Source of the DNA: Rhodothermales bacterium
GTDB lineage: Bacteria; Bacteroidota; Rhodothermia; Rhodothermales; UBA10348
NCBI GenBank assembly: GCA_024711125.1
Contig: JANJTM010000025.1
Location: 124,001 to 188,000, forward strand
Reading direction: 5' to 3'
Length of the DNA stretch: 64,000 nt
Part shown: in pieces, positions 1 to 64,000 of the stretch
Numbering within the stretch: the stretch's first letter is position 1
How the letters are laid out: each line of letters starts with the position of its first letter
Notes under the pieces: generated by a model
What the model saw: only the letters and a program-made list of their open reading frames with translations
Databases searched by the model: none
What the model was told of the DNA's origin: nothing
Translations under genes and position numbers: made by a program

Positions 1-1119
1 CGGCCTGAAGGCCCGGTCGAGACGGGAGCCGCGTCGTGGATCGACGAGGGCCCGGGGATCCCCGAACCTCCGGTCATCGTGACGGAGTTCGTGGAACACG
101 AATTCGACGCCGAAGAAACCGAAGACGACGATACGTTCGATTTCGGTTGGGCCGGATCGGCCGCCGACGGCGACGGCTCTACCCGGTCGGTCGAGGTCGG
201 TACCGTCCCCATCGATTTCCTGCCGGGCGACGCCATGGGCGACGGACTCTACTTCGAGGACGAGGCCGAGCTCGGCACCGCGGCCGACGACGGTGCGCTT
301 CCGACGTACGTCTATGGTTTCACCCAGGCCGACGGGACCGGGATGCCGGCCGCGGTCGAAGGGCAGTCGATGGATCCGGACTTCGGACTGCGATTCGTCA
401 CGGTGCGCTCGGTTCGGGCCATCGTCTCGGCCGTGCCGGCAGAGGACTTCTCGCCGGAAGCGTTGCGCGAGCGGTCGAAGGACACCGCCTGGTTGCGGGA
501 GCGCATAAGGACGCATGCCCGGGTACTGGACGCGTTCAAGACCACGACCACGGTCGTACCGCTCCGCTTCGGTGCCGTGTTCGAGAACGAGGCCGACGTC
601 GCCGCGATGCTCGAAGGACGTCACGACGAGCTGTCCGCTTCCGTCGATCGGCTGCGCGGAAAGATGGAATGGGGTGTGCGCGCGGTGCGCAACCTGGACC
701 GTTTGCGCTCGCGCATCCTCGAAGGCGAGCGCGCGGTCGACGAATCGCTCGGATCGCTTTCGAGCGGGGTCGCCCAGTTCGTGAGGGACGAGTTGTCCCG
801 CGCCGCCGACCTCGGGTCGGATGCGCTCGCCGATACGATCACCCGGCACTGCCTCTCGCGCGCAGACGAACACCTTCGCCGGTGGGCTGCCGATGCCGTG
901 GAAAAGGCGATCGTTCCCGGCAAGGCAGACGTCATCCTGAACCGGGCGTACCTGGTGGACCAGGCGACCGTGTCTGCCTTCCGCGACGAGATTGCCCGCC
1001 TCTCGGCCGAGTTCGGCTCCCTCGGGATCACGTTCGAGCTGACGGGTCCGTGGCCCGCCTTCCACTTCAGCGGAATAGACGACAGCGATCTGGCCGGAAC
1101 CGTTCCGGCCCAAGGATAG
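1..1119 (+). CDS. GvpL/GvpF-family gas vesicle protein, possibly 5'-truncated by the window edge
   Basis: The frame is open from base 1 to the stop at 1119; the first in-window candidate start is GTG at 79. The region YVYGFTQADG...VRAIVSAVPAEDFS...WLRERIRTHARVLDAF...VVPLRFGAVFENE is typical of GvpL/F. It is preceded by an acidic N-terminal region. Confidence 0.82.
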   Translation, partial: RPEGPVETGAASWIDEGPGIPEPPVIVTEFVEHEFDAEETEDDDTFDFGWAGSAADGDGSTRSVEVGTVPIDFLPGDAMGDGLYFEDEAELGTAADDGALPTYVYGFTQADGTGMPAAVEGQSMDPDFGLRFVTVRSVRAIVSAVPAEDFSPEALRERSKDTAWLRERIRTHARVLDAFKTTTTVVPLRFGAVFENEADVAAMLEGRHDELSASVDRLRGKMEWGVRAVRNLDRLRSRILEGERAVDESLGSLSSGVAQFVRDELSRAADLGSDALADTITRHCLSRADEHLRRWAADAVEKAIVPGKADVILNRAYLVDQATVSAFRDEIARLSAEFGSLGITFELTGPWPAFHFSGIDDSDLAGTVPAQG

Positions 1120-1144
1120 CCGTTCATACGGCTTCTCGGGGAAG

Positions 1145-1183
1145 CGCCCTCCGGGTCCGTTGGATCCGGGGGGCGTTTTCTTT
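1145..1183 (+). terminator. Rho-independent terminator after the gvpL/F gene
   Basis: CGCCCTCCGG / CCGGGGGGCG arms (10 bp with one G-T pair), 11-nt loop, followed by TTTTCTTT. Confidence 0.7.
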
Positions 1184-1216
1184 GTACGCCCTTCGCTTCA
1201 CCGTCCCCCTGGTCCC

Positions 1217-2455
1217 GTGCGATTCCTGGTTCTCGAGCGATTTCTCGCGGCGCGCTACCTCGCCGGGGCGCAGGGGCGTCCGGAAGGTCGGCGATTCCTG
1301 CGTTTCGTGACGGTGGTCTCGATCGCCGGGGTGGCCGTCGGGGTCGCATCGCTGGTACTCGCGCTCGCCATCGTCCGGGGATTCAGCGGAGAGATCGAGC
1401 GAAAGCTGGTCGGGTTCGGTGCCCACGTCCAGGTGGAGAGCCTGCGGGACGCGCCGCTGGACGACTCGGAAGCCCTGCGCGCATCGCTCGAGCAGCGCGC
1501 CGACGTGATCGACGTGGCCCCCGTGGTCCAGGACTTCACGCTGCTCCGCCGTTCGTCCCGGCATATCGAGGGCGTCTCGATCTGGGGTGCGGAACGCGTC
1601 CCGGATTTCGTCGGAGCCAACCTGTCGGCCGGCACGGCCACGCTTGCACCCGCGGCGGACCGTCTCGACGGGATCGTGCTGGGGGCCGCCCTCGCGCGGG
1701 ACCTCGGCGCGTCGCCCGGGGACCGGCTCACGGCGTTTTCTCCGCGCTCCGATGGACGTACCCCCGGTTCCGTATCGGCCCGCTCGTTTCGCGTGGAGGG
1801 GATCTTCGAAACCGATCTTGCCGATTTCGATGCGCTCTACGCGTTCGTGTCGATCGACGCGGCGAGGGGACTGTTCGGCGTGGGGCCCGACCAGGCGACC
1901 CGCCTCGACGTTCGCATCGTCGACCCGTCCGCGGCCGAACCGGTCGCCCGGGACATCGAAGAATCGTTCGGTTTCCCGGTCATGGCAAGGTCCATCTACG
2001 ACGTCTACCACAGCCTCTTCTCCTGGGTTCGACTGCAGCAGCGCATCATTCCGCTCGTCATCTCGGTGATCGTGCTCGTCGCGGCATTCAACGTGGTCGC
2101 GACCCTGCTCATGCTCATCCTCGAGAAAACCGCCGAAATTGGTCTCCTGGTCTCCATCGGAACCTCCGCAGCCACGGTGCGCCGCACGTTCCTCCTCCTG
2201 GGCCTCCTGATCGGGGCATGCGGCGCCGCGGCAGGCAGCCTGCTGGCGCTCGGGATGGCGCGGCTGCAGCAGGCCTACGGGCTCATCAAGCTTCCGGCCG
2301 ATGCCTATTTCATGCGCACGGCGCCCGTGGATCCGTCGCTCGGCGACGTGGTCGTCGTTGCCGCGGTGACCGTGCTGCTCTGCGGGGCCTCGGCGTATCT
2401 TCCGGCCCGCTTCGCGGCTTCCGTGCGGCCGGTGGAAGCGCTCAAGACCCGCTGA
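1217..2455 (+). CDS. ABC transporter permease, LolC/LolE (FtsX-like) family
   Basis: MRFLVLERFLAARYL..., N-terminal TM segment, MacB-like periplasmic region and FtsX-like C-terminal TM bundle. GTG start chosen at 1217 within ORF 1160..2455. Confidence 0.85.
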   Translation: MRFLVLERFLAARYLAGAQGRPEGRRFLRFVTVVSIAGVAVGVASLVLALAIVRGFSGEIERKLVGFGAHVQVESLRDAPLDDSEALRASLEQRADVIDVAPVVQDFTLLRRSSRHIEGVSIWGAERVPDFVGANLSAGTATLAPAADRLDGIVLGAALARDLGASPGDRLTAFSPRSDGRTPGSVSARSFRVEGIFETDLADFDALYAFVSIDAARGLFGVGPDQATRLDVRIVDPSAAEPVARDIEESFGFPVMARSIYDVYHSLFSWVRLQQRIIPLVISVIVLVAAFNVVATLLMLILEKTAEIGLLVSIGTSAATVRRTFLLLGLLIGACGAAAGSLLALGMARLQQAYGLIKLPADAYFMRTAPVDPSLGDVVVVAAVTVLLCGASAYLPARFAASVRPVEALKTR

Positions 2456-2460
2456 GAATC

Positions 2461-2712
2461 ATGTCGACGTCGGTAACCGTGCGTCTGTTCGCTGCCCTGA
2501 GGGAGCGCGTGGGCGAGGACCGGGTTTCGGTGTTCCTCGAAGGGGATGCCTCGGTTCGAGACCTCGTGGAAGCCGTTGTGCGCAAACATCCCGAGGTCGC
2601 TCCATTCGAGCGTTACATCAGGGTAGCGGTCAACTCGAGGTACGTGTCCGGGGACAGTCGGGTCGCCGCGGGCGACGAGGTCGCCTTCATCAGCCCGGTG
2701 AGCGGCGGATGA
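2461..2712 (+). CDS. moaD: Molybdopterin synthase sulfur-carrier subunit MoaD
   Basis: Short ubiquitin-like protein VTVRLFAALRERVG... ending in ...FISPVSGG with the C-terminal Gly-Gly. Directly precedes moaE. Confidence 0.88.
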   Translation: MSTSVTVRLFAALRERVGEDRVSVFLEGDASVRDLVEAVVRKHPEVAPFERYIRVAVNSRYVSGDSRVAAGDEVAFISPVSGG

Positions 2713-3137
2713 CGGCGCGTCGTTCGGTCTCCCTGGAATCGGACCCGCTGTCGCCCGGGCAGGTCATGGCGCACGTTCAGGACGACAGCGCCGGGGCCAT
2801 CGACGTGTTCGTGGGCACCACCCGGCGTTACACGGAGGGGCGGGAGACCGTCGAACTGACGTACGAGGCATACGAGACCATGGCGGTCGCCGAAATGGAC
2901 CGTCTGGCCGACGAGGCCTGCGCCCGCTGGCCGCTTACGGGGGTCGCGATCCATCACCGGGTCGGCACGGTGCCCGTCGGCGAGATCTCCGTGGTCATAG
3001 CCGTGTCGAGCCCGCACCGCGCCGCCGCCCTGGACGCGTGCCGTTTCCTCATCGAGGGCCTGAAGGCCGACGTCCCGATCTGGAAACGCGAGCGGTACGC
3101 CGACGGCTCCATCGAATGGGTGCGGCCGCTCGGCTGA
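2709..3137 (+). CDS. moaE: Molybdopterin synthase catalytic subunit MoaE
   Basis: GAIDVFVGTTR...LTYEAYETMAVAEM...IHHRVGTVPVGE...VPIWKRERYADGS, matching the MoaE family. Overlaps the moaD stop by 4 nt. Confidence 0.92.
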   Translation: MTARRSVSLESDPLSPGQVMAHVQDDSAGAIDVFVGTTRRYTEGRETVELTYEAYETMAVAEMDRLADEACARWPLTGVAIHHRVGTVPVGEISVVIAVSSPHRAAALDACRFLIEGLKADVPIWKRERYADGSIEWVRPLG

Positions 3138-3143
3138 AGACGG

Positions 3144-4100
3144 TCAGATCCCCGAGAGCCGGTCGAGGATGCGAGCCGACGGATCGGGATGGGTGTCGGG
3201 GACGAACGCGCGCCCGGTCACGTGCTCGTACAGCTCGATGTACCGGGAAGCGATCTCGACGCGAAAATCGTCGGACAGGTCGGGGAGAAGTTGACCCTCC
3301 TTGCCCTGGAACCCGTGGTCCATCAACCACTCGCGCACGAACTCCTTCGACAGTTGGCGCTGCGGAAGGTCCTGCGCCAGGAGCGCTTCGTACGACGACG
3401 CGAAGAAGTAGCGGGACGAATCGGGCGTATGCACCTCGTCGATGAGCAGGAATCGGCCGTCGGGCGCACGCCCGAACTCGTACTTGGTGTCGACGAGGAT
3501 GAGGTCGCGCTCGGCCGCCATGCGGCTCCCGCGATCGAACAGAGCGAGGGCCAGGCTTTCGAGGTGGTCGAATTCCGACTCCGTCAACAGTCCCCGCCTG
3601 ACGATCTCGTCGCGGCTCGTGTCCTCGTCGTGGCCCTCGGACGCCTTCGTGGAGGGGGTCAGGATCGGATCCGGAAGCCGGCTGTTCTGCCGCAGCCCCT
3701 CGGGAAGCCTCTGTCCGCACAGGATCCGGCCCCCGTCCCGGTAGGTGCGCCACGCGTGTCCGGCCATGTATCCGCGGACCACGAATTCCACGGGGACCGT
3801 TCGACACGGCACGGCGACCGTCACGTTGGGATCGGGTACCGACAACACGGCGTTCGGCGCGACGTCGGCCGTGTGTTCGAAGAAGAACGCGGCCAGTTGA
3901 TTCAATACCTGCCCCTTGAAGGGGATCGTCTGCCGGAGGATGTGGTCGAAAGCCGAAATGCGGTCGGTCGTGACGAGCACGAGTCGGTCCGCGGTGGCGT
4001 AGGTATCCCGCACCTTTCCGCCGTAGCGGGTGCCGAGTCGATCGAACCGGGTTTCGCGGAGCGTATGACCGAGCTGCGCGCGAAGGAGGGAGGCGTCCAT
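3144..4100 (-). CDS. purC: Phosphoribosylaminoimidazole-succinocarboxamide synthase
   Basis: GKVRDTY...LVLVTTDRISAFD...PVEFVVRGYMAGHAW...LVDTKYEFG...LIDEVHTPDSSRYF. Confidence 0.95.
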   Translation of the reverse strand: MDASLLRAQLGHTLRETRFDRLGTRYGGKVRDTYATADRLVLVTTDRISAFDHILRQTIPFKGQVLNQLAAFFFEHTADVAPNAVLSVPDPNVTVAVPCRTVPVEFVVRGYMAGHAWRTYRDGGRILCGQRLPEGLRQNSRLPDPILTPSTKASEGHDEDTSRDEIVRRGLLTESEFDHLESLALALFDRGSRMAAERDLILVDTKYEFGRAPDGRFLLIDEVHTPDSSRYFFASSYEALLAQDLPQRQLSKEFVREWLMDHGFQGKEGQLLPDLSDDFRVEIASRYIELYEHVTGRAFVPDTHPDPSARILDRLSGI

Positions 4101-4108
4101 GAAAACCG

Positions 4109-5149
4109 TCAGACGGGTTGGGGCAGGGAGTGGTCCGACGACCGCCGGATCCGCAGTTTCGGGACGATCTGTTCGTGGACCGGAATTCCGTCCGGCATGC
4201 CCAGGCTCGACAGCAGCCGCTCGGTTGCCGACCGCCCGATCTGCTGGATGGATTGGTCCACGCTGGAAAGCCCGAGATAGTGGCTCGTCTTGATATCGTC
4301 GTACCCGACGAACGCGACGTCGTCGGGCACACGGAGGCCGGCGTCGTAGGCGGCCTTCCAGGCCCCGATGGCCTGCACGTCACTCGACGCGAAAACGGCG
4401 GTGATCCGGGGTTCGATCGCGAGCAGGCGGCCCATGGCCTCGTAACCGGCCTCTTCGCTGAAACCCGCGTGCTTGATCGTATCGCCGTGAACCACCAGCG
4501 CCGCGTCGAACGGAACACCGGCCTGCTCGAGGGCCAACCGGTAGCCGAGCACCCGTTCGTTCTGGATTTCGCTCTGGGTGAACGCCCGGATCATGCCGAT
4601 TCGCCGGTGGCCCCGGCCAAGCAGGTGCTGTACGGCCTCGCGCGATCCCGCCACGTCGTCCCAGACATAGGAATCGAAGGAGGGCCACTGCGATCCGATC
4701 AGGACGACCGGGGCGCGAAGGCTGGCCAACTCGCGCGCGACGGTTTCGTCCATCTGCATGCCGGCGATGAGCAGGCCGTCCACCGCGCCGCGCTGGAGAA
4801 AACCCAGCAGCGAGCGGACCGGGGTACGCCAACCCAGGTCGCAAAGCAGGAGATCCACGTCGAGTTCGCGTTCCTGCAGGCAGGCCCTGATTCCCTTGAG
4901 CAACTCGTTGTGGAACGGGGTGGTGTACGTCGGAAGGGCGACCGCCAGCGTGCTGAGCCGCTGCTGGGCGAGCTTCCGTGCCGTGCGATCGGGGCGATAC
5001 TGCAATTCCTCGACCGCACGCAACACGCGGGCGCGGGTCTTTTCCGACACGTCGCTCGAGTTGTTCAGGACCCGGGAAACGGTCGAAATGGCGACATTGG
5101 CCCGGGCCGCGACCTCGTAGATGGTGATTTTCGCGCGTTCGTTGGACAT
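4109..5149 (-). CDS. LacI-family transcriptional regulator
   Basis: N-terminal HTH ITIYEVAARANVAISTVSRVLNNSSDVSEKTR followed by a periplasmic-binding-like domain. Internal ATG at 5149 chosen. Confidence 0.92.
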   Translation of the reverse strand: MSNERAKITIYEVAARANVAISTVSRVLNNSSDVSEKTRARVLRAVEELQYRPDRTARKLAQQRLSTLAVALPTYTTPFHNELLKGIRACLQERELDVDLLLCDLGWRTPVRSLLGFLQRGAVDGLLIAGMQMDETVARELASLRAPVVLIGSQWPSFDSYVWDDVAGSREAVQHLLGRGHRRIGMIRAFTQSEIQNERVLGYRLALEQAGVPFDAALVVHGDTIKHAGFSEEAGYEAMGRLLAIEPRITAVFASSDVQAIGAWKAAYDAGLRVPDDVAFVGYDDIKTSHYLGLSSVDQSIQQIGRSATERLLSSLGMPDGIPVHEQIVPKLRIRRSSDHSLPQPV

Positions 5150-5255
5150 CGGTGCGCCTGGTTCCGCTCTGCGCAAGGTACGCATGGCGGAGGTTCCCCG
5201 TTCGTGGGCGGAGAGGCAGGAAACAACGACCCGCCGGTAGGGCATTGAAGCCCGC

Positions 5256-7691
5256 ATGGAAGCACGCCACGATCCCGATCCGGCGCCGGCCCAGGAGCTG
5301 GCCCTTCCGATCGAAGGAATGACCTGCGCCGCGTGTGCGGTCCGCATCGAGCGCAAACTCTCGAAAGCCGACGGCGTCGATCAGGCCGCGGTCAACTACG
5401 CGACCGAGGAAGCGCTCGTACGGGTCGCTCCCGGCGGCGCGGGCCTTGCGGACCTCGTTCGCGCGGTCGAGAGCGCCGGTTACTCCGTTCGCACCGCCGC
5501 CGCGGAGACGTCGGTGCCGGGACCGGCCGAAGCCGACGGGACGGCCGCCCGGGTTCGGACGGTTCGTGGCGTACTCGAGGTTCGGGTGCGGGAAGAAGGC
5601 GGCGCCTACCTCGTCGAGACCCGGTTCGTCCGCGGCGTGACCGACCCGGTCGTCCTCGCCCGCGCGATGGGCGTGGACGTCGCACCCACGGAGGCGGAAG
5701 GGGACGCGCTCGAGCGGGAGCACGACGCGCGACGGCGGTATCTCCGGCTACGGTTCGTCGTTTCGGCGATCCTGACCGTTCCGGTGGCGGTCCTGGGCAT
5801 GTCGCATGGCCTGTTCCACGTGCCGGGCGCGAACTGGATCGCGTTCGCGCTCACTACCCCGGTCGTTGCCTGGAGCGGCGCCGAGTTCTTCCGCCTGGCG
5901 TGGAGAGCGGCCCGCCATGGAGCGGCCGACATGAATACGCTCGTGGCCGCGGGCGTCGGCACCGCGTGGGCCGTCAGCGTGGCGGCGCTCGTGGCGCCGC
6001 GGTTTTTCGTATCGGCCGGAGCGCAGCCCGATGTGTATTTCGAGGCGGCCGCGGTCATCGTCACGCTCCTTCTCTTCGGCCGGTTTCTCGAGGAGCGTGC
6101 GAAGGGGCGCACGGGAGCGGCGATACGGTCCCTGATGACCCTGCAGCCACCCGAGGCGCGCGTCAGGGATCGGGGGGAGGAGCGGCTCATTCCGGCGGGC
6201 GAGGCGCTGCCGGGCATGGAGGTCGTGGTTCGACCGGGCGAGCGGATCCCCGTGGACGGCGACGTGGTCGAGGGGCGGTCCAGCGTCGACGAAAGCATGG
6301 TCACGGGGGAGCCGCTTCCTGTCGAGCGGGGGCCGGGTGACCGCGTGGTCGCCGGAACGCTCAATACGACCGGTGCCTTCGTATGCGTCGTGCGGCGGAC
6401 GGGGCGGGACACCCTGCTCCAGCGCATCGTCGAAGCGGTGCGAAAGGCCCAGGGCCAGAAGCCGCCCATCCAGGATCTCGCCGATCGTGTCGCCGCGGTC
6501 TTCGTTCCGATCGTGATCGCCGTGGCGGCGGCGTCGGCGCTGGTATGGTGGGCCTGGGGACCCGAACCGCAATGGAACCACGCCGTCATGCGGTTCGTCA
6601 CCGTGTTGATCATCGCCTGCCCCTGTGCGCTCGGTCTCGCCACGCCGACGGCCATCGTGGTCGCCTCGGGCGTAGCGGCACGGCTGGGCATTCTCGTGCG
6701 GAACGGCGCCGCCCTCGAGACGCTGGCCCGCGTGGGACGCGTGGCGTTCGACAAGACGGGCACCCTGACCCTCGGTAGCCCGGTGCTGGCGACCGTACGA
6801 CCCGAGGCGCCGTTCGACGAGACGCAGTTGGTGCGATGGTCGGCGTCGGTCGAGGCTCTCAGCGAGCATCCCATCGCGCGCGCGATCGTGGATGCCGCGG
6901 CCGCCCGCGGCATTCTTCCGGCGAAGGTCGTCGACTTCACGATGGAATCGGGACGCGGAGTCGGCGCGACCGTCGATGGGCACGCGATCCGGGTCGGCAC
7001 GGCTGCGTGGACCGGGTTGACGGGCGACGGGTCCGACCGCCTCGAGCGGGACGATACCGGCGCCACCGTGATCACGATTTCGGTTGACGGTCGTTCGGCG
7101 GGCTTCCTGACCGTGAGGGATTCGCTCCGACCGACCGCGGCGACGACCGTTTCGACGCTGCGGCACCTCGGCGTCGACAGCGTCATGGTAACGGGCGACG
7201 GCGAGCCGGCCGCCCGTCACGTCGCGGCACTCGCCGGAATACACGACGTGCGCGCAGGCCTCCTGCCCGGCGACAAGGAGGCGTTCATCTCGTCGGTGCG
7301 GGGCCATGGTCCGGCGGTCGCGTTCGTGGGCGACGGCATGAACGACGCACCCGCCCTGGCGCGCGCCGACGTGGGATTCGCGATGGGAAGCGGGACCGAC
7401 ATCGCCATGCAGGCGAGCGACGTGACCCTCGTCCGCCCGGATCCCCTGCTCGTGGCCGATGCGATCCGGCTCTCGCGCCGCACGGTGCGGACCATACGAT
7501 CGAACCTGTTTTTCGCTTTCGTCTATAACGTGATCCTGATACCCGTCGCGGCCGGGGCGCTGTACCCGCTTCACCCCGATCTGCTGCTCAACCCGATGCT
7601 CGCGTCGGCGGCCATGGCGGCCTCCAGCGTCTCCGTGGTCGGGAACAGCCTCAGGCTGCGCAGATTCGAGCGACTGCAAACGAAGCCATGA
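5256..7691 (+). CDS. copA: Cu(+)-translocating P1B-type ATPase
   Basis: N-terminal HMA motif [15 protein letters not shown] ([13 protein letters not shown]), phosphorylation motif [23 protein letters not shown] hinge. Confidence 0.94.
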
Positions 7692-7900
7692 TCATGGAAA
7701 AGGAATTGACCATCGGCGGAATGAGCTGCATGCACTGCGTTCATGCCGTACGCGGCGCACTCTCGAACCTCGAAGGCGTCGAGGTCAAGGAAGTGCGCAT
7801 CGGGCACGCGACCGTGTCCGTGGATCCCGAACGCGTGGACGACGCGAAACTGCGGCGGGCCCTCGACGACGAGGGATACCCGGTCGAGGCGATCGCCTGA
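7688..7900 (+). CDS. copZ: HMA-domain copper chaperone (CopZ-like)
   Basis: 70-aa protein with [17 protein letters not shown] and the betaalphabetabetaalphabeta HMA length. Overlaps the copA stop by 4 nt. Confidence 0.88.
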
Positions 7901-7901
7901 C

Positions 7902-9299
7902 CTATTTCCCGAGCGCTCGCGCCATCTCGCCGATGGTCGTGAATTTCACGCGGGGGCGTCCCGTCTCCGATCCTCGACCCGTCTCGAGCTGGTCGAGCTT
8001 CTTCCAGTCGTCGTAGGAGAACGTGACCGGCTGGCGGGTGGCCACCAGGGCCGTCACCGAATCCGGTGAGGGCTGCGGCGGATCGGGGAGCCGCCCGTCG
8101 GCCAGATCCGAGAGCAGCAGGTTCACGGTTTCCACCGCGCAGGCCTTGTTGGTCCCGATCACGCCGGAGGGTCCACGCTTGATCCACCCGGCCGTGTAGA
8201 GGCCCGGTACGGGCGCGTCGTCTTCGGTCGTGACCCGCCCGTCCCGGTTGCGGATGACGCCCCAGGCCTCGTGGAAGGGCACCCCGGGAAGCGAAACACC
8301 CCGGTAGCCGACCGAGCGGAAGACGAGCCCCGCCGCGAGCGTCTCCGTGCGGTCGGTCGGGCGGGCCTTGAGGCTGCCCTTGCCGTCCGGCACCAGTTCG
8401 TTGTGCACGATGCGGACCGCGCCGACGCCGCCGTCCTGCGCCGGCAGGATTTCGGTGGGGGAAACGCAGAACCGGAAGACGACGCGGCGGCGGCGCCCGT
8501 TCGGAGCCGCCCCGGCATACTCCTGCAGCAGTTCGACTTTCCGGGCGACCGTGCGGTCCGGGTTTTCGGCCAGCTCGGCTGCCGACAAGGGGTCCAGCGC
8601 CGCCTCGTCGGCCGGCACGATCACGTCGGCGTCGGCCAGTTCGCCCATCTCCTTGATCTCGGGGAGCGTGAACGCCGCCTGCGCGGGGCCGCGGCGGCCC
8701 AGCACGAGCACTTCCTCGATCCGGCTCTGCCGCAGCGCCTCGAGCGCGTGGTCGGCGATGTCGGTCGTCGCGAGTTCCTCCGGGGTCTTGCAGAGGATGC
8801 GGGCCACGTCGATGGCGACGTTGCCGACGCCCACCACGACGGCCGTGCGCTGGGTGAGATCGAACGACAGGTCGCGGAAATCCGGATGCCCGTTGTACCA
8901 GGCCACGAATTCGGTCGCCGAATGGCTGCGCTCGAGGTCGTCGCCCGGGATCCCGAGCGCCCGATCCACCTGGGCGCCCGTCGTGAATACGACGGCGTGG
9001 TAGTGGCGGCGCAGATCGTCCAACGCGAGATCGCGACCGAAATCGACGTTTCCGAAGAACCGGAAGCCGGGGTGTTCGGCGGTCTTGTCGTAGACCCGCG
9101 TGACGTTCTTGATCTTCTGGTGGTCCGGCGCCACTCCGGCCCGCACGAGCCCGTACGGCGTCGGCAGCCGGTCGAACAGGTCGACGGACACCGTCAACCC
9201 GGACTGCTTGAAGAGATGTTCGGCGGCATAGAAACCGGCCGGACCGGCGCCGACGACTGCCACGCGCAGGGGCGATTCAGGGGTGCCCGGGTTCGCCAT
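7902..9299 (-). CDS. FAD-dependent ferredoxin/adrenodoxin-type NADP reductase (FprA-like)
   Basis: VAVVGAGPAGFYAAEHL...LPTPYGLVRAGVAPDHQKIKNV...VVVGVGNVAIDVARIL...GWIKRGPSGVIGTNK. ATG at 9299 chosen within the longer ORF. Confidence 0.9.
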   Translation of the reverse strand: MANPGTPESPLRVAVVGAGPAGFYAAEHLFKQSGLTVSVDLFDRLPTPYGLVRAGVAPDHQKIKNVTRVYDKTAEHPGFRFFGNVDFGRDLALDDLRRHYHAVVFTTGAQVDRALGIPGDDLERSHSATEFVAWYNGHPDFRDLSFDLTQRTAVVVGVGNVAIDVARILCKTPEELATTDIADHALEALRQSRIEEVLVLGRRGPAQAAFTLPEIKEMGELADADVIVPADEAALDPLSAAELAENPDRTVARKVELLQEYAGAAPNGRRRRVVFRFCVSPTEILPAQDGGVGAVRIVHNELVPDGKGSLKARPTDRTETLAAGLVFRSVGYRGVSLPGVPFHEAWGVIRNRDGRVTTEDDAPVPGLYTAGWIKRGPSGVIGTNKACAVETVNLLLSDLADGRLPDPPQPSPDSVTALVATRQPVTFSYDDWKKLDQLETGRGSETGRPRVKFTTIGEMARALGK

Positions 9300-9428
9300 G
9301 AGCTTGAATCCTCGTACGATTGCTTCGGTGAAGGGAACGCGGGCGGAAAGTATCCCTCCCCCCGTGCGAGGACAAGCGGGGGATCTCCCACAGCGAAACC
9401 GGCGTGCGACCCCCGGGTACAGCGCCGG

Positions 9429-12400
9429 ATGAAGCGATCGACCGCCCCGTCCGTCCGCGGCTCCGGCCTCCTCGCGCTGTGCCTGTGGCTCGGCGCGGGC
9501 ACGGCAGTCGGCCAGGAGCGGAACCGCGGGACGGAGATCGGCATCCCGTACTCCACCACCGTGCGGGTGCCGCAGGGAGGCCTGGTGTCGCTGCGGCCCT
9601 TCCTCGTGCGGGGATCCTTCGTCGCGGAGCTCGAAGGCACCCCGGTTCCGGCCCGTGGTTTCGTGCTCGACGAGGCGACCGGCGCGGTGCGGTTCCTGCC
9701 CGAGACCGTGCCGCCCGGCAGCGTAGTCCGTATGTCGTACCGTGCTTTCGCGCTCGGTATCCAGCCGATCTCGCGCCTGGCACGCGTCCCGTCGGGTGAG
9801 GACGCGGTCACCGCCTCCTCGATGCGTCCCCTTCCGGTCGACGTCCCGTCCACACACGGGTTGCGAAGCCGCGGCAGCGTATCTCGGGGGGTGATTGCGG
9901 GCTCGGGCCGGGATCCGGCCATCGAATCGGGCCTCCGGCTGGAGGTTGATGGAAGCCCCGCGCCCGGGGTGCAGGTCACTGCGGCCCTGACCGACGAGAC
10001 GCTGCCGATCCGGTCCGACGGGAGCACGCAGCGCATCGACGAGTTCGACCGCGTCGCCATCACCGTCGCGGTGCCCGCGGCCACGGTGATGCTGGGCGAT
10101 TTCGACCTCGGATTGCAGGGCTCACGCTTCGCGCGCTTCCAGCGCAAGGTGCAGGGAGTCGGCGTCGACGCACGGTACGCCCGGGATGCCGGCCCCGGCG
10201 GGGCGATGCGCGCCGCGGGCGCCGCAGCCAAGGGCGAATTCCGGGTGCAGACGATTCGCCCGATCGACGGGGTCCAGGGCCCGTACCGGCTCGAGGGCGC
10301 ATCCGGCGAACGCTTCCTGCTCGTGGTGCCGGGATCGGACGTCGTCTGGCTGGACGGCGTCCGGCTCGAAAGGGGCGACGGGTACACGATCGACTATTCG
10401 ACCGGCGAGATCCACTTCGGTCCCCGGGTCCCCATCTCGTCCGACCGACGGATCACGGCCGAGTTCTCGTACAGTCTCGACCGTTTCACCCGGACGCTCG
10501 TCGCGTCGGAGGCGACGGCATTCGCCTGGCGGGACGCTCGGGCAGAGCCCCGCATCGTCGTCGGGGCAACGGTCATCCGCGAGGCTGATTCCGACGATTT
10601 CGCGGGGGAATTCGGCCTGTCGACCGAGGATTCCCTTGCCATAGCGCTCGCCGGCGACGGGATCGCGGTGCGGTCCGGCGCCGTGGCCGTTCCGTTCGAT
10701 CCGGAAGCCCCGTACGTCCAGTATCGCGTACGGTCCATCGGAGCGGATTCCCTCTTCGAGGCCTTGGACAGCCCTCCGCGGCCGGGGGAAACGGTCTACC
10801 GGGTGTCGTTCAGCCGGGTGGAGGAGGGGACCGGCTCGTACCGGAGGGCGGGTACCTCGGTGAACGGCATCGTCTACTCGTGGGAGCCGGGCTCGGATTA
10901 CGAACCCGTCCGGCGCCTGCCCGTGCCCCGTTCGAAGCAGATCGTCGATCTTCGGGCCACGCTGAGGCCCACGCCGCGCCTCGCGCTGAGCGGGGAGTGG
11001 GCCCACTCCGTCGTGGATCGGAACCGCATGTCGAATCTCGGCGGCGTCGAGGACGCCGGCAGCGCGGCACAGGCCGAAGTCCGATGGAAGTCGGCAGGAA
11101 CGGGCGGCTTCGAGGCGTGGATCCGCCGCGGTCGGGTCGGCCCGTCGTTCTCGGCGTTCGAGCGGATCCGTCCGGTCGAGTTCGCGCGGGACTGGAACCT
11201 GGGCGTTGCGGCTGACCTCGCGGGCTCCCTTGCGGTCGGTAGCGAAGACGACACGGAGGCCGGCATCCGCTGGACGCCTCGCGACTCCCTGTCGGTCGCC
11301 GCCCGGATCCAACGTCTGTCGTTGTCGGACCGGTATTCCGGACTGCGTTGGTCGGTGGGCCTGCGCCATACCGCGCCCGATCGCATCCGGTGGCGGTGGC
11401 AGGGATCGGGCCTCCGTTCCGACGATCGGGCCACCGGGACGGAGGGATCGGTGATGGAGCACAGGGTCCGGATCGAGGGGCCGGAGCGCCTCCCGGTGCA
11501 GCCGGCGCTGGAGGCCGAGTTCGAGGATCGGGTCCGGCGCGATGACGGCGGATCCCTCTCGATCGAGTCGATCCGGTCGATCGAACTGCGCCCGTCGCTG
11601 GCCCGCACCATGGGTCGGGCCGCGTTGCTGGCCACCGCCGAGTTCCGGGACGAAGCCTGGCCGTCGGGATCGGAGCGGGTGCGGGCCGCCACGTCGTGGA
11701 CGGGTACGGGCTCGGTTCGGTACTCGGGTGACTGGGCCGGCGGAGTGACGTGGGGTTGGCGGTCCCGGTCCATGACCGATGCGGGAGAACAGCTTCCGGG
11801 CGCCGGCGATACGCGGGCCGTTCTCGTCCGGACGGACCTCGAAGGACGACCGGTACCGGGTGTGTCGGTTTCCTGGCGCTATGACGCGGCGACCGAGCGG
11901 ACGCCGACGCTCCAGGAGGTCTATTTCCGAACCGGTCCTGAACGCGGCGAATACGTGTGGGTGGACGCCAACGGGGACGGGCTGATCCAGCTCGACGAAT
12001 TCCTGCCGGAAACGACCCCGGACGAAGGGCTCTACGTGCGCACGTTCCTCCCGTCCGATTCGCTGGCCGCGGTCGCCACCGTGCGCGCGAGGCTCTCCCT
12101 GTCGACGGACGCCGATCGCCGGAGACCGTGGCAGGTACGGTCGGTCGTCGAGATCGAGGAGCGCAGTACCACGAACCGCCGGGCCGACGTCTACCTGCTC
12201 CGGCTGGGCAGCTTCCGGAGGGAGGGGACGACCGTCGACGGTCGGGTGCGCGTGCGGAACGACTTCTCGTGGCGCGCTCCCGGGACCTCCTTTTCGGCCG
12301 ACGCAGCCTGGACGGTCCTTCGTTCCCTTTCCGGCCTCGCGGCCGGCACGGAGCGACGCGGGGACGATCGCCTCGAGCTTCGAACCGGGCTTCGTGCGGC

Positions 12401-12881
12401 ACCCCGCCTCGATGTCCGCCTCGAAGGTCGCCTCGAATCGACGGCCAACGAGTCCACCTCCTTCGCCTCCCGCCGGTTCGACATCCGTACCCGGGCGGTG
12501 GCGCCCGGGTCCACGTGGCGCGTCTCGAGCGGTACCGAATTGCGTGCGTCGATCGAGATGGCACGCAAGACCGACCGGTCGGGCCGGCGCACGGCGACCG
12601 TCGTGAGGCTTCCCGTTTCGGCCCGGTTCGCGCGGCCGGGCCGGGGAGACCTGGTCCTGCGGACCGAATGGGCCGACGTCGACCTTTCGGGAATCGCCAC
12701 GGGACTCGCCGGCTGGGAACTTACCGAAGGACGGGGCCCGGGCCGCTCCTGGATGTGGGGGGCGACGATGCAGTGGGACGTGGGCTCCGGACTGCAGGCG
12801 CTGCTGTCCTACGACGGTCGGGCGCCGGCCGCGGGGCGCACGGTGCACACGGGCCGCGTGCAGCTCACCGCGCGATTCTGA
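9429..12881 (+). CDS. Large predicted outer-membrane beta-barrel/surface protein of unknown function
   Basis: Signal peptide (MKRSTAPSVRGSGLLALCLWLGAGTAVGQ), about 1150 aa, many alternating amphipathic segments, terminal Phe (...GRVQLTARF). Internal EF-hand-like motif VDANGDGLIQLDEF. Confidence 0.7.
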   Translation: MKRSTAPSVRGSGLLALCLWLGAGTAVGQERNRGTEIGIPYSTTVRVPQGGLVSLRPFLVRGSFVAELEGTPVPARGFVLDEATGAVRFLPETVPPGSVVRMSYRAFALGIQPISRLARVPSGEDAVTASSMRPLPVDVPSTHGLRSRGSVSRGVIAGSGRDPAIESGLRLEVDGSPAPGVQVTAALTDETLPIRSDGSTQRIDEFDRVAITVAVPAATVMLGDFDLGLQGSRFARFQRKVQGVGVDARYARDAGPGGAMRAAGAAAKGEFRVQTIRPIDGVQGPYRLEGASGERFLLVVPGSDVVWLDGVRLERGDGYTIDYSTGEIHFGPRVPISSDRRITAEFSYSLDRFTRTLVASEATAFAWRDARAEPRIVVGATVIREADSDDFAGEFGLSTEDSLAIALAGDGIAVRSGAVAVPFDPEAPYVQYRVRSIGADSLFEALDSPPRPGETVYRVSFSRVEEGTGSYRRAGTSVNGIVYSWEPGSDYEPVRRLPVPRSKQIVDLRATLRPTPRLALSGEWAHSVVDRNRMSNLGGVEDAGSAAQAEVRWKSAGTGGFEAWIRRGRVGPSFSAFERIRPVEFARDWNLGVAADLAGSLAVGSEDDTEAGIRWTPRDSLSVAARIQRLSLSDRYSGLRWSVGLRHTAPDRIRWRWQGSGLRSDDRATGTEGSVMEHRVRIEGPERLPVQPALEAEFEDRVRRDDGGSLSIESIRSIELRPSLARTMGRAALLATAEFRDEAWPSGSERVRAATSWTGTGSVRYSGDWAGGVTWGWRSRSMTDAGEQLPGAGDTRAVLVRTDLEGRPVPGVSVSWRYDAATERTPTLQEVYFRTGPERGEYVWVDANGDGLIQLDEFLPETTPDEGLYVRTFLPSDSLAAVATVRARLSLSTDADRRRPWQVRSVVEIEERSTTNRRADVYLLRLGSFRREGTTVDGRVRVRNDFSWRAPGTSFSADAAWTVLRSLSGLAAGTERRGDDRLELRTGLRAAPRLDVRLEGRLESTANESTSFASRRFDIRTRAVAPGSTWRVSSGTELRASIEMARKTDRSGRRTATVVRLPVSARFARPGRGDLVLRTEWADVDLSGIATGLAGWELTEGRGPGRSWMWGATMQWDVGSGLQALLSYDGRAPAAGRTVHTGRVQLTARF

Positions 12882-12884
12882 GCC

Positions 12885-14189
12885 TCATTCCGGGTCCGGA
12901 TCGGCCCACTCGTCGTAGCGCTCGCGCCGGATGTCGGCTCCCGCACGCGAGAGCTTGCCCTCCAGGTCCTCGTACCCGCGGTCGAGGTGGTAAATGCGCA
13001 GCACGTGGGTTTCCCCTTCGGCGACCAGCCCCGCCAGCACGAGCGAGACGGAGGCACGCAGGTCGGTGGACATGACGTGCGCCCCCTGGATCCGGCGTCC
13101 ACCCTCCATGACCACCTCGCCGCCCACGACGATGGCGTTCACGTTCATGCGGCGCAGTTCCGGGATGTGCTTGAACCGGTCGGTGTAGACGGTGTCGTGT
13201 ACCTTGGCGTTGCCCTCGCTGCACGCGAGCAGCACCGTCCACTGGGCCTGCAGATCGGTCGGAAAACCCGGGAAGACGCCCGTTTCGATCGACACGGCCT
13301 GTAGCCGCTCCGGCGGCACCACGTGCGCCGACGTGCCGTCGAGGATCAGTTCGCATCCGGTCCTGCGGAACGCGTCGATGAACACCTCGCCGAGGTGGTC
13401 CGGAAGTACGCCCTTCACGGAGATCGGAACGCCCGGCCGCCCGGCCATCGCGGCGGCGATAAGGAACGTTCCCGCCTCGATCCGGTCGGGGCAGTTGTCC
13501 CATTCCACGGGTGCGAGGGTCGGTACGCCCTCGACTTCGAGGGTATGGCTTCCGATACCGTGGATTCGCGCCCCCATGCGCTCGAGCATCCGGGAGAACT
13601 CCACGACATCCGGCTCGATCGCCGCGTTCTCTATCCGGGATCCGCCCCTGGCCGTAACCGCGGCGAGCAGCAGGTTCACCGTCGCGCCTACCGAAGACGG
13701 GGTCAGCATGAACGTGCCGCCCGGCAGGCCGGCCGAGGGGGCGCGGGCGATGACGTACCCCTGGTCGAGTTCCACCTCGGCTCCGAACGCCTTGAGTCCC
13801 TCCAGGTGGAGATCGACCGGCCGTGGTCCCCACGCGCACCCGCCGGGGAGCGAGACCTTGGCGTGGCCGCAACGGGCTACGAGCGCTCCGAGCATGTAGA
13901 ACGACGCCCGCATGCGCTTGACCAGCTCGTACGGAGCCACCGGCTTGTCGACCGTCGAGGAGTCCACCGTGACCCGGTGGCCGTCTGCGTCGAACTCGCA
14001 ACGGGCGCCCGTCACCGACAGCACGCGGGCGAACGTATGCACGTCGCGAAGCGCCGGCACGTGTCGGATGGTCGTCGTGCCGTCGGCCAGCAACGTTCCG
14101 GCCATCAGCGCGAGCGCGGTATTCTTGGATCCGCCGACCTCGACGGAACCGTAGAGCGGCTTTCCGCCGCGGATGACGAGCTTGTCCAT
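12885..14189 (-). CDS. murA: UDP-N-acetylglucosamine 1-carboxyvinyltransferase
   Basis: MDKLVIRGGKPLYGSVEVGGSKNTALALMAGTLLADG...LPGGCAWGPRPVDLHLEGLKAFGAEV...; MurA signature including the active-site Cys loop. Confidence 0.96.
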   Translation of the reverse strand: MDKLVIRGGKPLYGSVEVGGSKNTALALMAGTLLADGTTTIRHVPALRDVHTFARVLSVTGARCEFDADGHRVTVDSSTVDKPVAPYELVKRMRASFYMLGALVARCGHAKVSLPGGCAWGPRPVDLHLEGLKAFGAEVELDQGYVIARAPSAGLPGGTFMLTPSSVGATVNLLLAAVTARGGSRIENAAIEPDVVEFSRMLERMGARIHGIGSHTLEVEGVPTLAPVEWDNCPDRIEAGTFLIAAAMAGRPGVPISVKGVLPDHLGEVFIDAFRRTGCELILDGTSAHVVPPERLQAVSIETGVFPGFPTDLQAQWTVLLACSEGNAKVHDTVYTDRFKHIPELRRMNVNAIVVGGEVVMEGGRRIQGAHVMSTDLRASVSLVLAGLVAEGETHVLRIYHLDRGYEDLEGKLSRAGADIRRERYDEWADPDPE

Positions 14190-14274
14190 GAGCTAACGGG
14201 GGGGAGGCGCCATGTGGACGTCCTGTCCCCAAGATACAGGATCCGTGGACCGGCCGAAGACGTTTTCCGCGTCC

Positions 14275-15423
14275 ATGGAGACCCCGGAAGTGCCGCGCCT
14301 GTATTTCGACCACGCCGCCACCACGCCCCTCGCGCCCGAGGTGCTCGACGCGATGATGCCGTGGCTCTCCGGAGCACACGGAAACCCTTCGTCGCTCCAC
14401 GCGTCGGGACGGATGGCGCGTCACGCCGTCGAAGACGCGCGGTCGCGCATCGCGCGTATCTGCGGGGTTGCCACGGAGGGGGTCGTCTTCACGGGATCCG
14501 GCACCGAGGCCGACAACCTGGCCGTATTGGGCGTCGCCGCCCGACGGCAGGGCACGATCATTACCTCGATCGTGGAGCATGAGGCGGTACTCCACCCGGT
14601 GCAGCGGCTCGAATCGGAAGGTCGAGGCGTTGTCCGTCTGCGGCCGCGGGCCGACGGATCGATCGACCCGGACGCCGTTGCCGACGCGATCGACGGCTCC
14701 GTGGCGCTCGTCACCCTGATGCATACCAACAACGAGACCGGCGCCGTGACCGATACCCGTGCCGTGGGACGGATCTGCGATCGGCACGAGGTCCCGGTCC
14801 ACGTGGACGCGGTCCAGGCATTGCCGTGGCACCCGGTCACGCCCGAAGCGCTGGGAGCCGATCTCGTGACGGTGTCGGCCCACAAGATCGGCGGCCCCAA
14901 GGGCGTCGGGGCCCTCCTCCTGCGGGGGAGTGCCCAACCGGGTCCCCAGATCCTGGGTGGTTCGCAGGAGCGCGGGCGGCGTGCAGGCACGGAGAACGTC
15001 GCGGGCATCGTCGGTTTCGCCGCCGCGCTCGAACGCGTGGAGCGTACGCGGGAAGCGGCCGCGCTCCGTATGCGTTTCCTCTCGGATCGACTGCGGGCGG
15101 CCCTGTCCGAGGGTGCGGGCCCCTCGTACGTGCCCGTCCGGGCCGGCGACCCGTCTCCCCACATCGTGTACGGCTTCGTCCGCGGGGGAGCCGACGCCGA
15201 GATGCTGGTGTTGCGATTGGACCTGGAAGGCGTGGAGGCCTCCAGCGGCTCAGCCTGCAGCAGCGGTGCCCTCGAGCGGGGCCACGTTCCGAGGGCTCTT
15301 GGCGCTCCGGGGGCTCCGCTCCGGCTTTCCATCGGCCCCGACACGACCGAAGCGGAGGTCGATCGGTGCGCCGCCATCGTCTGCAGGGTGGTGGAAATAC
15401 TGGGATCACCGCGCCGGGCATAG
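14275..15423 (+). CDS. Cysteine desulfurase (NifS/IscS family)
   Basis: LYFDHAATTPLAPEV...NPSSLHASGRMAR...FTGSGTEADNLAV...SAHKIGGPKGVGALLLR...SSGSACSSGAL. Confidence 0.93.
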   Translation: METPEVPRLYFDHAATTPLAPEVLDAMMPWLSGAHGNPSSLHASGRMARHAVEDARSRIARICGVATEGVVFTGSGTEADNLAVLGVAARRQGTIITSIVEHEAVLHPVQRLESEGRGVVRLRPRADGSIDPDAVADAIDGSVALVTLMHTNNETGAVTDTRAVGRICDRHEVPVHVDAVQALPWHPVTPEALGADLVTVSAHKIGGPKGVGALLLRGSAQPGPQILGGSQERGRRAGTENVAGIVGFAAALERVERTREAAALRMRFLSDRLRAALSEGAGPSYVPVRAGDPSPHIVYGFVRGGADAEMLVLRLDLEGVEASSGSACSSGALERGHVPRALGAPGAPLRLSIGPDTTEAEVDRCAAIVCRVVEILGSPRRA

Positions 15424-15506
15424 ACCGACGGCCCGGCAAGCCCGATATTCCGGCCGCCCGCGTCTCCGATCCCGTCCGTCCTCTCCCACGCAGCCCCTTC
15501 CACGAT

Positions 15507-16319
15507 TTGTCCGGACGGATCGATCGCCACGAGCACTTCGCTTCGCCGCGTGTCCTCACCCGGCGCATCGACGTCCGCCTCCCGGAAGGCTACGACGAGC
15601 GTCCCCACGATCGCTGGCCGGTGATGTACGTGCACGACGGCCAGAACCTGTTCGACGGTTCGACTTCGTTCAGCGGCATCGACTGGGGGATCCACCGCAC
15701 CCTGTCCCGTCTATCGGCCGAGGAGGGGATTCCTGACGCCATCGTCGTGGGGATCTGGAATACTCCCGAGCGTATCCCGGAGTACATGCCCGAACGACCG
15801 ATGCGCGAGTTCGCCCCGGATGACGTGCGTCGTCGCTTCGAGGAGACCTACGGCGGGTTTCCGAAGTCCGACGCCTATCTCGGCATGATCGTGCACGAGC
15901 TGAAACCCTTCATCGACGGACGCTATCGCACGCGCGGCGGTAGGGAGGATACGTGGATCATGGGGTCCAGCATGGGTGGACTGGTGTCCCTGTACGCGTT
16001 GTGCGAATACCCGGAGGTATTCGCGGGGGCGGCCTGCCTCTCGACCAGCTGGACGATCGCCGGCAAACTCGTCCTGGCATATCTGCAGAAGCGGCTTCCG
16101 CGCGCAGGCCTGCACCGGCTGTATTTCGACTACGGCGCCGAGGCCCAGGTTGCCCGGTACGAATCGCTGCAGAAGACCGTGGATCGCATGGTCGTGCGTT
16201 CCGGCTACCGCAAGGGCGTGGACTGGATCACGGGGCGATTCCCCGGGGCACCCCACAGCGAATCGGCCTGGCGGGATCGTGTGGACGTACCCCTCCGCTT
16301 CCTGCTGTCGCGGCGGTGA
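15507..16319 (+). CDS. Esterase D-like alpha/beta hydrolase; start codon uncertain
   Basis: RIDVRLPEGYDERPHDRWPVMYVHDGQNLFDG...WIMGSSMGGLVSLYA (GxSxG nucleophile elbow). No ATG/GTG at the expected N-terminus; TTG at 15507 is a guess. Confidence 0.75.
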   Translation: MSGRIDRHEHFASPRVLTRRIDVRLPEGYDERPHDRWPVMYVHDGQNLFDGSTSFSGIDWGIHRTLSRLSAEEGIPDAIVVGIWNTPERIPEYMPERPMREFAPDDVRRRFEETYGGFPKSDAYLGMIVHELKPFIDGRYRTRGGREDTWIMGSSMGGLVSLYALCEYPEVFAGAACLSTSWTIAGKLVLAYLQKRLPRAGLHRLYFDYGAEAQVARYESLQKTVDRMVVRSGYRKGVDWITGRFPGAPHSESAWRDRVDVPLRFLLSRR

Positions 16320-16325
16320 TCGGGG

Positions 16326-16356
16326 TTTGTCGCCGAGGGACATCAGGCTATTTTCC
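16326..16356 (+). promoter_or_regulatory. Candidate Bacteroidota-type promoter upstream of fbp
   Basis: TTTG - 19 nt - TATTTTCC, resembling the -33 TTTG / -7 TAnnTTTG consensus of Bacteroidetes primary sigma factors, about 20 nt before the fbp ATG. Confidence 0.35.
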
Positions 16357-16375
16357 TTCTTTCATCGAGCTCAGC

Positions 16376-17425
16376 ATGGCCACGACCCCACGGCGCGAGG
16401 AGATCGGCGCCTTCATGACGCTGGAACAGTTCATCCTGGATCGCCAGGAGCAGTTTCCGCACTCCACCGGTTCGTTCTCCCGCCTCATCAGGGACCTTTC
16501 GGTCGCGGCGAAAATCGTCAACTGGAACATGCGTCGGGCGGGTATCGTCGACGTGTTCGGCGCTACCGGCGAGGTGAATGTCCAGGGCGAGGTCCAGCAG
16601 AAGATGGACCTCATGGCGCACACCGAGTTCGTACGGGCCCTGCGTCGGGGAGGGGAATGCTGTCTCATCGGATCGGAAGAGCACTCCGAGGCGATCCCGA
16701 TGCGCACCGACGCCGACATCGCCACCGACGGCAAGTACATCGTGCTCATGGATCCGTTGGACGGCTCGTCGAACATCGAGGTGAACGTCTCGGTCGGCAC
16801 CATTTTCTCGATCTACCGCCTGCCGGATCACGTAAGGGAAGCCACGCTGGCCGAAGCGCTCCAACCCGGTGTCGACCAGGTGGGCGCGGGCTACGTCGTG
16901 TACGGCTCGTCGACCATGCTCGTCTACTCGACGGGATTCGGGGTCAACGGCTTCACGCTCGACCCCTCGATCGGCGAGTTCCTGCTGACACATCCCAACA
17001 TCCGCACGCCTGTGGACGGGAAGGTGTATTCGATAAACGAAGGGCACTATAACTCTTTCGAGCCCGGGCTCAAGAAATACATCAAGTGGATGCAGCGGGA
17101 GGACGCGGCGACGTCCCGCCCGTACACGACGCGCTACATCGGCTCCTTCGTCTCGGATTTCCACCGGAACCTGCTCAAGGGCGGGCTCTACATCTATCCG
17201 GCCACCGAATCGGCCGCCGAAGGAAAGCTCCGCCTCATGTACGAAGCGAACCCGATGGCCTACATCGTCGAGCAGGCGGGCGGAGCGGCCTCGGACGGAC
17301 GGGGACGTATACTCGAGAAGATCCCGCGGGCCCTGCACCAGCGTACTCCGCTGTACATCGGGAGCGCAAGGATGGTCGAACGGGCCGAGGCGTTTCTCCG
17401 CGGCGATCTCGACCTGGAGCCGTGA
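16376..17425 (+). CDS. fbp: Fructose-1,6-bisphosphatase class I
   Basis: MTLEQFILDRQEQFPHSTGSFSRLIRDLSVAAKIVN...VLMDPLDGSSNIEVNVSVGTIFSIYR...GGLYIYP. Confidence 0.95.
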   Translation: MATTPRREEIGAFMTLEQFILDRQEQFPHSTGSFSRLIRDLSVAAKIVNWNMRRAGIVDVFGATGEVNVQGEVQQKMDLMAHTEFVRALRRGGECCLIGSEEHSEAIPMRTDADIATDGKYIVLMDPLDGSSNIEVNVSVGTIFSIYRLPDHVREATLAEALQPGVDQVGAGYVVYGSSTMLVYSTGFGVNGFTLDPSIGEFLLTHPNIRTPVDGKVYSINEGHYNSFEPGLKKYIKWMQREDAATSRPYTTRYIGSFVSDFHRNLLKGGLYIYPATESAAEGKLRLMYEANPMAYIVEQAGGAASDGRGRILEKIPRALHQRTPLYIGSARMVERAEAFLRGDLDLEP

Positions 17426-18366
17426 TGGCGGATTCGGCCGCAGGGTGGGCACCCGCCTCGTTATCCAATCTCGGTCCCGGTTTCGATGCGCTGGGCGTGG
17501 CGCTGGAGGGCATCGGCGATGTCGTGGAGGCCCGTCCCGCCGAGGGTAGCACGGTCGTCGTACGCATCGAAGGAGCCGACGGGCTTCCCGTCGACCCGGA
17601 ACGCAATACGGCCGCACGGGCCGCGGCCCGCATCGCTCCGGGCGTCGGCCTCGAGCTGATCGTGCGCAAGGGTATCCGACCGGGATCCGGACTCGGCAGT
17701 TCGGCGGCGTCGGCCGTGGCCGCCGCCTGGGCCGTGGCGCGCCTGCTCGGTCGCGCCGGGCAGATAGGGACCCTGCTGGACGCCGCGTTGGAGGGCGAAG
17801 CGGCCGTGTCGGGGGCGCGGCACGGCGACAACGTGATTCCGTCGCTTCTCGGGGGAGCGGTCCTCGTCACGCCGGGTCATCCCGAACGCTTCCGACGACT
17901 CGATCTTCCCGCGAGGCTGCATTTCGGCGTCGTGCGACCGGACCTCGACATCCTCACGCGCGAGGCCAGGGCGATGCTTCCGCGCCAGGTGTCGCTGGTC
18001 GACGCGGCACGAAACGCCGCCGCGCTGGCGTTTCTCGTCGACGCCCTGAGGTCGGGGGACCTCGAGACCGTGGGTGCGGAGATCGAGCGCGACCTGCTGG
18101 TGGAACCGGTGCGCGCCCGGCTGGTGCCGCCTTTCGCGGCGATTCGCGCAGCAGCCCGCGAGGCGGGTGCGTTCGGCTGCGCGCTGAGCGGCTCCGGTCC
18201 GACGATGTTCGCCCTCGGGGGTGACGCGGGCGCTGCCGCGCGCGCCGCCGACGCCATGGCCGACGCCTGCCGTCACGGCGGATACGGATGCGTTTCGTTC
18301 GTCACCCGCGACGACCCGCGCGGCGCCCGGGATTTCACCCCGGAGCTTCGAAGGTGGTCGGCATGA
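17425..18366 (+). CDS. thrB: Homoserine kinase (GHMP family)
   Basis: APASLSNLGPGFDALGVALEGIGD...GIRPGSGLGSSAASAVAAAWAV...FGCALSGSGPTMFAL. Immediately upstream of thrC. Confidence 0.92.
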   Translation: MADSAAGWAPASLSNLGPGFDALGVALEGIGDVVEARPAEGSTVVVRIEGADGLPVDPERNTAARAAARIAPGVGLELIVRKGIRPGSGLGSSAASAVAAAWAVARLLGRAGQIGTLLDAALEGEAAVSGARHGDNVIPSLLGGAVLVTPGHPERFRRLDLPARLHFGVVRPDLDILTREARAMLPRQVSLVDAARNAAALAFLVDALRSGDLETVGAEIERDLLVEPVRARLVPPFAAIRAAAREAGAFGCALSGSGPTMFALGGDAGAAARAADAMADACRHGGYGCVSFVTRDDPRGARDFTPELRRWSA

Positions 18367-19673
18367 GCGAGGTTCCGGGCTGGATCAGCACCCGGGGAGC
18401 GGGGGAGGGCCCGGTTCCTTTCCTCGGCGCCCTGCGGCAGGGCCTGGCCCGGGACGGAGGGCTGTACGTGCCCGACCGCTTGCCCGCGCTCCCGCCGTTG
18501 GATCGGGCCACGGGCTTTGCCGCGATGGCCGTGAAGGTACTCGAGGGCTGGCTCGGCCCTCCCACGCCCACGTGGTCGTGGGCAGACGCCGTCCGGGATG
18601 CCCTGTCGTTTCCGGTGCCCCTCGTGCGGCTCACGGGAGGCGAATGGGACGGCGTCCACGTTCTCGAACTGTACCACGGCCCCACGCACTCGTTCAAGGA
18701 TTTCGGGGCTCGGACCATGGCGCGCCTTGCGGCTTCGGCCGGTCTGCAACGGCCGGTTGCGCATGTGTTCGTCGCGACATCCGGCGACACGGGCAGCGCG
18801 GTGGCCGACGGGTTTTCTGGCGTGCCCGGATACCGCGTGGTCCTGTTGTTCCCGGAGGGTCGCGTCAGCCCGGTGCAGGAGGCCCAGCTGGTGGTGCGCA
18901 GACCGGGCGTGGTCTCGTTCCGCGTACGGGGATCCTTCGACGACTGCCAGGCCCTGGCCAAACGCGTATTCGCCGACCGCCGATTCGACGCCTGGAGTCC
19001 CACGTCGGCCAATTCGATCAATGCGGGCCGGCTCCTCCCGCAGTGCCTGTATTACCTGCACGCCGCCCGCCTGCTGGACGAGGCGCCGGTCTTCTGTGTT
19101 CCGAGCGGAAACCTCGGCAATCTCACGGCGGGCCTGCTCGCCGCCGCGTGCGGAATGCGACACGAGGGCTTCCTGGCGGCCCACAACGCGAACGACGCGT
19201 TTCCCCGTTTCCTGGCCGGGGCCCCCGCACGATTCGGCGCGTCCGTCGAGACGTTGTCGAACGCGATGGACGTGGGCGCTCCGAGCAATTTCGAGCGCCT
19301 CGCCTGGCTGTTCGGCGAATCCCGCCTGCGTGCGATGGTCCGCGGCATGTCCGTGGACGATCCCGCGACGCTGGGCACGATGCGGAGGATATACACCGAA
19401 TCGGGGGTCATCGTCGATCCCCACACCGCGGTGGGGCTGGAGGCCGTGCGCCGCATGAGGCGGGCGGGGGTGCCGGAAAACGCACCCGTCGTCGTGCTCT
19501 CGACGGCGCATCCGGCGAAGTTTCCCGGGACGGTCCGCTCGGCGATCGGAATCGATCCGCCGCCCGCCGGCGGGCTCGAGGCCCTGAAGGGACGGCCCAC
19601 GCGATTCTCGACCATCGACGCCAACCCCGAGGCGCTCCTGGCCGCGTTGGCTGGAGCCGACTTCAGCGAGTGA
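18363..19673 (+). CDS. thrC: Threonine synthase
   Basis: FLGALRQGLARDGGLYVPDRLP...LYHGPTHSFKDFGARTMARL...VATSGDTGSAVADGF...VPSGNLGNLTAGLLA. Confidence 0.95.
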   Translation: MSEVPGWISTRGAGEGPVPFLGALRQGLARDGGLYVPDRLPALPPLDRATGFAAMAVKVLEGWLGPPTPTWSWADAVRDALSFPVPLVRLTGGEWDGVHVLELYHGPTHSFKDFGARTMARLAASAGLQRPVAHVFVATSGDTGSAVADGFSGVPGYRVVLLFPEGRVSPVQEAQLVVRRPGVVSFRVRGSFDDCQALAKRVFADRRFDAWSPTSANSINAGRLLPQCLYYLHAARLLDEAPVFCVPSGNLGNLTAGLLAAACGMRHEGFLAAHNANDAFPRFLAGAPARFGASVETLSNAMDVGAPSNFERLAWLFGESRLRAMVRGMSVDDPATLGTMRRIYTESGVIVDPHTAVGLEAVRRMRRAGVPENAPVVVLSTAHPAKFPGTVRSAIGIDPPPAGGLEALKGRPTRFSTIDANPEALLAALAGADFSE

Positions 19674-21399
19674 ACGTCGCCGAGTACCTGGCTTCGTTCC
19701 CCGCCGCGTCGACGACACGTAGTTCGAGCGTGTGACGCCCGCGCGTGATACGCCCGTCGAAGACGTGCTCGATCGTGGCCGTCTTGGCGTCGTGGCCGAA
19801 AAGCACCCACTCTCCGTCCACGAACGCCTCGTACGACTGCACGCCCGAGAAATCGTCACCGATCCGGAACCGGATGGACGCGGCGCCGGCCATCGAGGCC
19901 CCGTTCGACACGTTGATCGGCCTGATGGACGGGGACGTGGTATCGACGGCCACGTAGAAGGTGCCGAACGAACGCGACGATGCGTGGATGAAGTCGCCGT
20001 CGACCCGTCCGCCTTCCGACACCGCTCCTCCGCGGGAACCGGCGCGGGCCACGACCGCGTGGCGCCGCAGGCGTTGCGGGACGTCCGACAGGTCGAGCGA
20101 AATCTCGATCGGAGTGTGGATCGGGGTCCCGTCGTCGTGCACGCGGTGCGCCCTCGACCACGCGCCGGGTGGGCGCGCCGTCGCCTCGTATCGCAGGTCG
20201 ATGTCCTCGTACAGGGCGCCGGGAGGAAATCGCAAGACGATACCTTCCCGCTCCACGAGCGTTTCGCGTTTCCAGGCGACCGGGATCGACGGCGTCGGAG
20301 CGACCGAGGCCGGAGGCGCCGACGCGCCGCGCACCGTGAAGGACAGGTCGACGGTGTTGCCCGCCGCGTCGGCCACCTCGTAACGGAGCGCCCGGTCGAC
20401 GCCCTCCTCGAATTCGAGCACGCCCGCGTCGCGGGTCTCGTAGATCGGCAGCCGATCGTTGGCCGGCAGGAGGAAGCTGCGCTGGATCCACTGCCCGGTT
20501 CGACGCTGCAGCGAGTAATCCACGTGCGCGTTGAGGAATCGGTTCAGGGCGAAATCCAGTTGCTCCATCTCGTGCCGGTACACCGTCGTTTCGTCGGCAT
20601 CGAGGCGAACCGTATACGCGCCCAGTCGGCCGGCCGAGCCTTCCTGGTAGTCGTTGGTCGAAATTCCGAAGCCGATGCGGCCGTACGCGCGCACCGTGAT
20701 ACCCGCCGCGGGCGCAAGCCGCCGCGGGCCCGCCCCGACGAGCGGGATGTCCACGGATCCTCCGTGGGAAGCGCGGGTCGTTCGCCCGCCCCGGGTCACT
20801 TCCACCCGCGCGTCATGGGCCAACGGGTAGGCCCTGAGCGCGTGGATGCGCGGCGGTGTCGTATCCTTCACCGGCATCCCGAAGAGGAGGGGGTTGATGG
20901 GGCGCGAGGTCGCCGCGTCGCGGATCTCGAAGTGCAGGTGCGGTCCACCGGAACTGCCCGAATTCCCAGACCAGGCGATCACATCCCCTTTGAGCACGCG
21001 GAACCGGTTCCGCTCGGGAGCGAGGTCGACCGCGAACGATCGCCGGGCATACTGGGCCGACCGGACATAGTCGGCAAGGGCGCCCTCGAACCGCTCGAGG
21101 TGACCGTACACCGACTGGTACCCGTTGTCGTGGTTGACGTAGAGGGCGTTGCCGTACCCGGTCGGTGAAACAGCGATTCGCTCCACCCAGCCGTCTGCGA
21201 CGGCATAGATGCGGTACCCCGTCTGCCCGTTCGTCCGGATGTCGAGGCCGGTGTGGAAGTGGTTGGCCCGCATCTCTCCGAAGCTGCCCGAGAGAAACAG
21301 GTCGATTCCGAGCGGAGAGCGGAATACGTCCTTGGGGTACGGGTCTCCGGCCGCACCGAGGGACAGGAAAACTAAAATGGGGAGTATCGCTTGACGCAT
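19663..21399 (-). CDS. M23-family metallopeptidase domain protein
   Basis: Signal peptide at MRQAILPILVFLSLGAAG; HFHTGLDIRTNGQTGYRIYAVADGWVERI...GYQSVYGHLERF...GGPHLHFEIRD (LytM/M23 motifs). ATG at 21399 chosen. Confidence 0.88.
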   Translation of the reverse strand: MRQAILPILVFLSLGAAGDPYPKDVFRSPLGIDLFLSGSFGEMRANHFHTGLDIRTNGQTGYRIYAVADGWVERIAVSPTGYGNALYVNHDNGYQSVYGHLERFEGALADYVRSAQYARRSFAVDLAPERNRFRVLKGDVIAWSGNSGSSGGPHLHFEIRDAATSRPINPLLFGMPVKDTTPPRIHALRAYPLAHDARVEVTRGGRTTRASHGGSVDIPLVGAGPRRLAPAAGITVRAYGRIGFGISTNDYQEGSAGRLGAYTVRLDADETTVYRHEMEQLDFALNRFLNAHVDYSLQRRTGQWIQRSFLLPANDRLPIYETRDAGVLEFEEGVDRALRYEVADAAGNTVDLSFTVRGASAPPASVAPTPSIPVAWKRETLVEREGIVLRFPPGALYEDIDLRYEATARPPGAWSRAHRVHDDGTPIHTPIEISLDLSDVPQRLRRHAVVARAGSRGGAVSEGGRVDGDFIHASSRSFGTFYVAVDTTSPSIRPINVSNGASMAGAASIRFRIGDDFSGVQSYEAFVDGEWVLFGHDAKTATIEHVFDGRITRGRHTLELRVVDAAGNEARYSATFTR

Positions 21400-21468
21400 G
21401 CTTCGCGGGGCCGGTACGTTGCGCCATGAACGGCCGAACGCGCCGCGCGATCCACCCTTCCGACGTCC

Positions 21469-22563
21469 ATGAATACCCGGGGCATCACCGGAGTCCTCCT
21501 GGCGATCATCGCCACCTTCTTCCTCGGCGTCATCCTGCTGCAGTTGAAGGTGGTGCTGCTTCCGTTCGCCGTCGCGCTCCTGCTTTCCATCATCTTCAAG
21601 CCCATCGTGACGGGGCTGAGGAGCCGGCGGGTCCCGACGGCCGTGTCCCTGGTGGTCGTTTTCGTGACGTTCGTCGCGATCCTCTTCCTCATCGGCTGGA
21701 CCGTCTACGCATCGACGGCCGTGATGCTCGACGGACTTCCGCGGTATGAAATGCAGGCGGGCCGCCTCGTCGAAGAGGCCGAGCAACGCTTTCTCGGGCT
21801 GGCAGAGACCATGGGCGTGGACACGCGGGGATTCACGTGGGCCGAGGCCGTCGACGTGGACGCCCTCGCCACCGTGGCCACGTCCAGCGTCGGCTCGTTT
21901 CTCGGCTTCGTGGGTTTCGTCTTCCTGGTCGTCATCTTCATGCTGTTCATCCTGGCGTCGTCGGGGGACCTGGAGAGAAAGGTCAGGCGGTACCTTCCCG
22001 TCCGCGAAGCCGACCGGATGGCACGCATCGTGTCGAACGTCGATCGCCAGGTGCGCAAGTACCTGGTGACGAAGACCCTGGTGAGTCTCGGAACGGGCTT
22101 CTTCTCGTGGCTCGTCCTGGCGCTCGTCGGAGTGGATTTCGCCGCGGTGTGGGGCCTCCTCGCCTTCGTGCTGAACTTCATCCCGAATTTCGGCTCGCTG
22201 GTCGCGGTAGCGGCGCCGGTGCTCCTCGCCGCGCTGCAGTTCGAATCGCTGGGCGTCGCCCTTCTCGTCCTCGGCCTCCTCTTCGTCGTCCAGAACGTGT
22301 GGGCGAACCTCATCGAACCGCGCCTGATGGGGTTCCAACTGAACCTGAGTCCCCTTCTGATCGTCGTCTGCCTGATCTTCTGGGGTTGGTTGTGGGGGGT
22401 GTGGGGGATGGTGCTGGCCGTACCCCTGACGGCGACCATCAAGATCCTCTTCGAAAACGTGGACGACCTGCGGCCGTTGGCCTACCTGATGGGCGCCTTC
22501 GTCGAAGAGACGGAGGAGCGCCCGTCCGAAGCGCCCAGCACGGGCGGTGCCGAAGGGGTGTGA
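21469..22563 (+). CDS. AI-2E family (PerM/YdiK-like) transporter
   Basis: Multi-TM protein with characteristic ...FVLNFIPNFGSLVAVAAPVLLA...VQNVWANLIEPRLMGFQLNLSPLLIVVCLIFWGWLWGVWGMVLAVPLTATIKI. Confidence 0.92.
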   Translation: MNTRGITGVLLAIIATFFLGVILLQLKVVLLPFAVALLLSIIFKPIVTGLRSRRVPTAVSLVVVFVTFVAILFLIGWTVYASTAVMLDGLPRYEMQAGRLVEEAEQRFLGLAETMGVDTRGFTWAEAVDVDALATVATSSVGSFLGFVGFVFLVVIFMLFILASSGDLERKVRRYLPVREADRMARIVSNVDRQVRKYLVTKTLVSLGTGFFSWLVLALVGVDFAAVWGLLAFVLNFIPNFGSLVAVAAPVLLAALQFESLGVALLVLGLLFVVQNVWANLIEPRLMGFQLNLSPLLIVVCLIFWGWLWGVWGMVLAVPLTATIKILFENVDDLRPLAYLMGAFVEETEERPSEAPSTGGAEGV

Positions 22564-22685
22564 CGGGCCGCCACCGGGCCTTAACATCTCCCGCGCATGA
22601 AATCCGCCGCCTCTTCGCGGGGAGCGAAGAAGCCTCGCGCAACCACCCGCGTACCTTGCCGGAGGTCCATTCCGCATTCCGAACC

Positions 22686-23972
22686 ATGAAACTCGTATCG
22701 GCCGAAGAGGCCGTCCAGGTCATAGAATCCGGCGCCCGGGTATTCATCCACACCGCCGCGGCAGCACCCCAGCGATTGGTCGATGCCATGACGGCCAGGG
22801 CGCACGAACTCACGAACGTGGAAGTCGTGCACCTGCACACGGAGGGCCAGGCGCCGTACGTGAGGCCGGAGTACGCCGAGAGCTTCCGGACGAACGCCCT
22901 CTTCGTCGGGGCGAACATCCGCCAGGCCGTCGCTGACGGCGGCGCGGATTACATCCCGGTGTTCCTCAGCGAGATCCCCTCGCTGTTCCGCCGTCGCGTG
23001 CTGCCGGTGAACATCGCGATGGTCCAGGTGTCGCCGCCCGACTCCCACGGGTACTGTTCGCTCGGCATTTCGGTCGACGCGTCACGGGCCGCCGTGGACA
23101 TGGCCGGCAAGGTCATCGCGCAGATCAACCCCAACATGCCCCGGACGCACGGGGACGGGCAGATCCACGTCAGCGAGATCGACTTCGCCGTCGAGGTCGA
23201 CGATCCGATTCCGACGGCCCATCCGTACTCGCTCGGCGAGACCGAGATGGCCATCGGACGCCACGTGGCGAACCTCATCGAGGACCGGAGTTGTCTCCAG
23301 ATGGGGATCGGCGCGATTCCCGATGCCGTGCTGCGTTCCCTGACCGGACATTCCGGGCTGGGCATCCACACCGAGATGTTCGCCGACGGCGTGATCGACC
23401 TCGTCGAGCGCGGCGTCGTGACCGGCGAGCACAAGCCCATACACCCGCGCATGATCGTGGCGAGTTTCCTGCTCGGCAGCCGGAGACTCTATGATTTCGT
23501 CGACGACAATCCGATGGTGATGATGCGCGAATGTTCGTATACGAACGATACCGCGCTCATCCGCCAGATCCCGCGCATGGTTGCGATCAACAGCGCGATC
23601 GAGATCGACCTGACCGGCCAGGTCGTGGCCGATTCGATCGGAACGAGGCTGTATTCCGGTGTCGGAGGGCAGATGGACTTCATCCGCGGCGCTTCGCTGA
23701 GCGAGGGGGGCAAACCCATCATCGCGCTTCCGTCGGTCACGAGCCGCGGCGAATCACGCATCGTGCCGTTCATCAAGGAAGGCGCGGGGGTCGTGACCAC
23801 CCGGGCCCACGTGCATTACATCGTCACCGAATACGGCGTCGCGTACCTCTACGGAAAGAACCTGCGTCAGCGGGCCGCCGCGCTGATCGAGATCGCACAC
23901 CCGGACCACCGGGACGCCCTCGAGCAGGCCGCGATCGAACGGTTCACGCGGCTTCGCGGATGGGGCTGCTGA
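22686..23972 (+). CDS. Acetyl-CoA hydrolase / 4-hydroxybutyrate CoA-transferase family protein
   Basis: VHLHTEGQAPYV...HGYCSLGISVDASRAAVDMAGKVIAQINPNMPRTHGDG...LQMGIGAIPDAVL...IHTEMFADGVIDLVERG...VSEYGVA-like tail (VTEYGVAYLYGK). Confidence 0.92.
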   Translation: MKLVSAEEAVQVIESGARVFIHTAAAAPQRLVDAMTARAHELTNVEVVHLHTEGQAPYVRPEYAESFRTNALFVGANIRQAVADGGADYIPVFLSEIPSLFRRRVLPVNIAMVQVSPPDSHGYCSLGISVDASRAAVDMAGKVIAQINPNMPRTHGDGQIHVSEIDFAVEVDDPIPTAHPYSLGETEMAIGRHVANLIEDRSCLQMGIGAIPDAVLRSLTGHSGLGIHTEMFADGVIDLVERGVVTGEHKPIHPRMIVASFLLGSRRLYDFVDDNPMVMMRECSYTNDTALIRQIPRMVAINSAIEIDLTGQVVADSIGTRLYSGVGGQMDFIRGASLSEGGKPIIALPSVTSRGESRIVPFIKEGAGVVTTRAHVHYIVTEYGVAYLYGKNLRQRAAALIEIAHPDHRDALEQAAIERFTRLRGWGC

Positions 23973-23986
23973 GGCCGGGCCCCTGA

Positions 23987-25369
23987 TCAGGACAGCGCCG
24001 CGGCGATACGTTTCGCCGCGGCGCTCCACTCGCGGCGTATCCGTTCGTCGTCCACGTGTCGTCCTCGCTCGACGACGGTCCGGCCGGCCACTACCACCCG
24101 CTCGATCTCGGCAGCCGATCCGGATTGGACGAACGCGCAACCGGCTTCGTCGGGCGACAACCCCTCCAAGAGGGGATTGGAGGCATCGAGGACCACGAGA
24201 TCGGCGGCCGCCCCGACCTCGATGCGTCCCACGCGCCGCCCGATCGCGGCCGCCCCGTGTTCCGCCGCGGCCCGCCAGAGCGCCGTCCCGTGACCGAGGG
24301 TCGGGGCAGGAGACGGTACGCCGCGTCTCAGTTCGGCGATTCGGGCCCGATATAACAGCGCTCGCAGTTCCTCGCCGGCGCTGACCGACACCTGGCTGTC
24401 GCTTCCGACGGCGAAACGCCCACCGCCGGCGACCCACTCGGCGAACGGGAAGAGCCCGTCACCCAGGTCTCCCTCCGTGGTTGGGCACAGCGCCGCCACG
24501 ACGCCGGCCTCGCGCATGGTGACGTATTCGTCGGCGTCGGCATGGGTCGCGTGGACGAACGTCCAGTCGTCGGTCACGGCCGTGTGCCGGAAGAGCCAGC
24601 GAACGGGCGTGAGCCCGGTCGCGTCACGACACCCGTCGACTTCGGCAACCTGCTCGGCGACGTGCACGTGGACCGGGACGCCCGGTCGCATCCGGGGCGC
24701 GAGTTCATCGAGGTCCGAACGGGAAACCGACCGGAGCGAGTGGGGCGCGAGGCCCAGCGTGAACGGAACGAGTCGCCGTTCGCTCTCCAGCCGGTCGAGC
24801 ACGCGGTCAAATTCGTCGCCGTACAGACCGAATCGAGCCTTGGGGCCCTCCAGGCGCCCTCCGTCGAAACCCGAACGGCGGTAGAGTACGGGAAGCAGGG
24901 TCAACCCGATCCCCGCCCCCCGGGCCGCGGCGACGATGCGCAGCGAAAGTTCGGCCGGCTCGGCATACAGCGACAGGTTCGCATCCCTGTGCAGGTAATG
25001 GAATTCGGCGACGGACGTATATCCGTGCAGGAGAAGATCCCGGTAGCAGCGCAGCGAGACGGCCTCCACGTCCTCGGGGCCAAGCACGCCCACGAGCCGG
25101 ATCATGCGCTCCCTCCAGGACCAGAAGTCGTCCTCCGGGGACAGGCGCTGGACCCGCCCGACGAGGGCCCGCTGGAAAGCGTGCGAATGGGCATTGACGG
25201 CGCCCGGAAGCACCGGACCCGTGGCGCGCGGAAGGTCCGCGCCGTCGGCGCCCGTCGAGACCGACTCGATCGTTCCGTCTGCCGCGAAGCGAAGGGATAC
25301 GTTGCGGACCCACCCGTCCGGCAGCAGCGCCGATTCCGCGAAGAGACCGGGGAGGGCAGGGGGCGCCAT
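23987..25369 (-). CDS. hutF: Formimidoylglutamate deiminase (HutF), amidohydrolase superfamily
   Basis: GAVNAHSHAFQRALVGRVQR...DDFWSWRERM...FHYLHRD...HVHVAEQVAEVDGC...VHATHADADEYVTMREAGVVAALCPTTEGDLGDGLFP...GSDSQVSVS. Confidence 0.88.
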   Translation of the reverse strand: MAPPALPGLFAESALLPDGWVRNVSLRFAADGTIESVSTGADGADLPRATGPVLPGAVNAHSHAFQRALVGRVQRLSPEDDFWSWRERMIRLVGVLGPEDVEAVSLRCYRDLLLHGYTSVAEFHYLHRDANLSLYAEPAELSLRIVAAARGAGIGLTLLPVLYRRSGFDGGRLEGPKARFGLYGDEFDRVLDRLESERRLVPFTLGLAPHSLRSVSRSDLDELAPRMRPGVPVHVHVAEQVAEVDGCRDATGLTPVRWLFRHTAVTDDWTFVHATHADADEYVTMREAGVVAALCPTTEGDLGDGLFPFAEWVAGGGRFAVGSDSQVSVSAGEELRALLYRARIAELRRGVPSPAPTLGHGTALWRAAAEHGAAAIGRRVGRIEVGAAADLVVLDASNPLLEGLSPDEAGCAFVQSGSAAEIERVVVAGRTVVERGRHVDDERIRREWSAAAKRIAAALS

Positions 25370-25375
25370 GCTCGG

Positions 25376-26368
25376 TCAGCCCAGGCCTTCGACGAGGCGA
25401 CGGACGAGATCGACGGCCGAGACACCGTCGGCCTCGGCATTGAAATTGGTGACGATACGATGTCTCAGCACGGGCACCGCGACCGCCTTGACGTCGGCCA
25501 CGTCCGGCGTGAGGCGGCCGTCGAGCGCAGCCAGCGCCTTCGCGCCGAGCACCAGGTACTGCGAGGCGCGTGGACCGGCACCGTAGCTCAGGTACCGGGA
25601 TACGAAATCGGGCGCCCCTTCCCGTCCCGGCCGGGAGCGCGCAACGAGCCGGACGGCCTGTTCGATCACGTGGTCCGAGACGGGAAGAGACCGGACGAAC
25701 GCCTGGTATTCCTGCAGTTCCGTACCCGTCATCACGCGGTCCACGCGCGCCTGGCGCGGTCCGGTGGTCTGTCGCACCACCTCGACTTCCTGGCCGAAGG
25801 CGGGGTAATCCAGCCAGAGATTGAACATGAACCTGTCCAGCTGGGCCTCGGGCAGCGGGTAGGTGCCTTCCTGTTCGATCGGGTTCTGGGTCGCGAGCAC
25901 GAAGAACGGCTGCGGCAGGTCGAACGTCTGCCCGGCCGCCGTCACGTGGTGCTCCTGCATGGCCTCGAGAAGCGCCGCCTGGGTCTTCGGGGGCGTGCGG
26001 TTGATCTCGTCGGCCAGGACCACGTTCGCGAAAACCGGTCCGTGCACGAACTTGAATGCCCGGCGCCCCGTCGACGCGTTCTCCTCGATGATCTCGGTCC
26101 CCGTGATGTCGCTGGGCATCAGATCCGGGGTGAACTGGATCCGGCTGAACCGGAGTTCGAGCGCGTCGGCCAGCGTGCGGATGAGCAGGGTCTTCGCGAG
26201 TCCCGGAACTCCGACGAGGAGCACGTGCCCCCGGCAGACCAGGCTTACGAAGAGGTGGCGGACTATCTCATCCTGGCCGACGATGACCCGCGCGATTTCG
26301 CTGCGAAGCCGGTCGAATCCGCCTTGGAGCGCGCCGAGCGCGTCCGGGTTGTCGTTCACGGAAGCCAT
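25376..26368 (-). CDS. MoxR-family AAA+ ATPase
   Basis: VIVGQDEIVRHLFVSLVCRGHVLLVGVPGLAKTLL...ADEINRTPPKTQAALLEAMQEHHVT...VLATQNPIEQEGTYPLPEAQLDRFMF. Confidence 0.95.
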   Translation of the reverse strand: MASVNDNPDALGALQGGFDRLRSEIARVIVGQDEIVRHLFVSLVCRGHVLLVGVPGLAKTLLIRTLADALELRFSRIQFTPDLMPSDITGTEIIEENASTGRRAFKFVHGPVFANVVLADEINRTPPKTQAALLEAMQEHHVTAAGQTFDLPQPFFVLATQNPIEQEGTYPLPEAQLDRFMFNLWLDYPAFGQEVEVVRQTTGPRQARVDRVMTGTELQEYQAFVRSLPVSDHVIEQAVRLVARSRPGREGAPDFVSRYLSYGAGPRASQYLVLGAKALAALDGRLTPDVADVKAVAVPVLRHRIVTNFNAEADGVSAVDLVRRLVEGLG

Positions 26369-26382
26369 GGAAGCGGGCAGGT

Positions 26383-27705
26383 CTATCGGTCCGTCGTGCG
26401 TACGTCCACGTACACGTCCTCGCGCAGGGTGGCGAACCATTCCGCGAGCACCCGTTCCTCCTTCGCCCGCTGGGCATACTGCTCGACGAGCGCGTAATCG
26501 GTTTCGATACTCACGCGATGCGCCGGAATACGCTCCTGGAGCAAGACGACGTGGTACGCGGTACGGCCGTTCTGGAGAGCGACGGCCGCGGGTTCGGACA
26601 CCGAACCGGGCTCCATGTCCCGAAGGGTATCCTGCCACTGCGGACCGAGGGCCTCCAGGAACAGGTCGCGCGACCCCGACTGCGGATCCACGACCCGTCC
26701 GCCGCGCAGCTTGGACTGGTCGTCGGCCGAGTGCCTCCGGGCGAGCGCCTCGAACGTCGCCTGTCCGGCCACCACGGAATCGCGCAGCGCCGAAAGGAGC
26801 GCCATCGCGGGCGCCGGGTCCGCCTTGCGTTCGTCGAACCGGATGAGGATATGGTTGTAGTCGAGCATGTCCCCGCGACGCGCGTTGACGCGGAGGATGT
26901 GCAGCCCGAACGGGGTCTCGAACACGGGCGAGATCTCGCCGATCGCCATTCGCGACGCCACGGCCGCGAACTCCGGCACGAGTTCCTTCAGCGACATGTT
27001 CTCGTACCGGCCGCCGGTCTCCATCGAGCCGGGATCCTCGGTAAAGACCTCGGCCATGGCCTCGAACGTGGAACGTCCCGTCGTCACCGAATCGCGGATC
27101 GCCGTGAGGATGTCGCGCGCATCACGCCGCGAGGCTTCCGTGATCTCCGGGTACCTGACGATGTGGGCGACCCGGACCTTCTCGGGCAGCGTCGGCAGCG
27201 AATCGGTCGGAAACTGCCGGAACCACTCGGACACCTCGGTGGGCGTCACCTTGATCGTGCGCAGCTTGCGGCGCCGGATCTCGTCGGCCAGGAGCTGGTT
27301 GCGGAAGTCTTCCCTGAACTCCGCCTTGATCTCGACGGCAGACTTTCCGTAGGCCTCCTCGAGCCGGGCGAGTCCGCCGAACTGCGCCGAAAGCTGCTGG
27401 ATGCGCGCCTCGAGCTGCTGGTCCACGGTTTCGTCGCTGACCTCGATCGTGGTATCCCGCTCGGCGTGGATGACCAGCACCTTCTCGTCGATCATCTGGT
27501 CCAGGGCCGACCGCCACAGGTCGGGTGTGTACGCGATGTTCTGCTGGCGCACGAGGCCGACCACGATACCGTCGACCTCGGACCGGAGAATGATCTGGTC
27601 GCCGACGACGGCGGCGATTTCGTCCAGGACCTTTTCCTGGGCCCGGACCGGACCGGCGATGCCGAGGATACCCAGGACGGCGAGAACGCGGAGAGCGGAG
27701 GTCAT
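26383..27705 (-). CDS. SurA-like periplasmic peptidylprolyl isomerase (two parvulin domains)
   Basis: Signal peptide, LDEIAAVVGDQIILRSEVDGIV (SurA N-domain), two rotamase segments (VRVAHIVRYPEITEASRRDARDIL..., YNHILIRFDERKADPAPAM...). Confidence 0.87.
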   Translation of the reverse strand: MTSALRVLAVLGILGIAGPVRAQEKVLDEIAAVVGDQIILRSEVDGIVVGLVRQQNIAYTPDLWRSALDQMIDEKVLVIHAERDTTIEVSDETVDQQLEARIQQLSAQFGGLARLEEAYGKSAVEIKAEFREDFRNQLLADEIRRRKLRTIKVTPTEVSEWFRQFPTDSLPTLPEKVRVAHIVRYPEITEASRRDARDILTAIRDSVTTGRSTFEAMAEVFTEDPGSMETGGRYENMSLKELVPEFAAVASRMAIGEISPVFETPFGLHILRVNARRGDMLDYNHILIRFDERKADPAPAMALLSALRDSVVAGQATFEALARRHSADDQSKLRGGRVVDPQSGSRDLFLEALGPQWQDTLRDMEPGSVSEPAAVALQNGRTAYHVVLLQERIPAHRVSIETDYALVEQYAQRAKEERVLAEWFATLREDVYVDVRTTDR

Positions 27706-27785
27706 GCGAAGCGGCTGCGGGTGCGGTATGGGGAATGAACGGGAAACCCGCAGCGTTTAGCGTGGCCGGGCCCCGGGATCGCGCA

Positions 27786-28646
27786 TCAGCGCATGTCGAG
27801 GACCCGCCCGGCCAGCGCTTCGTTCCGGAGCGTTTGAACAAGGCGGGTAACCATCTGTTTCCTCGCTTCGATCCCGGCGCGTTCACGCACCTGGTCCTCG
27901 ACCCACGCCAGCAGGGGCTCGGAACCCGGTTCCGCCCGGCCCACCAACTGGACCACGTGCCATGCACCTCCGTCCCCGATCACGCCCGTGGTACGGCCGG
28001 GGGCGAGACCGCGCACGGCGGCATGCACGGCGGGAAGCGAGGGAAACAGCGTCGAAAGAGGCACGAATCGGTCCTGGTAGGCCGCAGTCGTCGAATCGGA
28101 GAGGGACGAGCGGCTGCGGAGCGTGCGCCACCTCACCGCGTCGGTGGTATCGAGCGTCGCGAGCAGTCGCTGCGCGTCCCGGGCCTCTTCGGCGCCAGGA
28201 AAGGCGAGATGACGAACGCGCACGTAGGGCTCGAGCAGCCGGAACGATTCGCGACGCGATTCGAAATACGCCCTGATCGCATTCCCGTCCAGGGCGTCCG
28301 GATCCTCGCTGAACACCTCGTCGAGCAGCGCCGACACCAGGATCGAGCGCTCGGCCTCCCCCAGCCTTCGCTGCACGGCCGCATCGTCCCGGAGGCCGCG
28401 TCGCTCGGCCTCGCGCTCCAGCAGGCGGTCCGTGATCCACTGCTCCACGTACCGTGACGCCAGTTCCGCCGAATCGGCAGGGGAGCCGGCGAACCGTACC
28501 GCCTCACCGACCTCCTTGAGCGTGAGCGACACGTTGCCGACCCGCGCGACCGCATCGGTCTCCAGCGGCGCCTTGCGACAGGCGCCCGTCAGCAGCAGGG
28601 TTGCCGACAGCAGGGTTGCCAGGGAGCCGGACGGGATTCGGTGCAC
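27786..28646 (-). CDS. Lipoprotein with SurA-N-like and weak parvulin-like region
   Basis: Lipobox LLTGACRK; VARVGNVSLTLKEVGEAVRF, VRVRHLAFPGAEEARDAQRLLATL. Sits between two clear parvulin genes. Confidence 0.7.
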   Translation of the reverse strand: MHRIPSGSLATLLSATLLLTGACRKAPLETDAVARVGNVSLTLKEVGEAVRFAGSPADSAELASRYVEQWITDRLLEREAERRGLRDDAAVQRRLGEAERSILVSALLDEVFSEDPDALDGNAIRAYFESRRESFRLLEPYVRVRHLAFPGAEEARDAQRLLATLDTTDAVRWRTLRSRSSLSDSTTAAYQDRFVPLSTLFPSLPAVHAAVRGLAPGRTTGVIGDGGAWHVVQLVGRAEPGSEPLLAWVEDQVRERAGIEARKQMVTRLVQTLRNEALAGRVLDMR

Positions 28647-28656
28647 GGTCGGCAGC

Positions 28657-30690
28657 TCAGCGGGTGGCGGCTCTCAGCTCCTCGAAAGCCCGCGCGAGCA
28701 CGTCCGGCTCGACGCGCACTCCGTACTTGGCGCGAAGACGGTCAAGCAGTCGTTCTTCCAGCCGGGCCTGCCACGCGTTGGCCACTTCCGCCCGCGCTTC
28801 CGCGAACGTCTTGGCGCGGGGAGGCTCCGTACCGTCGTGCACGAGCACGACCCGCCCGCCGCCGAACGACAATACCCCCGTGTGTCCGCCGGGCTCCAGC
28901 GACAGCGCCCGGTCGAATACCGAGTCCGACGGCCCTTCGAGGCGGGTCGTGTCGACGCGAACGGACGATCCGTCATCGGAACCGATGGCGGCGACGAGCT
29001 CCGGGAGGGCGCGGCCCGCACCGAGGTCCGCGACCACCGACTGCAGCAGCGAGTCATGGGGCGCGTAGAACCCGACCACACGGATGCGCTCCCCGAAACG
29101 GTACTCGTCGGCATGCGTCTCGTACCAGGAACGCAGCCCCGTGGTATCGAGGGTGGCGGCCGTCCAGACCGAATCCTCCATCAGGCGGAAGAGCATCAAT
29201 CCCTCGCGGAATTCGCGCATCGTCTGCGCGAAGTCGGCGTCCCGCGACTCGAGTGCGTCGACCTCGTACGCGAGCGCCCGATCCTCGAGGAAGGCGTCCA
29301 CGGCGCGCTGGAACGCCGGAGCGTCGCTGCCGAATGCGCCGCTCCGTTCGGCGACGAAGCCCGCGAAGCGGCCCAGCGTATACGAGGAGTCGCCCAGAGT
29401 CACGAACCGGCGGGCCGCCAGGTCGGTCGGAACCGTGCCGCCGGCGAGATCGCTCATCAGCGAGTCGGCTCCCCGGGTTCCGAACAGCTGACCGACCAAC
29501 GTCGAATCCACCGAGTAGCCCCGGGTACGCATCAGGCGGCGCGCGTAGGCCTTCTCGGCGGCCTGGCTGCGCGGAGTTCGGGCGATCTCGGCCTGGAGTT
29601 CGGGGTAGGCTTCGTCGAAGGACGGCATCTCCCGGCGCCCCGTGATCTTCATCAGGTGCCAGCCGAAACGCGTGCGGATGGGTCCCACGACGGCACCGAC
29701 GCTGTCGACGGCGAACACCGCGTCCCGCATCTCCACGGGCAACCAGCCGTCGTAGGCGACGAAGTCCAGGTCGCCGCCCCGACCCGCGCTCTGCGGATCA
29801 TCCGAAAGGTCCCGGGCCACGGCCTCGAACGGGGTACCGTCGGCCAGGCGGTTCTGGGCTGCCACCATGCGTTCCCATGCCGCCAGCGTGTCGGCGGGGC
29901 TGGGAGACGCGGACTGCGCCATGATATGCGAGATCCGGAGATCCGGCACGGTGGGACGTCGCGCGTTCACCTTGAGCACGTGGTAGCCGAACTGGGTGCG
30001 AACGATGCCCGACAGTTCGCCGACGGGTGTCGAGTACATCGCGTCCTCGAACTCCGGGACCATGCGGCCGGCACTGAAGAACCCGAGCCTGCCCCCCGAG
30101 CCGACCTGCCCGGCGGGCGCCTGCGCCGACGGGTCCTCCGAGTGACGCGTGGCGAGCTCGGTGAAGTCGGCGCCGGCCAGTATCGAGTCCGCGATGGCGC
30201 GCAGCCGTGTCCAGGCGCGCAGCGTATCACCGGGAGCCGCTTCCGGCATCAGGCGGAGGAGGATGTGGCTTGCGTCCACCATCTCCTTCCTGCGCTCGTA
30301 GAGCTGGCGAACCAGGGGCTCGACGACCTCGCGTTCGATGAGGTAGGGTCGGGCGAGTTGGGTCCGGTACTGGCGCAGCTCCGCCGCCAGGTCGGCCCGG
30401 TCTCCGTAACCGGCGGCTTCGGCCTCGAGTACCTTGAGTCGGAAATCGACATACCGATCGAGGAAATCGCGGTAGGCGCCGACGGAATCCCGCGCCGCCG
30501 TGGCCGAATCGGCCGTGGTCCGAAGGTACTGCCGCTCGAATTCGGCGAGCGTGATGGCCCGGCCGCCGACCGTGGCCACGACCGGCCCGCGGTCCGACGA
30601 CCCGGGGGCGGTGCCGGCCGGTCCGGTCGCCGAACAGCCGACCGCGGCGAGGAGCAGGACGGGCAGGAAGATCTTGAGCGTAGTATTCAC
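28657..30690 (-). CDS. PpiC/PpiD-type peptidylprolyl isomerase lipoprotein
   Basis: Lipobox LLAAVGCSA; VVATVGGRAITLAEFERQYLR; two parvulin segments (DASHILLRLMPEAAPGDTLRAWTR..., RISHIMAQSASPSPADTLAAWER...FGWHLMKITGRR). GTG start at 30690. Confidence 0.85.
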   Translation of the reverse strand: MNTTLKIFLPVLLLAAVGCSATGPAGTAPGSSDRGPVVATVGGRAITLAEFERQYLRTTADSATAARDSVGAYRDFLDRYVDFRLKVLEAEAAGYGDRADLAAELRQYRTQLARPYLIEREVVEPLVRQLYERRKEMVDASHILLRLMPEAAPGDTLRAWTRLRAIADSILAGADFTELATRHSEDPSAQAPAGQVGSGGRLGFFSAGRMVPEFEDAMYSTPVGELSGIVRTQFGYHVLKVNARRPTVPDLRISHIMAQSASPSPADTLAAWERMVAAQNRLADGTPFEAVARDLSDDPQSAGRGGDLDFVAYDGWLPVEMRDAVFAVDSVGAVVGPIRTRFGWHLMKITGRREMPSFDEAYPELQAEIARTPRSQAAEKAYARRLMRTRGYSVDSTLVGQLFGTRGADSLMSDLAGGTVPTDLAARRFVTLGDSSYTLGRFAGFVAERSGAFGSDAPAFQRAVDAFLEDRALAYEVDALESRDADFAQTMREFREGLMLFRLMEDSVWTAATLDTTGLRSWYETHADEYRFGERIRVVGFYAPHDSLLQSVVADLGAGRALPELVAAIGSDDGSSVRVDTTRLEGPSDSVFDRALSLEPGGHTGVLSFGGGRVVLVHDGTEPPRAKTFAEARAEVANAWQARLEERLLDRLRAKYGVRVEPDVLARAFEELRAATR

Positions 30691-30834
30691 GGAGAAATGC
30701 AGGAAGCGGTGGACGAAATGCTCCGGAGTGTCGAACCCCGTGCCGTCAAGCCGGTTGACGGGCTCGATCAAGGCGCCCGACAGACGCGTTCGCCCGGTGA
30801 TGGTTCCGATTTTCCGCCTTTTCGACCCTTCACG

Positions 30835-32325
30835 ATGACCCCCGCTCCCGTCGAGACCCCTGTCCGAGTCCGATTTGCCCCGAGCCCCACGGGATACCTG
30901 CACGTCGGTGGCCTGCGCACCGCGCTGTACAACTACCTCTTCGCCCGGCGCTACGGGGGGCGATTCGTGCTGCGCATCGAGGACACCGACCGCACACGGT
31001 TCGTCGAGGACGCCGAGGCCGACATCCTCGAGTGCTTGTCGTGGGCGGGTCTCCTCCCCGACGAGGGACCCGATCGCGGGGGGCCGTGCAGTCCGTACCG
31101 GCAGTCCGAGCGCCAGGCCATGTACCTCGATCGTGCGCTTGCGCTGGTGGCTTCGGGCCACGCCTATTACGCGTTCGACACGCCGGAAGCCCTCGAAGCC
31201 CTGCGTGGGGACGACGCGGCAACCCGCTACGACGCCTCGACCCGGGGAGGGCTGCGCAACAGCCTGGCGCTCCCCGAGACCGAATGGAAGGCCCTGCTGC
31301 ATTCCGGGGAGCCGTGGGTGATCCGCCTGCGGGTGGATCCCTCGAAGACGGTGACGTTCGAGGACCTCATCCGCGGCACCGTGACCTTCTCGGGCGACAC
31401 CATCGACGACCAGGTGCTGGTCAAGTCCGACGGAATGCCGACCTACCACCTCGCGAACGTCGTGGACGACCACGAAATGGGCATCACGCACGTGATCCGC
31501 GGGGAAGAGTGGCTGCCTTCCACCCCGAAGCACATGCTCCTGTACGACGCCTTCGGCTGGCGGCCGCCCCGCATGGCGCACCTTCCGCTCATCATGAGCC
31601 CTTCGGGCGGAAAGCTCTCGAAGCGGAGCGCAGACCGGCTGGGCATCCCGGTCATGGTGAAGGACTACCGCAAGGTCGGATACGAACCCGAAGCGCTCGT
31701 GAACTACCTCGCGTTTCTCGGCTGGAACCCGGGCGACGACCGGGAACTGTTCGATACCGATTCGCTCGTGCAGGCCTTTTCGCTCGATCGGGTCGGCTCG
31801 TCCGGCGTGCAGTTCGACATGGACAAGCTGGCCTGGTTCAACCAGCAGCACCTCAAGGCGATGCCCGCCTCCGAACTCGGCCGACGAGCGCGTCCCTGGC
31901 TGGACGCGTCGGGTCTCGAATCCGAGCCCTCGTACGTCGTTGCCGTCGCCGACCTGATGCGCGAACGGCTGCTTCACGCGAAGGACCTGGCCGGAGAATG
32001 GCGCTTCTTTTTCGAAGACCCCGCGGAATACGAGCGGGAGGGAATCGAGAAGCGGTGGAAGGAAGACAGCGCCGAACTCGTGTCCGCGTACGCCGACGCG
32101 ATCGAGGCCTGCGATCCGTTCGACGCGGAGTCGCTGGAGGCCCGCCTGCGCGAGCTGGCCGAGTCACGGGGCGTGGGAGCCGGGCGGCTCATCCACCCGG
32201 TGCGCCTCGCCGTATCCGGTCGGATCGTCGGTCCCGGTCTGTTCGAAATGCTGGCACTGCTCGGACGTCAGCGGTGCGTCGCGCGGCTCAGGACCGCGGC
32301 CCGTTCCATCCCGGCACCCGGCTGA
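30835..32325 (+). CDS. gltX: Glutamyl-tRNA synthetase
   Basis: VRFAPSPTGYLHVGGLRTALYNYLFAR...LRIEDTDRTRFVEDAE...GGKLSKRSAD (HIGH/KLSKR motifs). Confidence 0.96.
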   Translation: MTPAPVETPVRVRFAPSPTGYLHVGGLRTALYNYLFARRYGGRFVLRIEDTDRTRFVEDAEADILECLSWAGLLPDEGPDRGGPCSPYRQSERQAMYLDRALALVASGHAYYAFDTPEALEALRGDDAATRYDASTRGGLRNSLALPETEWKALLHSGEPWVIRLRVDPSKTVTFEDLIRGTVTFSGDTIDDQVLVKSDGMPTYHLANVVDDHEMGITHVIRGEEWLPSTPKHMLLYDAFGWRPPRMAHLPLIMSPSGGKLSKRSADRLGIPVMVKDYRKVGYEPEALVNYLAFLGWNPGDDRELFDTDSLVQAFSLDRVGSSGVQFDMDKLAWFNQQHLKAMPASELGRRARPWLDASGLESEPSYVVAVADLMRERLLHAKDLAGEWRFFFEDPAEYEREGIEKRWKEDSAELVSAYADAIEACDPFDAESLEARLRELAESRGVGAGRLIHPVRLAVSGRIVGPGLFEMLALLGRQRCVARLRTAARSIPAPG

Positions 32326-32334
32326 GCGGACGTC

Positions 32335-33416
32335 TCAGGTCCAGAGACCGTCCGCCAGCGTCGCCGCCGCGCGATGCGGGGCAAGGCTTCCCGAACGGAC
32401 ATCCGCTTCGAGGGAATGCCTCCTCCGGGCGAGCGCTCCGTCGGCTTCGATCCGATCGGCCACGTACCCGTCCAGCTCTTCCCGCATCCAGGAAAGCGCC
32501 TGTTCGGTGCGGTTCCGGTCGAACCGGCCCTCGGCCGCAAGGTGGGCCGCATGGCGCGCCATCGCCTCCTCGAACCCTTGCCATCCGAGGGAGTCCAGGG
32601 CCGAGACGGTAAGTACGGGCGCCCGCCAACCGCTCTCGTCCGGGGGCCACAGCGACAGCGCGGCGCGCAGCGCCGAAGACGCCGACTCGGCGGCGTGCCG
32701 CAGCTCCCCGTCGGCCTTCGTGACGACGATCAGGTCGGCGACCTCCACGATGCCGCGTTTGATCCCCTGCAGTTCGTCGCCGGAACCCGCCTGAGCCAGC
32801 AGAACGAACGTGTCCACCATCCGGCGGACGGCCGTCTCCGACTGGCCGACGCCCACGGTTTCCACGAGGACGTGGTCATACCCGGCCGCCTCGCAGCAGA
32901 GCATGGCGGCCCGGGTCCGTCGGGCCACTCCACCCAGCGCCCCGGCCGAAGGGGACGGCCGGATGAACGCGGCCTCCCGGGCGACGAGGCCGGCCATGCG
33001 GGTCTTGTCTCCCAGGATCGATCCTCCGGTCCGGTCGGAGCTCGGATCCACCGCCAGCACGGCCACGCGCCGCCCCTCATCGACCAGCCGCACTCCGAAC
33101 CCGTCGATGAACGTGCTCTTTCCCACGCCGGGCGACCCCGAAATTCCGATCCGTCGGGTCGGCGGCAGGGTCCGTACGCGTTCCGAACACCGGTCCAGCA
33201 GCGCGAGGGCAGCATCCCGGTGGGAGGGACCCCGGTTTTCCACGAGCGTCAAGGCGCGCCCGAGGGCCACGCGGTCGCCGGCGACCATGGCGTCGAACAG
33301 CGCGGCGGGATCGGGAGTCGACGCCTCGACCGGGCGCAGGTGCGGATTGACGTCCGGGGGCGCCGAACGGGAGGGGCGCATGGAAAGGCCCTCCAGCGGT
33401 CGACGCGGGTCGTCCG

Positions 33417-33420
<4 letters not shown>
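32335..33420 (-). CDS. meaB: Methylmalonyl-CoA mutase-associated GTPase MeaB
   Basis: [20 protein letters not shown]...[24 protein letters not shown]...[14 protein letters not shown]...[14 protein letters not shown]. Adjacent to the mutase genes. Confidence 0.93.
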
Positions 33421-35490
<2,070 letters not shown>

Positions 35491-35498
<8 letters not shown>

Positions 35499-36576
35499 CG
35501 GAAGATCCTCCGGCGATGGCCCGAACCACGGTGGCGATGTCGGCGGTACCGGCGTGCTCCCGCTCCCGCACCGTACGGAGGGCCGCCCATGCGGTCTCTC
35601 CGATCGTGCGCGTCAGCTCCTCGAGGTACCACGCGCCGCCCGCCGGATCGTCGGCCTCGTGCAGTCGACCCTCGTGCATCAGCAGACGATGCAGGTTCGT
35701 GTAGCGCGTTACCGTGCGGCCCGTATCCGCTGCGGGCGGAACGAGTTCTATGCCGTCGCCCCCTCCGCAGGCGCACGCCGCCAGCGCAATGGCCGCGCGT
35801 ACGAGGCCGTCGTCGCCGGACGCCGGAGGGAAGGGGCCGGCCACGGCATGCAGCGGGATGCGGGAGCCTGCCTCGACACCCCACGCTTCCGCCAGCCGGT
35901 CCACCGCCTCACGGGCCGCCCGCAAACCCGCCACGGTCACGAAGAAGGCGTCGAAGGCCGGCATGCGCACGAGCAGTCGGTCGGCCACGCGGCCCGGTCC
36001 GACGCCCGACACCCGACCGGCATCAAACCAGCGATCCAGCGAACGCAGTACACAGGCGACGGCCGTGGCCGGCCCATGAATCGCCGCGGCCGTTCCGTCC
36101 GCGGCGAAACGGACGGCCGCCGCGGCGTCCAGCCAGCCCCCGGCTTCGTCGCGGCTGCGCACCGCCGCGTCGAACTCGATCGACAGGACCCGTGGGTCGG
36201 CCCGTTCCACCGCGTCCCGCGCCGACGAAACGTCCGTCGGCACGAGGCGCACGGGTTCGGAACCCAGCGAGTCGAGCAGGGGGCCGACGGGTCGTTCCGG
36301 ACCCACCGCGAAGACGCGGATCGTGTCAGGCTCGGCGCCGGGCACGTGCCCCGCTGGGCCTGCGACCCGGATTTCCCACGGCCTGCCCGCCGGACGCACG
36401 GCCGGAGAGGCACCCATCTCCACCTCGCCCTGCCGGTAGAATGCGCGAACGCTCCATCCTTCGGGGGAAGTGAACCGGACCAGCCGATCGACGTCGGCCT
36501 CCGGATCGTCGGCCGCGATGCGCCCGAGCCACTCGGACTCGGTCGGTGCGCGGAAGAAGTCGGTCGGGTGGGACAT
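35491..36576 (-). CDS. mutA: Methylmalonyl-CoA mutase small-subunit homologue (short form)
   Basis: Overlaps the mutB start; ...[46 protein letters not shown] aligns with the mutase barrel. Only about 361 aa. Confidence 0.82.
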
Positions 36577-36590
36577 TCCGGCGGCGGTAT

Positions 36591-37094
36591 TCAGTCGGGG
36601 CGGGACCCGCGGGGGTCCGTGGAAAGATGACGCCAACGGCGCACAAGATCGTAGGCGGCGACGCCGAACGCCACCGAAACGTTCAGCGAATGCTTCATGC
36701 CGAACTGTTCGACCTCGATCGCCCGCTCGCAGGCGCCGAGCGCCTCGGGGCTTACGCCCTCGACCTCGTTTCCCACGACGAGGCAACACGGAAAATCTCC
36801 GATCGCGAACGCGTCCATCGGGGTCGGTCGGTCGGTCTGTTCCAGCGCCACCAGCGTCGAGCCTTCCCTGCGTACGGCAGCGAGCGCGTCGGCCAGCGTC
36901 GCATGGTGGCTCCACGGAACCGTGTCCTGTGCGCCGAGCGCCGTCTTGTGCACGAGGCGATGGTCTGCCGGCGGCGAATAGCCGACCAGGTAGACATGTC
37001 GTATCCGAAGGGCGTCCGCCGTGCGCAGGATGGATCCGACGTTCTGCGCCGAGCGCACGTTTTCGACGAGCACGCTGACCGGAAACCGGTCCAT
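36591..37094 (-). CDS. TrmH/SpoU-family RNA 2'-O-methyltransferase
   Basis: VSVLVENVRSAQNVGSILRTADALRIRHVYLVG...LVVGNEVEGVSPEALGACERAIEVEQFGMKHSLNVSVAFGVAAYDLVRRW. Start could instead be ATG at 37211. Confidence 0.9.
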   Translation of the reverse strand: MDRFPVSVLVENVRSAQNVGSILRTADALRIRHVYLVGYSPPADHRLVHKTALGAQDTVPWSHHATLADALAAVRREGSTLVALEQTDRPTPMDAFAIGDFPCCLVVGNEVEGVSPEALGACERAIEVEQFGMKHSLNVSVAFGVAAYDLVRRWRHLSTDPRGSRPD

Positions 37095-37209
37095 GCCTGC
37101 GAGCGACCCCGGATCCGGGCGGCCGAGTTCGTCCCGGTCGAGTTTTCTCGGGGCGGACGCGGCGTATCGGCCGGGGCCGCCGGGTCCAGTATCTTCAGGA
37201 CGTTCCTTC

Positions 37210-37896
37210 ATGCATCGAATCGTGATCGTAGCAATCGACGGCCCCGCCGGGGCCGGCAAAAGTACAACCGCCCGCCGCGTGGCGACCGCGCTCGGGTTCC
37301 TGTACCTGGACACGGGTGCGATGTACCGCGCCGTAGCCCTCTCTTTCCTCCGGTCGGGCACCCCGTTCGACGACGCGGGCGCGGCGCCGGTTCTGTCGTC
37401 GCTTCGCTTGTCCGTCCGGACGGCCGACGACGGCCAACACGTGTTCCTCGGGGAAGAGGACGTAACCGGGTCGTTGCGCAGCCCCGAGGTCTCCGAGGCC
37501 GCCAGCCGGGTCAGCGCCCTCGCGTCGGTGCGCGCCTTCCTAGTGGAGGAGCAGAGACGCATCGCCGCCGCGCAGACGATGCGGGGCTCGGGCGTGGTCA
37601 TGGAGGGCAGGGACATCGGCACGGTCGTCTTCCCGGGTGCGGAACTCAAGATCTTCCTCACCGCCGATCCGTCGGAACGTGCCCGCCGCCGGGCCGCCGA
37701 GTACGCCGAGCGCGGGGAGTCTTCCGACACCGACGCCATCGCGAGCGAGATGCGCGAACGGGACCGTCGGGATTCGGATCGGGCGGTCGCTCCGCTGCGC
37801 CCGGCCGACGACGCCGTCCTCCTGGATACCACCTCGCTTTCGTTCGAGGAACAGGTGGAGCACATCGTCGATCTCGCGCGCCGGCGCGCCTCCTGA
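37210..37896 (+). CDS. cmk: Cytidylate kinase
   Basis: VIVAIDGPAGAGKSTTARRVATALGFLYLDTGAMYRAVAL...VVMEGRDIGTVVFPGAELKIFLTADPSERARRRAAE. Confidence 0.95.
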   Translation: MHRIVIVAIDGPAGAGKSTTARRVATALGFLYLDTGAMYRAVALSFLRSGTPFDDAGAAPVLSSLRLSVRTADDGQHVFLGEEDVTGSLRSPEVSEAASRVSALASVRAFLVEEQRRIAAAQTMRGSGVVMEGRDIGTVVFPGAELKIFLTADPSERARRRAAEYAERGESSDTDAIASEMRERDRRDSDRAVAPLRPADDAVLLDTTSLSFEEQVEHIVDLARRRAS

Positions 37897-38129
37897 CGGC
37901 CACCCCGCCGCCGGCAGGGTTCATGCGCCCGCGCGGGAACGCCGGAATTCGGTCGGCGTTACGAGAAAGTCTGTGCCAGACCGTGTCTTCGGACCGGCCC
38001 GGCACCGCCAGACGTTCCGTCCGGGACCCGGGGAGGTCCGGGGCGGATTTCGACCACACAACCTCCAGCGCGGGACCGGACCTCTCCCCGATGCGCTCGG
38101 CGCAGTCCGGCCCTCCGCGCACCAACAGC

Positions 38130-40448
38130 ATGGCTGAAGATCAGCAGAAGCCGGAAGAGCTCGCCGAGGAGGCGACGCACGAATCCGGCGCGGCCCAGGT
38201 CGAGGAGACCCCGGCCGACGATACCCCGGCGCCCGCCGGGGTTGAGGTTACCGCCGAAGCCGCTGCCGAAGAGCCGGCAGCAGAGGCCGAGGCAACCCCC
38301 GAGGCTTCCGTCGAGGCCGACGAGGCCCCGGCAGCCGAGGAAGAGGCTGCCACGGACGCTCCCGCCGATACCCCGGTGGCCGAAGTCGAGGAAACCCACG
38401 AAGCCCCCTTCGAGGCCCCCGTGGCTGCCGCCGAGGAAGCTCCCGACGAGGCCGTCGAGGCCCCGGCACCGGAGCCGGTGAAGGCCAAGGCCGCGCCCGC
38501 GCGTCCCGAGCCGTCGACCATTTTCGGTTACAAGGGCGAGATCGTGGGCGAAGTCCTGCGTCTCGAGGACCTGAAGGAGCGCCCGGACGGCTTCGGCCTT
38601 TCCGGCACCGATTACGACATGCTGCGGAACATGGTCGAGGGTACGCTCTCGAACGTGACCGAGCAGCAGATCGTGACCGGCAAGGTCGTCTCCATCGGCG
38701 AGAAGGATGTCGTCATCGACATCGGCTTCAAGAGCGACGGAATCGTTTCGCGGAATGAGTTCGGCGACGAACTCAAGGCCGGTGACGAGGTCGAGGTCTT
38801 CCTGGAGCGCATGGAAGACTATCAGGGCCAGCTGGTCCTGTCCAAGACGAAGGCCGACACCGTGCGCCGCTGGCGCCGGATCGAGGAGGCCTTCGAGCGC
38901 GAGACGGTCCTCGAGGGTACCATCATCCGCCGGATCAAGGGCGGCATGATCGTGCAGCTGTTCGACGGTCTCGAGGCGTTCCTGCCGGGTTCGCAGATCG
39001 ACGTGCGCCCCGTGCGCGACTTCGACGCGTACCTGGACAAGCGCATGGAGTTCAAGATCGTCAAGCTGAACCCGACGAACGAGAACATCGTCGTGTCGCA
39101 CAAGGCCCTCATCGAGAAGGACCTCCAGAAGCAGCGCGAGACCATTCTCGCCACGATGGAGCCCGGACAGATCCTCGAGGGAACGGTCAAGAACATCACC
39201 GACTTCGGTGTCTTCATCGATCTCGGCGGCGTCGACGGCCTGCTGCACATCACGGACCTCTCGTGGGGCCGCGTGACGCACCCGTCGGAGCTGGTCTCGC
39301 TCGACGAGAAGCTCAACGTCGTCGTTCTCGACTACGACAAGGACCGCCAGCGTATCTCGCTGGGCCTGAAGCAGCTCCAGTCCCATCCGTGGGAGAACAT
39401 CGAGGAGCGGCTCGCGATCAATTCGGTCGTCGAGGGCAAGGTCGTCTCCATCACGGATTACGGCGCGTTCGTCGAGCTCGAAAAGGGCATCGAGGGTCTC
39501 GTGCACATCTCCGAGATGAGCTGGACCGAGCACGTGCGTCACCCCAGCCAGATCGTCGCCCTCGGGCAGGTGGTCAGCGTCAAGGTCCTGAACATCGACC
39601 ACGACGGCAAGAAGATCTCGCTCGGCATGAAGCAGCTCGAGCCCGATCCCTGGCAGAACATCGCCGACCGGTATCCCCCGGGAACGGTCATGCGGGGCAA
39701 GGTCCGCAACATCACCAATTTCGGTGTGTTCGTCGAGATCGAGCCTGGAATCGACGGCCTGGTGCACATCAGCGACCTGTCGTGGACGAAGAAGATCCGT
39801 CACCCCTCCGAGATGGTCCGCAAGGGCCAGGAGCTCGACGTGGTCGTCCTCAACATCGACTCGTCGGAGCGCCGGATCTCCCTCGGCCACAAGCAGGTCG
39901 ATACGAACCCCTGGAACCAGTTCGCCCAGATGTACGCAGAGGGCACGGATACCGAGGGCAAGGTCGTCCGCGTCGAGGACCGTGGGCTCGTCGTCGAACT
40001 CCCGCTCGAGGTCGAGGCCTTCATCCCGCAGGGTGAACTCAAGAACGCCGCGAATTTCGGTTCGGCGTATCGAGAGGGCGACACCCTGGCCAGTCTCCGC
40101 GTCATCCGGTTCGACGGCAACAACAAGGAGATCACGGTCTCCGAGACGGCCGTGCTCCGTGCCGCGGAGACCGAGGCCCGCCAGGCCGAGTTCCGCGAGA
40201 AGCGGCAGGCCGAGGAGACCGAGGCCCGCGAGATCGAGCGCTACAAGCAGACGGCGGCCGCGTCCGGCCCCACGACGCTGGGTGAGCTCTCCGGTCTCGC
40301 CGACCTGAAGCGCCAGATGGAAGTTTCCGAATCCGAAGCGGCGGCCGACGTGGCCGAGGCCGTCGACGACGAGGAAAAGCCGAAGGCGAAGCGGGCATCC
40401 CGCAAGAAGTCGGCCGACGACGCCGGCGACGAAGCGGCAGAGGCCTAG
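38130..40448 (+). CDS. rpsA: 30S ribosomal protein S1 with long acidic Ala/Glu/Pro-rich N-terminal extension
   Basis: Six S1 repeats (e.g. ILEGTVKNITDFGVFIDLGGVDGLLHITDLSW, VVEGKVVSITDYGAFVELEKGIEGLVHISEMSW). About 130 aa EEAT/PAAEAE-rich N-terminus. Confidence 0.95.
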   Translation: MAEDQQKPEELAEEATHESGAAQVEETPADDTPAPAGVEVTAEAAAEEPAAEAEATPEASVEADEAPAAEEEAATDAPADTPVAEVEETHEAPFEAPVAAAEEAPDEAVEAPAPEPVKAKAAPARPEPSTIFGYKGEIVGEVLRLEDLKERPDGFGLSGTDYDMLRNMVEGTLSNVTEQQIVTGKVVSIGEKDVVIDIGFKSDGIVSRNEFGDELKAGDEVEVFLERMEDYQGQLVLSKTKADTVRRWRRIEEAFERETVLEGTIIRRIKGGMIVQLFDGLEAFLPGSQIDVRPVRDFDAYLDKRMEFKIVKLNPTNENIVVSHKALIEKDLQKQRETILATMEPGQILEGTVKNITDFGVFIDLGGVDGLLHITDLSWGRVTHPSELVSLDEKLNVVVLDYDKDRQRISLGLKQLQSHPWENIEERLAINSVVEGKVVSITDYGAFVELEKGIEGLVHISEMSWTEHVRHPSQIVALGQVVSVKVLNIDHDGKKISLGMKQLEPDPWQNIADRYPPGTVMRGKVRNITNFGVFVEIEPGIDGLVHISDLSWTKKIRHPSEMVRKGQELDVVVLNIDSSERRISLGHKQVDTNPWNQFAQMYAEGTDTEGKVVRVEDRGLVVELPLEVEAFIPQGELKNAANFGSAYREGDTLASLRVIRFDGNNKEITVSETAVLRAAETEARQAEFREKRQAEETEAREIERYKQTAAASGPTTLGELSGLADLKRQMEVSESEAAADVAEAVDDEEKPKAKRASRKKSADDAGDEAAEA

Positions 40449-40470
40449 GCCCTGTTCCGGTGAACGCGAA

Positions 40471-40504
40471 AGAGGGGCGGCCGAACCAGGCCGCCCCTTT
40501 TTTG
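40471..40504 (+). terminator. Rho-independent terminator after rpsA
   Basis: GGGGCGGCC-GAACCA-GGCCGCCCC perfect 9-bp stem followed by TTTTTT. Confidence 0.93.
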
Positions 40505-40530
40505 TTGGGGGTCATACAACCCGAACGACC

Positions 40531-41361
40531 ATGTCGACCCGCAAATACCCCGACTGGCGGGACAGGACCGCAAAGGAAAGCCAGCTCGAATCGGTCCTGC
40601 TCTCCCGCAGCGACGGCGTGCTGCGTTCCCTCCTGGAACGGCTGCTTGCCGACCCCGAGATCAATCTCCTGCACTCCTACGCCAACGCCGTGTCCGTGCG
40701 CCGACTGGGCTACAACGACCACGGGCCGGTGCACGCGCGCATCACGACCTACAATGCGCTGAAGATCCTCCGCCTCCTGCATGAGGCGGGGGTGGAAACC
40801 TCCCTCGAGGCCGAGGAAATCGGTACCTACGACGATTCGAGGATCGCCGTGGCGCTTGGCTGTTTCCTGCACGATGCCGGCATGGCCGTCACGCGAGACG
40901 ATCACGAATGGCATTCCATCGTCCTTGCCGACGAGATCATCAAGCGTTATCTGGCGGATTTCGTCGCCGAGCCGGACCGCAGGGTGGTGCTTCGTGCGCT
41001 CGCCCACGAGGTCATCGTGGGGCACATGGCCCACGCGCGGATCCATTCGATCGAGGCCGGTGTGGTCCTCGTGGCCGACGGAACCGATCTCACCCGCGGA
41101 CGCTCGCGGATTCCGCTCCAGATGGAACTCCAACCGGCCGTGGGTGACATGCATCGATTTTCGGCAGGATCGATCACCCGGGTCGACATCACCGCCGGGG
41201 ACCTGAAGCCCGTCCGAATCGCCGTGCACATGGAGGACCGCACGGGCCTGTTCCAGGTCGAGGAAGTGCTCATGGGAAAGGTCAAGGCGTCCCCGATGAT
41301 CCCGCACCTCGAGATTGCGGCCGTCGTGGCGAGCGACGAACCGCGCTACTACCTCCGCTGA
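40531..41361 (+). CDS. HD-domain metal-dependent phosphohydrolase-like protein
   Basis: HD-superfamily residues: NDHGPVHARIT, LGCFLHDAGMAVTRDDHEWHS, LVADGTDLTRGR. Additional C-terminal domain. Confidence 0.8.
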   Translation: MSTRKYPDWRDRTAKESQLESVLLSRSDGVLRSLLERLLADPEINLLHSYANAVSVRRLGYNDHGPVHARITTYNALKILRLLHEAGVETSLEAEEIGTYDDSRIAVALGCFLHDAGMAVTRDDHEWHSIVLADEIIKRYLADFVAEPDRRVVLRALAHEVIVGHMAHARIHSIEAGVVLVADGTDLTRGRSRIPLQMELQPAVGDMHRFSAGSITRVDITAGDLKPVRIAVHMEDRTGLFQVEEVLMGKVKASPMIPHLEIAAVVASDEPRYYLR

Positions 41362-41384
41362 GGTCGCGCATTCCGCCCACGGCG

Positions 41385-42482
41385 TCAGAAGCCATGGCCG
41401 GTGAACGCGCGTACGAACGGTTCGATATCGCTTTCGCCCGAGACCACGCCGGCAAGCGCGTCGCCGACCCACGCCCCGAACTTGAATCCGTGGCCGGAAA
41501 ACCCGCTGATCCGCCACGTTCGGCCGCGGTGATCGAGACGGAACCTCTCGTCGTCGGTTACGGCATAATGGCAGACCCTGTCCTCGAACGCGAGGGGGCT
41601 CAGCCGCGGCATCCGGTCCTCGACGAGGCGCCTCAGCGTCTCCGATTCGTCCGCGTGCGGCGTTCTCCCGTCGTCGGGGTGGCCCCTGAGAGAGAACCGA
41701 TGCGTCCCGACCTTCAGCGGGGTACCGGCCACGGGCGGAACCAGGTAGAAACCGTCGGCATCGTCCAGTCCCAGGACCATGGGAATCGTCGACGACGAGG
41801 GCTCGACGTCGACCAGGCGCACCACCTGGCGCGACGGAACGAAGGCCCGGACCGGGGATTCGGGCGGGGTCGGCGGAGGAGTCCAGGCGCCGGTGGCGAT
41901 GACCACCCCGTCCGCGGCGAATGTTTCCCCCGTGGACGATCGGACCTCGCCGGTGGCCGCATCCACGGCCGCGACCTTCCGCTCTTCCAGTAGCGTTCCT
42001 CCGTGGGAGCGACACCACGACGCAAGTTCCGTCACGATCCGGTCGGCGAGCAGAACGCCCCCCGACGGATGATGCCACGCCGATTCTCCGGGCCGCAGGG
42101 TCAAGCCGGGTACCAGGACCTCGACCTCCGGCCGGGACATCGGGACGAGACGTCGTCCGGACGCATCCGCATCGGCTATGGATGCCGAAATCCATGGTGC
42201 TGAGGCAGGCCCGACGACGAGCGTGCCCGTTTCGACCAACAGGTCCGTTCCCAGGTCCTCGAACAGCCGGGACCAGGCCGGATACGCCTCCTCGACCAGG
42301 GCACGGTAACCGACCAGGGGACCGTACGGGTAGCGAATCAACCGGTGGCGGTCGAACGACGCACCGAGCGGATTCGGTATCGGCCCCTGGTCGAGTACCG
42401 TCACCGTCATCCCACGGCGTATCAGGCCCCAGGCCGTACAGAGCCCCATGATGCCCGCACCCACCACGACGACGCGTTTCAT
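41385..42482 (-). CDS. FAD-dependent amino-acid oxidase (DAO / monomeric sarcosine oxidase-like)
   Basis: MKRVVVVGAGIMGLCTAWGLIRRGMTVTVLDQG (Rossmann), FAADGVVIATGAW, WRISGFSGHGFKFGAWVGDALA. Confidence 0.87.
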   Translation of the reverse strand: MKRVVVVGAGIMGLCTAWGLIRRGMTVTVLDQGPIPNPLGASFDRHRLIRYPYGPLVGYRALVEEAYPAWSRLFEDLGTDLLVETGTLVVGPASAPWISASIADADASGRRLVPMSRPEVEVLVPGLTLRPGESAWHHPSGGVLLADRIVTELASWCRSHGGTLLEERKVAAVDAATGEVRSSTGETFAADGVVIATGAWTPPPTPPESPVRAFVPSRQVVRLVDVEPSSSTIPMVLGLDDADGFYLVPPVAGTPLKVGTHRFSLRGHPDDGRTPHADESETLRRLVEDRMPRLSPLAFEDRVCHYAVTDDERFRLDHRGRTWRISGFSGHGFKFGAWVGDALAGVVSGESDIEPFVRAFTGHGF

Positions 42483-43426
42483 GCCGCGGGACCTCCGACC
42501 CGATCCAGGGCGAGGACGGCAGCCGCAAGATCTTCGATGGCCGTTCCGACCGACTTGAATAGCGTGTGTTCATCCGGGGTGCGTCGTCCGTGCACGCCGC
42601 CGGTCACGAGGTCGTGCAGATCCCCGTCCACTCCATCCCACCCGAAGGCTCCCTCGGCCACGGCCCGGATCAGGTCGCCCGCCTCCTCCCGGGCGCCGTG
42701 CCGCGTATCGACGAAGACGCGGGCCTGCGAAACCGCAAGGGCATCGCATTCGCGCATCGTGGGCGTGAACGCGCCGACGAGATCCAGGTGGGTACCCGGC
42801 GCGAGATCCCGCCCCGCCACCAGGGCCTCCTCGGAAAGCGTCGCAACGCTCACGATGTCGGCAGCCTCCACGGCAGATCGCACCGAATCCGACGCGGTGG
42901 CATCGAACCCCTCGCGGCGAAGCCGGTCGGCCAATCGCTCGGCCTCCGAACGGCGACGCCCCCAGCAGCGAACCGCGCGAACCGGTCGCACGGATGCGTG
43001 GGCCCGGACGAGAAACTGGGCCAATTCGCCCGTTCCGATCATCGCCATGACCTCCGAATCGGCCCGCGAGAGGTGGCGCGACGCCAGCGCCGACGCGGCT
43101 GCGGTTCGCAGAAGGGTGAGCATCCGACCGTCCATCACGGCTGCCGTCGTACCGTCCACTGCCCGGATCAGCACGTACGTTCCGGAGACGGTCGGAAGCC
43201 CGACCCTGGCGTTCCCACGGAACACGGTCGAGAGCTTCAGGCCGAACCAGGCGTCCTCGTACCACGCGGGCATGAGAATGACCCTGCCGGTCGGCAGGGC
43301 GACCGGAGTCCGGGGCGGAGCGATCGGCGGGCGTGCGAACGCCCGCGAGAGGGCGTCCACCAGCGACCGTACGTCGAGCAGCCGCTCGAGCAGATCGGCG
43401 TCGAAATAGGGTGGGGGAGCGGGCAT
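42479..43426 (-). CDS. Ornithine cyclodeaminase / mu-crystallin family (ketimine reductase-like)
   Basis: FGLKLSTVFRGNARVGLPTVSGTYVLIRAVDGTTAAVMDGRMLTLLRTAAASALASRHLSRADSEVMAMIGTGELAQFLVRAH; overlaps the downstream DAO gene by 4 nt. Confidence 0.9.
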   Translation of the reverse strand: MPAPPPYFDADLLERLLDVRSLVDALSRAFARPPIAPPRTPVALPTGRVILMPAWYEDAWFGLKLSTVFRGNARVGLPTVSGTYVLIRAVDGTTAAVMDGRMLTLLRTAAASALASRHLSRADSEVMAMIGTGELAQFLVRAHASVRPVRAVRCWGRRRSEAERLADRLRREGFDATASDSVRSAVEAADIVSVATLSEEALVAGRDLAPGTHLDLVGAFTPTMRECDALAVSQARVFVDTRHGAREEAGDLIRAVAEGAFGWDGVDGDLHDLVTGGVHGRRTPDEHTLFKSVGTAIEDLAAAVLALDRVGGPAA

Positions 43427-43487
43427 CGGCGGGAAGCGGCGTGCGTATTATAACTACGACGCCCGTCCTCCCATCCGCCCGATCGCC

Positions 43488-44693
43488 TTGGCCGCGAAGT
43501 CTGCCCGCCTCATCGTCATCGACGAACGCGACGACAGCCGCGTTCCGTACCTGCGCGGTATCCTGACGAGGTCGATCCAGGACGCGGGCATCCCGTTCCA
43601 CGAGGCGTATCGCATCGCCGGGGAAGTGCGCGACCGGCTCGGGGACCGCATCGAGATCCGTTCGAACGAACTGCGCCAGGTGGTCGGCGAACGCCTGCGC
43701 GAAACGGGCCACGCCGACGCCGTTCTACGCTACCTGACTCCGCGCGACGAGCGGGTGCTGTTCCACGTGCGCAGCCGGAACGGGGAGACGGCGCCGTTCT
43801 CCCGCGGGCTCCTGGCGCAGTCGTTCGAGATCTGCGCCATCGCCCGCGACGAGATGTATGCCGTCGCGGGGGAAGTGGAGGCGTCCCTGTCGGCCGCAGG
43901 TCAACGCACCGTTACCACGTCCGATATCGGACAGGCCGCGGCCCGTGCGCTGAGACGGCGTTTCGGGGCCGAAGTGTCGGGCCGATACGTGCGTTGGGTC
44001 GACTTCAGCCGGTCGGGAGAACCGCTGATCCTGCTCGTCGGCGGCACGACCGGGTGCGGAAAGAGCACGCTGAGCGCCATGCTGGCCCACCGCCTGGGCA
44101 TCGTGCGCACGCAGTCGACCGACATGCTGCGGGAAGTGATGCGGCTGCTGATCCCGGTCAAGCTGATGCCCAGCCTGCACGAGTCGTCGTTCGGCGCGTA
44201 CCGGGTACTGCCGAGGTGGCTCGGACCCGAGGACGTGCTCGTCGAGCCGCACATGCTCGACGGGTACCTGATGCAGGCCGACGAGGTCGCCGTCGCCGTC
44301 GAAGGCGTATTCCGGCGGGCGACGCGTGAGCAGGTCTCCCTGATCCTGGAGGGGGTGCACATTCACCCGGCGCTGCAGAAACGCCTCGAGAAGCGCGGGG
44401 AGGGAATCGTCGTCTCGGTCGTACTCGCGGCTCTCAAGAAGAAGCGCCTGAAGAAGCAGCTCACCGGACGCGGACAGCTCATCAAGTCGCGTCGGGCCGA
44501 GCTGTACCTCGACTACCTCGACGAGATCTGGCAGCTGCAGACCTTCCTGCTGTCCGAGGCCGACCGCCACGGGGTGCCTATCGTACACAACCTGTCGGAG
44601 GAAGAGTCCGTACGGCAGGTCGTCCAGCACGTGGCGGACGCTCTCGCGGGACGCTTCTCCGACGACGAGACGATCGTCTTTCCGACCGCCTGA
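43488..44693 (+). CDS. 2-phosphoglycerate kinase-like P-loop kinase with two N-terminal ATP-cone-like repeats
   Basis: Two ATP-cone-like units (RVPYLRGILTRSIQDAGIPFHEAYRIAGEVRDRL...; TAPFSRGLLAQSFEICAIARDEMYAVAGEVEASL...) followed by LLVGGTTGCGKSTLSAMLAHRLGIVRTQSTDMLREVMR and SLILEGVHIHP. Confidence 0.8.
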   Translation: MAAKSARLIVIDERDDSRVPYLRGILTRSIQDAGIPFHEAYRIAGEVRDRLGDRIEIRSNELRQVVGERLRETGHADAVLRYLTPRDERVLFHVRSRNGETAPFSRGLLAQSFEICAIARDEMYAVAGEVEASLSAAGQRTVTTSDIGQAAARALRRRFGAEVSGRYVRWVDFSRSGEPLILLVGGTTGCGKSTLSAMLAHRLGIVRTQSTDMLREVMRLLIPVKLMPSLHESSFGAYRVLPRWLGPEDVLVEPHMLDGYLMQADEVAVAVEGVFRRATREQVSLILEGVHIHPALQKRLEKRGEGIVVSVVLAALKKKRLKKQLTGRGQLIKSRRAELYLDYLDEIWQLQTFLLSEADRHGVPIVHNLSEEESVRQVVQHVADALAGRFSDDETIVFPTA

Positions 44694-44703
44694 ACGCCGG
44701 GCC

Positions 44704-45516
44704 TCAGCCGTACTTGCCCTCGATGTAGTCGGCCGTCCGCGTATCCTCGGGCGTCACGAAGAGACGGTCGGTGGGCCCGTGCTCGACCATGCGGCCCATG
44801 AGCATGAACGCGCACTCGTCGCTGGCGCGCCGCGCCTGCGCCATGTTGTGGGTCACGAGCAGGATCGTGTATTCCCCGCGCAGCTGCCAGATCAGATCCT
44901 CCACCGCGGCCGTGGCCTTGGGGTCGAGCGCCGAGCAGGGTTCGTCCATCAGGATCACCTTGGGCTTGACGGGCAGCAGGCGCGCGATGCACAGCTTCTG
45001 CTGCTCTTCGAGCGACAGCCCGGTGGCCGACCGGTCGAGGCGATCCTTGACGGTGTCCCACAGCAGCACTTCCCGGAGCGCCTTCTCCACGATGGCATCC
45101 CGATCGGCCTTCGGCAACGCCTCGCTGCCCGGCTCGTGCAGCTGGTGCGCGAAGAGGATGTTCTCGCGGATCGAGAGGGGCAGGGGGTTGGGGCGCTGGA
45201 ACACCATGCCCACGTGCCGCCGGAGTTGGGTCAGCTCGATCCCGCTCGCGTACACATCGGTGTCGAGTACCTCCACCTTTCCCTCGGTGCGCACGTACCC
45301 GAGTCGCTCGTTGATACGGTTGACGCACCGGAGCAGCGTCGATTTTCCGCAGCCCGACGGTCCGATCAGCGACGTGATCAGGCCCCTGCGCACGGCGAAA
45401 TCGACGTCGTAGAGGGCCTGGAACGACCCGTACCACAGGCTCAGCTTCTCGGTTCGGACGGCGATCTCCTGCGTGTCGGTCAGCGGATCAACCGAATCGT
45501 CCTTCGATGTAGTCAC
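44704..45516 (-). CDS. pstB: Phosphate ABC transporter ATPase PstB (paralogue 1; degenerate signature motif)
   Basis: Walker A GPSGCGKST, Q-loop VGMVFQRPNPLP, Walker B VILMDEPCSALDP, H-loop LLVTHNMAQA. Signature reads LSLEEQQKLCIAR instead of LSGGQQQRLCIAR. Confidence 0.93.
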   Translation of the reverse strand: MTTSKDDSVDPLTDTQEIAVRTEKLSLWYGSFQALYDVDFAVRRGLITSLIGPSGCGKSTLLRCVNRINERLGYVRTEGKVEVLDTDVYASGIELTQLRRHVGMVFQRPNPLPLSIRENILFAHQLHEPGSEALPKADRDAIVEKALREVLLWDTVKDRLDRSATGLSLEEQQKLCIARLLPVKPKVILMDEPCSALDPKATAAVEDLIWQLRGEYTILLVTHNMAQARRASDECAFMLMGRMVEHGPTDRLFVTPEDTRTADYIEGKYG

Positions 45517-46252
45517 GGGTCTCGGGGAATAACGTTTCGCCGTTGAAAAGGCTCTCGGTGGAGCCCAGCTCCACCATGCGCCCGTCCAGGAAGAAGGCGG
45601 TCCGGTCGGCCAGACGCCGCGCCTGCTGCACCAGGTTCGTGACGAGGATGATCGTCATCTCCTGGCGCAGCTCCTTCAGCACATCCTCGATGCGCATGGT
45701 CGTGACGGGGTCCACCGCGATCGAGAACTCGTCCAGCATGAGCAGGACCGGGTCCTGCGACAGCGCACGCGCGATGGTCAACCGCTGCTGCTGACCGCCC
45801 GAGAGCAGGCTGCCCAGCGAATCCAGCCGGTCCTTGACCTCGTCCCACAGGGCGGCGCGCCGCAGGCAGCGCTCCACGATCTCGTCGAGTTCGGCCCGGG
45901 ACCGCTTTCCCGCGAGACGCGGCGCGAAAGCCACGTTGTCGTACACGGTGAGCGGAAGCCCGACCGGAAGCGGAAATACGACGCCGATCTGACGCCGAAG
46001 CGCGTAGGCGTTACGCCAGGCCCGAACGTCCCGTCCGAGGAAATTCAGCGTGCCGGTCACCTTCATGGACGCGTTGAAGGCGTCCATCCGGTTGATCGCC
46101 TGGAGGAACGAGGTCTTCCCGGCCCCGGCCGGCCCGATGATGCCGAGGATCTCGTTCTCGCGCACGTCGAGCGTCACGCCGGACAGCACCGTCTTGCTGC
46201 CGTACGCGATCGACAGGTCGCGAACGTCGAGGATGGATTCCGATCCGTTCAT
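45488..46252 (-). CDS. Phosphate ABC transporter ATPase PstB-like (paralogue 2; degenerate Q- and H-loops)
   Basis: Walker A GPAGAGKTS, intact signature LSGGQQQRLTIARAL, Walker B LLMLDEFSIAVDP. Q-loop region reads VVFPLPVGLP and H-loop region reads ILVTNLVQQA. Confidence 0.9.
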   Translation of the reverse strand: MNGSESILDVRDLSIAYGSKTVLSGVTLDVRENEILGIIGPAGAGKTSFLQAINRMDAFNASMKVTGTLNFLGRDVRAWRNAYALRRQIGVVFPLPVGLPLTVYDNVAFAPRLAGKRSRAELDEIVERCLRRAALWDEVKDRLDSLGSLLSGGQQQRLTIARALSQDPVLLMLDEFSIAVDPVTTMRIEDVLKELRQEMTIILVTNLVQQARRLADRTAFFLDGRMVELGSTESLFNGETLFPETRDYIEGRFG

Positions 46253-46256
46253 CGCC

Positions 46257-47126
46257 TCACCACTTCTTGCGGCCACGCAGCCACGTCCGGAACCCGATTG
46301 ACAGCGCGTTCATCGAAAGCACGATGATGATGAGCAGCAGGGCGACCCCGTACGGGAAGTCTTCGGGCACCCCGGGCACCTGCGTGGAGATCACGAACAG
46401 GTGCAGGGAGAGCGCCATCGTCTTGTCGAAGATCGTCTGCGGCAGGAACGGCACGAAAAAGGCCGCGCCGGTGAACATGATCGGTGCCGTTTCGCCGGCG
46501 GTCCGCGACACTTCCAGGATCACGCCCGTGAGAATGCCGCTGACCGAATTCGGAAGCACCACGCGGCGGATGGTCTGCCAGCGCGTGGCGCCCATCGCCC
46601 AGCACGCCTCCCGAAACGCGTGGGGGACCGCCTGGAGCGACTCCCGGGTCGCGACGATTACGACCGGCAGCGCCATGATGGCGAGCGTCAGGCTGGCCGC
46701 GAGGATCGACGTGCCGAATCCGAAGAAGATCACGAAAGCTCCGACGCCGAACAGCGCGTGCACGATCGACGGAACGCCGGCGAGGTTGATGATGGCCAGG
46801 TTGATCGACCGGGTCAGCCAGTTGTCGGGCGCGTACTCGCTCAGGTAGATCGCGGCCGCGATGCCCAGGGGCACCGAGAAGACGAGTCCCATCGTCACGA
46901 GGATGATCGTGCCGAGAAACGCCGGGAAGATGCCGCCCGCCGTCATGCCGCTCTTCGGAAACTCGAACAGGAACTCGGCCGTCAGGACCGGCCCTCCACG
47001 CACGACGAGCAGGCCCAGGATGATGAGCACCGGCAGGACCAGCAGGAGCGTCATGCCCAGGAACACGTTCCGGTAGCGACGCTGGATCCGGTCGTTGGTT
47101 CGGTTTCGATCGGTGGCGGCGAACAT
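46257..47126 (-). CDS. pstA: Phosphate ABC transporter permease PstA
   Basis: GGIFPAFLGTIILVTMGLVFSVPLGIAAAIYLSEYAP...LAGVPSIVHALFG...RESLQAVPHAFREACWAMGATRWQTIRRVVLPNSVSGILTGVIL. Start at 47126 preferred over 47159. Confidence 0.94.
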   Translation of the reverse strand: MFAATDRNRTNDRIQRRYRNVFLGMTLLLVLPVLIILGLLVVRGGPVLTAEFLFEFPKSGMTAGGIFPAFLGTIILVTMGLVFSVPLGIAAAIYLSEYAPDNWLTRSINLAIINLAGVPSIVHALFGVGAFVIFFGFGTSILAASLTLAIMALPVVIVATRESLQAVPHAFREACWAMGATRWQTIRRVVLPNSVSGILTGVILEVSRTAGETAPIMFTGAAFFVPFLPQTIFDKTMALSLHLFVISTQVPGVPEDFPYGVALLLIIIVLSMNALSIGFRTWLRGRKKW

Positions 47127-47127
47127 G

Positions 47128-48036
47128 TCAGGAATTGCGGATTCCGCGTACGACGACATCGGCCGTCAGGTTGATCAGGAACGTGATCAGGAAAAGAAAG
47201 AGTCCCAGCGTGAAGAGCGCGCCGTAGTGATCCGATCCCACGGCGGTCTCGCCGAGTTCGGCCGCGATCGTGGCCGTCAGGGCACGCACCGAGTCGAACG
47301 GGCTGGTAGGCAGGTTGATCGAATGGCCCGATGCCATGAGCACCGCCATGGTCTCGCCGAATCCCCGTCCGACGCCCAGCAGCACGGCCGATACGAGCCC
47401 GTTCTTCGCCGCCGGGAGCACGACACGGCGGATCATCTGCCACCGGGTGGCGCCCATCGCCTCGGCGGCCTCCCGGTACCGGTCGGGAACGGCCTTGAGC
47501 GCGTCCTCGGCGATCGTCGTCATGATCGGCGCCGCCATGAGGCCCAGGATGATGCCCGCGTTCAGGACGTTGAGCCCGATAGGCACGTCGAAGACGTCGA
47601 TGATCAGGCCGTTGACGATCGTAAGGCCGATGAACCCCCATACGACCGAAGGGATTGCGGCCAGCAGCTCGACCAACACCTTAAGGGTCTCCCGGGACCG
47701 CCCGGTCGCGAACTCCGAGATGTAGACCGCCGCCCCGAGAGAGAACGGAATCGCAACGAGCATCGCGACGCCCGTCACGCTCGCCGTGCCCACCATGAGG
47801 GCCAGCGCGCCGTAGGTCGCGTTGTTCGTCGAGGTCGGCGCCCAGCGGATCGACGTGAAGAACTCCACGACGTCGAACCGCGAGAAGACGAACTGGAGCG
47901 CCTCGCGCGTGATGAACACGAAGATGCCGACGATGAAGACGACGGCCGAGATGCCGCCCAGGAACATCAGGACCTGGACGATCCGGTCCACGATCCATGC
48001 CCGGTCGATGCGGTCCGTCGAGAGGGATGCGCGCAT
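47128..48036 (-). CDS. pstC: Phosphate ABC transporter permease PstC
   Basis: FSLGAAVYISEFATG...LLAAIPSVVWGFIG...DALKAVPDRYREAAEAMGATRWQMIRRVVLPAAKNGLVSAVLLGVGRGFGETMAVLMASGH. Confidence 0.94.
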   Translation of the reverse strand: MRASLSTDRIDRAWIVDRIVQVLMFLGGISAVVFIVGIFVFITREALQFVFSRFDVVEFFTSIRWAPTSTNNATYGALALMVGTASVTGVAMLVAIPFSLGAAVYISEFATGRSRETLKVLVELLAAIPSVVWGFIGLTIVNGLIIDVFDVPIGLNVLNAGIILGLMAAPIMTTIAEDALKAVPDRYREAAEAMGATRWQMIRRVVLPAAKNGLVSAVLLGVGRGFGETMAVLMASGHSINLPTSPFDSVRALTATIAAELGETAVGSDHYGALFTLGLFLFLITFLINLTADVVVRGIRNS

Positions 48037-48037
48037 G

Positions 48038-49087
48038 TCAGGTTGCCGGATCGGGACCGCGGAGCGTATCCATCAGCTCGGCGATGGCGTTCGAGAGGAA
48101 ACGGTACCGGTCCTCGATCGACCCGCCGGCCTCCCAGCTCAGGCCCACGGTATGGAACGGCATGTCGCCCACGATGCGACCGACAGGTCCCGACAGGCTG
48201 ACGACGACATCCCAGGAAGCCCAGTCGACCGGGGACGAGGTCGGAGACTCGACCGAGGGGTCACCCAACCCCCGGTCGTCGAGGAACCTGCGCACCGCAT
48301 CACCCACATCGGGCGCACCGGAGGAGCCCAGCGACCCGTAGACGCCCGTGGTCGGGTGCTGCCGGCGCGCGATCGCCACCGCCAGACTCGCGTATGCGGC
48401 CTCCGATTCGTCGACGAACAGGACGCGAACGGGTCTGCGCCGCTTGGTCTGACCGGTGAGCGCGAAAACCGTCTCCTCGCAGAGGTTCTTCGCCTGGTCC
48501 GATACACGCTCGATCTGCATGATCACGATCAGGCGGCCGAACACGTCCTTCATGCCGAGCGAACCGACATCCGACGCCAGCAGGTCCCCGAACGCGTCGG
48601 CGAACTCCCGGTCGACCCCGTCGGCCTCCTGCATCGTCGCGCGGGCCAACGCCTCGTCCCGCTTTTCGAACGCCTCGATCGCGCGGGAAAACATGGCGAC
48701 CGAGTCATTGGCCATGCGGGACACCTTGTCCCGGAAGACGCCCGATATGTCCGAGCGGAACTGCACGCTCTCCCGGCATATCGTCGTCGCGTAGTCGCCG
48801 ACCCGCTCCAGCAGGATGGCCATGCGCATGGCCGACGAAACGAAGCGCAGGTGACCGGCCGCCGGCAGGTGCCGTGCGATGAACCGGTGGCAGTCTGCCT
48901 CGATGCGCTCGGTTTCCCGGTTGACGGGATGGTCGGCCAGGATCGTCCGGTAGGCGAGGTCGTCGTCTCCGGACGTGAGCGCCGCAATCGCCTGCGACAG
49001 GTTCGAACGAACCCGCCGGGCCAGGTCGAGGACCGACGCCCTGAGCGCGTCGAGGTCCGCCTCCAGCCGCTGTTCGTAAATGGTCAT
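48038..49087 (-). CDS. phoU: PhoU domain protein with C-terminal ArsC/LMW-PTP-like domain
   Basis: N-terminal PhoU (RLEADLDALRASVLDLARRV...ANDSVAMFSRAIEAFEKRDEALARA...LERVGDYA/IERVSDQAKNLCEE); C-terminal RVLFVDESEAAYASLAVAIARR...WDVVVSLSGPVG...TVGLSWE resembles LMW-PTP/ArsC. Confidence 0.83.
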   Translation of the reverse strand: MTIYEQRLEADLDALRASVLDLARRVRSNLSQAIAALTSGDDDLAYRTILADHPVNRETERIEADCHRFIARHLPAAGHLRFVSSAMRMAILLERVGDYATTICRESVQFRSDISGVFRDKVSRMANDSVAMFSRAIEAFEKRDEALARATMQEADGVDREFADAFGDLLASDVGSLGMKDVFGRLIVIMQIERVSDQAKNLCEETVFALTGQTKRRRPVRVLFVDESEAAYASLAVAIARRQHPTTGVYGSLGSSGAPDVGDAVRRFLDDRGLGDPSVESPTSSPVDWASWDVVVSLSGPVGRIVGDMPFHTVGLSWEAGGSIEDRYRFLSNAIAELMDTLRGPDPAT

Positions 49088-49124
49088 CGCCTACGCAACG
49101 GAATCGTGGAAAGGGGGGTGCGGA

Positions 49125-50012
49125 CTACTGCGCCACCGCGCATTCGACCGGCCGGTAGGGGGCGTAGCCCTTGTCGGCGATGATGCACTGGCCCTCGTCG
49201 CTGAGGATCCAGTCGAGATAGGCCTTCACATGGCCCTGCGGCTCCCCGTCCGAGTACATGAAGAGCGGGCGGGCGATGGGGTAGGAGCGGTCGATGGCCG
49301 TAGTCTCCGAAGGGGTAACGCACGTACCGGCAGCGTCAACCACGCAGGGCATGTGCACGTGTTCGGTCGCGTACGCGAGACCGCTGTAGCCGATGGCGCA
49401 GGGCGTATCCATGACCAGGTCGACCACGTCCTTCGATCCGTGCATGTCGCGCGATCCCAGCTTGAAGTCCTCCTCGTGCAGCACGGCTTCGCGGAAGTAT
49501 TCGTACGTGCCCGAGTTATTCTGCCGCGAGATCCGGATGATCTCGCCGCTGGCGCAGCCCGGTACGGTCACGCCGAGCTGTTCCCAACGCTCGATCGTCC
49601 CGTTTTCTCCGTAAATGCCCGCCAGTTGCTCGAGCGTGATCTGCTGCAGCGGATTGTCGTTGTGCAGGTAGATGGCGAGCGCGTCGTAGCCCACGATATG
49701 CTCGATCGGGGTGTGGTTGTTCGCGATCGCGTTCTGCTTTTCCTCTTCCGACATCTCGCGGGAGGAGTTGGCGATGTCGACCGTGCCGTTGATCAGGGCC
49801 GCGATGCCGGTGCCCGAACCGCCGCCGGTGACGGCCACCGCGACGTTCGGCTCGACCGTCTGGTAGGCTTCGGCCCAGGCCTGGGCCACGTTCACGAGGG
49901 TGTCTGAGCCCTTGTTCTCGATGACCTGCCGGGAGCCGGAGTTCGCGCCCGGACGCCCGCATCCCGCGACGAGGACGAACAGGACGAGGAGGGAGTAGGC
50001 TGGCTTCTTCAT
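49125..50012 (-). CDS. pstS: Phosphate-binding lipoprotein PstS
   Basis: Lipobox VLVAGCGRP; NKGSDTLVNVAQAWAEAYQTVEPNVAVAVTGGGSGTGIAALINGTVDIANSSREM; NNSGTYEYFRE. Confidence 0.94.
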   Translation of the reverse strand: MKKPAYSLLVLFVLVAGCGRPGANSGSRQVIENKGSDTLVNVAQAWAEAYQTVEPNVAVAVTGGGSGTGIAALINGTVDIANSSREMSEEEKQNAIANNHTPIEHIVGYDALAIYLHNDNPLQQITLEQLAGIYGENGTIERWEQLGVTVPGCASGEIIRISRQNNSGTYEYFREAVLHEEDFKLGSRDMHGSKDVVDLVMDTPCAIGYSGLAYATEHVHMPCVVDAAGTCVTPSETTAIDRSYPIARPLFMYSDGEPQGHVKAYLDWILSDEGQCIIADKGYAPYRPVECAVAQ

Positions 50013-50051
50013 TTGCGTTGGGTGTCGGTGGAAACGGAAATCGGCTTGGGA

Positions 50052-51023
50052 TCAGAAGTCGGCATGGACCGTCACGCGCGCGGTGACGAGCGGATCCGGT
50101 GCCGTGAGGTTCTTGTCGATGGTTACGTTCGGAATCACCGCCAGGCCGTCGGCGGCACGAAAGGAGAGACCGGCCAGGCCATACCAGCCCGACCGGCGCG
50201 CACCGTCAGGGCCCATGGAGTAGCTGTCGTACCGGCCGACCGCTTCCACGCGGTGAGAAACCCTGGCGGCGGCGAAGATGCTCGCACCCGACCGATCCGT
50301 GGTCGAGCCCGTACCATCCTCACGTACCGGGCTGAGGAAGGCCTCCACTCCGGCCCGGAAGGAATCCGTTTCCCACCCGGCGAACGCGTTCGCCGTCACG
50401 GTTTCCGAGCCGGCCTGCGGCGCGTAATCGCCTCCCATCGTGACGGTCCAGCCGGATGCCGGCACCCATTCGAGTTGACCGTACAATCTCTTGTATCGAT
50501 CGCCGTCCGGGTTAACCGAATTGTTATTTGCGAACATGACGTTGTAGCGGACGACCTTCCCGAGGAGCGGGCCCGACGCCCGCACGCCGAAATCGCGGGA
50601 AGACGCGATGCGCAGGCGATCCATGATCGTCGCCTCGAGACTGCGGTATCCGAGGAATCGCTCCGACGTCTCCCACCCCGGGGGAGCGGTGACGCCGAAA
50701 TACACGTCGTGGCCCTCACCGAACGCGTCGTGCCAACGGACGAACAGGTCCTTGACGAACGGGCTCGGGCGTCCGGCGCTGTTGGTCGCGTTGTCATTCG
50801 CCTCGAGGCGTGCCCGAACCGAAATCCGTTCGCTCGTCCGGTGGTCGACCGTGAGGTAGAGCCGCCGATAGCCGAATCCGTTTTCGCCGGCGCGCGAACC
50901 GTCACGCGTCGCTACGACGTACCCGTAATCCGAATAGAGGAGGCCGCTCACACGGAGGGACGACTGGGCGGAAGAGTCGGTCACGGTCAGGGCGAGTGCA
51001 AGCAGGAGAAACCCGGTGCGCAT
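50052..51023 (-). CDS. Predicted outer-membrane porin-like protein associated with the Pst operon
   Basis: Signal peptide MRTGFLLLALALTVTDSSAQ; amphipathic beta-strand pattern; C-terminal Phe (...ARVTVHADF). 39 bp upstream of pstS on the same strand. Confidence 0.7.
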   Translation of the reverse strand: MRTGFLLLALALTVTDSSAQSSLRVSGLLYSDYGYVVATRDGSRAGENGFGYRRLYLTVDHRTSERISVRARLEANDNATNSAGRPSPFVKDLFVRWHDAFGEGHDVYFGVTAPPGWETSERFLGYRSLEATIMDRLRIASSRDFGVRASGPLLGKVVRYNVMFANNNSVNPDGDRYKRLYGQLEWVPASGWTVTMGGDYAPQAGSETVTANAFAGWETDSFRAGVEAFLSPVREDGTGSTTDRSGASIFAAARVSHRVEAVGRYDSYSMGPDGARRSGWYGLAGLSFRAADGLAVIPNVTIDKNLTAPDPLVTARVTVHADF

Positions 51024-51046
51024 GGGGCGTTGCGTGGCTTGAAGTG

Positions 51047-51101
51047 TATTACCGCTGCGTTACCATGATATTAGCGGTCTGTTACCGGAATATTATCGGC
51101 C
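51047..51101. promoter_or_regulatory. Pho-box-like array: five tandem 11-bp units
   Basis: TATTACCGCTG / CGTTACCATGA / TATTAGCGGTC / TGTTACCGGAA / TATTATCGGCC, exact 11-bp phasing, immediately upstream of the porin-pst operon. Confidence 0.6.
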
Positions 51102-51139
51102 GGCATCATGGCCGCTCCGGCCGAGGAGGGCCCTCCGCG

Positions 51140-51172
51140 TTGCCCGGCCACGCGGGGCGAGCGCTATATTTC
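51140..51172 (+). promoter_or_regulatory. Candidate Bacteroidota-type promoter for the aminotransferase gene
   Basis: TTG - 22 nt - TATATTTC, about 30 nt before ATG at 51204. Confidence 0.3.
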
Positions 51173-51203
51173 GGTTCCTTCCACCGACCTCCGCCTCACC
51201 CGC

Positions 51204-52409
51204 ATGGCCGTTTCCCTGTACGAGCGCCTTTCCGAACGGGCCCGGACCGTCCCGCCGAGCGGCATCCGCCGATTTTTCGAGATCGCCGCCACGATGGAAA
51301 ACGTGATCTCCCTCGGCATCGGGGAGCCCGACTTCGTGACGCCGCGTCCGATCATCGACGCGGGGATCCGGTCGCTCGAGGAAGGGAGGACCGGGTATAC
51401 GTCCAACGCGGGCATTCGCGAGCTTCGGGACGCCATTTCTGCCGAGATCCGGTCCCGGTACGGGGTCGGCTATGATGCGGGATCGGAGATCCTCGTGACC
51501 GTCGGCGTGTCCGAGGCCCTCCAGCTGGCCATGCTCGCCCTGCTTGACCCGGGCGACGAGATCCTGATTCCGGAGCCCTGCTTCGTATCGTACGGACCCG
51601 CGGCCGTCTTCGCCGGAGGAAACGTCGTATACGTGCCCGCCAGGGTCGAGAACGATTTCCAGGTGACCGCGGCCGACATCGAGTCCCGCATCACGGAGCG
51701 GACCAAGGTCCTGTTCCTTTCCTACCCGTCGAACCCGACGGGCGCCGTCCTGCGCCGCGAAACCCTCGAGGAGATTGCGGAACTGGTCGTGAGGCACGAC
51801 CTGCTGGTGCTGTCCGACGAGATCTACGACCGGTTGGTCTACGGCGATGCCCACCGCGCAGGGCATACGTGCCTGCCGTCGATCCCCGCGCTCCGCGATC
51901 GAACGGTACTCCTGGGCGGTTTCTCGAAGTCGTTCGCGATGACCGGCTGGCGCATCGGGTACGCCTGCGCGCCCAGGCCGATCTATGACGCGATGTACAA
52001 GGCGCACCAGTACATCGTGATGTCGGCACCGACGATGGCGCAGTGGGGCGCTCTCGAGGGGCTCGCCTCCTGCCAGGAGGACGTGGAGCGCATGCGGCTT
52101 GACTACGACGCGAGGCGACGCGTGATCGTGGACGGGTTCCGGGCCGCCGGACTGCCGACGTTCGAGCCGGAGGGTGCGTTCTACTGCTTCCCCGACATCC
52201 GTTCGACCGGCCTCGACTCCGAGACGTTCGCGCAGCGCCTGCTGCACGAGGAGCACGTGGCCGTCGTGCCGGGCGACGCCTTCGGACCCAGCGGTGCCGG
52301 CTACGTCCGGTGCTCGTATGCGACCTCGATGGAGAAGATCGAGGAGGCGATCCGCCGCGTGGCGCGGTTCGCCGAGCGCTGCCGCGCAGAGACGCTGGCC
52401 GTCGGCTGA
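51204..52409 (+). CDS. PLP-dependent class I/II aminotransferase (aspartate aminotransferase-like)
   Basis: ISLGIGEPDFVTPRPIIDAG...GRTGYTSNAGIRELRDAI...FLSYPSNPTGAVL...LSDEIYDRLVYG...LGGFSKSFAMTGWRIGYA. Confidence 0.95.
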   Translation: MAVSLYERLSERARTVPPSGIRRFFEIAATMENVISLGIGEPDFVTPRPIIDAGIRSLEEGRTGYTSNAGIRELRDAISAEIRSRYGVGYDAGSEILVTVGVSEALQLAMLALLDPGDEILIPEPCFVSYGPAAVFAGGNVVYVPARVENDFQVTAADIESRITERTKVLFLSYPSNPTGAVLRRETLEEIAELVVRHDLLVLSDEIYDRLVYGDAHRAGHTCLPSIPALRDRTVLLGGFSKSFAMTGWRIGYACAPRPIYDAMYKAHQYIVMSAPTMAQWGALEGLASCQEDVERMRLDYDARRRVIVDGFRAAGLPTFEPEGAFYCFPDIRSTGLDSETFAQRLLHEEHVAVVPGDAFGPSGAGYVRCSYATSMEKIEEAIRRVARFAERCRAETLAVG

Positions 52410-52412
52410 CCC

Positions 52413-52769
52413 ATGAGACCTCTTCCGGCCGTCGCCATCGCGATCCCGGCCTGCGTGGCCTGCCACCTCGTGCTCGGATGGCCCTTCACCGTGCTGGGCG
52501 CCGGGATAGGTGCCTTCGTCGCCGATCGCCGAGGGTGGCTCGTGGGCCTGACGGGCGGATCCACCTCGTGGCTGGCCCTCGCTGCGTGGAGCCGCTGGGT
52601 CGATGCGCGGGCCGTGGACGAGATGCTCCGCGTCGTCGGCGTGATACTCGGAGACCTGCCCGGCGCGGTGGTTTTCTTCCTCACGGTCCTGATCGGGGGA
52701 TCGCTCGGCCTGGCGGGAGGCTGGGTCGGATCGGCCGTACGAAACCTTTTGATCCCGAACCGGCGTTAA
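52413..52769 (+). CDS. Small hypothetical membrane protein
   Basis: 118-aa ORF with several hydrophobic segments, starting 3 nt after the aminotransferase stop. Confidence 0.6.
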   Translation: MRPLPAVAIAIPACVACHLVLGWPFTVLGAGIGAFVADRRGWLVGLTGGSTSWLALAAWSRWVDARAVDEMLRVVGVILGDLPGAVVFFLTVLIGGSLGLAGGWVGSAVRNLLIPNRR

Positions 52770-52813
52770 CGCGCCCGAACGGCGCCGGCGTGCGCCGACA
52801 AACCCCGGAGCCG

Positions 52814-53921
<1,108 letters not shown>

Positions 53922-53923
53922 CC

Positions 53924-55510
53924 ATGCCCGACCGGTTCGACTTCCTCGTGCTGGGGTCCGGTGCCGCCGGCCTCTCGTTCGCGCTTGCCGTGGCCGATCA
54001 CGGAACGGTCGCCGTCGTGACGAAGAAGGAATCGGCTGAATCCAACACGAACTACGCGCAGGGCGGCATCGCGGCCGTCATGGACTCGGCCGATTCGATC
54101 GAGAACCACGTCCAGGATACGCTGGTCGCGGGGGCCGGCCTGTGCGACGAGGAGGTGGTCCGCGCGATCGTCTCCGAAGGACCCCTGCGCATCGAGGAGC
54201 TTCGGCGTCGGGGCGCTTCGTTCAGCGAGGATGCCGGCCGCCTTCACCTCGGCCGCGAGGGAGGCCACTCCGCGCACCGCATCGTGCACGCCGCCGACGC
54301 GACCGGGCGCGAGGTCGAGCACACCCTGCTCGAACAGGTCAAGACGCATCCGAATATCCGGGTCTACGAGTACCATTTCGCGCTCGAACTCATCACCGAG
54401 CACCATCTCGGCCTGCACGTGACCCGGGTGCGACCCGACATCCGGTGTTACGGCGCGTATGTGCTCGACGAGCGCAGCGATCGCGTACTGCGCATCCTGG
54501 CCCGGGTAACCATGCTGGCAACGGGCGGAGCCGGACGCATCTACCTGCACACGACCAATCCGGCGATCGCCACCGGGGACGGGGTGGCCATGGCGTACCG
54601 CGCCAAGGCGCGCATCGCGAACATGGAATTCGTGCAGTTCCACCCGACATCGCTCTTCCATCCCGACGGCGACTCCTTCCTCATTTCCGAAGCGGTGCGC
54701 GGGCACGGCGCCATCCTGCTCAACAAGGCGGGCGAGCGTTTCATGCCCTCGTACGACGACCGCTGCGAGTTGGCGCCGCGTGACATCGTGGCCCGCGCCA
54801 TCGACGACCAGCTGAAGTCGCGCGGCGACGACTACGTCCTCCTCGACATCTCGCACCGGCCGAAGGCCGAGATCGAGGAGCACTTTCCGAACATTCGTGC
54901 GAAGTGCTCGTCGCTCGGCATCGACATCTCGTCGGAACCCATCCCCGTGGTTCCCGCCGCGCACTACATGTGCGGCGGGGTCGTGACCGGCCTGGATGCC
55001 CGCACGTCGATCCGCGGGTTGCTCGCCTGCGGCGAAGTCACGTACACGGGGCTGCACGGGGCCAATCGGCTCGCCAGCAACTCGCTCCTCGAAGCCCTGG
55101 TGCTCGGCCGGCGCGCGGTGACGAGCGCCGTCGAGGACGCCCGGGATTCCGGCTTTCAGGCCGACGTTCCCGAATGGGACGACTCCGGTACCTCGAATCC
55201 CACCGAGTGGGTACTCGTCTCGCACAACCGGGACGAGCTGCGCCGCGTGATGTGGGACTACGTGGGGATCGTGCGCAGCATGCACCGCCTGTCCCGCGCC
55301 CAGCGGAGGACCCGGCTGCTGTACGAGGAGACCGAGGAGTTCTATCGCAAGTCCCGGGTCTCCGCCGAACTGTGCGAGCTTCGCAACATGATCGTGGTTT
55401 CCTACCTCGTCATCCGCTCGGCCGAAATGCGGCGCGAGAGCCGGGGTCTCCATTTCATGAGCGACTACCCTCACCCCGTCGAAGCCGAGCGCCGGCCTAC
55501 GTTCATCTAG
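53924..55510 (+). CDS. nadB: L-aspartate oxidase
   Basis: FLVLGSGAAGLSFALAVADHGTVAVVTKKESAESNTNYAQGGIAAV...ATGGAGRIYLHTTNPAIATGDGVAMAYRA...MEFVQFHPTSLF...HYMCGGVVTGLDARTSIRGLLACGEVTYTGLHGANRLASNSLLEALV. Confidence 0.96.
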   Translation: MPDRFDFLVLGSGAAGLSFALAVADHGTVAVVTKKESAESNTNYAQGGIAAVMDSADSIENHVQDTLVAGAGLCDEEVVRAIVSEGPLRIEELRRRGASFSEDAGRLHLGREGGHSAHRIVHAADATGREVEHTLLEQVKTHPNIRVYEYHFALELITEHHLGLHVTRVRPDIRCYGAYVLDERSDRVLRILARVTMLATGGAGRIYLHTTNPAIATGDGVAMAYRAKARIANMEFVQFHPTSLFHPDGDSFLISEAVRGHGAILLNKAGERFMPSYDDRCELAPRDIVARAIDDQLKSRGDDYVLLDISHRPKAEIEEHFPNIRAKCSSLGIDISSEPIPVVPAAHYMCGGVVTGLDARTSIRGLLACGEVTYTGLHGANRLASNSLLEALVLGRRAVTSAVEDARDSGFQADVPEWDDSGTSNPTEWVLVSHNRDELRRVMWDYVGIVRSMHRLSRAQRRTRLLYEETEEFYRKSRVSAELCELRNMIVVSYLVIRSAEMRRESRGLHFMSDYPHPVEAERRPTFI

Positions 55511-55532
55511 GCCCGGACTGCGTCACGCAACG

Positions 55533-55564
55533 TTGCAGAGCGGCCGCTCGGAACCGTATCTTGA
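55533..55564 (+). promoter_or_regulatory. Candidate promoter for the rimP-nusA-infB operon
   Basis: TTG - 21 nt - TATCTTGA upstream of the terminator-like leader. Confidence 0.3.
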
Positions 55565-55658
55565 GGCGGCGTCAGGGAAGGGGGGTTGGTTTCAGCCGCC
55601 CTTTTTTGTTGCCTCGAGCCCCGGAAGCGCCCGCCCGACTCGGAACGGGCGTTTTTTG
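55565..55658 (+). promoter_or_regulatory. rimP-nusA leader with two terminator-like elements (candidate transcription attenuator)
   Basis: First element GGCGGC...GCCGCCC TTTTTT (T-run at 55602-55607); second element CGCCCG-ACTCGGAA-CGGGCG TTTTTT (stem 55632-55651), ending about 1 nt before ATG 55659. Confidence 0.55.
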
Positions 55659-56147
55659 ATGGAATCCCCTGAAGACACGATGTCGGAACACGCACCCGCG
55701 AGCCTGTCGGACAAGGTCCGCGCGTCGGCCGAAGAGGCCGTCGCCGGAACGTCTGCGTTCGTGGTCGACGTGGTCGTCCGCGGACGCATCGGAGCGCGGG
55801 TCGTCGAGGTATTCCTCGACAGCGACGCCGGGCTGGGCATCGACGAACTCGCGCAGTTCAGCCGGGAAATCGGGCTTCTGCTCGAGGCCGGCGACGTCAT
55901 TGACGGCCGCTACCGGCTGGACGTCTCCACGCCCGGCCTGGAGCGTCCGCTCGTCCCGCGCCAGTTCGCCCGCAACGTGGGGCGCACGCTGCGCGTCGTC
56001 ACGGCCGCCGATGAGGCCTCCACGGTTGTCCTGGGCACGCTCGCCGAGGTGGGTCCGGATCGAATCCTCGTGAAGGACGGAACCGGCACCGACCACGAAG
56101 TGTCTTTCTCGTCTATCCAAGAAGCCAAAATCGTTCTTCCGTGGTAG
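55659..56147 (+). CDS. rimP: Ribosome maturation factor RimP (start could be ATG 55680)
   Basis: VDVVVRGRIGARVVEVFLDSDAGLGIDELAQFSREIGLLLE...YRLDVSTPGLERPLVPRQFARNVGRTLRV. Located directly upstream of nusA. Confidence 0.9.
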   Translation: MESPEDTMSEHAPASLSDKVRASAEEAVAGTSAFVVDVVVRGRIGARVVEVFLDSDAGLGIDELAQFSREIGLLLEAGDVIDGRYRLDVSTPGLERPLVPRQFARNVGRTLRVVTAADEASTVVLGTLAEVGPDRILVKDGTGTDHEVSFSSIQEAKIVLPW

Positions 56148-56181
56148 CGCCGAGGCGCCGTCACGGAGGGATCCCCCCGGA

Positions 56182-57444
56182 ATGCAGAGCTCAGACCTGG
56201 TTTCCTCTTTCGCCGAGATCGCGCGGGAGAAGGGCATAGATCGCGATACGCTGCAGCTCATCGTCGAGGACGTGTTCCGCGCGATGATCAAGAAGCGGTA
56301 CGGCTCCGACGATTCGTTCGAGATCATCCTCAATCCCGATCACGGCGATGTCCAGATCCTCCACATCCGCGAGGTGGTGCACGATTGGGACGTCGAGGAT
56401 CCCGTAACGCAGATCGATCGGACGAGCGCGCAGCGTATCGACGGCGATTTCGATATCGGCGATGAGGTCGCCGAGGAAATCGACGTCCGCGATTTCGGTC
56501 GCCGCGTCGTGATGACCGCCCGCCAGACCTTCAGCCAACGCATCCGCGACATCGAGAAGGAAAACGTCTTCCAGTCCTACAAGGAACTGGTGGGGGAGAT
56601 CGTCGTCGGCGAGGTATACCAGATCCGGCGCCGCGAGGTGCTCGTCATCCACAACCGGATCGAGCTGATCCTCCCGAAGAACGAGCAGATCTACCGCGAC
56701 CGGTACCGCAAGGGAGACATGCTGCGGGCGGTCATCAAGGAAGTGTCGCGTGACGTCGCGGGCAATCCGCAGATCATCATCAGCCGCGCCGATCCGCTGT
56801 TCATGGAGCGCCTCTTCGAGCTCGAGGTGCCCGAGATCGACGAAGGCATCGTCGAGATCCGTCGCATCGTGAGGGAGCCGGGCGACCGCGCCAAGGTGGC
56901 CGTCGTGAGCCACGACGATCGCATCGATCCGGTGGGCGCCTGCGTCGGCATGAAGGGGTCGCGCATCCACGCGGTCGTGCGTGAACTCGGCAACGAGAAC
57001 ATCGACGTCGTGCAGTGGACCAACGACGTGCACGAACTCATCAAGCGGGCCCTGTCGCCCGCGAAGCCGCTCGCGGTGCAACTCAACGACGAATTGACGC
57101 CGCCGCGCGCCAAGGTCGTCGTGCAGGCCGAGGAAGTCAGCCAGGCCATCGGTCGGGGCGGTATCAACATCCGCCTCGCGTCGGCGCTGTCGGGGTACGA
57201 GATCGACGTCTATCGCGAGATCGCGGACGACGAGGAAGACATCGAGATCGGGGAGTTCTCCGACGAGATCGACGCCGAGATCCTGCAACGACTTCGGGAT
57301 ATCGGTTGCGACACCGCCCGGGCCGTTCTCGAACTGTCCATGGAAGAACTCATGCGCCGCGCCGGCCTCGAGGAGGAGCAGGCCCGCTTCATCCACCGGG
57401 TCATCCGATCCGAGTTCGCGGACGAAGGCGATAACGAAAGCTGA
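56182..57444 (+). CDS. nusA: Transcription termination/antitermination factor NusA
   Basis: [30 protein letters not shown]...[28 protein letters not shown]...[34 protein letters not shown] (S1-KH-KH). Confidence 0.96.
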
Positions 57445-57485
57445 CCCTCGACCGCGAATCTACGCGGCCGTGTACCACGGGGTGT

Positions 57486-60203
57486 ATGTCGGAAAACGAT
57501 TTCAAGAAGGTCAGGCTCTTCAAGGTCGCCAAGGAGCTGAACATCACGGTCGAGACCGTGACGGAGTACCTCGAGGCGAACGGCTTCAAGCACGCGCTGT
57601 CGGGCTCGGGCATCAATGCCTCGATTACCGACGAGGACGCCTATCTCGGCCTTCTCGAGGAGTATGCCGACGACAAGGAGATCGCCTCGCGCATCCGCCG
57701 CAAGCGAGCCGAGCGACTCGAGGCCGAGGGCGAGCCCGCTGCGGTCGAAGCTCCGTCCAGGCCCCCGGTTGCCGCGCCCGCGGCGGTCGTCGAGCCGCCC
57801 CCGGCTCCGGAGCCCGAACCCTTGCCGGAGCCCGAGCCTGAGCCCGTACCCGAGCCCGAGCCCGAGCCCCAGCCGGAGCCCGCGGTCGAATTGCCGGCCG
57901 CGACGGAGACGGAGCCCGAGCCCGCGGTCGAGGCCGAAATGCCGCCGGCTCCCGCCGACGAGGAAATCCCCTCCGAGACCGAGCCGATCCCGGTGCCGGT
58001 CGAGGAAGCGGAGGCTCCGCCCGCGGCGTCCGTCGACGAACCGGCGGCCGCCCCGGCCGATGTGGTTTCCGAACTGGTCACGGCCGACCGGTACAAGCTG
58101 GCCGGCACGAAGGTCCTCGGGAAACTGGACCTCTCGCGAGTAGAGCCGGAAGAATCGGCCGCCGCGGCAGCCAAGAAGAAGCGCAAGCGCATCGAAAAGG
58201 GAGCGCCCACGCCGGACGTGCCGGCAACGACGGCGGGTGATGCCGCCGACCGCGCCAAGTCGAAGAAGAGCAAGAAGAAGGGACGCGGACCGGCGGTCGA
58301 CGAGGCCGACGTGGAGAAGACGCTCCACGATACGCTCCGAGAGATGGAGCAGGGGGCCAGCCGCACCCGACAGAAGCGCCGGCGGGCGAAGCGCGACGAG
58401 CGCGCCGCCGAGCGGGAACGAGAAACCGAGCGCCAGCACGCGGAAGAAGGCGTTCTCCGGGTCACCGAGTTCGTCTCGACCGGCGAGCTGGCGAACCTCA
58501 TGGGCCGCCCCGTCACGGAGGTCATCTCGACGCTCTTCCGTTCGGGCATGATGGTGTCGATCAACCAGCGACTCGACGCCGACACCATCACCTACGTCGC
58601 CGACGAGTTCGGATTCGCCGTCGAATTCATCACCGAGTTCACCGTAGACGACCTCGAGATCGATGAGGACGATCCGGAGGACCTCCTCGATCGTGCCCCG
58701 GTCGTGACGGTCATGGGCCACGTCGACCACGGCAAGACGTCGCTCCTCGACCACGTTCGCCGCACGAACGTCGTCGCCGGCGAGGCGGGCGGCATCACCC
58801 AGCATATCGGTGCCTACCACGTCGAGATGCCCGACGGGCGCGAAGTCACGTTCCTCGATACGCCGGGTCACGAGGCCTTCACGGCCATGCGCGCGCGCGG
58901 CGCCCAGGTCACCGACCTCGTCATCCTGGTGGTCGCGGCCGACGATGCCGTGATGCCGCAGACGATCGAGGCGATCAACCACGCCAAGGCGGCGGGCGTA
59001 CCCATCGTCGTGGCCATCAACAAGATCGACAAACCGTCGGCCAACATTCCGCGCGTGCTCCAGCAGCTCGCCGACCACGGGGTGCTGGTCGAGCAGTACG
59101 GCGGCAAGGTCCAGTCGGCCCAGGTGTCGGCGAAGACGGGCCAGGGCATGGACGAGCTCATGGAGAAGGTCCTGCTCGAGGCCGACATCCTCGATCTCAA
59201 GGCCAACCCGGACCGCAACGCCGTTGCCGTCGTGATCGAGAGCCGCCTCGAGAAGGGTCGCGGAAACGTCGCGACGGTGCTCGTCCAGAACGGCACGCTG
59301 CGCGTCGGCGACATCTTCATCACGGGGGCGTATTCCGGCCGCGTACGCGCCATGTTCGACGAGCGCGACAACCGCGTCAAGGAGGTCGGACCGTCCAAGC
59401 CGGCGCTCGTGACAGGGCTCGACGGCGCGCCGGAGGTCGGCGACACGTTCGTCGTCGTGGACGACGAACGCGAGGCCCGCGAGATCGCCCAGAAGCGCCA
59501 GCAGATCATGCGGGAGCAGTCGCTCCGGCAGCGCAAGCACATCACGCTCGACGAGATCGGGCGCCGTCTCGCGCTGGGCGACTTCCGCGAACTCAACCTC
59601 ATCGTCAAGGCCGACGTGGGCGGTTCGGTCGAAGCCGTCGCCGACTCCCTGCTCAAGCTCTCGACGGCCGAGGTTGCCGTCAACATCGTGCACAAGGGCG
59701 TGGGTGCGATCAACGAATCGGACGTCATGCTCGCTTCGGCCTCGGACGCCATCATCATCGGCTTCCAGGTTCGCCCCGTCACGCAGGCGCGTCAGCTCGC
59801 GGAGCAGGAGGAGATCGACATCCGGCTCTACTCGGTCATCTACAACGCGATCGAGGAGGTTCGGGACGCGCTCGAAGGACTTCTCTCCCCCGAAAAGAGC
59901 GAGAGCATCCTGGGCGTCGCCGAAGTGCGCGAGACGTTCAAGGTCCCGAAGGTCGGTACGATCGCAGGGTGCTACGTCACCGAGGGCCGCATCAAGCGAC
60001 ACGACCGGATTCACCTCATCCGCGATGGCGTCGTCATCTACGCCGGCACACTCGCTTCGCTCAAGCGCTTCAAGGACGACGCGCGCGAAGTGGTCAATGG
60101 CTACGAATGCGGCATGGGCATCGAGAACTTCAACGACGTAAAGGTCGGCGACCAGATCGAGGCCTACGAGATCGTAGAGAAGAAGCGCAAGCTCGAGTCC
60201 TGA
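57486..60203 (+). CDS. infB: Translation initiation factor IF-2
   Basis: [26 protein letters not shown]; GTPase [41 protein letters not shown]...[15 protein letters not shown]...NKIDKP. Confidence 0.97.
57780..57900 (+). repeat. In-frame Glu-Pro (GAGCCC-type) low-complexity repeat inside infB
   Basis: Encodes [33 protein letters not shown] coding repeat, not a mobile or CRISPR repeat. Confidence 0.85.
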
Positions 60204-60223
60204 CGGCCCCGCGCCCGCGATCC

Positions 60224-60595
60224 ATGAGTATCCGAACCGAACGTGTCGCGCGGCTCATGCAGCGTGAGATCGCAGAACTGCTCGTGGGCGAATACTCCGA
60301 GCAGCTGCCGCGGCTAGTTACGGTCACCGGGGCACGGACCACGAAGGACCTCTCGATCGTGTACGTCTACGTTTCGGTCATGGGTGCCAATGAAGCCGAG
60401 AAACAGGCGGCTTTCCGGCATCTGCAGGATCTGACGCCGCGGCTTCGCACCTCCCTCGCGCAGCGGGTTCGGCACCAGGTCAGGGCCGTTCCCGAACTCC
60501 GGTTCTTTCTCGACGAGACGCTCGACACCGCAGCCCGCATCGACGATCTGCTCGAGCGTATCCGTCGGGAGCGGGATCGGCGCGAATCCGACTGA
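60224..60595 (+). CDS. rbfA: Ribosome-binding factor A
   Basis: [54 protein letters not shown]...; follows infB. Confidence 0.92.
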
Positions 60596-60599
60596 GCCC

Positions 60600-61322
60600 G
60601 TGGCGGATTCCGCACCGACCCTGTGCCGGTTCCCCGATCTCCCCGACTCGTGGGACGCGGTGATCCTGCCGGTCGACAAGCCGACCGGCATGACCTCTTT
60701 CGGTGTCATCCGTCGCCTGCGACGGTTGACGGGTGTTCGCAAGATCGGGCACGCGGGCACGCTCGATCCGATGGCTACGGGACTTCTCGTGACCCTGGTG
60801 GGTCGGGCGACCCGGATGAGCGATTCGTTCATGGGGCAGGACAAGGGCTATGCCGGCACCCTGCGCCTCGGACAGGAAACGCCGTCGTACGACGCGGACA
60901 CCCCGGTCTCGGTCGAAATCGATGCCGGGCACGTCGACCTGGCCGCGGTGCGCAACGCGGCCCGGGATTTCGTCGGAACACTCACCCAGCAGACCCCGAT
61001 CTACTCCGCGGTCAGGATCGGTGGCGAACGGGCCTATCGCAAGGCGAGACGCGGCGAATCGGTGCGGCCACCCCCGCGGGTCATCACGGTGAACTCGTTC
61101 GAGATCACCGGCAAGCGCGGAAACGACGTCGATTTCGTCGTCGAATGTTCGAAGGGCACGTACGTCCGGTCACTGGCCCATGAACTCGGTGCCGCCCTGG
61201 GCGTCGGAGCCCACCTCGTGGCGCTTCGGCGCACGGCCATCGGAACGCTGCGCGTCGAAGAGGCCTGGTCGCTCGACGCCCTCGAAGCACGAATCCCCGA
61301 GCGGGCGCCAGGCCCGTCCTGA
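60600..61322 (+). CDS. truB: tRNA pseudouridine(55) synthase TruB
   Basis: LPVDKPTGMTSFGVIRRLRRLTGVRKIGHAGTLDPMATGLLVTLVGRATR...CSKGTYVRSLAHELGAALGVGAHLVALRRTAIG. GTG start. Confidence 0.95.
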   Translation: MADSAPTLCRFPDLPDSWDAVILPVDKPTGMTSFGVIRRLRRLTGVRKIGHAGTLDPMATGLLVTLVGRATRMSDSFMGQDKGYAGTLRLGQETPSYDADTPVSVEIDAGHVDLAAVRNAARDFVGTLTQQTPIYSAVRIGGERAYRKARRGESVRPPPRVITVNSFEITGKRGNDVDFVVECSKGTYVRSLAHELGAALGVGAHLVALRRTAIGTLRVEEAWSLDALEARIPERAPGPS

Positions 61323-61323
61323 C

Positions 61324-62262
61324 ATGGAACGCTGCTGGTCGCTCGACGAAGTCCTGCACGATCCCCGGTCGGTCATCACCGTCGGCACGTTCGACGGCGT
61401 GCACCTGGGGCACCACGCCATCCTGCGTTTCCTCGCGGAACAGGCCCGGGCCCGTAACGCGCGCCCCGTCGTGGTGACCTTCGATCCGCACCCGAGGAGC
61501 GTGGTCCATGGGCAGGAGGTCTCGCTGCTCACCACGCCGGGCGAGCGTGCCGAAGCGTGCGCCGCGCTGGGCATCCAGCGTTTCATCGTGCTGCCGTTCG
61601 ACCGTGCCCTGGCGGCGCTTTCCCCCACGGAGTTCGTGCGCGACGTGCTCGTCGCACGCATCGGCCTGCAGGCGATCGTGGTTGGACATGATCACGGTTT
61701 CGGCCGAGGGCGATCCGGCGGACGCGAGGAGTTGGCGTCGCTCGGGAACGAGTACGGATTCGAGGTCGTCGTGCTTCCCGCGCAGACGATGGGTGACCGC
61801 GTCGTATCGTCGAGCGAGGTCCGGCGCCTGCTGCGGGAGCAGGGCGACGTGCGGAAGGCGGCAGACCTGCTGACCCGCAGGTACTCGCTGTCCGGAACCG
61901 TCGTTGCCGGGGCCCGACGCGGACGCCAGCTCGGTTTTCCCACCGCCAACCTCGTGCCGTCCGACCACCGAAAACTCGTGCCGGCCGTCGGTGTCTACGC
62001 GGTACGGGTATCGATCGAAGGGGAGCCCGATTCCCACGCCGGCATGATGAACGTCGGCCGCCGACCCACCTTCGAGGAAACAGGGCTCCACCTGGAGATA
62101 CACCTGTTCGATTTCGACCGGGACCTCTACGATGCCCGTCTGCGCGTGGAATTCGTAGAGCGCATGCGGGACGAACGGCGGTTTTCCGGCGTGGACGCGC
62201 TCGTGGCCCAGTTGCGCGAAGACGAGGCGCGTTGCAGGTCCGTCCTCCGCGACGTATATTAA
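61324..62262 (+). CDS. ribF: Bifunctional riboflavin kinase/FAD synthetase RibF
   Basis: SVITVGTFDGVHLGHHAILRFL...VVTFDPHPRSVVHG...IVVGHDHGFGRGRSG...GRQLGFPTANL...HAGMMNVGRRPTFEE. Confidence 0.95.
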   Translation: MERCWSLDEVLHDPRSVITVGTFDGVHLGHHAILRFLAEQARARNARPVVVTFDPHPRSVVHGQEVSLLTTPGERAEACAALGIQRFIVLPFDRALAALSPTEFVRDVLVARIGLQAIVVGHDHGFGRGRSGGREELASLGNEYGFEVVVLPAQTMGDRVVSSSEVRRLLREQGDVRKAADLLTRRYSLSGTVVAGARRGRQLGFPTANLVPSDHRKLVPAVGVYAVRVSIEGEPDSHAGMMNVGRRPTFEETGLHLEIHLFDFDRDLYDARLRVEFVERMRDERRFSGVDALVAQLREDEARCRSVLRDVY

Positions 62263-62338
62263 CCTACTTGTGCGGCAATACGGCCGCCGACCGTTCCGAC
62301 GGTTTCTTCTTTACGATGGTAGAATCTGAAGAGGATCC

Positions 62339-62605
62339 ATGATCTCCAGGGAAACCAAGCAGCAGCTCATCGCCACGCACGGCAAGGACGCGAAGGACAG
62401 CGGGAAGCCCGAAGTCCAGATCGCCATCCTGAGCGCCCGCATCTCGGACCTCACCGAGCATCTGAAGCGGCACACCAACGACCACTCGACCCGCCAGGGC
62501 CTGCTGAAGCTGGTCGGCAAGCGTCGTCGCCTGCTCGATTACCTCGCGGCGACCGACATCGAACGGTACCGCTCGATCATCGCGGAACTCAATATCCGCA
62601 AGTAA
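62339..62605 (+). CDS. rpsO: 30S ribosomal protein S15
   Basis: [73 protein letters not shown]. Confidence 0.97.
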
Positions 62606-62610
62606 CACGG

Positions 62611-62650
62611 AACGGCACTTCCGTCCTGCGGGGGTGCCGTTTCCTTTTTC
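62611..62650 (+). terminator. Terminator-like hairpin between rpsO and pnp
   Basis: AACGGCAC ... GTGCCGTT stem followed by TCCTTTTT. Confidence 0.6.
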
Positions 62651-62732
62651 AGGCGCACCCGGCCCCCTACACGCCGGCCGTGGTAGCGTACCCGTGCAAG
62701 GGGTGTGTAGAGACCCTATCCAGAGAGAACAC

Positions 62733-64000
62733 ATGACGATGGGAACGACGCGCGAGATCGAATTCGCGCCCGGAAAGACAATCTCGATCGAAACCGGTCG
62801 CCTTGCCAAGCAGGCGAGCGGATCGGTCGTGGCACGCATGGGGGACACGATGGTCCTCTGCGCCACTACGATCGCACCCGGCATCAAGGAGGGCCAGAAC
62901 TGGTTTCCCCTCACGGTCGACTACCGGGAGAAGTACTGCGCGGCAGGCAAGATCCCGGGCGGCTTCTTCAAGCGGGAAGGCCGGCCGACCGACAAGGAAG
63001 TCCTCACGTGCCGCCTCATTGACCGGGCGATCCGCCCGCTCTTCGCCGAAGGCTTCTTCAACGAAGTCCAGGTGATGGCGAGCGTCCTGTCGGCCGACCC
63101 CGAAGTCGACGCCGACGTGATCGCCGGCGTGGCGGCCTCCGCATCCCTCATGCTGTCGGGAGCGCCCTTCGAAGGACCCATCGCCGAGGTCCGCGTGGGC
63201 CGCGTCGACGGCGAGTGGGTCGTCAACCCGACGATTCCGCAGCTCGAAACGAGCGACGTCGATCTCGTCGTCGCCGGAAAGCTCGACGCCATCGTGATGG
63301 TCGAGGGCGAGATGAAGGAGATCTCGGAAGACGAGATGATCGAGGCGCTCGAAGTGGCCCACGCGGCCATCAAGAAGCTGTGCCAGGGTCAGCTCGATCT
63401 GCTCGCCGAGGTCGGTGAAATCAAGCCGGTGGCCTACACGCCGGTCAAGCTCCCCGACGGCGTCGTCGACCGCGTGCGCGAGCTCATCGGGGCCAAGATG
63501 GACGCCCACGTCCGCGCCCCGTACGAGAAGGCGTCCTTCTACGGCGGAATCGACACGCTCAAGGCCGAGGCCGTCGCCGCGCTGCTCGGCGTCACCGATG
63601 CCGCTGCCGGCACGACCGCCGCAGCCGCCACGGCCGAGGGCTGGACGGCATCGCATATCAAGGAAGCCGTCTCCGTCGTCGAGAGCACCGCGATGCGCTC
63701 GATGATCCTCGACGAGCATCGCCGCATCGACGGTCGTGGGCTTTCCGACATCCGCAACATCTGGTGCGAAGTCGGTTACCTGCCCCGCGTGCACGGATCC
63801 TCGATCTTCACGCGTGGAGAGACCCAGGTACTCGCCTCGGTTACCCTCGGCACGACCAAGGACGTGCAGCCGGTCGACCAGATCTTCGACACCACCGACA
63901 AGCGGTTCTATCTCCACTACGCGTTCCCGCCGTTCTCCACCGGCGAGACGAAGCCCATCCGGGCCCCGGGACGTCGTGAAGTCGGTCACGGGTACCTCGC
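62733..64000 (+). CDS. pnp: Polynucleotide phosphorylase, 3' end beyond the window
   Basis: Open frame to the window end (absent from the ORF list because it has no stop): MTMGTTREIEFAPGKTISIETGRLAKQASGSVVARMGDTMVLCATT...PLTVDYREKYCAAGKIPGGFFKREGRPTDKEVLTCRLIDRAIRPLF...HYAFPPFSTGETKP. Confidence 0.96.
   Translation, partial: MTMGTTREIEFAPGKTISIETGRLAKQASGSVVARMGDTMVLCATTIAPGIKEGQNWFPLTVDYREKYCAAGKIPGGFFKREGRPTDKEVLTCRLIDRAIRPLFAEGFFNEVQVMASVLSADPEVDADVIAGVAASASLMLSGAPFEGPIAEVRVGRVDGEWVVNPTIPQLETSDVDLVVAGKLDAIVMVEGEMKEISEDEMIEALEVAHAAIKKLCQGQLDLLAEVGEIKPVAYTPVKLPDGVVDRVRELIGAKMDAHVRAPYEKASFYGGIDTLKAEAVAALLGVTDAAAGTTAAAATAEGWTASHIKEAVSVVESTAMRSMILDEHRRIDGRGLSDIRNIWCEVGYLPRVHGSSIFTRGETQVLASVTLGTTKDVQPVDQIFDTTDKRFYLHYAFPPFSTGETKPIRAPGRREVGHGYL

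Follow-up and report, generated by a model that had tools for sequence, protein, structure and literature searches.

Tandem 11-bp repeats upstream of a porin-pst operon, a probable Pho box of the Rhodothermales

Background

A Pho box stands in for the -35 element, at a distance of about 10 bp on the upstream side of the -10 element. Direct repeats with a period of 11 bp are common to the whole OmpR family, and related regulators bind similar repeats. Pho boxes are built from 11-nt direct repeat units in which seven positions are conserved and four less so, and their consensus varies between species (PMC4415409). As measured in the sequence of E. coli K-12, counting from the second base of the final unit, the -10 element is reached after 16 nt in phoA (TTGTCAC to TATAGT) as well as in pstS (CTGTCAC to TATTTT), and the pstS promoter contains five in-register 11-mers, the fifth reaching into the -10 element. 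The PhoP box of Streptomyces, GTTCACC, also consists of 11-nt direct repeat units, which are arranged in multi-unit operators in a G+C-rich host (PMC4415409). The cyanobacterial SphR Pho box, CTTAACCT, is composed of tandem 8-bp units with 3-bp linkers, and its sites are described as having at least three units (PMC1906773). For Flavobacterium johnsoniae, phosphate depletion was reported to induce strongly a TonB receptor gene beside phoB (Fjoh_0545, log2 fold change 8.0) and genes for a lipoprotein, a PF04101 glycosyltransferase and PlcP (PF12850), while OprP was not induced; the words 'motif' and 'Pho-box' are absent from that report (PMC8115612). A literature search revealed no paper pairing the Rhodothermales with PhoB.

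The window analysed here is a stretch of 64,000 nt from a Rhodothermales bacterium (assembly GCA_024711125.1, contig JANJTM010000025.1, positions 124,001 to 188,000). A preliminary description had noted Pho-box-like repeats in front of a porin-pst operon in this window. With a probability of about 0.9, the array can be regarded as a multi-unit Pho box controlling the operon porin-pstS-phoU-pstC-pstA-pstB-pstB. What is observed is the sequence itself, its restriction to three phosphate operons of the genome, and its conserved place, orientation and spacing. From these data we infer PhoB binding, activation at low phosphate, the -10 element and the start site.

Results and Discussion

The porin-pst operon

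The genes of the operon, all on the minus strand, were assigned as follows:

50052-51023, minus strand: outer-membrane porin, first operon gene (fold match, orthologue position)
49125-50012, minus strand: pstS, phosphate-binding protein (TIGR02136, 227 bits, above cut-off)
48038-49087, minus strand: phoU with C-terminal extension (TIGR02135, 132.5 bits, above cut-off; PF01895)
47128-48036, minus strand: pstC, permease (PF00528)
46257-47159, minus strand: pstA, permease (PF00528)
45488-46276, minus strand: pstB, ATPase 1 (PF00005)
44704-45516, minus strand: pstB, ATPase 2 (PF00005)

The operon proposed in the preliminary description was therefore borne out, pstS and phoU by scores above the TIGR cut-offs and pstC, pstA and pstB by Pfam. 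The porin had no match among curated sequence families, and PF07396 (phosphate-selective porin O/P) was not matched at E values up to 1. Its AlphaFold model (pLDDT 83) shows an OprP/OprO-like beta-barrel fold, with Foldseek matches including OprP (2o4v, rank 2, TMq 0.77) and OprO (0.77), and many general porins match as well. Judged by this model, the first operon gene encodes a porin, for which the gene context makes phosphate selectivity plausible. Orthologues of the porin gene directly precede pstS in Rhodothermales relatives.

Several other features of this region were recorded. The C-terminal extension of PhoU comprises about 135 residues (214-349) without a Pfam match, and the PhoU of a relative (L212:3507-4565) is of similar length. 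In the second of the two tandem pstB genes (44704-46276, minus strand), the ABC signature is degenerate, SLEEQQK and not SGGQQQR, which suggests that the pair could form a heterodimeric ATPase. Convergent to the operon, a plus-strand gene (43488-44693) specifies an ATP-cone plus P-loop kinase-like protein with weak Zeta_toxin/AAA matches. Close homologues of PstS, with 62-74% identity, were detected in records labelled Acidobacteriota, Gemmatimonadota, Gammaproteobacteria and Myxococcota (L195-L274), suggesting that this PstS type has spread horizontally.

Five tandem units in front of the porin gene

Between the plus-strand aminotransferase gene and the minus-strand porin-pst operon, positions 51047-51101 hold five tandem 11-mers. 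Coordinates and letters are exactly as described before, and the distance to the porin ATG (51023, minus strand), previously given as about 24 bp, is a gap of 23 bp. The units and the predicted -10 element are:

51091-51101, minus strand: Pho-box unit, promoter-distal, as listed TATTATCGGCC, in gene orientation GGCCGATAATA (sequence, weight matrix units)
51080-51090, minus strand: Pho-box unit, as listed TGTTACCGGAA, in gene orientation TTCCGGTAACA (sequence, weight matrix units)
51069-51079, minus strand: Pho-box unit, as listed TATTAGCGGTC, in gene orientation GACCGCTAATA (sequence, weight matrix units)
51058-51068, minus strand: Pho-box unit, as listed CGTTACCATGA, in gene orientation TCATGGTAACG (GGTAAC 16 nt before the -10 element)
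51047-51057, minus strand: fifth unit, promoter-proximal, as listed TATTACCGCTG, in gene orientation CAGCGGTAATA (two-base overlap with the predicted -10 element)
51041-51048, minus strand: predicted -10 element TACACTTC (TAnnnTTG/C type, 16-nt spacing)

All five units start with YRTTA, and the local G+C content is 0.52 compared to about 0.66 in the surroundings. The array has the repeat structure of a Pho box as defined above, with more than the two direct 11-nt units that make up the minimum. When periods from 7 to 15 were searched, in-register YRTTA repeats were obtained in the window only for period 11, with 4, 3, 2 and 1 matches for two, three, four and five units, respectively. In 40 Markov shuffles, two-unit matches averaged 0.025 and three-unit matches were absent. 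From base composition, 1.5e-10 occurrences of five in-register units are expected in the window. That the array is a product of chance or a decaying simple tandem repeat devoid of function has a negligible probability, given an expectation in the order of 1e-10, and is refuted by the conservation at orthologous promoters described below.

Distribution in the genome

The genome (3.79 Mb, 81 contigs, 99.3% complete) was examined by pattern searches. Without mismatch, DTTACCN5DTTACC is present at exactly three places, in front of the pst operon, of a phoB-phoR operon and of a DUF47-PiT operon. Genes downstream of the second site (C8:26757) specify a DUF47 protein, scoring 163 bits with PF01865, and a transporter of the PHO4/PiT type (PF01384, 400 bits). 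At the third site (C49:35308), genes for an OmpR-family regulator and a histidine kinase follow. The relaxed pattern YRTTAN6YRTTA yielded 13 matches, eight of them within the three phosphate-gene arrays. The five located elsewhere fit the rate of the reversed control pattern (three matches in the genome), and their neighbours are unrelated genes, none of them a phosphate gene. Likewise, no evident phosphate gene was seen downstream of sites with one mismatch, 11 of which were inspected in context. A search for the motif before other phosphate genes, phoB and phoR included, had been proposed as a check, and its outcome is positive, since the only other exact double units are those of phoBR and DUF47-PiT. 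Among phosphatase families, phoD was searched for, and the genome yielded no gene of this type. A metallophosphoesterase gene like that behind arrays of relatives is present on C47, where it is devoid of boxes.

The regulator encoded next to the third site is most similar to PhoB among NCBIfam models (1.2e-69; 234 bits compared to an equivalog cut-off of 296), and the kinase to PnpS and PhoR (phoR_proteo, 3.7e-74; 250 bits, cut-off 334). The predicted recognition helix, DRTVDVHVRKLR, is nearly identical to DRTVDVHIRRLR of E. coli PhoB, and K replaces the second R of HIRR in all 30 Rhodothermales sequences examined. The five repeats are very probably docking sites of the phosphate-starvation regulator PhoB. 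Four further Trans_reg_C proteins are encoded in the genome, any of which might bind 11-bp repeats as an OmpR-family member. That one of them, and not the PhoB-like regulator, recognizes the array is very unlikely, as phosphate genes follow each of the three exact arrays, phoBR in one case, and the pairing of phoB with an array is conserved across the order.

Spelling of the unit

The three exact arrays have the same orientation toward their genes, and in each of them the genes downstream run on one strand and GTTACC on the other. Consequently, the unit reads CGGTAAYA in gene orientation. The similarity of GTTACC to the Streptomyces core, pointed out in the preliminary description, was seen on the wrong strand in this respect; in gene orientation, the unit aligns with CTGTCATA of E. 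coli, with mismatches at positions 2 and 5. The E. coli consensus CTGTCAT does not correspond to the unit found here, CGGTAAY, but this rules out the E. coli spelling only, because Pho-box consensus sequences vary between species. The cyanobacterial sequence CTTAACC can also be aligned with CGGTAAYA, both sharing a TAAC core in gene orientation, although the flanking letters differ and the phylum is another one. What connects the locus to Streptomyces is the multi-unit arrangement of 11-nt direct repeats in a G+C-rich genome.

Conservation in relatives

A weight matrix was constructed from the units of this genome, eleven in number, and applied to relatives within the family and the order. Significant arrays were detected upstream of porin-pstS in 15 of 17 relatives. 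They typically lie 1060-1190 bp before PstS and therefore immediately before the porin gene. Upstream of phoB, arrays of two to five units are present in 23 of 29 relatives, compared to one of 29 for the opposite orientation. Two pst loci and six phoB loci lacked a significant array. Together with the restriction to phosphate operons, this conservation at orthologous loci strengthens the interpretation as a Pho box offered in the preliminary description. The box of the DUF47-PiT operon was sought in relatives without success, and among the genomes examined it was seen in this one only (L035 around 10756, corresponding to C8:26757), suggesting that the low-affinity transporter was recruited recently into the regulon. 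At PstS homologues outside the Rhodothermales, the scan showed that an array of this type is mostly absent, and some gammaproteobacteria have TGTGACAG/TGTTACAG repeats, the complement of an E. coli-type box. A conserved two-unit box was also noticed before a gene for an XRE-family regulator in two genomes of one genus (L280 and L282; G009 and G018).

The arrays are not confined to pst and phoB genes. In relatives that mostly do not possess this pst operon (one genome has it), related arrays precede large genes for TonB-dependent receptors (L284, L286, L288, L290, L291). In one family, genes for a putative lipoprotein, for a metallophosphoesterase (PF12850) and for a glycosyltransferase (PF13528/PF04101) come after the TonB receptor gene; the metallophosphoesterase and glycosyltransferase genes at L299:4935-6934 and L302:4895-6872, downstream of a TonB receptor gene with an array, resemble the PlcP-Agt pair of lipid remodelling. 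These gene types resemble the phosphate-inducible set of F. johnsoniae, whose TonB receptor has the same domains (PMC8115612). In three low-G+C Bacteroidota genomes, likened to Flavobacterium by synteny alone, the gene order is TonB receptor, phoB, phoR, Porin_O_P, and arrays precede the TonB receptor and the porin genes. By this synteny, the receptor gene would correspond to Fjoh_0545, the strongly phosphate-responsive gene of F. johnsoniae.

The aminotransferase gene

Divergent control was considered in the preliminary description, since the aminotransferase gene starts nearby on the plus strand, with its ATG (51204) at a distance of 102 bp. It is very unlikely, however, that the array is a PhoB site acting in both directions. 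The repeats point to the porin gene, and the 16-nt spacing to a -10 element is on the porin side. The aminotransferase gene has its own -10-like sequence, TATATTTC (51165-51172). In several relatives, the place that the aminotransferase gene has in the window, divergent from the porin gene, is occupied by a gene for a Na/Pi cotransporter (PF02690), and the array remains at the porin gene, so that the aminotransferase gene is not a conserved partner. Control of this gene is thus unsupported. The cotransporter genes are located at L195:2058-3797, L206:2168-3868 and L214:2843-3829, and two of the three products contain a PhoU domain.

Promoter geometry

The array takes the position of a -35 element: in the last unit that would be productive, the second base is 16 nt away from the predicted -10 element. 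The predicted leader, with 17 nt from the -10 element to the ATG, is very short, which weighs against the proposed model. Counted in gene orientation from the second base of a box unit, a -10-like TAnnnTT(G/C) sequence starts at 16 nt in 13 of 19 pst promoters, that of the window (TACACTTC) included. In the phoB promoters of relatives, a -10-like element is found at 16 or 27 (16+11) nt, and in that of this genome TAGATTCG was identified by eye at 16 nt. The arrangement resembles E. coli phoA and pstS in its 11-bp direct repeats, gene-facing orientation and 16-nt distance, and pstS in particular in the number of units and the fifth entering the -10 element; it differs in the TAnnnTT(G/C) type of -10 sequence. 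The common spacing suggests that the geometry of PhoB and polymerase is conserved across phyla while the sequence of the box has diverged.

Of the five units placed upstream of the porin gene before, all are real, but the proximal one (51047-51057) overlaps the predicted -10 element, leaving four upstream of the core promoter. It can be viewed as the analogue of the last 11-mer of E. coli pstS, because both overlap the -10 element in a five-unit array. Such an overlap, which occurs in several relatives too, could indicate that PhoB sites are mainly repressing, the proximal unit blocking polymerase at pst. The box at PiT deviates from the activating spacing too, by about half a helical turn, the nearest -10-like sequence, TAnnTTTG, being at 22 nt. 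Nevertheless, repression as the main function is highly improbable, since the fourth unit is at the classical activating spacing and a fifth 11-mer extending into the -10 element is also found in E. coli pstS, whose promoter is strongly activated. For PiT itself, activation is not assured with a spacing of 22 nt and the sign is uncertain; the accessible text on repression of orfA-pit by rhizobial PhoB does not settle it.

Activation by PhoB could proceed as follows. At low phosphate, the PhoR-like kinase would phosphorylate the PhoB-like regulator encoded on C49, and PhoB dimers would bind head-to-tail to successive 11-bp units, CGGTAAYA in gene orientation. The unit at 51058-51068 would put PhoB at the position of a -35/-33 element, 16 nt before TACACTTC, and thereby housekeeping RNA polymerase is proposed to be recruited. 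The same boxes would provide autoregulation of phoBR and place the PiT phosphate transporter under PhoB.

Conclusions

The array very probably represents a well-known kind of switch, laid out as in textbook promoters of E. coli; new are the operator sequence of this lineage and the evidence for a retained E. coli geometry. It gives the spelling of the proposed box for the Rhodothermales and probably also for the wider phylum. Whether more can be concluded is an even bet: CGGTAAYA/GTTAACA tandem units may be a general, hitherto undescribed Pho box of the Rhodothermales and at least part of the Bacteroidota, at which PhoB activates promoters with Bacteroidota-type -10 elements in the 16-nt (or 16+11-nt) geometry of E. 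coli sigma-70, with TonB receptors and genes probably acting in lipid remodelling among the members of the regulon. The array offers an operator sequence with which phosphate regulation can be tested in a lineage rich in uncultured members. Its consensus allows prediction of the phosphate regulon in hundreds of Rhodothermales genomes, and its extension through the Bacteroidota can be checked.
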